Shown: positions 1 to 37,937 of the stretch, one piece after another
Position numbering within the stretch: the first letter of the stretch is position 1
Layout: every line of letters starts with the position of its first letter
Origin: a virus
IMG/VR virus record: IMGVR_UViG_3300036985_000835
Location: 1-37,937 of that record
Direction: 5' to 3' (one strand)
Length of the DNA: 37,937 nt
Notes under the pieces: generated by a model
What the model saw: the letters and a program-made list of their open reading frames with translations, nothing else
The model's database searches: none
What the model was told of the DNA's origin: nothing
Translations under genes and position numbers: made by a program

Positions 1-1203
1 AGATACCCATTGTGTTTGAATCAGATTGGCCAGTGGCTGGTAGTTAAAATCAAACTTAGAAGTAGGTCCTACTTTTAATAAGTAGTTGTTTACTTCAAGA
101 ATTTGATCTGATGTTTCATACACCGGTGTTTGTATAGGTAGCTGCTCAATTGGGTATGCTGTAATATCTTCTTTAATCTGATCTAAATAGATCTTTGTAG
201 TACTAGTAGAATAGATGCCTATCTGTTTTGCAACAGCAGCTTGATTTACTGTAGCTACTATGATTAATATGAACTCATCAAAGTGTACTTGATCTGCTTG
301 TATATCAATCTCTAGTGCACCTGTAGTTTCATTGTTATACCATATTGGCTGCACATTACTTGGTGAGAAGAAGTCTGTTACTTTAGTTCCTTGAATAGCA
401 TAAGCTATTAAAGCCATGTAAGAACCATTTCTTAAATTACCTCCAGCTTTTCCCGGGGATACTTGTATACAGGGTGTCTGCATAAGACGTGATAGTCTAA
501 GCTCATCACAGTTTAATGCAGAAGTATCTACACATGTAATACAAGCATTAATCCCTGGGCAACCTATCGGCCATACATCAGGCTCTGTTTGTTGGCAACC
601 ATTGTCAGTGCTACATAGTTGTTTCCATGGAACACCTGGCCATTGAATTGTACTTGGTCCATTAGAGTATTGGTTATTACCTACCCATTGATAGTCATTA
701 GCTGGCCAAGTTTGTGGGTCACCAATATTCATATAGCGGTCTGGATTTTTTCCATCCGCCCAATACACTTGCCAAGAGCAATCATTAACCTTTTTTGCTG
801 CTCCTGTGATTAAATCCCATTTGCTAAATGCTAAACAAATGTCCTGTACAATTATTCTATACTCACAACTTGATTCTTCAAGTAAACCAATCTCACATCC
901 CGTTATAACATTAGAGGCTTCACTCTGGTAAACTACAGTAAATAGAATCCACTTATCACTAAATAAATGTATAGTGCCTATGATGTATTTAACTCCTGTT
1001 AGTGTAGCACCTGCTTCTGTACAATAAACATTTCCGGGCTCATTAGATAAGCTGCCGGCATCACCTTCTCTTGTATTGTTAGTAGCGTTACGCGCATGCG
1101 TCCACATACCTTCTGCTACAAATGATGGATCAAGGTCTTTATTGAGACCTTTAACAAAAGTGTTTAATTGATTCTGATCAATACCTTGTGATTCTTTAGC
1201 CAT
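1..1203 (-). CDS. Stabilization-type tail protein of crAss-like phages, C-terminus cut by left edge
   Basis: An open frame of 401 codons starts at 1203 and runs off the left edge without a stop. The N-terminus (MAKESQGIDQNQLNTFVKGL, then NKDLDP and an EGMWTHARNA stretch) follows the pattern G-hN-x-D-x-(D/S)P-x(4)-(E/D)G-x-(Y/W)-x-x-A-x-N. I associate that pattern with the proteins annotated as stabilization protein in crAss-like phages, which build the distal tail. The rest is beta-rich with several Cys-Trp segments (residues about 120-220), as expected for a large virion protein. Its start lies one base beyond the stop of the ring protein at 1205, so the two are probably translated together. 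The role in the tail tip or muzzle is inferred from family and position. Confidence 0.6.
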   Translation of the reverse strand, partial: MAKESQGIDQNQLNTFVKGLNKDLDPSFVAEGMWTHARNATNNTREGDAGSLSNEPGNVYCTEAGATLTGVKYIIGTIHLFSDKWILFTVVYQSEASNVITGCEIGLLEESSCEYRIIVQDICLAFSKWDLITGAAKKVNDCSWQVYWADGKNPDRYMNIGDPQTWPANDYQWVGNNQYSNGPSTIQWPGVPWKQLCSTDNGCQQTEPDVWPIGCPGINACITCVDTSALNCDELRLSRLMQTPCIQVSPGKAGGNLRNGSYMALIAYAIQGTKVTDFFSPSNVQPIWYNNETTGALEIDIQADQVHFDEFILIIVATVNQAAVAKQIGIYSTSTTKIYLDQIKEDITAYPIEQLPIQTPVYETSDQILEVNNYLLKVGPTSKFDFNYQPLANLIQTQWVS

Positions 1204-1204
1204 A

Positions 1205-2245
1205 TCATATTACTCTTGATCCTGTATAATATCTAAAATAAGCTGGGTCAATAGGATGACTCTTAAACATGTCATAGTACTTACCATATTGTGCTTTACG
1301 GTTAGCCCACCACAGCTTTTTCATTTCTTCAAAGTTTGGAGTATTCACCAGCGTAAGTGCTTGATTTCTTGCCGCCTTTACTCTAGGCTCTATAAGCTGA
1401 ATTCTTTGTGATACATCTTCACCATTCATGAAGAGGTTCTCTAGTATTCTTTGTTTCAAAGCATACTCATAGTAATCATTAAGAAGATCATGATCAGGAA
1501 CCATTAAGTTACCATCATCATCTTCCATCTGGCCTTGAAAGTTTAGATACACTTTCCCTGTTTGAAATGTAGTGTATAGAAAACCATTTTTAAGCCAGCC
1601 TTCATTTGGAGCATTCCAATACAGGTTGGGACATTGGCAATCTATATTCTGACTTGGTTTCATTCTTAAAGGGATGAGCACCCTAAATGTACGAGTTACT
1701 CCAGGCTTTACAACTTGGATTAACTCATACTGATCACCTTTACAGTTCATAAACACGCGTGGTCTTATACATGTATTACCAAAAGGACTATTAGGGTCAT
1801 ACTCTCCCGGAAGATAATTGTCTGGCGGTCTTACGGCACCGGAACATGCAGCTGTATGATTACAGGGATTAGCATTACAAGTAGAACAGTTTACTGTTGG
1901 TGCTGCACAAACATCAGGATTTGCAGGAACCTCTCTATAGGGAACCTCTTCAATGTGAGTACCACCCATATCATTCCCTACAGCAACCGAATATTCTCCA
2001 CACACCATAGCATAATTAAATGTATAGAAGTCATCTGGTAGTTTTACTTTACCGTGCTCTACATCTAATATCACTTCCTTCTGCTGATTAATTCTTAAGC
2101 CCAAATCATAGTTAAGTCTTCTGGCTACTTTGATAAGAGTTTGCGGGTCAATCATGTTCTCCAAAGAGAATACCTGAAAGTCTACAAGAACATCATTGAG
2201 TAATTCATCAAATGTTCTGTATTTGAATGTGTAGTTAAAGTCCAT
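1205..2245 (-). CDS. Ring/adaptor tail protein (crAss-like) with a Cys-rich insertion
   Basis: The 346-aa product opens with an FDELLNDVLVDF helix, then a Lys-Val-rich strand region and the turn KLPDDFYTFNYAMVCGEYS near residues 68-90. This resembles the ring proteins that stack below the portal in crAss-like phages. Residues about 110-150 hold an unusual Cys-rich loop (CAAPTVNCSTCNANPC and further Cys) that looks inserted. The C-terminal third is helical and ends in an aromatic stretch around the WWANRKAQYGKYYDMF segment. The start overlaps the stop of the 223-aa gene by one base, and the stop lies one base before the next gene's start. It is probably a dodecameric ring or tail-barrel component. 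The assignment is by pattern and gene order. Confidence 0.6.
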   Translation of the reverse strand: MDFNYTFKYRTFDELLNDVLVDFQVFSLENMIDPQTLIKVARRLNYDLGLRINQQKEVILDVEHGKVKLPDDFYTFNYAMVCGEYSVAVGNDMGGTHIEEVPYREVPANPDVCAAPTVNCSTCNANPCNHTAACSGAVRPPDNYLPGEYDPNSPFGNTCIRPRVFMNCKGDQYELIQVVKPGVTRTFRVLIPLRMKPSQNIDCQCPNLYWNAPNEGWLKNGFLYTTFQTGKVYLNFQGQMEDDDGNLMVPDHDLLNDYYEYALKQRILENLFMNGEDVSQRIQLIEPRVKAARNQALTLVNTPNFEEMKKLWWANRKAQYGKYYDMFKSHPIDPAYFRYYTGSRVI

Positions 2246-2916
2246 TATCTAAGTATGTTTTGATTATCATCAGAACCATCAATTGGTATTCCCATGGTAA
2301 TTGTAAATTCTTTAATTACATATTGTTCAATCTCTGAAAAAATATAGTCAGGAAATGGCAATGGTAAAGTTTGTTTAAGATCGCAAGACTGTGATGAAGG
2401 GCAAAGAAAGTCAGAAGTGCTCCCTTCAAAGATAGCTTCTATTCTTACAGCATCCCAATCTACATTAGGTACATATAGGTATCCATCTAAGTACCAGAAG
2501 TAAGGTCTCTTATTATACTTGAATGTTGTAGTCTTTGCCATAGAAGCAAAGGTTGGTCTCTCTGTCTTGAACAACTGTGTAGTTCCATCTATAGAACTTA
2601 CCAAACGTATAACAGGACCCATAGCTCCATCAAACAAAGTGGGTAATTTTTCTTTGCTTCTTTTAAAGTAACATCCAGAATAAACCCCGGTACAACCCGC
2701 TTCTATCTTATCAACATCTACAAGCTCTACATATGGCAATACAGAAAACAATGAACTGATCTTCATCAATCTGTATTGGTTGTCTTCTCTCTTAAGAAGA
2801 GTCTTACCGTATTTACTTATAGCAAAGTAGATATTCCTATCAGTTAGGAAGGCATCTTCCTTTACAGCTTTAAGTGCGGCTCTGACTCTTGTTATTGCTT
2901 CTCCAACAGTTGTCAT
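2245..2916 (-). CDS. Head-tail ring/connector protein (crAss-like, gp4-like role)
   Basis: The 223-aa product begins MTTVGEAITRVRAALKAV, followed by a conserved-looking D-x-x-LTDRNIY helix and a KREDNQYRLMKI stretch near residues 42-53. It then has strands ending in a YFWYLDGYLYVPNVDW motif near 137-152 and a helical C-terminus. This order is characteristic of a protein kept among crAss-like phages next to the ring proteins, often compared with the P22 gp4 tail-accessory factor. The start overlaps the upstream gene by four bases (ATGA), which indicates coupled translation. A role in closing the portal is inferred from the neighbours. Confidence 0.6.
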   Translation of the reverse strand: MTTVGEAITRVRAALKAVKEDAFLTDRNIYFAISKYGKTLLKREDNQYRLMKISSLFSVLPYVELVDVDKIEAGCTGVYSGCYFKRSKEKLPTLFDGAMGPVIRLVSSIDGTTQLFKTERPTFASMAKTTTFKYNKRPYFWYLDGYLYVPNVDWDAVRIEAIFEGSTSDFLCPSSQSCDLKQTLPLPFPDYIFSEIEQYVIKEFTITMGIPIDGSDDNQNILR

Positions 2917-3497
2917 AGATCAAATTCATTATATGTACTCAACTGAGCATTTTGCTCTTTTATATTCATGTTTTTTAAAGTAATAGCTGTGTAGAGTTTC
3001 CTGAGTTTCTTTGTTGCATCAACTTGAACATACATGTTCCAGTTTTCAGGATACGCTTTAGCCACCGCTCTTTTAAAATTCCTACATGCAGTAAAGCTCC
3101 AACATTCTCTGAAGGCAAACTTATACTTGCTTGCATAACTTGTATAAAATATCTTAGCTAGTTTACCATCTGTTTCCCAGTTGTTATTACTAACAGCTAT
3201 GCCATACTTTTTAGACTTAGCAAAATCTATATTTCTACCACCACTACTTTGACAAGTTGCAATGAATATCATTCCTAGTCCCTCTGGCAACTGTACACCA
3301 TCTCTTGTTTCAATTACAGTTTCCCAAAGTGTCTCATTGAAGCTCTTGATTAATTCTCTTATCTGAGCTTCAGTGATGTTTTTGTGTTTTGGATGTTTCT
3401 CCTTAAACCTTGCAAAGAACTCTTTGTCTATTACGTTCATTGCATCTTGTCTAAACCTTGGAGCTTTGACATCTGGTACTCTAAATTCTCTAGCCAT
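2913..3497 (-). CDS. Conserved crAss-like structural-module protein, 194 aa
   Basis: The product starts MAREFRVPDVKAPRFR and contains FNETLWETVIETRDGVQLPE near residues 53-72, a GMIFIATCQ strand, and a C-terminal basic/aromatic region (ECWSFTACRNFKRAVAKAYP near 127-146). I recognise this combination from a protein that sits beside the ring proteins in crAss-like phages; its biochemical role is not known to me. It is the first gene after the 3551-3580 terminator and has a TATATTTG element about 40 bases before its start, so it probably opens the tail-ring operon. It ends in a four-base overlap with the next gene. Confidence 0.55.
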   Translation of the reverse strand: MAREFRVPDVKAPRFRQDAMNVIDKEFFARFKEKHPKHKNITEAQIRELIKSFNETLWETVIETRDGVQLPEGLGMIFIATCQSSGGRNIDFAKSKKYGIAVSNNNWETDGKLAKIFYTSYASKYKFAFRECWSFTACRNFKRAVAKAYPENWNMYVQVDATKKLRKLYTAITLKNMNIKEQNAQLSTYNEFDL

Positions 3498-3535
3498 TCT
3501 ATACTATTTAATATACGAAAAATAATCAAGTTAAG

Positions 3536-3543
3536 CAAATATA
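3536..3543 (-). promoter_or_regulatory. Putative Bacteroidota-type -7 promoter element
   Basis: On the minus strand this reads TATATTTG, an exact fit to the Bacteroidota -7 consensus TAnnTTTG. It lies just downstream of a terminator and about 40 bases before the start at 3497. No convincing -33 TTG was seen at the expected spacing. The same octamer is found in three other gene-free gaps (29351, 37122, 37216). Confidence 0.5.
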
Positions 3544-3550
3544 CTAAATA

Positions 3551-3580
3551 TAGAAAACCCCAGGCTCATTTGCCCGGGGT
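3551..3580 (-). terminator. Rho-independent terminator after the fibre operon
   Basis: A GC-rich stem of nine pairs with one mismatch (ACCCC-A-GGC against GCC-C-GGGGT, loop TCATTT) spans 3557-3580. On the minus strand it is followed by TTTTCTATATTT. It ends the unit that finishes with the 220-aa gene at 3623. On the plus strand no T-run follows. Confidence 0.75.
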
Positions 3581-3622
3581 TCTCACTTGTCAGTCACAGA
3601 AACCAACTAACCGCGACATATC

Positions 3623-4285
3623 TTAAGGGCAACCTACTTCTAAATACATAAAGGTATCTTTAGCAATACAACCATTAGCATCAGTTACTATTACTTTGAT
3701 TAGTGAAATTGTTCCACCATTAACAGCTCCACCTGTATCATATTTACAAGTGAAGGTGCTGTTATTACCAACCCCAATATCAGCTAAACCATTTGGTGAT
3801 GTGAATATGCAAAGATCTAAACGGTCAGCAAAAGACCAAGTATATGTATATGGTGCAGTACCTCCAGTTACATTAGCAAAATATCCTCTAGGTACAACTA
3901 TACTGTCTTCAATAGTCACATCCATCGGACATGGTATAACTGCATTGACTGTATATGTAGTTGTGTTACCTACAGTATCTACATCTACAGTAACATTATC
4001 ACCAGCTTCAACTATTGTAATATCAGATTCTGGTTGTGTACAGAAGTAACCAATTATATCTTCTAAAGCAAGATTAAGTGGAGTGTTAGTTAATACAACA
4101 TCATCTAATCCACACTGTAAATCAGGTCCAGTATAAACCACACACGCTGCATCAAATACTTCTGAGCATGGTTGTGCTTCTGGACAATCTACTGGGGTAG
4201 GGCATGGTGGTGGTGTAGTAAGAAATGAATCTCCACACCCACAGCTAATATTACTGCATCCACAGTTTGTACAATTATGTGCCAT
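3623..4285 (-). CDS. Appendage/fibre protein with SprB/PKD-like C-terminal domain
   Basis: The 220-aa product has three parts. Residues 5-17 form a Cys cluster (CTNCGCSNISCGC) that could bind a metal. Residues 90-113 hold a beta repeat of the type V-x-AGDNVTV...TTYTV that also occurs three times in the 528-aa neighbour. Residues about 121-217 resemble a PKD or SprB-type beta-sandwich, with GGTAPYTYTWS and VTDANGC. SprB-type repeats are typical of Bacteroidota surface adhesins, so this domain fits a phage appendage that contacts the host surface. It also shares an N-terminal CV-x-x-(S/T)GP segment with the neighbour. It is the last gene of its unit. Confidence 0.55.
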   Translation of the reverse strand: MAHNCTNCGCSNISCGCGDSFLTTPPPCPTPVDCPEAQPCSEVFDAACVVYTGPDLQCGLDDVVLTNTPLNLALEDIIGYFCTQPESDITIVEAGDNVTVDVDTVGNTTTYTVNAVIPCPMDVTIEDSIVVPRGYFANVTGGTAPYTYTWSFADRLDLCIFTSPNGLADIGVGNNSTFTCKYDTGGAVNGGTISLIKVIVTDANGCIAKDTFMYLEVGCP

Positions 4286-4291
4286 AGTTTC

Positions 4292-5878
4292 TTATTTTAT
4301 TCTTTGAACACTTAATTCAATCACATCACCTACTGTAGATAAGTAATCAAAGTTGGTTGTATTCATAATTTTTAAACAAAGTGTATCTCCTGCAGTAAAG
4401 CTATACCCAATCAATGAGCTAGAAATATCTGCATGCTTTTGTACTACAGCTGGAGTATAACTGTTGATCACATAGTACTCAGGACTAGTTGCTCCCATTA
4501 ATCCGGCTACCAATATCCCCGGTACTGCGGCATCATACCATCCAGTACCTGCTGGTTGAGTTAAGTGAATTCTGAAAGAGACGTTGTATCTTCCTGTAGC
4601 TGGACATGTCCATACTCCTGTTCCTGCATTGTATGCTGTATCATCATCATATACCATATTAGGAATAAAGATAGGTGCATCACTTAGTCTAGATGTATTA
4701 AGACCTGGTACCTCTTTAGGTATTCCCGGAGGTGTTCCTGAAGCTAGCATTCCGCCAAATGGTGTAGCCGTTACTGTGTATGTAGTATCATAACCTACTG
4801 TAACTGGAGTAACTGTAATACCTGTTCCTGCTGCTACAATAGCTTCAAGTCCATTTACTGTATAAGTAGTGACTCCTGCCACTGGTCCTGCCGGTGTAAT
4901 AGTGATGTTATCTCCTGCTACAACTACAGTATCTTTTCCATCAATTAAATAGTCTGTTGTTTGATTAGCACCTACTACTGTTACTGTAGGAGTTACTGTA
5001 ATATTATCTCCAGCTGATACAGTAGTGTCTGCTTTTCCAGCATTACGTACATCACATAGGGCAATCCAAATATTTAAAATTGCATCTGCTACTGTAGTTG
5101 GTGTTCCAATATAAGCTGGATACTGTCCAAGCATTGTAGTTCCCGGAGAACTATACTGAGCAGCTAAGGCATCATCAAGAGCAGAAACACATTGACTTGT
5201 TACTGCTGTAGACAAATCACTGTATGTTCCAAAAGTTTGTTTGTATGGACACCACTCATCATTAATAAATGCTTCTAATACAGTATCAATTGCTTGAACA
5301 GACAATGCCGGTAAAGTACTGATTGCACATTGAATTGTAAATGTTGGCAATGTAAATACTGGTACTGGTGCTGACTCAAGAGCAGTAACTCTAATATCTA
5401 ATGAATTGATCCCCGCATTGATAATTGTAATGTCTGTTATAATATCACAAATTCTTGTAGCAATTATATTGACATAGTCTATTAATCCCACTGTACCACC
5501 ACCCAGACAAGGTGCAGCCGTAAGCAAGTAATCTGATACCAGTGCGCTTGAGGTTGTGCTTTTGCCTGGGGAAGTTGTACTGGTTGTTGTAGTTGTAAGA
5601 TCAATATTTTCTAGTGCACAAATCTTGTCAATCAACAATTGAATCAACTGATCAAATGTAGTTGGAGGACATGCAGCTAGATTAAAACATGCTAAGTCAT
5701 AAGTAGTAACATTAGTCTGGTCAAGAAGCGTACATAACTCTGTGGCCAACTTGAATATTACATCGGAAATTGTATCACCAGTACATAGTTTGATACAAGG
5801 AATATTAGGTCCAGACCAAATCACGCAATTACTTGCGGTTGGTGTACATGGTGAGTTATCTAAATTTAACGGTCTCAT
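4292..5878 (-). CDS. Tail fibre-like protein with beta repeats and C1q/TNF-like tip
   Basis: The 528-aa product is rich in Thr, Ala and Cys and poor in charge. Residues 18-90 contain a CVIWSGPNIPC segment and Cys-bearing helices, and 95-112 are a Thr/Ser linker. Residues 286-372 are three tandem units of the form V-x-AG(D/T)(N/G)ITVTP...TTYTV, suggesting a trimeric beta shaft. Residues about 403-528 resemble a C1q/TNF-like jelly roll (strands around PATGRYNVSFRIHL and FTAGDTLCLKI, closing with IELSVQRIK), a common receptor-binding tip. It lies six bases downstream of the 611-aa fibre protein's side of the operon and just before the SprB-like protein. Host binding is inferred. Confidence 0.55.
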   Translation of the reverse strand: MRPLNLDNSPCTPTASNCVIWSGPNIPCIKLCTGDTISDVIFKLATELCTLLDQTNVTTYDLACFNLAACPPTTFDQLIQLLIDKICALENIDLTTTTTSTTSPGKSTTSSALVSDYLLTAAPCLGGGTVGLIDYVNIIATRICDIITDITIINAGINSLDIRVTALESAPVPVFTLPTFTIQCAISTLPALSVQAIDTVLEAFINDEWCPYKQTFGTYSDLSTAVTSQCVSALDDALAAQYSSPGTTMLGQYPAYIGTPTTVADAILNIWIALCDVRNAGKADTTVSAGDNITVTPTVTVVGANQTTDYLIDGKDTVVVAGDNITITPAGPVAGVTTYTVNGLEAIVAAGTGITVTPVTVGYDTTYTVTATPFGGMLASGTPPGIPKEVPGLNTSRLSDAPIFIPNMVYDDDTAYNAGTGVWTCPATGRYNVSFRIHLTQPAGTGWYDAAVPGILVAGLMGATSPEYYVINSYTPAVVQKHADISSSLIGYSFTAGDTLCLKIMNTTNFDYLSTVGDVIELSVQRIK

Positions 5879-5911
5879 ACTTTACATATATTTATAATAT
5901 ACAAATTATTC

Positions 5912-7747
5912 TCAAGAATTGCAAGGAGGTGGTGGTGTAAAGGTTGTATTACAACCACATCCATTCACTCCTTGACATACATAGTTAGGGTTAACTAGTA
6001 TGTCTAGCATTAGCATCTCATGTTTGATTTCCCATCTCATGAGTTCATCTGGGCAACAGTTTGCAATTCCATATCTTTGTTCTAATACATCTTTATACAT
6101 CCATTCAGAGAATGCACATTCTACTGTCTCATAGTATTCAGTAGTACAAGCTGCAGTTCCGTACCCGGGAGTTACTGCTCTGTATAGAATAGGTGACGGT
6201 TCTGGTGGACATACATTAAGTGTACAGTCACCATAATTAATAACATCATCTGGGTTAGCATTAGTAAATGATAACATACATGTCTTAGCTGTAGTTACTC
6301 CTAATGCTAATGGTGGAGTAAAAAGTAACGTTCCGCTACAATCATAGTAGTTAAATCTTCTACCAGCACCTACATTATTTGTTACTGTTTGACATTGACA
6401 TGTGTTGTTTGCCAACATACATTCAGAACAAGTAGCATAAGCGTTCTCAGGTAATATAATACCACCTTCTTGACCTCCTTCTATTACTTTCCAACATTCA
6501 CCTGGGCAAAACTGCAGAGTAATATATTGACCAACAAGAGCAGATAAGTCTGTTACAGTATAAATTATATTTGTACCATCTCCACACTTAATAAGTGTAT
6601 AGTAAGTAGCATTACATGCTGGACAATCAGTATAACTATTAGTTACAATTACTGGTTGATTTGACGGTGGCGGAATATCTAATTCTTCAACAGTCCAACA
6701 TCCACCACAATCTATTTCAACTGTTAGACCCACATATGTAGATAGGTCTGAAGTAGTATATATTACGTCAAGCGTGGTACATTCAGTAAGCTTGTATCCT
6801 TTTGGTGTAAGACAGTCTGTACAGTTTATATATTCAAACTGAATTGTTACATTTATTGCGCAAGGACAATCAGAGACTTCATCAAGGGTTACCGTCCAAC
6901 AGGTATCAGACCCTTCTATCTGTATACTTTGTCCAGTACCAGCATATGGTGCTAAGGATTGATTTACTGATGTTATGGGATCTACTATACCCTGACAGTC
7001 AGTTAAAGTATAACAACCTGGACAAGTAGGCTCTCCGTTTATATCAGAGCAAAGTCCGAATAGATTAAAAGTAGCAGTTCCTGCATCTATGATACCTGAT
7101 AGACACATCTTATCTGATATCTCATTACTAGCAAGTACGATAGTAACAGTATTACCATCACAATCTAAAGCTGTAACAGTAGTTCTTATACTACCTGCAG
7201 TAAATGTATAACACTCACATGGATTACAAAAAGCTTGACAGATTGGTTCAGCACAAGTTGGTTGTAATTTTAAGTCACCTTCATCTACAAATGGGAAAGG
7301 TGTAATACTTTCTATTCTAGTTAAAGTATAACATCCAGGAACTAACGGTCCTACTGATGGACCTGTGTATGAATATACACCACCTTCTACAATAGTACTT
7401 GGTGTAAGAAAAGAATATATAAGCGGTGTTCCTCCACAACATGCATCAAATTGATATGTTATATAGTTTGGTGGAAATGGAGGTGTTGCTGCTATACCAC
7501 ATGCTTCACATGTTGTGAATGTTTCATACGTTGCTGGACCAAGACTTGGAGGCCAAACAATAGTAGTATCAATAAGAGTATCTGAAGCTCCTGGATCTAC
7601 ATGATAGCATACACCCAGAAACTCAGCAGGAACCCCTGTTAAGAATCTGATAAAGAACCCTGGGTATCCAGCAATTCTTTCATTACTAATAAAAGCAATA
7701 GAAGACTGTTGTCCACAAGGTATTACTGGGTAATATGCATATGCCAT
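5912..7747 (-). CDS. Large Cys-rich repeat protein, probable virion appendage
   Basis: The 611-aa product carries two kinds of Cys-rich module. Type A repeats at about 244-312, 313-378 and 381-443 follow Y-x-L-x-x-C ... DLS-x-x-VG-x-x-I ... CW-x-V ... (D/T)C-x-x-C, and a diverged copy lies at about 97-160. Type B modules at about 178-235 and 450-508 contain Y-x-DC-x-G followed by C-x-LS. The C-terminus has an RWEIKHEMLMLDIL helix and ends in a Gly-Cys and Pro-rich tail. No signal peptide is seen. Paired Cys in each unit suggests disulphides in the mature particle or metal binding. I do not know a function; position among fibre genes suggests an appendage. Confidence 0.5.
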   Translation of the reverse strand: MAYAYYPVIPCGQQSSIAFISNERIAGYPGFFIRFLTGVPAEFLGVCYHVDPGASDTLIDTTIVWPPSLGPATYETFTTCEACGIAATPPFPPNYITYQFDACCGGTPLIYSFLTPSTIVEGGVYSYTGPSVGPLVPGCYTLTRIESITPFPFVDEGDLKLQPTCAEPICQAFCNPCECYTFTAGSIRTTVTALDCDGNTVTIVLASNEISDKMCLSGIIDAGTATFNLFGLCSDINGEPTCPGCYTLTDCQGIVDPITSVNQSLAPYAGTGQSIQIEGSDTCWTVTLDEVSDCPCAINVTIQFEYINCTDCLTPKGYKLTECTTLDVIYTTSDLSTYVGLTVEIDCGGCWTVEELDIPPPSNQPVIVTNSYTDCPACNATYYTLIKCGDGTNIIYTVTDLSALVGQYITLQFCPGECWKVIEGGQEGGIILPENAYATCSECMLANNTCQCQTVTNNVGAGRRFNYYDCSGTLLFTPPLALGVTTAKTCMLSFTNANPDDVINYGDCTLNVCPPEPSPILYRAVTPGYGTAACTTEYYETVECAFSEWMYKDVLEQRYGIANCCPDELMRWEIKHEMLMLDILVNPNYVCQGVNGCGCNTTFTPPPPCNS

Positions 7748-7752
7748 TTTAC

Positions 7753-7956
7753 TTAGGTTTTCTTGTATCTATTTGGTCCCCATGCGCTATGCTGAGGAAC
7801 AGTAATCATTGGTTTAGCCAATGGTTTTAAAGTTCTTTCTTTTGCTCCAGCTTCGTATCTAGCAATACAGTTAGCGCATACAGCAACACCATCTGATGCT
7901 TTTCTCTTTTGACATCCACATGATAGAGCAGCTTTGCAGTTTGAACAGTTTGACAT
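7753..7956 (-). CDS. Small Cys-rich putative zinc-binding protein
   Basis: A longer frame could open with TTG at 7980, but the ATG at 7956 (MSNCSNCKAALSCGC) is a better start and avoids overlap with the 180-aa gene. The 67-aa product has C-x-x-C, C-x-C and a later C-x-x-C (VCANC), enough ligands for a small zinc ribbon. The C-terminus is basic (NRYKKT). It stops six bases before the 611-aa protein. A chaperone or assembly role for the Cys-rich fibre is possible but unsupported. Confidence 0.5.
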   Translation of the reverse strand: MSNCSNCKAALSCGCQKRKASDGVAVCANCIARYEAGAKERTLKPLAKPMITVPQHSAWGPNRYKKT

Positions 7957-7973
7957 AATGTTGGTTTTTATGA

Positions 7974-8516
7974 TTAACAATTTTTACAATCAAATTTATT
8001 CAAAAGTTTGATTGCATAGTTATATAAGCTCATACCTTTTTGTGGCTCATGACAAAATTCTACTTTAGCTTTAGCAGCATCTAAGTACATTCTAATCATT
8101 CTCAGTCTTTCTAGTTTCTCCTGAACTTTAGCTGGTGGCTCACATGCTGCTAAATCTAGAGCACATAATGCCTTGTTGTATCTAATAAGAGCTTGTGTAA
8201 TTCTCAAATGATTGTACTCTACATACACTACATCATTTGGAGACACGCTGTACTTTATAATATAGATACCGTCTGCTAGTGGTACATAGGTTGTCCCACA
8301 TCCTGTAGACTGCAATCCTAAATCACATGCTGTAAGAATCTGGGTAAACCCTGGAGTTACATCAATCTGATTTGAATAAGCAAAACCTGGTACTGTTACA
8401 TTCAGTGTAGCACAGGTAACAGGAACTAGAGTAGCATAAACACTTGTATCATTGATTGACAAGATACAGTTATTCATTACCGTAGGTACCTCTAAACTTA
8501 ATACATGATTTGCCAT
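7974..8516 (-). CDS. Conserved Bacteroidota-phage virion-module protein, 180 aa
   Basis: The N-terminal half is a beta domain (VPGFAYSNQIDVTPGFTQIL, TGCGTTYVPLADGIYIIKYS) and the C-terminal half is helical with regularly placed Cys (NKALCALDLAACEPP, VEFCHEPQKGMSLY, KFDCKNC). I recognise this two-part layout from tail-gene clusters of Bacteroidota phages, but its function is not established. It is the first gene after the 8525-8568 terminator and begins the appendage operon. No promoter matching the TATATTTG element is visible before it, so read-through from the strong upstream unit is possible. Confidence 0.5.
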   Translation of the reverse strand: MANHVLSLEVPTVMNNCILSINDTSVYATLVPVTCATLNVTVPGFAYSNQIDVTPGFTQILTACDLGLQSTGCGTTYVPLADGIYIIKYSVSPNDVVYVEYNHLRITQALIRYNKALCALDLAACEPPAKVQEKLERLRMIRMYLDAAKAKVEFCHEPQKGMSLYNYAIKLLNKFDCKNC

Positions 8517-8524
8517 GGGTATGA

Positions 8525-8568
8525 TATAAAAAGAAAGGGAGAGAAGAGTTTGGAACTCTCACTCTCCC
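8525..8568 (-). terminator. Strong rho-independent terminator
   Basis: A long hairpin at 8537-8568 pairs GGGAGAG with CTCTCCC and, after a one-base bulge, GAGAGTT with AACTCTT. On the minus strand TTTCTTTTTATA follows. It closes the single-gene unit 10230-8593 and would limit expression of the downstream appendage genes. Confidence 0.8.
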
Positions 8569-8592
8569 GATCTTAGTTTATGATAAAATTAA

Positions 8593-10230
8593 TTAACCAC
8601 CATGTCCTGGTACAACTGGAACAACTGGTTCACATGCACCTGGGCAGCTGTACTCTTCAAATTCACAAAGAGTACCACAGTTACCCAACCAGTCAATAAT
8701 GTCTGTTTCAAATGTCGGGATATCGGTATTAGTGATGAACTCAAGTAAGTACTGATCATTGTCAAATGTACCTGAAGGGTTATTGAAACGTGGAACATTG
8801 TGTAACAAGTAGTACTTAGTATACAATGCATTACGGTCAATAACATTTACAATCTGGTTTCCTTGAGTGATCTCTCTGATACGGAAGTCACTAGAGAAGA
8901 AGTTCTGACGGTATTTCTCAGAAAGAATCAAGTCACGTAGAACTGTCTCACCAAATCCATTTGCTTGTCTTGGCTCACATTCTGTAATAACACATACTCC
9001 GTTAAACAAACATGGGTCACCATTCAAATCTACTTCAGAAGCGTACAAACGTACAGGCTCTTTTTCATAGAAGTCAGATACTTGGAAAGTACAATCACCA
9101 AACTTAGTATCAACATAAGCTCCGTTAAGAATCAAACCTGCACATGCATCAGTAATATGTCCTGTAGATACATAGTGATCCCAAGTGTTTCCAACTGGTT
9201 GTCCAAACATATCCAATGTTCCTGGCTTGTACCAAAGACCTCCAGTTTCATCAACTACAATTGGAAGAACAAATGGATTAACTATTGGATAGTCTACAAT
9301 TCTTTGAGCCCATCCAATCATAACTAATGTAGAATCTACTGGAGTTGGGATAAGAATAGTAGTAGGATCACCATCATCATCAACACAACATCCTGTGTAG
9401 TAATCAGCAAGGATATAAGCATTGTGATTTAACAAACGTAGTGCTGGAGAACCTTTGATGTCTACACGTAGAGTGTAGGTTTCACCACACAAGAATTGCT
9501 TGCAACAGTTAGCACCAATCCCAGCAGTTACAGTAAAGGTAGGTTGAGTACCTGTTCCATCAGTATAAGGAATAAGTTCTGTAGATGTAGTTACGACATC
9601 TAAAGTTACCCATCCTGTTCCACCATCTGTAATTTCTACAAATGTTACGTTGTTTCCAGATACTGTAATTGTAGCAATAAGTCCAGATCCGGTTGGAGCA
9701 GTTGTGTCAACTAATGGAATGTCAGTGTAAACACCATCAACCAAGTCAACACCATCATTAGTAATTGCAAGTGACAAAGCACGTGAACTAGTATAAGGTG
9801 TGTGACCAATGTTGATTACATTGTTAGATGGTTCACAAGCATCTGCACGGTAGAATCTTGATACATACCTAGGGTTAACCATTTTAGACTTGTTAGTCTC
9901 TTGGTAACCTCCAGCAAATGGACCAATCTTGTCATTAGCATAGATAGCTGAACCAGCAAAATAAATGCTGCAACAGTTATCAGTAGATGTCCAAGATTTG
10001 TTAGCATTAGCTCCTGTAGAGTAGAATGCTCCAAAGTAACCTGAGTTGTAAGTATCAAAATTCTGCATTGCATATGTATGCAATTGATTCAATCCATAAG
10101 TAGGAATTGAATGTTCTGTTGTTACGTAACCCTCATCAGAACTAACAAGTCCTGCAGGCAACTGAATATCACTTACAGTTGTTCCTGTTCCTAAAAACGT
10201 TTTGTTAAACGCGTGATTAAAATAAGCCAT
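8593..10230 (-). CDS. Large structural protein in its own transcription unit, 545 aa
   Basis: The product starts MAYFNHAFNKTFLGTG, has no signal peptide and is rich in aromatic and Asn/Gly residues, as virion proteins often are. Residues about 180-240 form an Ig-like insertion with an ITDGGTGW motif that resembles the VLVTAGIGY stretch in the 268-aa tail protein at 35466. Several Cys pairs occur (CC at about 86, 243 and 281). The C-terminus is Pro/Gly-rich and Cys-bearing. It is flanked by a promoter-like leader and a strong terminator, which suggests a high-copy particle component. I cannot say whether it is a head decoration, tail or fibre protein. Confidence 0.5.
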   Translation of the reverse strand: MAYFNHAFNKTFLGTGTTVSDIQLPAGLVSSDEGYVTTEHSIPTYGLNQLHTYAMQNFDTYNSGYFGAFYSTGANANKSWTSTDNCCSIYFAGSAIYANDKIGPFAGGYQETNKSKMVNPRYVSRFYRADACEPSNNVINIGHTPYTSSRALSLAITNDGVDLVDGVYTDIPLVDTTAPTGSGLIATITVSGNNVTFVEITDGGTGWVTLDVVTTSTELIPYTDGTGTQPTFTVTAGIGANCCKQFLCGETYTLRVDIKGSPALRLLNHNAYILADYYTGCCVDDDGDPTTILIPTPVDSTLVMIGWAQRIVDYPIVNPFVLPIVVDETGGLWYKPGTLDMFGQPVGNTWDHYVSTGHITDACAGLILNGAYVDTKFGDCTFQVSDFYEKEPVRLYASEVDLNGDPCLFNGVCVITECEPRQANGFGETVLRDLILSEKYRQNFFSSDFRIREITQGNQIVNVIDRNALYTKYYLLHNVPRFNNPSGTFDNDQYLLEFITNTDIPTFETDIIDWLGNCGTLCEFEEYSCPGACEPVVPVVPGHGG

Positions 10231-10250
10231 TGTTTTTGTTTTTAATTAAT

Positions 10251-10271
10251 AAATATATACACTATAATATA
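10251..10271 (-). promoter_or_regulatory. Putative late promoter motif upstream of the 545-aa gene
   Basis: On the minus strand this contains TATATTATA followed closely by TGTATATA, about 33 bases before the start at 10230. The same arrangement occurs at 36291-36316, 31 bases before another tail gene, with nearly every base of the shared core identical. It differs from the TATATTTG elements and might be a second promoter class. Confidence 0.4.
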
Positions 10272-10272
10272 A

Positions 10273-10292
10273 GGAATCTCTTTTAGATTTCC
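10273..10292 (-). terminator. Weak hairpin after the ferritin-like gene
   Basis: GGAATCT (10273-10279) can pair with AGATTTCC (10285-10292) with a one-base bulge, just after the stop of the 149-aa gene. On the minus strand TTATATTAT follows, which is only a partial T-tract and is also part of the promoter-like motif. It may be a weak terminator or just a leader hairpin. Confidence 0.3.
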
Positions 10293-10295
10293 AAA

Positions 10296-10745
10296 TTATT
10301 TCAAGAAAATAAGTTTGTACTTAGCGGAGTTGATGCTATCCTTTAGAGTATCAAGTGAATTTACAAGTTCTGAGTAAGGCATCTTACCTTGTAAGCTAGT
10401 TACCATCTGATACATGTCTCTTAGATAACTGATACCATCTTCTACGGATGAAAGTGATCTTGGTGATACATCTGTGTAACTAAGTAGCTTTTCAGAAGCT
10501 CCTTGATATCCTTCAGCCAAAGCATCAGCATGTCCAGGTAACGCATCATATAAATCATTCAATGCTGTGTGTGCAGCAAATGATCCTGCACCAGTTACTT
10601 TAAGGTGTAGTTTGTGAAAGCTTGTTGCAGCATTCATTAACTCTGATACACATGCTGCAGTCATAGAATCAATTGATCCTCCTGCTGGTGCTGAATAACT
10701 TGCTGCGGGGGCAGAGTCTCTTTTTAACATTCTAGGTTTGTCCAT
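10296..10745 (-). CDS. Ferritin/Dps-like helical phage protein (DUF5856-like)
   Basis: The 149-aa product has a short Pro/Ala/Ser leader and then a helical bundle. The stretch around residues 39-82 (SFHKLHLKVTGAGSF, AAHTALNDLYDALPGHADAL, AEGYQG) follows the Dps/ferritin pattern of paired His, H...D and (D/E)-x-(L/I)-AE positions. Several phages encode such proteins near structural genes; their role, perhaps iron or DNA binding or protection, is not settled. The start lies three bases beyond the stop of the 232-aa structural gene. The fold call is by motif only. Confidence 0.55.
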   Translation of the reverse strand: MDKPRMLKRDSAPAASYSAPAGGSIDSMTAACVSELMNAATSFHKLHLKVTGAGSFAAHTALNDLYDALPGHADALAEGYQGASEKLLSYTDVSPRSLSSVEDGISYLRDMYQMVTSLQGKMPYSELVNSLDTLKDSINSAKYKLIFLK

Positions 10746-10748
10746 TTT

Positions 10749-11447
10749 TTAGTTATTACGTTCAGCAGTCTCAGAACCTCTGGAGAATTGGCTTCCTGAT
10801 TCTATATCTCCAGCAAGTATACTAGCCGCCTCATCAATTAATACTTCAATTATATCATCTTTAAATTCACATTGTATATTTGTAACGGACTGTAATCCCG
10901 TGTACGGATCTACACAACCTTGAACTTGAATCTTTCTTGGTTGTCTGTAATAAGTCAGTGCTATAGATGATACATTGAATTCATCATTAGTATAAACATA
11001 AATCTTATTATTTTTAATAGTAGCAAAAGTTTCTGCCCATTCAAAGCTAGGTTTCTTTCCATCATCTCTGAGCAACTGACTTAAGTTAGCTTCTTCAGCT
11101 AAGTAAACTACCATACGTCTATCAGGACAACATGAGTTTGAAGCATAAGTATCTACTCTTTTCCATTGAAAATAATCTTCTGGAATACCAACTGAATAAG
11201 AGATTTGCTCATTATTGGTTGGCAGATCTGTTGTAATGAGTAACGCTTGGAGGTCATCAATTCTTCTTGTTGATTCTTCATCACCTTCCTTAACTATATT
11301 CAAACCATGAAGCTGTCTTCTAGACCACTCTACCTGAGCTTTATTAAATGCCTCAACTATCTGCCAACATTCAATGTTGTCATAGTCCTGAGAATCTAAT
11401 TTATTCAGGCGTTGTTTAATCTTTATGGTTAATACACTATTTAGCAT
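10749..11447 (-). CDS. Conserved structural protein, probable head-closure type, 232 aa
   Basis: The product opens MLNSVLTIKIKQRLNKLDSQ, then DYDNIECWQIVEAFNKAQVE and WSRRQLHGLN, followed by strands (IPEDYFQWKRVDTYA, VVYLAEEANLSQLL), an ALTYYRQPRKIQVQGC segment and an acidic C-terminal helix (EFKDDIIEVLIDEAASILAG). This layout matches a protein common in structural modules of Bacteroidota phages. The helix-strand-helix plan and the position between head and tail genes suggest an adaptor or head-completion protein. It lies six bases from the stop of the first basic array protein's neighbour at 11453. Confidence 0.5.
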   Translation of the reverse strand: MLNSVLTIKIKQRLNKLDSQDYDNIECWQIVEAFNKAQVEWSRRQLHGLNIVKEGDEESTRRIDDLQALLITTDLPTNNEQISYSVGIPEDYFQWKRVDTYASNSCCPDRRMVVYLAEEANLSQLLRDDGKKPSFEWAETFATIKNNKIYVYTNDEFNVSSIALTYYRQPRKIQVQGCVDPYTGLQSVTNIQCEFKDDIIEVLIDEAASILAGDIESGSQFSRGSETAERNN

Positions 11448-11452
11448 CTTAA

Positions 11453-12334
11453 TTATTTATAAGGTGGATTCCATCCTTCTTTTTTTGGTTTACTTTTAGA
11501 TGCTGCCCAAAGTCCAAGACCACCAGCAATACCTACACTAAGACCAAGTCTTTTTTTCCACTTTGCAGCGTCAGCTTTGATCTCTTCTCTAGTCATTGGT
11601 TTTTCTTTTGACTTCTTTTTAGAATCAGTTTTCTTTTTAGAAGAAGTTTTTTTCTTATTAGTAGAAGTAGATTGGGCAGCCCGTTCAGGTTTATTAGCAG
11701 TAGATGATTTCTTTTTACCTGTTGAAGATCTTTTAGTTCTAGCAACAGTTTCTTTTACAGTCTTATCTTGAGCGGCACGCAAGTCTGCAACAGTTACAAG
11801 TCTAGGCTTTGGAGCTTCTACTTTTGGCTTGTTTGTCTTAGTATAAGTTCTTTTAGGAGCCGTTTCTAATTTAGGCTTAGCATCAAAGGTAGCTGTATTA
11901 GCAGCATCTTTCTTTTTTTGAGCATCCCTTTTCTTTGTGAATTCTTTTTCAGCTTTAGCATACTCAGCTGCTTCTTTTTTAGCTTTTTCAGCTTTTAGCT
12001 GAGCTGTTGTTTTTTTAGGAGCTATAGTCCTTGGAACAGGAGCAGGTTTTGCTACTTTAGCTGCAGGAGCTTTTTTTACTGCCGCAGCTGCTTTTTTATT
12101 GGCTGCCGTAATAATGTCTTGTGCCATAGTTAAAGCAGGAACCTTTCTAGTAGACGTAGCAGCTTTCCCGGTTTTTGCAGCAGCAGAAATTCTAGAAGCT
12201 GCTCCAGTAGCTTTAGTTGTAGTTTTAACAGTTCTTGCAGCTCTTATTGGTTTTGCAGCAGTAACAGCTTTAACACCAGACGCAACTGTCTTTACTATCT
12301 TTCCTTTGTTGGCTTTAGGTAATGAACTTTTCAT
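11453..12334 (-). CDS. Histone-H1-like Lys/Ala-rich protein, 293 aa (basic array member 12)
   Basis: The product is dominated by Lys, Ala, Thr and Pro with KKAPAAKVAKP-type repeats along residues about 60-260, and has almost no predicted folded core. L-x-K-A-x-x-G is present at residues 5-11 (LPKANKG), followed by KIVKTV. A single hydrophobic glycine-rich segment (LGLSVGIAGGLGLWAAS) lies near 264-280, before a basic tail. Composition suggests DNA or membrane contact rather than catalysis. It is the last gene of the basic array before the structural protein at 10749. Low complexity makes homology calls unsafe. Confidence 0.55.
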   Translation of the reverse strand: MKSSLPKANKGKIVKTVASGVKAVTAAKPIRAARTVKTTTKATGAASRISAAAKTGKAATSTRKVPALTMAQDIITAANKKAAAAVKKAPAAKVAKPAPVPRTIAPKKTTAQLKAEKAKKEAAEYAKAEKEFTKKRDAQKKKDAANTATFDAKPKLETAPKRTYTKTNKPKVEAPKPRLVTVADLRAAQDKTVKETVARTKRSSTGKKKSSTANKPERAAQSTSTNKKKTSSKKKTDSKKKSKEKPMTREEIKADAAKWKKRLGLSVGIAGGLGLWAASKSKPKKEGWNPPYK

Positions 12335-12341
12335 AACTCAA

Positions 12342-12953
12342 TTATTTTTTTCTTTTATTTTTCTTAGCACCTGCAATTCTATCAGCAGCTGTAGCTTTGT
12401 TATATGGTGGAGCTAGTGCAGCAAACCTTGCAGCTTTAGTAGCACCACCAACTGCCATCTTGCGTTCCATAACACATCTACCATTAGCATCTCTAACCAT
12501 ACCACCTTTGCATGATGTCATTACAGCACGGTTTTGAGCAAATGATTGTGTTACTCCACCTGTAGCATATATCTTTCTTACACCAGATGTATTAGGAGGA
12601 AGAGGTCTAGTAATATTAGGTTTAACCTGCATACCAGAATCAGCTTTTTTAAGTTTAGGTTTTGCAGTTCCACCATTTTTAAGCATGCGTCCTTCTTGAG
12701 TTCTTGGGTTATTACCATACATAGGCATACCAACAATACCAGTTGTACCACCAGCTTTAAATCTTTTAGATTTCATAAGTTCTTCAGCTTTTTGTTTTTC
12801 ATATTTTCTGTTCCACCTTTTATCCTGGCGGTCCATTTTTCTTTCAGCTCTCATACCCTGTCTAACTGTTTTTTTAGAAACAGGATCCTCAGCAGTACCG
12901 CCAGCTTTCATTCTTTTTGCTCCACCACATTGAGCACATGCCATCTTTGCCAT
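12342..12953 (-). CDS. Basic protein with repeated K-x-GG motifs, 203 aa (array member 11)
   Basis: A CAQCGG cluster opens the protein. K-x-GG-type motifs recur: MKAGGT (16-20), FKAGGT (65-70), LKNGGT (91-96), ATGGVT, CKGGMV and AVGGATK. L-x-K-A-x-x-G occurs internally at 101-107 (LKKADSG). The C-terminus contains FAALAPPYNKATAADRIAGA, a stretch I have seen in small proteins of Bacteroidota phages. The product is strongly basic and probably unstructured except for the ends. It begins two bases downstream of the previous stop. Function unknown. Confidence 0.55.
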   Translation of the reverse strand: MAKMACAQCGGAKRMKAGGTAEDPVSKKTVRQGMRAERKMDRQDKRWNRKYEKQKAEELMKSKRFKAGGTTGIVGMPMYGNNPRTQEGRMLKNGGTAKPKLKKADSGMQVKPNITRPLPPNTSGVRKIYATGGVTQSFAQNRAVMTSCKGGMVRDANGRCVMERKMAVGGATKAARFAALAPPYNKATAADRIAGAKKNKRKK

Positions 12954-12955
12954 GA

Positions 12956-13495
12956 TTATTTCTTTTTGGTAGTTAACCGTTTAGAACTAGTTGCTTTTGA
13001 AGATGTGAAAGGTTTTCTTGCTCTCTTCTTCATTCTATTGATAGTATCTAAAGCACCTTTTCTATCAGTCTTAGACTTTGTAGTTTTATACATATTACCT
13101 CCCGGTAACTTTTGTTTACTTACAACAGTAAAGTTTTTCTTACCTGCAGCAAATCCTGTAGTATCAATACTCTTTTCAAAGTGTTTTGTTGTTTTTAATT
13201 TATGAGGAGCGTTTATGTCATAGTTACTACTTGTGACTTCATATCTAGGTCTACCATAAGCAGTATACTCTTTTGTATTCGTGTGAACATTAGATTTATT
13301 AAATTTATCTTTTTTTCTTGACACAGTGTCATACTTACCTTTTGCATCAGTATGTTTATGCAAAAGCTCGTAGCTAACACCAGGCTTGAGTACTTTAAAA
13401 CGATCTGTAATACTATTTGGTGATAGACTCACTTTTTTAGAAGAAGTTTTCTTTTTAGTAGGAGTGCTTTTTTTCTGAGTTTTTGTTGTTGCCAT
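12956..13495 (-). CDS. Basic protein, paralogue of the 13498 gene, 179 aa (array member 10)
   Basis: A Lys/Thr/Ser-rich N-terminus (TKKKTSSKK) leads into a more ordered middle with Tyr, Asp and Asn. Residues around 110-155 carry SIDTTGFAAGKKNFTVVSKQ and then LDTINRMKK. The protein at 13498 has the equivalent SIDTTGYSKGKKEFTI and LNTMKK, so the two are tandem duplicates that have diverged. No enzyme motif is visible. The start follows the previous stop by two bases. Confidence 0.55.
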   Translation of the reverse strand: MATTKTQKKSTPTKKKTSSKKVSLSPNSITDRFKVLKPGVSYELLHKHTDAKGKYDTVSRKKDKFNKSNVHTNTKEYTAYGRPRYEVTSSNYDINAPHKLKTTKHFEKSIDTTGFAAGKKNFTVVSKQKLPGGNMYKTTKSKTDRKGALDTINRMKKRARKPFTSSKATSSKRLTTKKK

Positions 13496-13497
13496 GA

Positions 13498-14040
13498 TTA
13501 TTTCTTTTTAACAGTTTTCTTTTTAACAGTTTTCTTTTTTTGAGCAGCTTCCTTTTGTAGCATACCTGTACCCTTCTTCATGGTATTTAAAGTTGATTTA
13601 ACTTTGCTTCTTGGTATAGTCCAAGAATTGTAAGTTTTCTTCCCCTCCATTCCATCTGAAGGATCTGTTTTTTTCTGCTTTATGGTAAATTCTTTTTTAC
13701 CTTTTGAATAACCAGTGGTATCAATAGAAGTATACTTACTTGGTAAGGAAACAACTCTATCTCCACCAACATTTCTAGTATGTACTAACCCGTGACTTGT
13801 ACTTCTTACAACTCCTTTTTTATTTGCAAAGTATGTTCTATTATGCTTATCGGTCTCACCTTCTGATCTTTTGACATCCCAATACTTATGACTATAAGTA
13901 GGTTTCTTAGCAGCAGGTTTTTTAGCAGCAGGCTTCTTACCTCCTTCAAAAACCTTATTATAAATCTTTTTTCCGCGTGCAGTTTTTCTTTCAGAAATGA
14001 CTTGCTCATTACTTTTTCTTACTGCTGTAAAATCTCCCAT
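13498..14040 (-). CDS. Basic protein, paralogue of the 12956 gene, 180 aa (array member 9)
   Basis: An upstream in-frame ATG at 14064 would overlap the preceding gene; the ATG at 14040 (MGDFTAVRKSNEQ) leaves an 11-base gap and is preferred. Residues about 36-48 are a PAAKKPAAKKP repeat and the end is KKKTVKKKTVKKK, encoded by a short tandem DNA repeat. The central SIDTTGYSKGKKEFTI region is shared with the next gene. It has the same basic character as the rest of the array. Function unknown. Confidence 0.55.
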   Translation of the reverse strand: MGDFTAVRKSNEQVISERKTARGKKIYNKVFEGGKKPAAKKPAAKKPTYSHKYWDVKRSEGETDKHNRTYFANKKGVVRSTSHGLVHTRNVGGDRVVSLPSKYTSIDTTGYSKGKKEFTIKQKKTDPSDGMEGKKTYNSWTIPRSKVKSTLNTMKKGTGMLQKEAAQKKKTVKKKTVKKK

Positions 14041-14051
14041 TTTATATAAAT

Positions 14052-14594
14052 TTAACAGTTCCACTTTCTTAAAGACTTGTTAATCCTTGAGTTAGGATCA
14101 TTAGCTGTCTTTGCACTTGTTAGTTTTTTCTTCATCCCTGACATTCTGCTACAGAAAGACTTGCGTCTACCTGCTGCTTCACTTCCAGGTTTAATCTTTG
14201 AAGGTTTAGTAGTTACAGCTGTCTTAAGTTTACTACCTGGATTAGCTGCTCTGTAGCTTGCTACTCCTTTTGCATTCAGGCCTCCCTCTGGATTCTTACC
14301 TTCTTTGCGTGTCCAAGCTGCAGTGCTTCCACCAGACTTCATCTTTGACAAGCCTTTACCTTTATAGTCATAATCAGGATTCTCTCTGTGCCATCTTTTA
14401 GTATCTGCTACACCCTGTTTAATTGTCTTTGCTCTTCCTTTGGCAGTAAGATCTATTGTATCCCATTGCCCTTTATCTTTGGTTGGGTGGTTGACCATAA
14501 TGTTGCCAACCTTTCCCTCACCTCTTTTTGTAGTCTTCTTGTATACTACATGTTTTTCTCCACCTGCAGTAACTTTAACTTTAGGAGATTTCAT
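14052..14594 (-). CDS. Two-part basic protein with DUF6321-like C-terminus, 180 aa (array member 8)
   Basis: Residues 1-80 hold a short domain (GNIMVNHPTKDKGQWDTIDL, then GVADTKRWHRENP). A MKSGGST motif bridges to the C-terminal part, AWTRKEGKNPEGGLNAKGVA followed by RRKSFCSRMSGMK and an RKWNC end. That second part fits the pattern of a small domain found in many phages (I recall it as DUF6321), for which no function is known to me. The start overlaps the stop of the upstream gene by one base. Among the array members this is the most recognisable. Confidence 0.6.
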   Translation of the reverse strand: MKSPKVKVTAGGEKHVVYKKTTKRGEGKVGNIMVNHPTKDKGQWDTIDLTAKGRAKTIKQGVADTKRWHRENPDYDYKGKGLSKMKSGGSTAAWTRKEGKNPEGGLNAKGVASYRAANPGSKLKTAVTTKPSKIKPGSEAAGRRKSFCSRMSGMKKKLTSAKTANDPNSRINKSLRKWNC

Positions 14595-14878
14595 TATTGC
14601 TTCTCTTTAAGCTTTTTGATACCAAAGTAAGCTCCTGTTCCCGCAGCTCCTGCTCCAAGAACACCACCCACTACACTACCAGCTTTCTCTTTAAAGTTAT
14701 CCCAAGCTCTAGCTCTTTTATTCTTTCTTTGAGCACGTGCAAAATTACATCCTCCGCGTTGCGCTTCAGGTAGTGAACTCATATTGTTTATAATAGATCC
14801 TTTGCTAGCTTTCTTTAATTGAGCTTCTTTAACATCATTAAAGTGCTTAAGTGGATTTGTTTTCTTTTGTGCTTTCAT
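14594..14878 (-). CDS. Small basic protein with one hydrophobic segment, 94 aa (array member 7)
   Basis: Residues 8-27 read NPLKHFNDVKEAQLKKASKG, combining an NPLK-x-FND motif shared with the 163-aa protein at 15625 and the L-x-K-A-x-x-G motif (21-27). A basic middle (QRKNKRARAW) precedes a glycine-zipper-like hydrophobic segment (VVGGVLGAGAAGTGAYFGI, about 68-86) and a short Lys-rich tail. The architecture would suit a membrane-inserting peptide or a packaged internal protein. Function unknown. Confidence 0.5.
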   Translation of the reverse strand: MKAQKKTNPLKHFNDVKEAQLKKASKGSIINNMSSLPEAQRGGCNFARAQRKNKRARAWDNFKEKAGSVVGGVLGAGAAGTGAYFGIKKLKEKQ

Positions 14879-14880
14879 AA

Positions 14881-15195
14881 TTATTTCTTTTTAGCAACTG
14901 TAGGTTTTTTTATTGGGGTAGGCTTTTGAGCTTTTTTAAGAGCTTCTCTACGTTTTCCTTCAGCCATGTAACGTTTCTTCTGAGCATCATATTGACTCAT
15001 TGCAGCAGCTGTTGTACCAAGACCAGCTAAGCCAAATACTTTTAAGAAAGCGCTATCAAACCCATTAGGATTTTTAGCAGCCTTCTTTGCTTTCTGTACA
15101 GACTTAACAGCTTTGTAAGTTTTCTTAGTAGCCTTCGCTCCAGAAACTAAACTTTTAACAATCTTACCTAAACTAGCTTTTTCTAAGTTTTTCAT
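14881..15195 (-). CDS. Small basic protein with one hydrophobic segment, 104 aa (array member 6)
   Basis: The N-terminus MKNLEKASLGKIVKSL carries L-x-K-A-x-x-G at residues 4-10 followed by KIVKSL, closely matching the neighbour at 15198. A Lys/Ala-rich helix (residues 18-42) precedes a mildly hydrophobic stretch (FLKVFGLAGLGTTAAAM, about 50-66) and a KKPTPIKKP-type tail of the same style as the next protein. The shared ends suggest descent by duplication. Function unknown. Confidence 0.5.
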   Translation of the reverse strand: MKNLEKASLGKIVKSLVSGAKATKKTYKAVKSVQKAKKAAKNPNGFDSAFLKVFGLAGLGTTAAAMSQYDAQKKRYMAEGKRREALKKAQKPTPIKKPTVAKKK

Positions 15196-15197
15196 GA

Positions 15198-15623
15198 CTA
15201 CTTCTTTTTGATAGGTGCAGGCTTTTTAACAGCTGTAGGTTTTTTAGCAGTGGTTTTTTTAGAGGTAGGTTTTTTCTTTTTACCAAGTGTTGCTTCACTA
15301 AGCATTCCTGCACCAAGTACTCCTAGACCAATACCTATTGCTTTAAGTTTAGTTTTACCAACAGCGCTTTTACTATCAGGCCCAAATTTTCCTTTTTTGA
15401 ATCTTGCCGCAGCATCAGCTTTTTGTACTTCACTGGATTTCTTAACACTTTCAGAAACGTTTTTAGCAAATTCATTATCAAAAACTCTATTGCTATATCC
15501 CTGGGGATTAGCTTTACTCAAAGTCTTTGCTGTTTTATATCCTTGCTTAGCTCCTTTTACAGCACCACGAAGTGATTTAACAATAGTACCAAGACCTGCC
15601 TTTTTTAATTTTTGTGTTTTCAT
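15198..15623 (-). CDS. Small basic protein with one hydrophobic segment, 141 aa (array member 5)
   Basis: MKTQKLKKAGLGTIVKSL carries L-x-K-A-x-x-G at residues 6-12 followed by TIVKSL. A Lys/Ala helix (19-38) and a polar middle lead to a glycine-rich hydrophobic segment (AIGIGLGVLGAGMLSEA, about 94-110) and a long KKPTxxKK tail. It parallels the 104-aa neighbour module for module, though longer. The product has no enzyme motif. Function unknown. Confidence 0.5.
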   Translation of the reverse strand: MKTQKLKKAGLGTIVKSLRGAVKGAKQGYKTAKTLSKANPQGYSNRVFDNEFAKNVSESVKKSSEVQKADAAARFKKGKFGPDSKSAVGKTKLKAIGIGLGVLGAGMLSEATLGKKKKPTSKKTTAKKPTAVKKPAPIKKK

Positions 15624-15624
15624 C

Positions 15625-16116
15625 TTATCTTTTTTTAGCCATTGCTTTAAATGTCTTAGCCAATGCTTTACGCTTTGGTGTACAAGTAGGTTTTGTCATT
15701 GGAGTACAAAAACCTTTATGTTTAGGGTTAACTGCTTTTTGAATCCAGTTTTTATCTTTAGTAGACCCACCATTTTTAAAACCTCTGCGTAGTTTATTTT
15801 CATCCTTTTGTCTTTGCATAGCTTCTCTTTCCTGATCAGATACCATTTGACCATTTACAAATGGATTAAGTCCTCTGATAAGATCAGCTTCTTTAGGAGC
15901 ATTAGGTACAGCAACTGGAGCTGTAGACGGATACCACTTATCTAACTTTTTAACATCCTTCTCATTAAGTGGTCCTTCATAAACACCACGACCATATTGA
16001 GCTTTCTTCAAAGTCTTCTTATAAGCACTCATGGCACCACCAGCTTTTTTATAAGCCATGGCTTGGTTGTCATTAAAAGTCTTAAGTGGATTGCTAATAG
16101 TTTTTTTAGTTGCCAT
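15625..16116 (-). CDS. Basic protein with NPLK-FND and GG motifs, 163 aa (array member 4)
   Basis: Residues 9-16 read NPLKTFND as in the 94-aa protein at 14594. YKKAGGAMSAYKK (22-34) leads into L-x-K-A-x-x-G at 36-42 (LKKAQYG). A second GG motif (FKNGGSTK) lies near 113. The C-terminus has two Cys in a basic context (GFCTPMTKPTCTPKRK). Except for the acid-containing middle the protein is strongly basic. It starts two bases after the previous stop. Function unknown. Confidence 0.5.
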   Translation of the reverse strand: MATKKTISNPLKTFNDNQAMAYKKAGGAMSAYKKTLKKAQYGRGVYEGPLNEKDVKKLDKWYPSTAPVAVPNAPKEADLIRGLNPFVNGQMVSDQEREAMQRQKDENKLRRGFKNGGSTKDKNWIQKAVNPKHKGFCTPMTKPTCTPKRKALAKTFKAMAKKR

Positions 16117-16118
16117 GG

Positions 16119-16271
16119 TTATTTCTTTTTAGCAGTAGCTCTAATCTTCTTCTCTTGCTTAATCATTGCTTGAGTAGGTTTCTTTCCAGAACCTTTAGCA
16201 GCACGGATGTTATCCCAGAGACCTCTCTGGGAATAACTACCGTCTTTTCTTTTAAGCATTTGCTTAGCCAT
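16119..16271 (-). CDS. Very small basic protein, 50 aa (array member 3)
   Basis: A complete 50-codon frame fills a gap between two array members. It starts at 16271 (MAKQMLKRKDGSYSQRGLWD), continues with NIRAAKGSGKKPTQAMIKQE and ends in ATAKKK with a TAA stop. The W-(D/x)-N-I-R-A-x-x-GSG-x-KPT stretch looks like a short motif of small phage proteins and argues that it is coding. Its stop is two bases from the next ATG, and it uses the same Lys-tail junction as its neighbours. Function unknown. Confidence 0.65.
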   Translation of the reverse strand: MAKQMLKRKDGSYSQRGLWDNIRAAKGSGKKPTQAMIKQEKKIRATAKKK

Positions 16272-16459
16272 TATCTCATTCTTGTAGATGGCTCAGCATT
16301 TTTTGGTGCTGTGCTAGTTCCTCCTACTCTACCTTTAGCAACTGTCTGTACAGTAGCTGCTTGGTTAAGACCAACATATGTTCCTTTGCTTCCCGGAACT
16401 GTTTGCACTTGAATGCTTGCATTTGGGTTCTTAAGTTTCCCTGTTGTATAGTTTTCCAT
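16271..16459 (-). CDS. Small basic protein duplicated from the end of the 16461 gene, 62 aa (array member 2)
   Basis: The product MENYTTGKLKNPNASIQVQT... ends with PGSKGTYVGL, then GRVGGTSTAPKNAEP. The C-terminus of the neighbouring 16461 protein has NPNAKVSKQ, PGSKG and GRVGGTSKAPRTAKP in the same order. A 22-base identical stretch links the two at the DNA level, so one arose by tandem duplication. Gly/Thr/Pro-rich and probably extended. Function unknown. Confidence 0.5.
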   Translation of the reverse strand: MENYTTGKLKNPNASIQVQTVPGSKGTYVGLNQAATVQTVAKGRVGGTSTAPKNAEPSTRMR

Positions 16460-16518
16460 CTTATTTATTTTTAGGTTTTGCTGTTCTTGGAGCTTTGCTA
16501 GTTCCTCCTACTCTACCT
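16313..16518 (-). repeat. Pair of direct repeats from a tandem gene duplication
   Basis: An identical 22-base sequence lies at 16313-16334 and 16497-16518, encoding the GRVGGTS segment of both proteins in the same frame. Similarity continues less perfectly on either side. The two copies are 184 bases apart, about one small-gene length. Confidence 0.8.
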
Positions 16519-17348
16519 GTTGCACGTTTAGCTGCAGTAGCTTTAGGATTAACTTTAGGTCTAACTCCTTTAGATCCAGGTTTAGTTTGTTTAGAAACTT
16601 TAGCATTGGGATTCACCATTCCTCCTGTTTTGTACTTAGCTTTTGTAGCACCGCCTCTTTTTTGAATTGGAACTGCTGGTCTAGGTGTCATGGTTATTCT
16701 ATCATTTGCTACAGCTTTGCGTTTTTCTATTTCTTTCATAACAGCAGGTTTGGTAGCATCCATCTTTTTATAGTAAGCATCTATATCACTACCATACAAA
16801 TCCTTGTTATCATTATAAAACTCATTTGTAGCTTGGTGATGAAAACTATAGTTAGGATCTCTGTACTTATTTGCAACTTTGTTACCAAACACTGCTCTAT
16901 CGTCATTAGGAGCAACAAACCTTGCAGCTGGTATTGGATTTTTACTACCGTAATCTGCAACTTGTCTTGCTGCAAATTCTGGCAAAGGACCTTCCATTCT
17001 ACCAGTACCGCCTCCTGGTTGATACTTCTTAATACCTCCTGTTCTATACTTGGCAACACCACCTTTTTTCTTTACTGACTTTGGTACATTGGTAGCTTTT
17101 TCTCTAGCAGATTTAATAGTAGATTGCAACTTTAGTTTTCTTTCCTCTGAAGCTTTCTTTTCTTTTATGCGCTTAACTGCATTTTTGATCATGTTAGCTC
17201 CTGCTGCTGCCATAGCAGTTACAGGGATACCAATACCTAATGCAGGTCCAAGTTTCTTTTTACCTGACGTATCATTATACCCACCAGCTTGCGCTTTCTT
17301 CAACTTTGGCTTAGCCGTAGTCTTAGTGGTTTTTTTCATTGTTGCCAT
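16461..17348 (-). CDS. Basic protein with GG motifs and one hydrophobic segment, 295 aa (array member 1)
   Basis: The frame could open at 17381 inside the preceding gene, but the ATG at 17348 (MATMKKTTKTTAKPK) lies past that gene's stop and matches the style of the array. L-x-K-A-x-x-G is at residues 16-22 (LKKAQAG). A hydrophobic Gly/Ala segment (ALGIGIPVTAMAAAGAN) follows near 36-52, then a Lys/Glu helix. GG motifs recur (YRTGGIKKYQPGGG, KRGGATKAKYKTGG). A less basic middle (residues about 130-220) contains the repeated Asn/Tyr/Asp stretch EFYNDNKDLYGSD. The C-terminus is the source or copy of the 62-aa protein. Confidence 0.55.
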   Translation of the reverse strand: MATMKKTTKTTAKPKLKKAQAGGYNDTSGKKKLGPALGIGIPVTAMAAAGANMIKNAVKRIKEKKASEERKLKLQSTIKSAREKATNVPKSVKKKGGVAKYRTGGIKKYQPGGGTGRMEGPLPEFAARQVADYGSKNPIPAARFVAPNDDRAVFGNKVANKYRDPNYSFHHQATNEFYNDNKDLYGSDIDAYYKKMDATKPAVMKEIEKRKAVANDRITMTPRPAVPIQKRGGATKAKYKTGGMVNPNAKVSKQTKPGSKGVRPKVNPKATAAKRATGRVGGTSKAPRTAKPKNK

Positions 17349-17358
17349 TATACATAAA

Positions 17359-18378
17359 TTAAGAATTCCAAAGTTTTTCAATTTTCATATTGAGATCCTT
17401 AAGAACATCTTCATTTAAAGGGTTTCTCAAGTACTCAATAACATCAGATGTATTTCTACCTAACATTGCTCCTGACTGAGTATGATAGATATAACCATCC
17501 GGCTTATTAATAATATACTTAAAAAATATGGAATCTTTGACAATTGCTTTGATTTTTAATGTTTCCATATCTAAAGCGGCAGCATCTAGGAAACCTTTAG
17601 CAGATCTTTCCTTATTACCTTCTGAGCCTTCACCGTTGATATGTCTATCCATATTGTCATAGATAACATCATTTGGAGTATACTTTTTATATTGTACACT
17701 AGCTGTATCTACTGCCTTAGCAATGTAGAATAGCTTAGTGCTGTTCTTATCAAATAATTTCTGAAGTTCAGCAAGTGCTTTGTTACGCAACTTCTTGTAT
17801 TCAGTTCTAGCTCCTGCAGTTTCTTGAGCTTTATCTAAATAAAACTTTGGTGGAATAGCTCTTGATCTTGCTTCATCATAACTTCTTGATACAAGAGAAA
17901 ATCCTCCTGCTTCAATTGCATGAAGTTTAATTCTATCAAATGGATCTTTAAGATCTAAGAATACTGGATCATTACCACAAGACAAACTGATCTTATTCCA
18001 AAACTCCGCATTGTCTGGTCTTAGTAATTTTACTTTAGTCCAGAACTGTGGATCATCAATCTCAAGTACGTTAGCTGCCAAGTCTCTTTCTAAGTCAGCT
18101 ACCATTGTTCTAATCTCTTTAATCTTTGCTTCTCTTTCTTCAGGGCTTTTAATCAGTTTAATTTCTGGTGCAAATTCATTTAGTCCTGTGACATACTGAA
18201 TAACACCATTTCTTTCTAGACAAGCTAATTGTTCAGTATGTGTTACACCATCAAATAGTGATAGACCGTACTGTTCTAATCCCATGTTAGATACTGAATT
18301 GTCAAAATATGGTTTAACAGAGATATTACTTTGTTTAGTGTCTCTGGTTTCTACCATTGTAAAAGTTGCATTTTCCAT
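17359..18378 (-). CDS. Conserved-looking structural-module protein of unknown function, 339 aa
   Basis: The product begins MENATFTMVETRDTKQSNIS and is mixed alpha/beta with balanced charge. Residues about 78-105 form a helix with an E-x-x-x-K heptad feel, 165-210 contain a Lys/Ala-rich helix (TEYKKLRNKALAELQKLFDK) and the C-terminus has SGAMLGRNTSDVIEYLRNPL. I do not recognise a family. It follows the capsid gene across a terminator and has an unusual A/C-rich leader. Its place between capsid protein and basic array suggests a virion component. Confidence 0.5.
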   Translation of the reverse strand: MENATFTMVETRDTKQSNISVKPYFDNSVSNMGLEQYGLSLFDGVTHTEQLACLERNGVIQYVTGLNEFAPEIKLIKSPEEREAKIKEIRTMVADLERDLAANVLEIDDPQFWTKVKLLRPDNAEFWNKISLSCGNDPVFLDLKDPFDRIKLHAIEAGGFSLVSRSYDEARSRAIPPKFYLDKAQETAGARTEYKKLRNKALAELQKLFDKNSTKLFYIAKAVDTASVQYKKYTPNDVIYDNMDRHINGEGSEGNKERSAKGFLDAAALDMETLKIKAIVKDSIFFKYIINKPDGYIYHTQSGAMLGRNTSDVIEYLRNPLNEDVLKDLNMKIEKLWNS

Positions 18379-18417
18379 TTTGTTGTTGGTTTGTTGGTTT
18401 AAATTGTTGGTTTGTTA
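18379..18417 (-). promoter_or_regulatory. A/C-rich leader with three ACCAACAA copies
   Basis: On the minus strand the leader before the 339-aa gene contains ACCAACAA three times and no G from about position 18417 to the ATG. A similar leader with two ACCAACA copies precedes the 416-aa scaffold-like gene and one copy precedes the 58-aa gene at 37102. A G-free, unstructured leader may help ribosomes bind without a Shine-Dalgarno sequence. Confidence 0.45.
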
Positions 18418-18450
18418 AAACAGGGAGAGGAGGGAATTTACGCCCTCCTC
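18416..18450 (-). terminator. Terminator after the capsid gene
   Basis: A perfect eight-pair stem, GAGGAGGG with CCCTCCTC, spans 18427-18450. On the minus strand TCCCTGTTTTAAC follows, a short and delayed T-tract, so termination is probably partial. This would give more capsid transcript than downstream transcript. Confidence 0.6.
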
Positions 18451-18469
18451 TATGTTTTCTGATTATATA

Positions 18470-20086
18470 TTAGAATGATCCACCAGTAATTGGATTTCTC
18501 ATAACAATCTTAAGGACTTTAGTTGGATCCTTAACCCAGATAGCTGGCATTGTTTGAGACATCATTACACGGTATCCATTGAATTGGCCAGAAGACTGGA
18601 ACCCTTGAGTACGGCCCATGTAATCCATTGTACCATTTTGATACCACCACTTCAATTGGTTATCCCAAGACAACTTCAATAGGTAGATGTTATCATTTGT
18701 ATTATCAGTGATGTCAAAGATAATGAATGAATAAGAAGACAATGGGAAACCATCAATGATAGGGTTCTCAATATCATTCGTGTGAATGTTGTCAAATGCT
18801 GGGTTCAACACAAACTTAACGTTAGCCAAGAATGGAATAACATAAGAAGTGTAAGCAAATCCAAAATTCAAATCCATTCCTTTACCAGTGATTGCACCGA
18901 TATCAGCAGCCTGAATCAAAAGACCAGATGAGATAGCCTCACGCTTGATAGCTTCATTTACCAAACGCATACCACCCATACCAGTTTGAACAACTAGTGA
19001 ACGCTTAGGATCTGGACCTTGGAACTCAACCTTACCATTGAAGAAGTTGTAGATTTCTCCACGGAACAAATCAAGGTTAAAGTTATTCTTGTTGTAGATT
19101 CTCTTGAATGAGTTATCCAACTGTTTCCAAAGACCTACAGACAATCTGATATCATCTGGACCATCCTGGCGTACTCTACCTCCTTGTCCCCACATCAAGT
19201 AAGTCTCAATGTCAGATGCAACCTTAGAAAGGTGAGCTGCTTCCATGTTTGTCAAGAATGTTCTTGAAAGGTCTCCGTTATCAAAAGCTTTCTTTACAGA
19301 ATCTTTACCCATAACTTTAACCATATCCTCCAAAGATGTAACTGAAGGATCAAGGTTTTTGTTGAATGTTCTCCAGATCTCAGTTACAGGAACTGTACCA
19401 TCTGCATTCATTCCACCTTTAATCATCAAGTCAGCACGGCTAGAGATAGAATAGTGAACGTGAGCTTCAGCTCCCCCTACGTAGTTGTAGAATTCACGGA
19501 ATCCAGCGTTAGTAATGATGTCAGAGAATCTTTCACCATACTCACCTCTTGCAGAACCTTTACGGAAGATCTTAGTACCACTAGCAAGATACTTGTTGTC
19601 AAGATACTTGTAGTTGTCATTGTTTACCAATTGTACGGTATAGATAAATCCATCTCCAATAGGAAGGATATCATCTTGTGTTACGTACATCTCAACACCG
19701 TTGTACTTGTCATAGGTAAGGATATCACCATGACCAAACTCACGTCTGTTAAGTTTAATTTTGAATGTGTTACCATCTACACCTTTGAAGTCATTGAGTG
19801 GCTCAATATCTTCAACAACGTAAGGTAGGTCAATAGAGACCGGAGTCTGCCATTTGTACTCTCCACGAGCATTGTCTACCATGATTACATTCTTCCCTCC
19901 AAATGATGACATTTGATAAAGGGGCATTTCTACTTTTTGAGCCATTGCCCAAAGGTCTACTGGACCCAGATCCATAGGTTCTGCGTCTTTCAACATGTTT
20001 GTAAGGTGGTATGAATCTACGTGGGACGATGCATTGTATGCCGTGTCACGCAGGAATATACCATTGTTTAAAACTGGAGTTGCCAT
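18470..20086 (-). CDS. Major capsid protein (crAss-like, HK97-fold candidate)
   Basis: The 538-aa product starts MATPVLNNGIFLRDTAYNAS and is close to the roughly 500-aa size of crAss-like capsid proteins. It has no signal peptide or membrane segment. A long helical part (residues about 225-330, with DLSRTFLTNMEAAHLSKVAS) could be the spine helix, and beta-rich parts surround it; the C-terminus ends in KVLKIVMRNPITGGSF. Gene order (terminase, portal, acidic scaffold-like protein, this gene), its own terminator and an A-rich leader all support the call. The HK97 fold itself is not visible directly. Confidence 0.75.
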   Translation of the reverse strand: MATPVLNNGIFLRDTAYNASSHVDSYHLTNMLKDAEPMDLGPVDLWAMAQKVEMPLYQMSSFGGKNVIMVDNARGEYKWQTPVSIDLPYVVEDIEPLNDFKGVDGNTFKIKLNRREFGHGDILTYDKYNGVEMYVTQDDILPIGDGFIYTVQLVNNDNYKYLDNKYLASGTKIFRKGSARGEYGERFSDIITNAGFREFYNYVGGAEAHVHYSISSRADLMIKGGMNADGTVPVTEIWRTFNKNLDPSVTSLEDMVKVMGKDSVKKAFDNGDLSRTFLTNMEAAHLSKVASDIETYLMWGQGGRVRQDGPDDIRLSVGLWKQLDNSFKRIYNKNNFNLDLFRGEIYNFFNGKVEFQGPDPKRSLVVQTGMGGMRLVNEAIKREAISSGLLIQAADIGAITGKGMDLNFGFAYTSYVIPFLANVKFVLNPAFDNIHTNDIENPIIDGFPLSSYSFIIFDITDNTNDNIYLLKLSWDNQLKWWYQNGTMDYMGRTQGFQSSGQFNGYRVMMSQTMPAIWVKDPTKVLKIVMRNPITGGSF

Positions 20087-20114
20087 TTTGTATTTGTTTG
20101 TTAATTGTTACTAG

Positions 20115-21365
20115 TTAAAAGCGTCTAAATATATTGTTACCTCTTGAAAGCGTTTTTGAACTTTTTGAACCTGTTCTTGGTTTATCTTCTTCTTCATGTT
20201 GTGTAGAAGAAGTAATCTTTCTTTGTTGTTCTGTTTTAAGTGCTCTTACTGTTTTCTCAGTAGCTGCTTTACCACCTTGCTCTTGAATCTTAGCTTTGTA
20301 AGTTTCAGGAGAGGCTAATAGCCAAAGTGCTTCTGCAATAAGGTCATGTCTAGGTTCTACAAACTGATACTTCTCAAGTAAGTGCCCAAGTAAGTTAGTA
20401 GGCTTACCGGAAATTGATGGATAGTTTGGTTGAACTAATCCTGAATAAAGCATGCTTTGTAATTTCTTATCAAGCTTTACTCCACCAATTTCACCTGTAG
20501 AAAGTGTGTTATACACATTATCTGTGTAAGCTTTTGCTGCTTTTTCTTGTTGTTCTTTCTTTATTTCTTGCTCAGCTAGTTGTCTTGCAATGATTTCATC
20601 TTGCATTTTATCTAGCTTTGGTTTAAGCTGATTAGCTTTTTGCTCAAGTCTATCAAGATCTCTCCAATCTTCTATCTCAGATTCAATCTCTTCAGCTGTA
20701 CCAAATCTTGTAGCATGTAGATATTGTCTTGCAATCTCTTCTTGATCATACTCATTAGTTGGATCCAGTTGACGCATTTCTTCTACATGAGCTAAAGTTC
20801 TAAACAGACCTTTAAGATCTTGACCTCCATCTGCTACATACTTTGCAGCATACTGAAGTTCTTCTGGAAGCGCAGCAAAGAATTCTCTTGGAGTGTTTTC
20901 TCTAATTTGATTCTCACGTTCTTGGAAGTTAGCTTCAAAAAGTTCTCTAAAATCTTTTGTTGTGTATTCCTCTAAAGGCTTATCATCATCAAAACCTACT
21001 AGAGTTCCTTCTTCAATCATTTTAGATGCTAGTTCAGCAAGACCTGATTTATCAACCTTTGGTCTTCCTTTATTACCAGCATCTTCTTCTTGAGAGATTA
21101 GACCATCAAGTTCAGCAATAGTTTCTTCTACTTCTTGTTTCTCTTCTACTGTAGTTTTATTATTACTACTAGGAGAAGACGGGTTGTCAAGGAACGTGGT
21201 GTCTACATTCTCTTTTGAGAAGATAGACTTGGGTTTTTCATCTTCTTCTCCCGGTAGCATGATATTCTCAGCCCCCGGCATTCCAAAGATTTCATCAATG
21301 TTTACATCTGCTTGTGATACCGTTGTACTATTAAGCAATTGCACATCATTTTTTTCTACTGACAT
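20115..21365 (-). CDS. Acidic coiled-coil protein, probable scaffold
   Basis: The 416-aa product is acidic in its first 140 residues (GEEDEKPKSIFSKENVD, EEKQEVEETIAELDGLI) and then strongly helical, with a coiled coil at about 230-280 (LEQKANQLKPKLDKMQDEII). The last 30 residues turn basic (SSKTLSRGNNIFRRF). An acidic helical protein with a basic end, placed between portal and capsid genes, is the usual form of a phage scaffold, in which the basic end contacts the capsid protein. No protease motif was seen in it. Confidence rests on composition and position. Confidence 0.6.
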   Translation of the reverse strand: MSVEKNDVQLLNSTTVSQADVNIDEIFGMPGAENIMLPGEEDEKPKSIFSKENVDTTFLDNPSSPSSNNKTTVEEKQEVEETIAELDGLISQEEDAGNKGRPKVDKSGLAELASKMIEEGTLVGFDDDKPLEEYTTKDFRELFEANFQERENQIRENTPREFFAALPEELQYAAKYVADGGQDLKGLFRTLAHVEEMRQLDPTNEYDQEEIARQYLHATRFGTAEEIESEIEDWRDLDRLEQKANQLKPKLDKMQDEIIARQLAEQEIKKEQQEKAAKAYTDNVYNTLSTGEIGGVKLDKKLQSMLYSGLVQPNYPSISGKPTNLLGHLLEKYQFVEPRHDLIAEALWLLASPETYKAKIQEQGGKAATEKTVRALKTEQQRKITSSTQHEEEDKPRTGSKSSKTLSRGNNIFRRF

Positions 21366-21412
21366 CTGTGTTGGTTTTGTTGGTTATTAATTTAATATAA
21401 GCAAAATTGTAA
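21366..21412 (-). promoter_or_regulatory. Leader and possible promoter of the scaffold-capsid pair
   Basis: The 112-base gap 21366-21477 holds no gene. On the minus strand the part nearest the start has AACCAACAAAACCAACA just before the ATG, preceded by TACAATTTTGCTTATATT. The latter approximates TAnnTTTG with two extra bases and also contains a TTATATTAA resembling the other promoter-like motif. A promoter here would boost the scaffold and capsid genes. Confidence 0.35.
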
Positions 21413-21477
21413 AAATAAACTTATGAAATTTAAAACAGAAATATGAATTTTTGCATTATATAGCTAATGTATAACTC

Positions 21478-24210
21478 TTATTTTCCTTTGTCATATTTAT
21501 TCTTGTTTTCTCTTGCAATTTGCAGTTGTTTATCAGCAAGTTCTCTTTGTACTTGAAGCTTCTCTCTTTCTATTTGATTCTTCTCAGAGGCCAGCATATT
21601 TCTATTAGTATCTCTTTCTCTTTCCAAAGAAGTTTGATGTTGATACTGTTCAGTTGCACGGATCTCTTTCATTGAGTCTTCATAGTCAGACATCTGGTTT
21701 TCATTAGTATCTGTCATAGCACCCATACCAGCTGCTCTAATTTCAGCCACAAGAATATCACGCTGTCTATTCTTCTCAGCTTCCAGGGCATCATGATCAA
21801 GTTTAAGTTTCTCTTGTTCAGCTTGTGATTTAAGTTGTTGTTCTTGCATTTGCTGTTGAGCCTGTTGTTCTTGTTGTTTAACCTGATTAGTTTTCTCTTC
21901 AGATGTTTTAAGAACTGAGTTAAGTTCTGCAATAGAATCAGATTGAATTACTCTACCTAAGTCGTATATACTAGCTCCTGTAGTATTATTGTTTAGAGAC
22001 ATAGACTTAAGTTGTTCTAGAATAGCCCGGTGATTTGCTGTTGTACTAGCAAAGATGTTTAGATCCCGCATAAGTAAATCAGTACCATTGATCTCAAAGT
22101 TTACTCTTTCATCTGCAGTTGTCATATACTGAAGTCTAAGAGAAGGTTTAGTAGAATGATAGTACTGAGCTAAGTCTGTACGCATCTGGTGTACTCTTGG
22201 CATCAGATAATCACAGTGCTGGATAAAGTAAGTTTCTGTCTGCGCATATGAGGCAGCCACAGCCTGCTCTACTCCTGTTGCAGTTGTCTGTGCTAATTGT
22301 TGCCCCATACGCTGAGGATTCACACCAATTACTTCATATGCTTGCTGCTTGAAATAGTTGGCAAGCTGAATTCTTGACATTAATCTATTTGTTTGTTCCA
22401 GGTCTAGCTTTTGGAAATGCTGGAAGTTAAGTGCATTTTCTGTATTTGTGATAGATGTATCTAGAGGTAGCATCTGGAAATTCTTCATTGCCACATATGC
22501 TTTTGCTAGATTGTTCTTACCCCAGTCTTCACCAGCTGAGTGTCTAGGAAGTGCATTTTGATCTAAGAGGATTACAGTACCTAGTTCATCTACTAAGATA
22601 TCTGCTATCTGATTGTTCACTATGTTATATCCAATCTGGTATGGCTTCATTAAATCAATAAGCGCAGTAGACTTTGTATTCCTATCTGAGAATACAGCAC
22701 CCTCTACAGGTAGCTTACATCCGTATAGTGAGTTGTCTCCTTTAAACTGAAACTTAACAGGACCAATATGGTTTCTGTCAGCTCCAAGATAAATAGGTGA
22801 GAATCCACCAGGGTTATTCATACCCCAGAATGAAGGAATATTTGGTCCAATCTTAATACCACCCCATACTTCATTGATCCAGATCCAGTCAATGTGTTCA
22901 CCAAATACTAAGTTATCTTTTGTTTTATTCTTGAAAAGTCTAGTATCATAAACAGGATTGTCTGTTACTTTATAGTCTTCAGTAATAATCTCAGTAATTA
23001 CTTCACCGTTGTCCATTACTTTGGTAAGGTGACCTACTCTACGTTGTGACTTCCAGTATCCTGTAGTTACACGTAGTAAGTAAGCTGTACCAGCTACATT
23101 AAAGTCTTCACCCTCTGACAAGATCTGGGTAATTACATCACCTGCATCAGTGATATTACCGGCAACCATTGATGTATATTGTCTATAAGCAAGTGATGGC
23201 ATGTTGGTATTCCACTCATGTGTTTTAGTAGCATCATAGAAAGAACCATCATTCTGTTGTCCAGTAATGTTATAACCAGCTGATCTGATAGGATAGATGG
23301 CTTCTAAGGCCTCCATTTGATCTTCTGTCATCATGTACCCATACTTGTCAATTACATCAGCTACAGTAAACATATCTGTCTTACCTACCCAGTTAGCTTG
23401 AGAGATGTATCTAGCATCAGGTGACTTGTGATAAAAGCAAAGAACCGGATTCCAAAGTTCTACTTCATAATCATCTTCCATCATACGCATATGCCAGAAC
23501 TCACGGTCTGTAATAAGCATATCTCTAAAACCTCTTTCTTCAAGTTCATCAATTCTAAAACGTTCAACATCTACCTTGTGTTGGTGAGATGCCCATTGTT
23601 CTATCATGGATCTGTAATCTTTTTTAAAAAACATTTCAATCTCAGGAAGTGACTTTATGTTCTCCGGTGACATTTGTTGCTGTGCTTCTTCAGACTGTGG
23701 ATCTAAACCTTGTTTAAGAAGAGCTCCTTGAATTTTCATTTGTGCATCTGACATAAGAACTTCTTCTACAGCAGCACGTTTTTGTTCCATCATCTCATTG
23801 TAAGAGAACTCATCTACTGCCCGGTAAGTAAGTTTTGTTGACCTCTTAGCAAATTCAGCTACTAGAACATTAATAACATTAGGTATAATTGGGTAGAACT
23901 TAAGTTCAAGAGCAGAGTAATCTTCTTTTGTAAGGGTCTCTACAATGTCTCTCATCTCATTGTCCTCTTCTATGATATAGTCAGTCTTGTCTATAATACC
24001 TTTTGCAAGCTTATAGTTCTTCATGAACCTGCGGGCATTCCTACGGATTTGTTTTAAACCGTTCCACTCTAACCAGTCTAAGTTCCAAGCGGCCCATTCC
24101 TGGTCTTTATCTTTTTTAGGAATAAATTGTAAAGGTTGGGTAATACTACCCATTCTGTTATGTTGCGCTTTAGCTCCTTTTTTGAGCTGCATTGCATTAT
24201 ATATTTCCAT
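21478..24210 (-). CDS. Portal protein (crAss-like)
   Basis: The 910-aa product fits the size and plan of crAss-like portals. An N-terminal helical part (KGIIDKTDYIIEEDNEMRDI, residues about 72-91) is followed by clip and wing-like regions rich in Trp/Tyr, and a helical crown domain (residues about 610-760) with NPQRMGQQLAQTTATGVEQA. Residues about 760-905 are a Gln/Glu-rich coiled coil (QQEQQAQQQMQEQQLKSQAE), presumably inside the capsid. The stop of terL lies five bases before its start. A dodecameric ring at the packaging vertex is the known role of the family. Confidence 0.8.
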   Translation of the reverse strand: MEIYNAMQLKKGAKAQHNRMGSITQPLQFIPKKDKDQEWAAWNLDWLEWNGLKQIRRNARRFMKNYKLAKGIIDKTDYIIEEDNEMRDIVETLTKEDYSALELKFYPIIPNVINVLVAEFAKRSTKLTYRAVDEFSYNEMMEQKRAAVEEVLMSDAQMKIQGALLKQGLDPQSEEAQQQMSPENIKSLPEIEMFFKKDYRSMIEQWASHQHKVDVERFRIDELEERGFRDMLITDREFWHMRMMEDDYEVELWNPVLCFYHKSPDARYISQANWVGKTDMFTVADVIDKYGYMMTEDQMEALEAIYPIRSAGYNITGQQNDGSFYDATKTHEWNTNMPSLAYRQYTSMVAGNITDAGDVITQILSEGEDFNVAGTAYLLRVTTGYWKSQRRVGHLTKVMDNGEVITEIITEDYKVTDNPVYDTRLFKNKTKDNLVFGEHIDWIWINEVWGGIKIGPNIPSFWGMNNPGGFSPIYLGADRNHIGPVKFQFKGDNSLYGCKLPVEGAVFSDRNTKSTALIDLMKPYQIGYNIVNNQIADILVDELGTVILLDQNALPRHSAGEDWGKNNLAKAYVAMKNFQMLPLDTSITNTENALNFQHFQKLDLEQTNRLMSRIQLANYFKQQAYEVIGVNPQRMGQQLAQTTATGVEQAVAASYAQTETYFIQHCDYLMPRVHQMRTDLAQYYHSTKPSLRLQYMTTADERVNFEINGTDLLMRDLNIFASTTANHRAILEQLKSMSLNNNTTGASIYDLGRVIQSDSIAELNSVLKTSEEKTNQVKQQEQQAQQQMQEQQLKSQAEQEKLKLDHDALEAEKNRQRDILVAEIRAAGMGAMTDTNENQMSDYEDSMKEIRATEQYQHQTSLERERDTNRNMLASEKNQIEREKLQVQRELADKQLQIARENKNKYDKGK

Positions 24211-24215
24211 ACCTT

Positions 24216-26417
24216 TTATTTAAAGTTTTTAAATGGTGATCTCTTAATTACTTGGCCGCCACTTCGCATACCATTCCCCATGTGCCGGAAAGGGCTATGA
24301 GGTAATTTAAACAAATTATCTGACTTTTGCAAGTTTTTGGCGGCATCATCCATGATGACACGCTTCTGGTAACCTCTGTTTGATTGTTGAATTCTCATAA
24401 AAGCAACTAGTGCAGAGAAGGCTACTAGCCTATCCACGTTAAGTCCTTCTGTATAAGCTTGCATTTCTTTAAGGAGCATTGCATCTGGAATACGCTCTAT
24501 ACCATATGTGGTCTTTACTATAGTTCCATCTTCTTTAGTAACTGTATCTAATTCTTCTCTAGTATATTCTATGACATAACTTAGAAGGTGAGTCTTAAAT
24601 AGTACTCCTGTATTCTTCCATCCATACTCCTGGAATACGTTAGCATTGGCGCCAAGGTCTTTTAAGAACATGATCTGTGTTCTAGGTACTAGATACCTTT
24701 GTTTCTTTCTTGATATCATGTACTGGATAAATAGGGAAATGTTATTCTCTATCACCGTCCAGGCATTATACCATTCTATAATTAACTCCAGTCTCTCATG
24801 TGTCTTCTTGATGTCATCAAATCTACCACACCATGCAGCTACTATCTTATCTTGTTCTATAAAGTTTTCTACGTCTACGCCACTAATCTTAGTTACTTCT
24901 ACCGGAGCTTTCATCACATAGATAGAACACAATGAGTCAGATGTATTTGTTTTACCTTCAGATACGGGGTCAATGGATGCATAGTACATACCAAATGTTG
25001 GATCTTTTACAGGCCTTTCATATACAATCAGGGTTCCAGTTTTATCTTCTGTCTTCTTAGATATAGGGAATTCAGATATAGGAAGCTTGTTAGTCTCTCT
25101 AACTTTTGGTAATCCTTGTTCATCTCTGTAGATTTCTAAGAACTCATATGAGTATTCTTTATCTTCTATTCTCCTGAGTTGAGCTCCTACTAAATGCTGA
25201 GGGAATATAGATACCTTTCTATGTTTAAATGCTTCTTCAATGTTTCTTGGATGCTGAGATACTTCAAGCTGATATGCTTCCGGTGACATCTTTTTCTTAC
25301 ACTCTTCAAAGTAATCATCTAGTGCTTGAAGTGCTTCTTCTACTAAAGAGTTACCATAAGCATCTATGTAAGGAGGCATTGACCACTGCTCAGGAATAAA
25401 CAAACCTGATACACCTATAGTACCTTTACTATCTATCAGATCAGTATCTACAGCATAGATATCAGTACCTTCTGGATTAAGAATCATTTCTTTCAGCGGT
25501 TCACACTGGTCTAAGTCTCCAACAGATCCCGCAGCAATGAACATACCTGTAGTTATCATACCTGACTTAAGCGCTGGCTTGATGTATCCAAAGGTAGTAT
25601 TCATCTTAGGTGCAATCCCGGCTTCCTCATGGAAGAAGTATTTAACTGGACCCCCTACACCATTTGTAGGATCTTTCTCAAATGACATACCTTGAATAGT
25701 ACCCTTAAGACCTACTTCAGTCTTTCTGTCCCCTTTTCTTACTTCAATCTTTTGCTGCCACATCATGACCTTGTCTGGTGACATAGGTCTATACCATGCA
25801 GTATGCTCATTTAAAAAGGCTGCGTATTCAGATAAGAACTTCCATGTACCTTTCTCATTGATGTAATCCTTGAGAGATGCGCCCATCTTAAGAGTAACAC
25901 CAGCTTCAAACCATTGTTGATTGAGTAGTTTACCGGCATGATAATAAGATGACGCAATCTGACGTTTCTTAAGAATAGCTGAATGCTTATAGTGTAACTC
26001 AGCTAACAGCTCATAAAGAGCCATGTGATACTGAGCATCCCGTATATCAGCAAACCCAAATGCTTGTATCTCCTTATTAAAGATAGGTAAGAAGTTAAGC
26101 CACATGTAATACTCCCGGGCTAAGAACCATATCTCTTTACCAGACTTTACAATAACACCCTTACGGCATTTTTCTTTCTGATCATCCCAGTAATTAATAA
26201 AGTCCTTAGACTTATAGGGGGCTGTACAATATATCTTGTTTTCATTAAACAGTCTACACTGCTCATTAAAGATCTTACTGCTATCCTCATTAAAGTTGTA
26301 CTGACCTGGCTGTTTGAATATGCTAACAATAAAAACCCTGAACTCCTCTCTTGTAACAAAGTCAGTAGTAGTCCAGGTACCATTATCCCAGGTTGGTATG
26401 TCGTTCCAGAAATCCAT
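24216..26417 (-). CDS. terL: Terminase large subunit
   Basis: The 733-aa product pumps DNA into the prohead and cuts the concatemer. A degenerate Walker A-like segment is at residues 150-165 (KKRQIASSYYHAGKLL), a Walker B-like strand with acidic residues at 258-266 (VKYFFHEEAG) and a coupling-motif-like GMFIAAGSVGD at 291-301. The C-terminal RNase H-like nuclease shows D483 in ASIDPV, E557 in TVIENN and D645 in ERIPDAML at the expected order. The C-terminal tail is basic and Gly-rich. Its ATG overlaps the stop of the 171-aa gene by one base, and the portal follows directly. The size matches crAss-like TerL. Confidence 0.85.
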   Translation of the reverse strand: MDFWNDIPTWDNGTWTTTDFVTREEFRVFIVSIFKQPGQYNFNEDSSKIFNEQCRLFNENKIYCTAPYKSKDFINYWDDQKEKCRKGVIVKSGKEIWFLAREYYMWLNFLPIFNKEIQAFGFADIRDAQYHMALYELLAELHYKHSAILKKRQIASSYYHAGKLLNQQWFEAGVTLKMGASLKDYINEKGTWKFLSEYAAFLNEHTAWYRPMSPDKVMMWQQKIEVRKGDRKTEVGLKGTIQGMSFEKDPTNGVGGPVKYFFHEEAGIAPKMNTTFGYIKPALKSGMITTGMFIAAGSVGDLDQCEPLKEMILNPEGTDIYAVDTDLIDSKGTIGVSGLFIPEQWSMPPYIDAYGNSLVEEALQALDDYFEECKKKMSPEAYQLEVSQHPRNIEEAFKHRKVSIFPQHLVGAQLRRIEDKEYSYEFLEIYRDEQGLPKVRETNKLPISEFPISKKTEDKTGTLIVYERPVKDPTFGMYYASIDPVSEGKTNTSDSLCSIYVMKAPVEVTKISGVDVENFIEQDKIVAAWCGRFDDIKKTHERLELIIEWYNAWTVIENNISLFIQYMISRKKQRYLVPRTQIMFLKDLGANANVFQEYGWKNTGVLFKTHLLSYVIEYTREELDTVTKEDGTIVKTTYGIERIPDAMLLKEMQAYTEGLNVDRLVAFSALVAFMRIQQSNRGYQKRVIMDDAAKNLQKSDNLFKLPHSPFRHMGNGMRSGGQVIKRSPFKNFK

Positions 26418-26932
26418 TATGAGTCATACGCTAATCCCTGACCACCTCTTACTTTGCTTTGCTGTTCATCCTGCAGGTCTTTGTATGCACCCTTAAATGA
26501 TTGTCTAATTGAGTCAAAGTCTTTTGCCATAGCTCTAATCTGACCTATGTTACCGTCTTTACCATCAGTAATTTGAGTAGTAGCTAAGTATCTTGCTATT
26601 CTGTCTAGAGCTTTCTGCATACCATCATACGCGCGGGAGGTAGGTGTCTCATATAATCTTGCACAGAACTGCAGTGCGGTATAGATATCTTTATCTTCCG
26701 GGGAAAACTCTGCCTCTATCTGATCTAAGATTAAGTCTTCTTTATCCAATGCTGGAGTATGAAAGAATACATTCAAATCAGGATTTGGACATGTCATATA
26801 AAACAAGTACAAGTAGATCTTGAGATAATCATCTGGATAGTTATCCATGATATCCTTAAGTGCTTTCATTGTAAAACAATGCTCTGTAGGTACAACTACC
26901 CCATTCTGCACGTCAAATAATCTTACTATCAT
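26417..26932 (-). CDS. Unknown protein next to terL, possible small-terminase equivalent
   Basis: The 171-aa product is helical. It starts MIVRLFDVQNGVVVPTEHCF, has an aromatic helix (DDYLKIYLYLFYMTCPNP) and an acidic middle, and ends in a coiled-coil-like region (IGQIRAMAKDFDSIRQSFKG) and a polar tail. No helix-turn-helix is obvious. It directly precedes and overlaps terL by one base, the usual place of a small terminase subunit, and crAss-like phages lack an easily recognised one. The small-subunit role is a guess. Confidence 0.4.
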   Translation of the reverse strand: MIVRLFDVQNGVVVPTEHCFTMKALKDIMDNYPDDYLKIYLYLFYMTCPNPDLNVFFHTPALDKEDLILDQIEAEFSPEDKDIYTALQFCARLYETPTSRAYDGMQKALDRIARYLATTQITDGKDGNIGQIRAMAKDFDSIRQSFKGAYKDLQDEQQSKVRGGQGLAYDS

Positions 26933-26943
26933 TTCTTTTTAAT

Positions 26944-27213
26944 TTAAAAAGGTAAGTTTCCTTTTTGTATTTTTTTTGGTAAACCAAATAAGTTTCTTAG
27001 ACCATCCCAAAATCCAGATGCAAAATATCCACTGCGAATTATATGGGAGTCTTTACATACTATATATCCATTATACTGAGTACTGTTCTTTTTAAAGTAA
27101 CAAAATACTTTGCCCTTGTATTTCAATATCTTAATAGTTTTTATTTCTTCACAGTGAAACCAAGCAGGGTTACCTAAGTAATTGGTTTCAATCTTATAAA
27201 ATCTCATAGTCAT
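26944..27213 (-). CDS. Small unknown protein in the packaging operon, 89 aa
   Basis: The product starts MTMRFYKIETNYLGNPAW and is beta-rich with many Lys and aromatic residues, followed by a basic C-terminus (LRNLFGLPKKIQKGNLPF). No motif was recognised. Its start overlaps the stop of the nuclease gene by four bases. The purine-rich AAAAAGAA before its own and its downstream neighbour's ATG resembles the junctions of the basic array. Confidence 0.45.
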   Translation of the reverse strand: MTMRFYKIETNYLGNPAWFHCEEIKTIKILKYKGKVFCYFKKNSTQYNGYIVCKDSHIIRSGYFASGFWDGLRNLFGLPKKIQKGNLPF

Positions 27214-28040
27214 TTCTTTTTAATTTGGTCTCTGTTATCATATAGCCAGTTAATGATGGAGATAACCTCATCTGCAAGATATGGTACTTCCATTTGTATA
27301 ACTTCTTTAATTACGGGATCTCCATTTGATGAATACTTAATAATAGGATAGCCGTATTCATCTGTTCCTTCTTTTTCAAAAAGCACATGATGGATGTATA
27401 TCTTACCCGGTTTAAGTTTACGGTTATGCTTCAGTATAATATACATATAAATACTCAGCTGCAATGCATAGTGGTTGAAGTTACAATCATCTAGATGACT
27501 TATAGGATGAGACATTTTATCTGATATCCCTTCCCAGTTCTTAAATGATTCTTTCTTAATCTCCTTGTTAGTTTTGTAATCAATAATGTTTACTTTACTA
27601 TTGACTACTTCTACTAAGTCAGACTGTCCACATATGCCCGCAGACTTAATATAGACCATATGCTCTGGGTATATACCATCTGTAAGCTTTTGTTCAGGTG
27701 CCCTTTTTTGAGAATCCTCTTCAATAGGTTTATAGATTGGAATAGGTAAACCTTCTAACTCTATAGAAGATAAAGAGCATATATCTGCTTCTCTTTGGTT
27801 ATGATAAAATGTACCAAGAGTAGTAGCACGGTCTGCTTCTGCTTTCCACAGTTCAAGAATTTTTTCTGGTGGAATACCAAACCATTTAGATTTAGTCTTC
27901 TTAGTTACACTAGCCGCTACCTTTTCAGCATCAAATGGTTTCTTAAAGTTAGATAAGAGTGATGTTACACTTATCCAGTCTATACCTTCTGCATCAATGC
28001 TCTTGTAGCTATGATCTGCAGCATTAAATATAATACTCAT
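27210..28040 (-). CDS. PD-(D/E)XK (RecB-like) nuclease
   Basis: The 276-aa product carries the RecB/Cas4-like set of motifs in order: GTFYH at 76-80, a conserved Glu in IYPEHMVY at 123-130, GQSD at 138-141, DYKT at 154-157 and the Gln of HYALQLSIYMYII at 190-202. Acidic D141 and D154 with K156 would hold the metal ions. No helicase part is attached. Such stand-alone nucleases occur near the terminase of some crAss-like phages and may process packaging or recombination intermediates, but the substrate is unknown. It overlaps both neighbours by four bases. Confidence 0.75.
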   Translation of the reverse strand: MSIIFNAADHSYKSIDAEGIDWISVTSLLSNFKKPFDAEKVAASVTKKTKSKWFGIPPEKILELWKAEADRATTLGTFYHNQREADICSLSSIELEGLPIPIYKPIEEDSQKRAPEQKLTDGIYPEHMVYIKSAGICGQSDLVEVVNSKVNIIDYKTNKEIKKESFKNWEGISDKMSHPISHLDDCNFNHYALQLSIYMYIILKHNRKLKPGKIYIHHVLFEKEGTDEYGYPIIKYSSNGDPVIKEVIQMEVPYLADEVISIINWLYDNRDQIKKK

Positions 28041-28339
28041 AGTGTGTCTAGTTTATCTTCATCTTCTTCTGATAGTAGTGCAAACCATCTGCCATCTGGG
28101 CATTCAGTTGATAAGGCTCTGAGTTTAAATGTTAAAGAACATCCACATAATCCACAACATGGTTGTGTTCCGGGTATAGCACATTCCTTTCCTTTGGTGT
28201 CTTGATGTTCACATGAATCACAAATGTCTTTTCTATGATCAGCAATATCTTCTACAAATTCATCTCTTATCACTGAGTTTTTAATACCCTCCATGATTTG
28301 TTTTCTATTCTTCCAAATTTCCTTGATTCTTCCGGCCAT
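28037..28339 (-). CDS. Cys-rich putative zinc-ribbon protein, 100 aa
   Basis: Residues about 39-73 carry CDSCEHQ, C-x(n)-CCGLCGC and then TECPDGRW, enough Cys for a zinc ribbon or a similar knuckle. A basic N-terminus (RIKEIWKNRKQIM) precedes it and an acidic C-terminus follows (EEDEDKL). I recall such proteins next to IHF-like genes in crAss-like phages. The start lies inside the last 35 bases of the IHF-like gene and its TGA stop overlaps the nuclease gene. Function unknown. Confidence 0.55.
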   Translation of the reverse strand: MAGRIKEIWKNRKQIMEGIKNSVIRDEFVEDIADHRKDICDSCEHQDTKGKECAIPGTQPCCGLCGCSLTFKLRALSTECPDGRWFALLSEEDEDKLDTL

Positions 28340-28685
28340 CTCTAAATGCTTTTTTAGTTTCTAAGAATTGATTTATGTTTTTTATTGCTACAGAAAGTTT
28401 CTCTAACTTCTGTTCAGCGCTTTTTTTGTTATGATAGTTTATGAAAGTCTGAGTATCATACTTGTTATTCAGGTTTCTGTACTTCAAAATTAGTGCATCT
28501 ACACTTTTCTTCTGAATTATAAAGTGACCTAAACCAGGTAAGTTTATTCTTAGATTTTCTAAACTTGATAAGTTCTTTCTTACTTCTTTGTAATAAAAAC
28601 TTACTATGTCATCTACTAAAGATGCTGGTATATCATATTGCTCAGCAACCGCTTTAATTATTACTTCCGGCTTCTTTGGTATCAT
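28305..28685 (-). CDS. HU/IHF-like DNA-bending protein
   Basis: The 126-aa product shows the IHF-like order: an N-terminal helix pair (VAEQYDIPASLVDDIVSFYY), then a loop and strands with NLPGLGHFIIQKK near residues 48-60, matching the h-x-(G/L)-h-G-x-F turn of the HU family. Residues 60-126 replace the usual arm and C-terminal helix with a longer Lys-rich helical tail. Pairs of IHF-like genes are known from crAss-like phages. It ends with a TAG stop and overlaps both neighbours by about 30 bases. Confidence 0.65.
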   Translation of the reverse strand: MIPKKPEVIIKAVAEQYDIPASLVDDIVSFYYKEVRKNLSSLENLRINLPGLGHFIIQKKSVDALILKYRNLNNKYDTQTFINYHNKKSAEQKLEKLSVAIKNINQFLETKKAFRDGRKNQGNLEE

Positions 28686-29043
28686 CTCCTAAAAATTTAT
28701 AGTCAAGTAATACTGTCCCGGTAGTTTGTATTTGCAAATCAGGATTGAGCATGATTATCTTTTTGTTGTTGGGATCTTTAACAACAAGATTGTTTTTCTC
28801 AGCCTTGTTAATGCAATTTCTTACAGTCTGTGGAGTTTTGAATATCCAGTCTTCTTCAGTAGATGCATCATAACAAAAATGTGTAAGTTCTAAAGGTTGA
28901 TTAAAGCTCAATAAAGTTAAGCAGTTAAGGTCAGACTCACTCACTGTTATACGGTTAAGGTAACAGTGAGTTAAAATCTGAAACTTTACAATCTCCCACT
29001 TAGGCATTCTTACACGCTTCTGTACTTGATTTACTAAAGCCAT
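28654..29043 (-). CDS. Winged-helix-like protein, 129 aa
   Basis: The product has a basic start (QVQKRVRMPKWEIVKF) and a region predicted to be a winged helix, with SESDLNCLTLLSF and then FKTPQTVRNCINKAEKNNLV (residues about 68-87) followed by a beta hairpin (VVKDPNNKKIIML). The recognition-helix-like TPQTVRNCINKAEK suggests DNA binding. Similar proteins precede IHF-like genes in crAss-like phages. A regulatory or packaging role is possible, including a small terminase-type function. Confidence 0.5.
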   Translation of the reverse strand: MALVNQVQKRVRMPKWEIVKFQILTHCYLNRITVSESDLNCLTLLSFNQPLELTHFCYDASTEEDWIFKTPQTVRNCINKAEKNNLVVKDPNNKKIIMLNPDLQIQTTGTVLLDYKFLGDDTKEAGSNN

Positions 29044-29045
29044 GA

Positions 29046-29327
29046 TTAGTTCTTCTTAAGTCTTTTACCTTCTTGTTTGATTTCTTCTCTCAATGCTTCT
29101 GGAGAATCTGCCGCTTCCGCTTCTTCTTGTTGAGCTGCCATCATTGCATACTGCATTTGGATATTAGTTCTCTTCCAACGTGCTTCATCAATCTTTAGTA
29201 AAGTTTCCTCATAATCAGCTTGAGCTTTAAGATAAGGCATTGACTCAGTATAAAACTGAAGCATCTGTTCTCTCTTTTCATTCAATTCTTCCGGAGTTAA
29301 CTCCATCTCTTTTACTTGTTCTTCCAT
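29046..29327 (-). CDS. Small acidic coiled-coil protein, first gene of the packaging operon, 93 aa
   Basis: The product is almost wholly helical, with ELTPEELNEKREQMLQFYTE, then SMPYLKAQADYEETLLKIDE and ARWKRTNIQMQYAMM. The PYLKAQ-x-(D/E)-YE-x-L pattern is familiar from crAss-like genomes. It is directly behind the 29351 promoter element and starts the unit that runs through terL to the capsid gene. Its function is not known; a multimeric packaging or head factor would fit. Confidence 0.5.
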   Translation of the reverse strand: MEEQVKEMELTPEELNEKREQMLQFYTESMPYLKAQADYEETLLKIDEARWKRTNIQMQYAMMAAQQEEAEAADSPEALREEIKQEGKRLKKN

Positions 29328-29350
29328 GGTTTCTGTATTTTAAGTTTACA

Positions 29351-29358
29351 CAAATATA
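29351..29358 (-). promoter_or_regulatory. Putative -7 promoter element of the packaging/head operon
   Basis: TATATTTG on the minus strand, 24 bases before the start at 29327 and downstream of a strong terminator. It exactly matches TAnnTTTG. The spot is the expected start of the packaging operon. Confidence 0.55.
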
Positions 29359-29384
29359 GAACAAAAGTTTAAACCTTACACATT

Positions 29385-29419
29385 TAAAACAAAAAACCCA
29401 GATAGTGTAACTACCTGGG
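29385..29419 (-). terminator. Strong rho-independent terminator after the lysis cassette
   Basis: A nine-pair stem with one G-T pair, CCCAGGTAG with CTATCTGGG and loop TTACA, spans 29397-29419. TTTTTTGTTTT follows on the minus strand. It separates the tail-fibre/lysis unit from the packaging operon. Confidence 0.85.
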
Positions 29420-29440
29420 CTTATATAGTGTTCTAAACTT

Positions 29441-29599
29441 TTATCTATTCTTCATTGTGAAGTTGAATAGGGTAATAAGGTAAAACTGTCTTGAGATGTC
29501 TACTTCTATTGTTAAGATATCAATCTTTCCAAGACGTGCTCTTATTTGGAACTTGTCCCACTGTTTGTTGTGGACTCTCCAGTTGTTTCTAAATATCAT
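29441..29599 (-). CDS. Small basic protein, last gene of the lysis unit, 52 aa
   Basis: A longer frame overlaps the M15 gene, but the ATG at 29599 (MIFRNNWRVHNKQWDKFQIR) lies just beyond the M15 stop and gives a compact 52-aa product. It continues with ARLGKIDILTIEVDISRQFY and LITLFNF. The pattern NNW-x-V-x-NKQW-x-x-FQ-x-R-x-RLG resembles small proteins I associate with crAss-like phages. There is no signal peptide. Function unknown. Confidence 0.6.
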   Translation of the reverse strand: MIFRNNWRVHNKQWDKFQIRARLGKIDILTIEVDISRQFYLITLFNFTMKNR

Positions 29600-29606
29600 A
29601 GTCTTA

Positions 29607-30068
29607 TTATTTATAAGGTACATAAGATGTACCCTTACCTGATTTAACAGCCTTGAGTATTTGTTTGCGTTGCTTACCGGTAGACTCATAAGATACATGT
29701 ACCCAATCAGGATTACTATCTGTACCAAACTCCCAGATCATCTGATCAAAGTTTAGATTGTCTTTGATAAAATCAAAGATCTGTTTATTAGTAACTGTAG
29801 TACCGTCCATATCAATATCAATAGCTTCACCAGTACAGTGTTGTGAGCTTAATGCACCACCAACAGCTGTGTTTAGTTCTTTGCTACGGTATCCTGATGA
29901 AAGGATAATAGGGACTCCAAAGTGCTCTCTAATAGGCTGAAATACTTTCTCAGCTAATAGTTTAAAGTTCTCAATGTGTTCAGGTGTAGGCATATTGCTG
30001 ATACCTTTTCTTTTAGCAGTTTCTGATCTCATCACTTCTGCTAATGCTAAATTTTTACTTAGTTGCAT
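29607..30068 (-). CDS. Peptidase M15 endolysin (M15_3-like)
   Basis: The 153-aa product is about the size of a stand-alone M15 domain. Zinc-site residues are visible: H77 and D84 in SSQHCTGEAIDID and H124 in DWVHVSYE, with SSGYRS at 57-62 and a helix (NPLFQP-type KVFQPIREHF) before it. The family cleaves D-Ala-D-Ala or L-Ala-D-Glu bonds of peptidoglycan. No signal peptide is present, so release would depend on a holin, or it could act as a virion-associated enzyme. It sits six bases after the lysozyme gene. Two lytic enzymes side by side suggest they act on different bonds. Confidence 0.75.
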   Translation of the reverse strand: MQLSKNLALAEVMRSETAKRKGISNMPTPEHIENFKLLAEKVFQPIREHFGVPIILSSGYRSKELNTAVGGALSSQHCTGEAIDIDMDGTTVTNKQIFDFIKDNLNFDQMIWEFGTDSNPDWVHVSYESTGKQRKQILKAVKSGKGTSYVPYK

Positions 30069-30073
30069 GTTGT

Positions 30074-30532
30074 TTATTTTTTAAAGTACAAGTCTGCTTC
30101 AGCTTCTCTGCGTCTAACAAGACCTTTTAATGTTTTACCCCCGGCTTTTACCCACTTGAGGAATTCTAATCTAATTGATTCATCTTCTGGATTTGCATTT
30201 ACTTTCTTAAGCAATGTAGAAGCCTTTAGATTTGCAGGCCCTAGATTATAAGCAAATGATACCAATGCATCAAATTGGTTTTGATTGATATTATCTACAC
30301 AGTAACTGTCTACATACTTCTCAAAGCTTACTAGCATACTAGCTAATAGTTCAGTTGCTTGTTCCTCAGTTATAGTAGCATCTGACATAGTCACTTTCTT
30401 ACCATTAGGATAAAATGTAGCTCCGTATCCAATTGTAGGAATAGCTGCAGGACATTTGTAAGGAGCTCCTCTGAACCCTTCAAATGACTTGATCATATCA
30501 ATTCCCGCTTTTCCCGTCTTTGTTATCTTCAT
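30074..30532 (-). CDS. Lysozyme, GH24 (T4/lambdoid-endolysin type)
   Basis: A longer frame opens at 30592 but the ATG at 30532 (MKITKTGKAGIDMIKSFEGF) gives the canonical N-terminus. The catalytic set E-8-(D/C)-5-T is present as E18, C27 and T33 (FEGFRGAPYKCPAAIPTIGYG region), with Cys in place of the Asp of T4 lysozyme, as in some phage endolysins. The rest (NQNQFDALVSFAYNLGPANL and GLVRRREAEADLY) matches GH24. No signal-arrest-release helix is seen at the N-terminus. It overlaps the upstream two-TM protein by 35 bases. It hydrolyses the glycan strands of the host wall. Confidence 0.85.
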   Translation of the reverse strand: MKITKTGKAGIDMIKSFEGFRGAPYKCPAAIPTIGYGATFYPNGKKVTMSDATITEEQATELLASMLVSFEKYVDSYCVDNINQNQFDALVSFAYNLGPANLKASTLLKKVNANPEDESIRLEFLKWVKAGGKTLKGLVRRREAEADLYFKK

Positions 30533-30773
30533 CTTTGTTCTTTTTTTTAAGTGATAAAATTCTACCTGCTGTAGTAATCCCAAATGCTCCAAGTGTAAGA
30601 ATCATAAAACCATCAAAGATAAATTCTTTTATGATAAGTTCCTTACTCATGATACCTGTGATTACATCAACTACTAGGATAAACACCATAGCAAAGAATG
30701 CTACTACACCTACAAAGGCTTGCTCATTTATTTGATTGTCATCTGAGATGAGTTCTCTAAAAAACTTTTTCAT
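30498..30773 (-). CDS. Two-segment membrane protein, likely holin
   Basis: The 91-aa product has two hydrophobic segments, about residues 19-44 (AFVGVVAFFAMVFILVVDVI) and 52-70 (FIFDGFMILTLGAFGITTAG), with an acidic N-terminus (ELISDDNQIN) and a very basic C-tail (LKKKNKDEDNKDG). Size, two TM segments and a position just before the lysozyme fit a class II-type holin that makes the inner-membrane hole. It overlaps the lysozyme start by 35 bases and the upstream gene by four. A direct family match is not claimed. Confidence 0.6.
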   Translation of the reverse strand: MKKFFRELISDDNQINEQAFVGVVAFFAMVFILVVDVITGIMSKELIIKEFIFDGFMILTLGAFGITTAGRILSLKKKNKDEDNKDGKSGN

Positions 30774-31123
30774 AGTGTATCTGATTTAGTCTTACCCCAA
30801 AAATTCTTCTGTTCTTTAATAACTACTGTATCATGAATAACAATAGTGTCATGAATGTAAATTCTCACCTTTTTAATAACCTCAATAGTTTCTGCAACTG
30901 GTGTTTGTGCCAGTTCACCCTCTGCAGTTAATACAGTTTTCTCAAGCTGTTTTACATCTGACTCTAGTATTCCATTCTCCTCAGTTAGTTTTTCATTATC
31001 AGCTTGAAGAGTTTGTGCTGTGTCAACAACATCAACATGCTCTGTACCACTCTTAAGTATTTGAGTAAGCATAAGAGCAATGATTATTGCTATAAGTCCA
31101 AGTATTACAAGCTTGTTTTTCAT
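30770..31123 (-). CDS. Single-TM coiled-coil protein of the lysis cassette
   Basis: One N-terminal membrane segment (residues 4-22, LVILGLIAIIIALML) is followed by a coiled coil (LQADNEKLTEENGILESDVK) and a beta stretch with IHDTIVIHDTVVI. This is the layout of an Rz-type inner-membrane spanin or an accessory lysis protein. However, no embedded Rz1-like lipoprotein was identified within it, and a candidate one-piece spanin lies nearby at 31657. Its exact role is open. Confidence 0.45.
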   Translation of the reverse strand: MKNKLVILGLIAIIIALMLTQILKSGTEHVDVVDTAQTLQADNEKLTEENGILESDVKQLEKTVLTAEGELAQTPVAETIEVIKKVRIYIHDTIVIHDTVVIKEQKNFWGKTKSDTL

Positions 31124-31395
31124 CGCTTAGAGATTATAATGTCTTGTAGTTTCTCAAGAGCTTTTGTATTATTGTTCAAAGCCTCTGTAGTTTTTTGAGC
31201 ATCTGAACCAATATAAGTCGTGAGTTCCTTTTGTAGCTCGTCAACTTTAGTTTTTAATTTGTCTTCAGAAGCAAGTTGTCTCTTTAGCATAAACCAAAGA
31301 ACAGCTCCTAAACCTAGGACCACAACTCCTAGTGCCCCATATTGGGTTAATGTTTCAAATACTCCAAATGAAGGAGCTTCAGCAGATAGTACCAT
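31120..31395 (-). CDS. Single-TM small protein, holin-like or accessory
   Basis: One membrane segment (YGALGVVVLGLGAVLWFML, residues about 19-37) is followed by a charged coiled coil (KTKVDELQKELTTYIGS and TKALEKLQDIIIS). This plan is seen in phage holins of the one-TM type and in XhlA-like proteins. It ends in a four-base overlap with the downstream TM gene and starts two bases after the upstream one. The exact class is not clear. Confidence 0.45.
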   Translation of the reverse strand: MVLSAEAPSFGVFETLTQYGALGVVVLGLGAVLWFMLKRQLASEDKLKTKVDELQKELTTYIGSDAQKTTEALNNNTKALEKLQDIIISKR

Positions 31396-31396
31396 A

Positions 31397-31660
31397 TTAG
31401 TGAAGTTTTAGCATTAGTTCTTTAACTGCTACAGAAAGATCACTTACATTTCTTGCAAGCATCTTAATCTCTAGCTGTGTTTGTTCTTGTATAGCTTGAT
31501 ACTTAAGTCTATTTTCTTGTTCTACAAGTTCTATCTTACCTTTAAGTTTTCCTAGGTCTTCTGTGTTTTTACGTACATCACCATGTACAATTTTTAAGAA
31601 GTATCCAATAATTAGTACAGCGGTGCCAATAATAAAAGTTGTAATTTCAGAAGGTGTCAT
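31397..31660 (-). CDS. Single-TM coiled-coil protein, XhlA/holin-like
   Basis: An N-terminal membrane segment (FIIGTAVLIIGYFLKIV, residues about 9-25) precedes a heptad-rich helix (DLGKLKGKIELVEQENRLKY). It is the second of two similar small membrane proteins in a row. It overlaps the end of the spanin-like gene by four bases. As with its neighbour, the role in lysis is inferred from layout and position. Confidence 0.45.
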   Translation of the reverse strand: MTPSEITTFIIGTAVLIIGYFLKIVHGDVRKNTEDLGKLKGKIELVEQENRLKYQAIQEQTQLEIKMLARNVSDLSVAVKELMLKLH

Positions 31661-32157
31661 TTTTTAGAAATAAAAAGTTTGTTAACTATGTATAGAGCAA
31701 GCATTGATACAAAGATTAAGATCATCATCTTCCAAGGCATTGCCTCTTTACGGATGACTACTCTCTTTGTTTTTTGGATTTGCTTATTCTTTTTTACAGC
31801 AGCCTTAAGAACTTTAGCTAAGCTATCATTCTGTAGCTTCATCATCTTCTCCATGTGTTTGAAGTATGACTCATTAAGCAATCTCTCCTGGCGCGTCATG
31901 CCCGCGGAAATAGTATTAGTCACCTGATAAGGGAAGCTATCTACTCTAATTTGTTTTGTTTCAAATGTATTATTTTCTACATTCCATACAGTATCTAACT
32001 TATAGCTGTAGTGCCACACGGTATCTGGTTTGATTACAGCACCTTTTCTCTTAGCAGTGTCTATATGTTTTTGAGCCTTAGATAAATGATGCTCAATAGA
32101 GCAAGATGCTACTAAACCCAATAAAAGTACTATAGATGTAACAAGAGTCAGTTTCAT
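31657..32157 (-). CDS. Candidate unimolecular spanin (lipoprotein with C-terminal TM)
   Basis: Residues 1-19 form a lipoprotein signal with lipobox V-A-S-C and the acylated Cys at 19. Residues about 142-163 form a C-terminal membrane segment (MMILIFVSMLALYIVNKLFI) with a basic end. The middle (20-140) is polar with a long helix (MEKMMKLQNDSLAKVLKAAV). An outer-membrane lipid anchor plus a C-terminal inner-membrane anchor is the plan of the one-piece spanins, such as T1 gp11, which fuse the two membranes at lysis. It belongs to the lysis cassette with the holin-like and endolysin genes. The call rests on topology. Confidence 0.6.
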   Translation of the reverse strand: MKLTLVTSIVLLLGLVASCSIEHHLSKAQKHIDTAKRKGAVIKPDTVWHYSYKLDTVWNVENNTFETKQIRVDSFPYQVTNTISAGMTRQERLLNESYFKHMEKMMKLQNDSLAKVLKAAVKKNKQIQKTKRVVIRKEAMPWKMMILIFVSMLALYIVNKLFISKK

Positions 32158-32381
32158 ACCGCATATTTAGATAGTTCAACCATTGTCCAGATTTCTACTT
32201 CTTCATCATTCCAATCAGTTACATAAGTAAAGCCTTCTAGGGTTATACCAAAATTTGCTGTTGGTGTTGAAAGTAATACATCAACACTGCAAGTGTTTTG
32301 AGCAATAGTATCATGAATAACAAGTACTTCTACTGTAGGGTCAACGATTTCTACGTTAAATTGGGGGAATTTATAAGTCAT
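32154..32381 (-). CDS. Small conserved-looking beta protein of the tail region, 75 aa
   Basis: The product reads MTYKFPQFNVEIVDPTVEVL and continues with strands (CSVDVLLSTPTANFGITLEG, FTYVTDWNDEEV) in a beta-rich, acidic chain without membrane segments. I recognise the MTYKFPQF-x-VEI opening from small proteins near fibres in Bacteroidota phages. Its start is four bases from the stop of the Lcl_C-like protein and its stop overlaps the spanin gene. Function unknown; a fibre accessory is plausible. Confidence 0.5.
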   Translation of the reverse strand: MTYKFPQFNVEIVDPTVEVLVIHDTIAQNTCSVDVLLSTPTANFGITLEGFTYVTDWNDEEVEIWTMVELSKYAV

Positions 32382-32385
32382 AATT

Positions 32386-32991
32386 TTAAGATAAAGTTGT
32401 TCCTGTTACTGTGAAATTTCTAACGGCAAGACAAGATGAATTTTCTGTTTTGTCTTTTGCAGTTATATATCCGTTGCTATATACGCCCCATGAAAACGCA
32501 GTAGGTACGGGCTTATAAGTAGACGAAGTATGAGATGAAGCTACAAAAACAAAGGTAGTAAATGGGGTATATCCTAAGGGGTTTGCAAGTTCTTTGTTCA
32601 TTATATTAGTCCATTCGTTTAGGTTTGCCAATCTCCATCCAGTAGTAAATGGAGCTATAGAAATAGCTAAACAAGTATCTATCGCAGTATTCCATCCACC
32701 ACTAACTGTAGTTGTAGCCGTTCTTTTATATCCTAGCACATCAGTTCCGTTATAAGTACTCCAATCTATTACTATGTTATTTGTATAGGCTTGAGTTCCT
32801 AATTCATCAGTGAATCTATCTGTATTCCCAAAAGGGTTATTTGATGCAAGCACTGAGAATGATGTGGCCCTTCCTGCTTCTAAATCACCATCATCACCAG
32901 TTCTGTATGAAGTCGTTTGTCCAGTCTTCATTAAGGTTGCACCAACGGGAGGGAGAGTAGGAGCTGCCTTTAATTCAATCCTTGTACTCAT
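32386..32991 (-). CDS. Tail fibre tip protein with Lcl_C/DUF1566-like domain
   Basis: The 201-aa product shows TGQTTSYRTGDDGDLEAGR (residues about 23-41), then NNPFGNTDRFTDE, then a C-terminal domain with WRLANLNEWTNIMNKE (118-133), an FVASSHTSS segment and SSCLAVRNFTVTG. The GWRL-x-x-x-NE...W...(V)R pattern is that of the Lcl_C/DUF1566 domain, a lectin-like fold of Legionella collagen-like adhesins and many phage fibres. A receptor-binding role is therefore likely. Its start overlaps the 187-aa fibre protein by one base. Confidence 0.65.
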   Translation of the reverse strand: MSTRIELKAAPTLPPVGATLMKTGQTTSYRTGDDGDLEAGRATSFSVLASNNPFGNTDRFTDELGTQAYTNNIVIDWSTYNGTDVLGYKRTATTTVSGGWNTAIDTCLAISIAPFTTGWRLANLNEWTNIMNKELANPLGYTPFTTFVFVASSHTSSTYKPVPTAFSWGVYSNGYITAKDKTENSSCLAVRNFTVTGTTLS

Positions 32992-33554
32992 TAGTAAGTC
33001 TTGCTTAATGTGAATATTTCTGAATAAATAGAATTCCCTGCATTATTAGTATTCCATTCAGCAGTTATAACAAGTGTGTTTAATACAGTAGTATCAAAAG
33101 TTGTGTTGTTTACAATGCTAAAATTTACTCCTTCAAAGTTAAGACCTGAATTTTTAGTATATGCAAACAATCCTCCTGATGCTATAGAAGCTACAGTAGC
33201 TGCTCCTAAAGCTCTTACAGTAAAATTAACATCTAGCTTCCAATGTTTATTAGTAGTAGCATTCATTGACATTACACCTGTGTCTGCTAGTAATATTCCT
33301 GAAACAGTTTTAACTCTAATTTGTAAAGTAGCTGTACCGACACAAGATAAGTGACCTATCAATACACCACTAAAGCTGTCTCCTACTTGAAATCCATTTG
33401 CAGGAATAGTAAGAGTTCCTAGTCCACCATCTAATAAACTACCTTCAGCAGCCGTAGCTGTCACAGGAGTACTTGAGTTAGTCTGCGTGTACAGTCTGCT
33501 CAAATATCCATAAGGATTTAGAGAGTATCTATCAATATGGATACTAGTACTCAT
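32991..33554 (-). CDS. Beta-rich tail-fibre component, 187 aa
   Basis: A longer frame opens at 33608 but the ATG at 33554 (MSTSIHIDRYSLNPYGYLSR) overlaps the upstream stop by one base, the typical junction here. The product is beta-rich and Thr/Ser/Asn-rich with strands such as ATLQIRVKTVSGI and TTVLNTLVITAEW. It resembles a jelly-roll fibre piece, but no specific family was recognised. Its C-terminus (EIFTLSKTY) is short and its start is MST like the next protein's. Confidence 0.5.
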   Translation of the reverse strand: MSTSIHIDRYSLNPYGYLSRLYTQTNSSTPVTATAAEGSLLDGGLGTLTIPANGFQVGDSFSGVLIGHLSCVGTATLQIRVKTVSGILLADTGVMSMNATTNKHWKLDVNFTVRALGAATVASIASGGLFAYTKNSGLNFEGVNFSIVNNTTFDTTVLNTLVITAEWNTNNAGNSIYSEIFTLSKTY

Positions 33555-34012
33555 TAGTAATTGTATGTGATAATCAAAGATGAACCAACATTTGTAGTTG
33601 TGTCCCAATAGAACAAGTCTATGGGATACGTGTTAGCCAATCCTGCTGCATCCATATTTACCGTAGTGCCCGCTGGCAATGCAACATATGTTACTCCACC
33701 ATCAAAAGATATAAGAGCATCTGCAGTTCCATTACTTGCAAAAGATATAGAGTATATAGAAATAGGAATACCTCCATTAGACCCAGACTCAACCAGTATA
33801 GCAGGAGTGACATCACGCTTGTATTGATTTTGACAGAGAGCTACAGAAACAGCGTCTGCACAACTTGGTTGAACGCCAAGTGGTGCTACTATGGTTACAT
33901 CTGAACCAGTTTGCAATTCATCAATGATACCTTGTAAGCCAAGAAGCATCTTATATTGCCAAGGAAAGTTATTCCCTTTGTTACCTTCTGTTTTTAAATT
34001 TCCTATTGACAT
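33554..34012 (-). CDS. Fibre-associated protein with a conserved N-terminal motif, 152 aa
   Basis: The N-terminus MSIGNLKTEGNKGNNFPWQY is followed by a KMLLGLQGIIDEL helix. I recognise the (M)-x-IG-(D/N)-LKTEG-x-KGNNFPWQ motif from many Bacteroidota phage fibre clusters, where it probably mediates attachment or trimerisation. The rest is beta-rich (VAPLGVQPSCADAVSVALCQ, LISFDGGVTYVALP). It ends exactly at the start of the next fibre gene. No enzymatic motif is seen. Confidence 0.55.
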   Translation of the reverse strand: MSIGNLKTEGNKGNNFPWQYKMLLGLQGIIDELQTGSDVTIVAPLGVQPSCADAVSVALCQNQYKRDVTPAILVESGSNGGIPISIYSISFASNGTADALISFDGGVTYVALPAGTTVNMDAAGLANTYPIDLFYWDTTTNVGSSLIITYNY

Positions 34013-34018
34013 AATTTC

Positions 34019-34138
34019 TTATTTTATTACTGTTAATGCTTCTATGATAAGTTTCATATCATCTAAGCTGTATATGCCTTTTAATGATCCAGCATTAATA
34101 GCTTGTTCAATAATCTTCTTTGCTTCTTCTGGTGTCAT
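34019..34138 (-). CDS. Very small helical tail protein, 39 aa
   Basis: A complete frame of 39 residues, MTPEEAKKIIEQAINAGSLK then GIYSLDDMKLIIEALTVIK, lies in the short gap between two fibre genes with spacings of one and six bases. It is a helix-turn-helix-like helical hairpin, and its pattern (A...I..AI..G..KG.Y.L......I..AL) recurs in small proteins beside phage tail-fibre genes. It may be a fibre-assembly peptide. Evidence is the clean packing and the familiar pattern. Confidence 0.6.
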   Translation of the reverse strand: MTPEEAKKIIEQAINAGSLKGIYSLDDMKLIIEALTVIK

Positions 34139-34139
34139 A

Positions 34140-35333
34140 TTAGGCTAATAGAATCTTTTGTACTACTCCATTAATTGTAACCTCCCAATACTTAGTAGAT
34201 GTATTTACTTGTGCAGCTACAGTACCAAACTCAGAACCAACTTCTCCAATAACCATTTGATTATTTGCTGTAGGAGAGCCCTGACCAAGCACACAAGTAC
34301 TAGTAAAGTTACCTGTGTAACCTGCAGCAAGACCGATAAAAATATTGTAATTTCCTGTGGTAGTTGCATTACCTGTTTGCGGACCAATAAATGTATTACC
34401 AAGTCCTGTTGATACATTAATACCAGCCTCTTGACCTAATGCTGTATTATAATCACCTGTTGTAAATGATAATGCAGATGCTCCAACTGCTACAGATCCA
34501 GCAGGTCCATTAACTAAGGCATTTGCTCCAATTGCTACAAGAGCTGTAGCATTACTTGCTGAGGAGGCCATAGCATTTTTACCAATGGCTACATTAGCAT
34601 TTCCATTAGTAACTTGTGAAGCTGCGGAATTTCCAATAGCTACATTATCATAACCAGTTGATAGATTTCTTAAAGCTTGGTAACCTACTGCTGTATTATA
34701 CAATCCAGCACCAGTAGTTGCTGATAAAGCATAATCTCCAAGAGCTGTATTGTTTACATTGTTTAACTTACCAGTGCTGATAAGTGATCCGCGAGAAGTT
34801 AAGTATCTAAATCTAGCATCTTGACTAGGTACAGTGCCTGATTGGAAGAATACTCTTTCAGTTATACCAGATGTAACTGTTGTATAACCTACTACAATAG
34901 CATTAGGTCCTGCAATACCTTGTGGTCCTGCAGTACCCGGTGATCCTTGTGATGCAAGTAATGCCCAGTTAGTAGGATCTAAGTCAGGTGTAGTAGCAGA
35001 TGGTCCTACAGGGTCTATACAAAACCAAGAAGCTCCACCATAACCTACAGCATCATCAATAACATATGTTCCCAATGCTGACCATGATCCTTGCCAATTC
35101 AATCCTGCTGGACCTACTGGACCTGGTACACCTTGTGGACCTATAGGACCTTGTACTCCTGTTGGACCTGCTGGCATTTGAGCTGCAAAGTCTTCTACTG
35201 TAATCGCAACTGCAATATAGTCATCAGCTCTGCGGGGCGTCCTTAATGCTAAAGGTAGTAATGTATTTTTTGGATCTACTGAAACAACAGTTCTCTTACC
35301 TTTGATCCAGCTTATAAAATTTAATATATCCAT
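34140..35333 (-). CDS. Collagen-like tail fibre with CBM-like and YadA-head-like repeats
   Basis: The 397-aa product has residues 55-78 as G-x-y collagen repeats (GPTGVQGPIGPQGVPGPVGP). Residues about 79-125 follow with a chitin-binding-type CBM5/12-like module (WQGSWSALGTYVIDDAVGYG). A second collagen stretch lies at 130-144. Residues about 190-360 are repeats of the form NTALG-x-x-A-L ... G-x-x-N-(T/V)-A-(V/I)-G, as in trimeric autotransporter heads. The N-terminus MDILNFISWIKGK resembles that of the 268-aa protein at 35466 and likely anchors it to the tail. It is probably a trimeric receptor-binding fibre. Confidence 0.7.
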   Translation of the reverse strand: MDILNFISWIKGKRTVVSVDPKNTLLPLALRTPRRADDYIAVAITVEDFAAQMPAGPTGVQGPIGPQGVPGPVGPAGLNWQGSWSALGTYVIDDAVGYGGASWFCIDPVGPSATTPDLDPTNWALLASQGSPGTAGPQGIAGPNAIVVGYTTVTSGITERVFFQSGTVPSQDARFRYLTSRGSLISTGKLNNVNNTALGDYALSATTGAGLYNTAVGYQALRNLSTGYDNVAIGNSAASQVTNGNANVAIGKNAMASSASNATALVAIGANALVNGPAGSVAVGASALSFTTGDYNTALGQEAGINVSTGLGNTFIGPQTGNATTTGNYNIFIGLAAGYTGNFTSTCVLGQGSPTANNQMVIGEVGSEFGTVAAQVNTSTKYWEVTINGVVQKILLA

Positions 35334-35339
35334 GGTCTG

Positions 35340-35462
35340 TTATTTTTTAACTGCAGACTTCTCTTGCATTTTTTCATACCAAGTTTTAGGTTGCTCTGTT
35401 GCTACCACTACTTGTTGTAACACCACTGGTGCCTCCTGTGTTTTTTTAGCTTTCTTTGCCAT
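35340..35462 (-). CDS. Very small Lys-rich protein between two fibre genes, 40 aa
   Basis: A complete 40-residue frame, MAKKAKKTQEAPVVLQQVVV followed by ATEQPKTWYEKMQEKSAVKK, lies between the two MDILN fibre proteins with three- and six-base spacings. It is basic at both ends with a hydrophobic beta-like centre. No family recognised. It is shorter than the usual annotation cut-off, so translation deserves support from data. Confidence 0.55.
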   Translation of the reverse strand: MAKKAKKTQEAPVVLQQVVVATEQPKTWYEKMQEKSAVKK

Positions 35463-35465
35463 AAC

Positions 35466-36272
35466 TTAGAAATTATAAAGTTCATAGTATAAGTAGAAAC
35501 GTCCTCGGAACCGACCCTCATAAGTAGTGTTATTTACTGTAATAGTAAGATCATCTGTACCACTAGCACCACCTATGTCTGAACCATCAATAGTAATGAT
35601 GTCTCCATTTACATAACCAATTCCAGCAGTTACTAGGACAACTGAAGCAATTGCTCCGACTCCATTACGTGTTACTGTGAATGTAGCAGGTGTAGTTCCA
35701 CCTGATGCAGTAACACCAACATATACACCACCAGCTGCTGCTAAGATTGTTGTTCCAGCACCTGGAGTGTAAGAAGTTATTGCACCTACTAAAGTTGGAT
35801 TAGCATTAAAGATAGCAAACTCTGATCCTGTTGGAGTAGCTCCGGTTGAAATAACATAAGGGATAAAACTATCTAAAAAAATAGGACTGTAATATACAGA
35901 ATGTTGCATGTAAATAGCATCTGGATCTGTAAAGTCCATAGCAGCATTGTTAATATACAATGGAACAGCTGAAGCAAAAGCCGGTTGTGGATCTAGTGCA
36001 GGAGATTCCATGATAATTTCAATCACACCCTTTTTAGTAGTTACATCTACTACAGGAGATACCACTGTATTCAAGTCAATTGAATAGTATCCAGTGTTAG
36101 CAACATCTCCAGCATTAGTTACATCCGCTATGGTCATTGCATAAGTTTGGTATGAGTCACCTCTTTTAGCAAAGGTTACATCTGCACCTAATACTACAAG
36201 ATCCTTTGGGCTGCTTGCAGTTGTTCTAATAAGTTTGTTGGTTCTAAGGTAGATCCAGTTTAAGATATCCAT
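35466..36272 (-). CDS. Tail protein with MDILN anchor and an Ig-like repeat, 268 aa
   Basis: The frame opens upstream at 36314 but the ATG at 36272 (MDILNWIYLRTNKLIRTTAS) matches the MDILN start of the collagen fibre, and both continue S-x-PK-(D/N)-x-L..., so this start is preferred. Residues about 160-240 carry a Gly/Thr-rich beta region with VLVTAGIGYVNGDIITIDG, a repeat type found in phage tail proteins and resembling part of the 545-aa protein. The C-terminus is aromatic (RFRGRFYLYYELYNF). It is probably the adaptor or first piece of the fibre assembly. Confidence 0.5.
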   Translation of the reverse strand: MDILNWIYLRTNKLIRTTASSPKDLVVLGADVTFAKRGDSYQTYAMTIADVTNAGDVANTGYYSIDLNTVVSPVVDVTTKKGVIEIIMESPALDPQPAFASAVPLYINNAAMDFTDPDAIYMQHSVYYSPIFLDSFIPYVISTGATPTGSEFAIFNANPTLVGAITSYTPGAGTTILAAAGGVYVGVTASGGTTPATFTVTRNGVGAIASVVLVTAGIGYVNGDIITIDGSDIGGASGTDDLTITVNNTTYEGRFRGRFYLYYELYNF

Positions 36273-36290
36273 GATAATGTTTTTAGTTGT

Positions 36291-36316
36291 TAGTATATAC
36301 AGTATAATATACAAAA
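36291..36316 (-). promoter_or_regulatory. Putative late promoter motif before the tail-fibre unit
   Basis: On the minus strand TATATTATA is followed by TGTATATA, the same arrangement as upstream of the 545-aa gene at 10251-10271. It lies about 31 bases before the preferred start at 36272 and just after a terminator. The agreement in sequence and spacing between the two sites favours a real element. Confidence 0.45.
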
Positions 36317-36324
36317 ACTTTCTG

Positions 36325-36357
36325 TAAAAACAAAATCCCCGGAAATAATTCCGGGGA
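36325..36357 (-). terminator. Rho-independent terminator after groES-like gene
   Basis: A nine-pair perfect stem, TCCCCGGAA with TTCCGGGGA, spans 36336-36357. TTTTGTTTTTAC follows on the minus strand. It ends the small three-gene unit beginning at 37102. Confidence 0.85.
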
Positions 36358-36403
36358 CTTCCTTACCTAGCGTTAATTAGTTTGCGGTGCTAAGATAATA
36401 CAA

Positions 36404-36679
36404 TTACCAAACAATTGCAATATCACCTTCACTTACCATGAGTTTTACCTCACCATCAATCTCTACCTTCTCTGCATTCTGTAGTGATCCAGTAGTTAAG
36501 TACACCTTATCTCCTGCCGATACCAAGGTAACTGAGTCACCTGTAGCGTATACTTCTAGATTAGTCCAGAGAGCCATTGCTTCTTTCTGCATCATATCTT
36601 CATCTTTTGCTGTGAGTTCAATCACAGACTCTTTCTTTTTAGGTACATTAATTAGTACCCTGCGTCCCACCAGTTTCAT
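36404..36679 (-). CDS. GroES-like co-chaperonin, 91 aa
   Basis: The product starts MKLVGRRVLINVPKKKESVI, matching the (M)-K-(P/L)-L-x-(D/R)-R-V-L-(V/I) opening of GroES, and ends in KLMVSEGDIAIVW, matching the E-x-D-I-(L/I)-A-h-h end. The middle has GDSVTLVSAGDKVYLTTG, while the usual mobile-loop region (about residues 17-35) is replaced by an unusual acidic-polar segment with few aromatic or hydrophobic residues. Phage co-chaperonins such as T4 gp31 redirect the host GroEL to fold the capsid protein, and a similar role fits here. No groEL is visible in the window. It overlaps the upstream gene by 32 bases. Confidence 0.75.
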   Translation of the reverse strand: MKLVGRRVLINVPKKKESVIELTAKDEDMMQKEAMALWTNLEVYATGDSVTLVSAGDKVYLTTGSLQNAEKVEIDGEVKLMVSEGDIAIVW

Positions 36680-36929
36680 CTGTATAGTGTTTTAATGTTA
36701 ATACTTTTACTACCGACATCTGTGCATTCAGGATTTCCCCTATAGCGTGATCAAATAGTAAACTCTTTAGTGGATGCTTTGACTCACCTTGATAATTCTT
36801 CTTCATCATCTCAGCTATCTCAGCAAACATTACTTTTACTTTAGTGACGTCATCTTGTTGTTCAGATTCAACGTCTACACCTATCAGTTGTTCTCCAAAT
36901 GTAGGTATGTGTGTTTCCTTAATACTCAT
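36648..36929 (-). CDS. Acb2/Tad1-like candidate counter-defence protein, 93 aa
   Basis: The product carries FGEQLIGVDV (residues 11-20), then DDVTKVKVMFAEIAEMM, then HAIGEILNAQMSVVKVLTLK (61-80). This order resembles the hairpin domain shared by Acb2 (T4 Vs.4) and Tad1 proteins, in which the end is (A)-x(5)-AQM-x-(V/A)VK-x-(L/A)T. Members of that domain bind cyclic nucleotides and block CBASS or Thoeris defence. The second block lacks the FNPS motif that I recall from typical members (here DVESEQQ), so the match is partial. It overlaps the GroES-like gene and the 58-aa gene. Confidence 0.5.
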   Translation of the reverse strand: MSIKETHIPTFGEQLIGVDVESEQQDDVTKVKVMFAEIAEMMKKNYQGESKHPLKSLLFDHAIGEILNAQMSVVKVLTLKHYTDETGGTQGTN

Positions 36930-37102
36930 GCGTCATACTTTTTAGATGCCGCTACTCTCTCAGGTTGATTCTCTCTAAACAAATCTTGCTTGATTTGTTC
37001 TAACAATCCCACTAGAGTAAGGGGATCCATTGTGTTCTTTGCGTCAATGTGGATTTCAATTCTTCCATCCTCATCTGCAGTGATCTTTAATATTGTTGTC
37101 AT
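36926..37102 (-). CDS. Small acidic protein coupled to the Acb2-like gene, 58 aa
   Basis: A complete frame, MTTILKITADEDGRIEIHID followed by AKNTMDPLTLVGLLEQIKQD and LFRENQPERVAASKKYDA. It is preceded by a TATATTTG element and an AACCAACAA leader and overlaps the next ATG as ATGA, so translation is coupled. The beta-hairpin plus helix plan is clear but I cannot name a family. It was found by translating the region upstream of 36929. Confidence 0.6.
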   Translation of the reverse strand: MTTILKITADEDGRIEIHIDAKNTMDPLTLVGLLEQIKQDLFRENQPERVAASKKYDA

Positions 37103-37121
37103 GTTCTAATTGTTGGTTAGG

Positions 37122-37129
37122 CAAATATA
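37122..37129 (-). promoter_or_regulatory. Putative -7 promoter element of the GroES/Acb2-like unit
   Basis: TATATTTG on the minus strand, 20 bases before the start at 37102 and immediately after a strong terminator. It is followed by GCC and an AACCAACAA leader. It shares its flanks with the element at 37216. Confidence 0.55.
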
Positions 37130-37166
37130 ATAAAAAAACAAACTCCCAGCTTTTGGCCAGGAGTTT
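37128..37166 (-). terminator. Strong rho-independent terminator
   Basis: An eleven-pair stem with two G-T pairs, AAACTCCTGGC with GCTGGGAGTTT and loop CAAAA, spans 37140-37166. A run of eight T after TTTG follows on the minus strand. It closes the unit that contains the genes at 37235-37937. Confidence 0.9.
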
Positions 37167-37215
37167 ATCTGTGTGTCAAAACAAGCGTCATCACAAATCG
37201 AGAACATGAGACAGG

Positions 37216-37223
37216 CAAATATA
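37216..37223 (-). promoter_or_regulatory. Putative -7 element inside the gap 37167-37234
   Basis: TATATTTG on the minus strand, with flanks very like the 37122 element. It lies just downstream of the 46-aa gene and about 50 bases upstream of the 37140-37166 terminator, so a transcript from it would be only about 70-80 bases unless it reads through. No reading frame was found in the 68-base gap. Confidence 0.4.
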
Positions 37224-37234
37224 AAAATTAATTC

Positions 37235-37375
37235 TTATCTACCTTGACCCTTGTAACTTTTTTTGTAATTCTTGCTAGACTTCATTTTAGAAGTCTTTGT
37301 TTTTGCATGGATCCCAGGACGGGTTACCAGCTTTGATACTCTTTGTCTGAGTACCGCGTCTTTAACTTTTGCCAT
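37235..37375 (-). CDS. Very small basic protein (RPGIHAKTKTSK type), 46 aa
   Basis: A complete frame, MAKVKDAVLRQRVSKLVTRP followed by GIHAKTKTSKMKSSKNYKKS and YKGQGR. I recognise the RPG-(I/V)-HAK-x-KTSK-x-KSSKNYKK-x-Y-x-GQGR pattern from many phages of Bacteroidota. It is strongly basic and its function is unknown. It overlaps the end of the upstream gene by 14 bases. Confidence 0.7.
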   Translation of the reverse strand: MAKVKDAVLRQRVSKLVTRPGIHAKTKTSKMKSSKNYKKSYKGQGR

Positions 37376-37553
37376 CTCTTTTAATTTTAATTTCTGCTGC
37401 CCAATCTAGTATATACTCTTCCATTTCTACCTCCGGAAAACCTGCCTGTCTTACTGCTTTCTCTATAGCATACATGAACTGTTCTGTGTCAGGATTATCT
37501 ACAGGTACAGATACCGTGTAGATCTTAGCTGGTATATCTACTATGATGGTCAT
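37362..37553 (-). CDS. Small unknown protein, 63 aa
   Basis: The product starts MTIIVDIPAKIYTVSVPVDN and has a beta hairpin followed by a helix (EQFMYAIEKAVRQAGFPEVE) and a strand. No family recognised. It lies between two other small genes with an 11-base spacing upstream and an overlap downstream. It is probably in the same operon as the HExxH protein. Confidence 0.5.
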   Translation of the reverse strand: MTIIVDIPAKIYTVSVPVDNPDTEQFMYAIEKAVRQAGFPEVEMEEYILDWAAEIKIKRDGKS

Positions 37554-37564
37554 AATATAATATA

Positions 37565-37759
37565 CTAAATATTCAGATCAATTGTATTGTTCTTAGACAA
37601 AGTTATTTGATTGCTATCATAGTGTCTTATTCTACCATCTAACTTGTTAGCCACTACCCAGATAGTATTCTGGTTAATCCCATAGTCTATAAGTAGGAGA
37701 GCGAGACCTTCCCCATGGGGAGTCATTACCCATATAGTATTCTTAAACTCATGTATCAT
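37565..37759 (-). CDS. Small conserved-looking protein, 64 aa
   Basis: The product MIHEFKNTIWVMTPHGEGLA continues LLLIDYGINQNTIWVVANKL and ends in QITLSKNNTIDLNI. The pattern TIWV-x-TP-x-GEG-x-A-x-x-LIDYG-x-x-x-NTI-x-VV looks like a short protein I associate with crAss-like phages; the fold is beta-rich. The stop is TAG. It overlaps the upstream gene by three bases (ATGA). Confidence 0.55.
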   Translation of the reverse strand: MIHEFKNTIWVMTPHGEGLALLLIDYGINQNTIWVVANKLDGRIRHYDSNQITLSKNNTIDLNI

Positions 37760-37937
37760 TTAATAAACTTGTCTAGCTTAAGCATGGGTACAATCTTATT
37801 AGTAATGTCTTCAGCAAGTGACACAGCCTCTTCTTCCTTATCAGTAATATTCCAATTATGAAGAAGTATACTCATGTGCATAGCTTCATGATTAACCAGG
37901 GTAACATCAGTAAAGTCTCCTTTGAAATGTTTCTTAT
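37756..37937 (-). CDS. Putative HExxH metal-dependent protein, N-terminus cut by right edge
   Basis: An open frame enters from the right edge and stops with TGA at 37756. The visible 59 residues contain VTLVNHEAMHMSILLHNWNI, which holds the HExxH zinc-binding signature (H-E-A-M-H), followed by an acidic helix (TDKEEEAVSLAEDIT). Zincin-type proteases with the glutamate-rich segment downstream have a similar plan, the third ligand possibly being a Glu there. The catalytic assignment is tentative because most of the protein is outside the window. Its stop overlaps the next start. Confidence 0.55.
   Translation of the reverse strand, partial: KKHFKGDFTDVTLVNHEAMHMSILLHNWNITDKEEEAVSLAEDITNKIVPMLKLDKFIK

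Follow-up and report, generated by a model that had tools for sequence, protein, structure and literature searches.

A hypervariable cassette of small basic proteins in the virion gene block of a crassvirus, and a candidate cargo-loading motif common to the cassette and the cargo block

What are a dozen small, lysine-rich proteins doing among the structural genes of a phage, and why do many of them carry the same short motif? The window, meaning the whole stretch of 37,937 bases that was analyzed, is a crassvirus fragment in which the TerL, portal, major capsid protein (MCP), ring, and muzzle genes follow the crassvirus arrangement, which places it among the Crassvirales-type phages. TerL, portal, and MCP were assigned with PHROGs, crAss_MUZ and CrAss_Ring_2 were found with Pfam, and the TerL matched Crassvirales records. 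Among annotated phages, the MCP match with the highest coverage was to Leptolyngbya phage Lbo-JY46 (29% over 99%). A Shine-Dalgarno-like sequence was found for 0 of the 31 genes checked in the window, which is compatible with a Bacteroidota host but, given the MCP match to a Leptolyngbya phage, is no proof of one. Bacteroidota-type promoter matches were scattered over the window, with none immediately upstream of the cassette, and a search for a host genome with a related TerL did not find one.

The cassette and its position in relatives

The cassette lies between a 339-amino-acid gene next to the MCP gene and a ring-protein-like gene. The original prediction of twelve consecutive minus-strand genes encoding very basic proteins was borne out by the open reading frames: positions 11453 to 17348 are 99% coding with intergenic spacings of 0 to 11 bp, and all 12 products, of 50 to 295 amino acids, have a pI of 10.2 to 10.9 and a net charge of +6 to +58. 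The features are as follows, in the direction of transcription.

18470..20086 (-): major capsid protein; phrog_11589, E 1.4e-31
17359..18378 (-): upstream flank, 339 aa; 66-97% identical in relatives; equivalent of crAss001 gp33 by position (crAss001 gene order); no Pfam or PHROGs match
16461..17348 (-): cassette gene 1, 295 aa, pI 10.5; start uncertain (TTG 17381 or ATG 17348); LKKAQAG at residues 16-22 (nt 17283-17303), also KYRTGG, KKYQPGG, and KYKTGG; hydrophobic segment starting at residue 33
16271..16459 (-): cassette gene 2, 62 aa; in relatives, larger proteins carry this module fused at their end
16119..16271 (-): cassette gene 3, 50 aa, MAKQMLKRKDGSYSQRGLWDNIRAAKGSGKK...; present in 9/41 loci
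15625..16116 (-): cassette gene 4, 163 aa; leader NPLKTF...LKKAQYG, motif at residues 36-42 (nt 15991-16011), joined via ...GGST to a WIQKAVNPKHKGFCTPMTKPTC module (the last 50 residues), which stands alone as a 50-aa gene in relative L002; no counterpart found in annotated phages
15198..15623 (-): cassette gene 5, 141 aa; LKKAGLGTIVKSL, LKKAGLG from residue 6 (nt 15588-15608); Gly-rich hydrophobic segment
14881..15195 (-): cassette gene 6, 104 aa; LEKASLGKIVKSL, LEKASLG from residue 4 (nt 15166-15186); hydrophobic segment
14594..14878 (-): cassette gene 7, 94 aa; LKKASKG from residue 21 (nt 14798-14818) closes the leader NPLKHF...LKKASKG; by eye, a Gly-rich hydrophobic segment
14052..14594 (-): cassette gene 8, 180 aa; DUF6321 (PF19846; Pfam E 9.8e-20, 71.4 bits against a cut-off of 28.5) makes up the C-terminal half, with KMKSGGST at the join to the N-terminal half
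13498..14040 (-): cassette gene 9; start uncertain (180 aa from ATG 14040, 188 aa from GTG 14064); dN/dS 0.18 against L002
12956..13495 (-): cassette gene 10, 179 aa; Lys/Thr-rich
12342..12953 (-): cassette gene 11, 203 aa; LKKADSG at residues 101-107 (nt 12633-12653), also KMAVGG and RMKAGG; CxxCGG close to the start; relative present in 33/41 cassettes
11453..12334 (-): cassette gene 12, 293 aa; LPKANKGKIVKTV, LPKANKG from residue 5 (nt 12302-12322); hydrophobic segment near the C terminus
10749..11447 (-): downstream flank; conserved ring-protein-like virion gene, phrog_29507
10296..10745 (-): Dps/ferritin-like gene adjoining the ring gene; phrog_858, DUF5856
1..1203 (-): first part of the muzzle protein, truncated where the window ends; crAss_MUZ, Pfam E 1.2e-13

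Cassette genes common to close relatives have dN/dS values of 0.18 to 0.64, which marks them as genuine coding sequences under constraint. The proteins are small, Lys-rich, and probably mostly disordered; structure predictions for the DUF6321 protein and a leader protein were of low confidence (pLDDT of 65 and 58). In searches of family libraries, DUF6321, a family found in 530 phage records, was the only known domain in the cassette of the window, and the cassettes of relatives added DUF5872.

Relatives were collected by an MCP scan, which gave 80 loci with capsid identities of 91 to 98%, and public data hold hundreds of contigs from the cassette-bearing group, crAss-like phages that are abundant in the environment. 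Both flanking genes were present in 45 loci (40 of them nonredundant), and the site was filled in every one, with 5 to 10 genes over 1.5 to 5 kb encoding proteins nearly all with a pI above 9.5. The place and the charge are conserved, whereas the gene content is fluid: the 299 proteins of 41 nonredundant loci, including the window, fell into 98 clusters, 68 of them singletons, and the median gene-content overlap between two loci was 0.20. DUF6321 is near constant (35/41 cassettes), and DUF5872 occurs in 21/41.

In four more distant phages (FPSV-S29, phi4:1, csAssE-Sib, and Lbo-JY46) the site is empty, the two flanks lying 6, 0, and 3 bases apart in three of them and overlapping by 1 base in the other. 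Homology of the ring gene was computed for FPSV-S29 (E 2e-9), the csAssE-Sib gene at the same place is annotated as a ring protein, and the ring gene of phi4:1 and Lbo-JY46, as well as the 339-amino-acid gene of all four, was equated by position. Because the flanking genes are adjacent in these phages, the cassette seems to have been added to an otherwise compact set of virion genes.

A motif common to the cassette and the cargo block

Seven of the 12 window proteins had been described as carrying L-x-K-A-x-x-G, six of them within the N-terminal 42 residues and four with (K/T/S)-I-(V/I) directly after the motif, and each of these counts proved correct. In 20,000 within-protein shuffles, no protein carried the motif in 87% of cases and at most three did so, and the maximum was four when every four-position pattern with an L and a G was allowed. 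The strict form is missing from 5/12 window proteins. The motif as first written is real and represents one variant of a wider consensus, [LVIM]-[PK]-K-[AMYF]-[QK]-x-G-(G)-[ST]-[VT], on which GG-centered and KA..G-centered alignments converge. Across cassettes, L.KA..G was observed 46 times versus 2.8 expected and K[AYFM]..GG 196 times versus 13 expected. Copies past residue 45 account for 45/89, and several cassette proteins have two to eight copies. Among the cassette proteins with a Gly/Ala-rich hydrophobic segment, 30/32 also bear the motif, an association that is suggestive only, as longer proteins are likelier to have both.

The motif also closes a leader, K-x-NP[LI]xxF...KSLPKAQxG, which begins 18 cassette proteins; just two window genes have this leader type. 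The leader is about 27 to 43 residues long and is common to 17 comparable proteins with mostly different bodies, for which similar pairs numbered 43/136 among leaders and 8/136 among bodies. Many modules were found both free-standing and fused, and GG stood at the join in 37/60 such cases versus 16 expected, although the cases are not independent. The GG is preceded by specific residues (K, then M/Y/F/A, then Q/K) and is often followed by S, T, or M.

A profile search for the motif in related phages, of the kind proposed with the original prediction, found it enriched in two places. Scanning seven related records (80 to 121 kb) with a score matrix trained on the cassettes gave 9.8 matches per 1,000 amino acids in the cassette (a value that is partly circular, as the matrix was trained there), 1.08 in the block from the muzzle to a C2-like protein, and 0.06 elsewhere. 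The value for this cargo block is not circular: 27 matches in 24,920 amino acids versus 12 in 192,967 elsewhere represent a 17-fold enrichment (p=3.6e-17), with counts that are not fully independent since neighboring genomes are related. At a stricter score of 13.9, the cargo block was still about ninefold enriched (p=6e-4). In relatives, the motif-bearing cargo block lies directly beyond the muzzle gene (gene order in G001-G003).

The bearers of the motif in this block are large proteins encoded between the muzzle and RNA-polymerase genes, here called families A to C. In family A, the motif occupies residues 8 to 17, near the N terminus in every member found, and P11, A13, and G16 are invariant in nine sequences, including that of Leptolyngbya phage Lbo-JY46 (MKIRIIGLPKAQIG), a divergent member recognized by position and motif. 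A tblastn search of annotated phages with a composed consensus of the family A N-terminal domain gave no match. In phi4:1, three stretches covering about 37,800 amino acids (84% of the genome) contained only two motif matches, both in gp040, which is annotated as a virion protein by tandem mass spectrometry (MS/MS). The N-terminal domain of gp040 aligned with family C over 49 residues (hhalign E 2.7e-4, 42% probability). This protein, from a distant and cassette-free phage, is the single proteomic anchor for packaging. FPSV-S29 and gut phage cr1_1 had no motif matches and crAss001 had matches at chance level only, which indicates that the tag is not general in Crassvirales.

Loading, cleavage, or intracellular function

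The reading to which we give the most weight, at a probability of roughly 55%, is that the cassette encodes hypervariable co-packaged internal proteins of a crassvirus and that the motif is a cargo-loading tag, T4-like in its working. Cassette proteins would be produced together with the capsid and ring proteins, packed in the head alongside the DNA, and then expelled into the cell. We infer that the motif binds an inner virion component, such as the MCP, portal, or scaffold, and so recruits its bearer, and the large proteins encoded between the muzzle and RNA-polymerase genes would use the same tag. A short modular tag could allow genes to be gained, fused, and swapped freely while their products still serve as cargo. 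Putative passenger roles include DNA condensation and, for proteins with Gly-rich hydrophobic segments, action on membranes. Recruitment of this kind accounts for a motif that is common to an exchangeable basic set and to the cargo block, that may be N terminal, internal, or repeated, and that is joined to differing bodies. The targeting role put forward in the original prediction is supported indirectly by the location within the virion block, the enrichment in the cargo block, and phi4:1 gp040, and further by the leader that ends in the motif and precedes mostly different bodies. A more specific form, held tentatively, is that in a single crassvirus branch the modular tag [LVIM]-[PK]-K-[AMYF]-Q-x-G-(G)-S-V docks both large ejected proteins and an open-ended, quickly exchanged range of basic passengers within the virion without proteolysis; if this is true, any protein would become cargo merely by acquiring the tag.

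The motif could instead be a cleavage site, which had been the second role suggested for it, in which case precursors would be processed behind G or GG as the head matures, releasing leaders and separate basic peptides, as modeled on T4 or, by analogy, on the GG-x sites of adenoviruses. The placement of motifs at module junctions, where GG exceeds expectation, the motif-bearing leader in front of differing bodies, and the frequent S, T, or M after GG would all suit such processing. The search for a prohead protease in relatives found none. With controls that worked, neither S78 nor ClpP proteases turned up in the relatives searched; S77 and C48 proteases were not found there either, but these results are weak, as the S77 control rose only below the cut-off and the C48 control gave no signal. 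No S77 or S78 match was obtained in 12 records, whose contigs are possibly incomplete, and Pfam, run on most of one relative's proteins, recognized no known prohead or GG-specific protease; a protease of a new kind may still act here. In addition, about half of the motif copies lie past residue 45, several proteins carry multiple copies, and in family A the motif sits at residues 8 to 17, mostly with no second G. Given the negative searches for known prohead proteases and a motif that frequently lies within proteins and in several copies, cleavage is less supported than a loading tag, and we regard it as unlikely.

A similarly low probability applies to unpackaged DNA- or RNA-binding proteins that act in the infected cell, with the motif as a binding element or a flexible joint between modules. 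Very basic, Lys-rich proteins are what this explanation calls for, DUF6321 is spread over many unrelated phages and has no known connection with heads, and GG at joins is compatible with a linker. Against these points, the genes sit among those for virion proteins, the cargo block is enriched in the motif, a virion protein contains it, and the residues preceding GG are specific, unlike those of a simple linker. Compositional chance, a very remote source of the motif even in Lys/Ala-rich low-complexity proteins where K and A are very frequent, was ruled out by the composition-preserving shuffles, which give far fewer motifs, and it also conflicts with the invariant P, A, and G of family A and with dN/dS values below 1.

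Comparison with known systems

The loading-tag reading has a precedent in bacteriophage T4, whose basic internal proteins IPI to IPIII and Alt have a short capsid targeting sequence and divergent mature parts, a stretch that has been proposed as a means of bringing varied proteins into the head (PMC9026906, PMC7411985). Like the cassette proteins, the T4 internal proteins are small and basic, are encoded by several genes per phage, and combine an N-terminal stretch with divergent bodies. The T4 signals are single, are 10 to 19 residues long at the extreme N terminus, and are removed by the gp21 prohead protease, whereas many copies of the cassette motif are internal, several proteins repeat it, and the searches for a gp21-type protease were negative.

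In crassviruses, the accessible part of the crAss001 structural study reports that cargo proteins are stored in the head and tail, that the genomic block matching families A to C encodes stored and ejected cargo, and that cargo zones are present, with no sorting signal described there (PMC10172136). Families A to C, between the muzzle and a C2-like protein identified by position, occupy the place of gp45 in the cargo pair C1/C2 (crAss001 gp45 and gp46; PMC10172136). The cassette proteins differ from C1/C2 in being small and basic and in lying at another locus, outside the interval between the muzzle and RNA polymerase genes in which families A to C are found; they had no gp45- or gp46-type match in family libraries, and in crAss001 the motif is not above chance.

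The cassette also overlaps with the DUF6321 and DUF5872 proteins of aquatic viruses, through one window gene and the 21 cassettes noted above. A tagged multigene cassette for these families was not described in the literature searched, and searches on DUF6321 and on lysine-rich crassvirus proteins returned nothing useful. A further likeness is offered by encapsulins, in which short cargo-loading peptides in flexible tails dock cargo, including ferritin-like proteins, inside an HK97-fold shell. Both systems use a short motif, and a Dps/ferritin-like gene lies beside the cassette; the motif itself is different, and docking of the cassette tag to the shell would be an analogy only.

Tagged internal proteins are already known, whereas a variable cassette whose motif is common to crassvirus cargo-block proteins was not found in the literature searched. 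A motif common to variable passengers and a conserved cargo block is a testable candidate for a crassvirus sorting signal. If it is one, the tag would mark small uncharacterized proteins as injected ones and could be used to direct proteins of choice into phage heads.

Structural and ferritin-like genes of the window

The major capsid protein (window 18470-20086) is unusually conserved between the window and its relatives, sharing approximately 92% identity with relatives in which the terminase shares 76 to 80% and the ring protein 67 to 74%. A gene encoding a Dps/ferritin-like protein (phrog_858, DUF5856; window 10296-10745), which adjoins the ring gene at the side of the cassette of basic proteins, is retained in nearly all of the relatives. 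The list of open reading frames also included a 397-amino-acid protein with collagen-like GPxG repeats (window 34140-35333) that is probably a fiber protein.

Methyltransferase and cell wall domains in related viruses

SET-type lysine methyltransferase domains were found in 4 of the 16 records (G002, G003, G006, and G008), including the following:

L095:10142-12193 (G003), SET-type lysine methyltransferase domain

In G003, such a domain adjoins DUF6321 and a lysine-rich gene bearing the cassette motif, and a protein of the cargo block (the large proteins encoded between the muzzle and RNA polymerase genes) contains one in both G003 and G006. It is speculation that the lysine-rich cassette proteins could be substrates of these enzymes. 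One family C cargo block protein (L115:1876-4389) combines VanY carboxypeptidase and SLT transglycosylase domains, the pattern that would be expected of a protein opening the cell wall during entry.

The motif and DUF6321 in other phages

The more distant gut phage csAssE-Sib encodes, among its tail genes, a basic protein of 40 amino acids containing two copies of the motif (KKARQGGEV and KMRQGGSV; L140:14720-14842). DUF6321, present in the window (14052-14594) and in relatives, occurs in more than 500 annotated phages, predominantly cyanophages and pelagiphages, at 40 to 86% identity. This distribution indicates that the domain, which is small and basic, is transferred among aquatic phages that are not related to one another.
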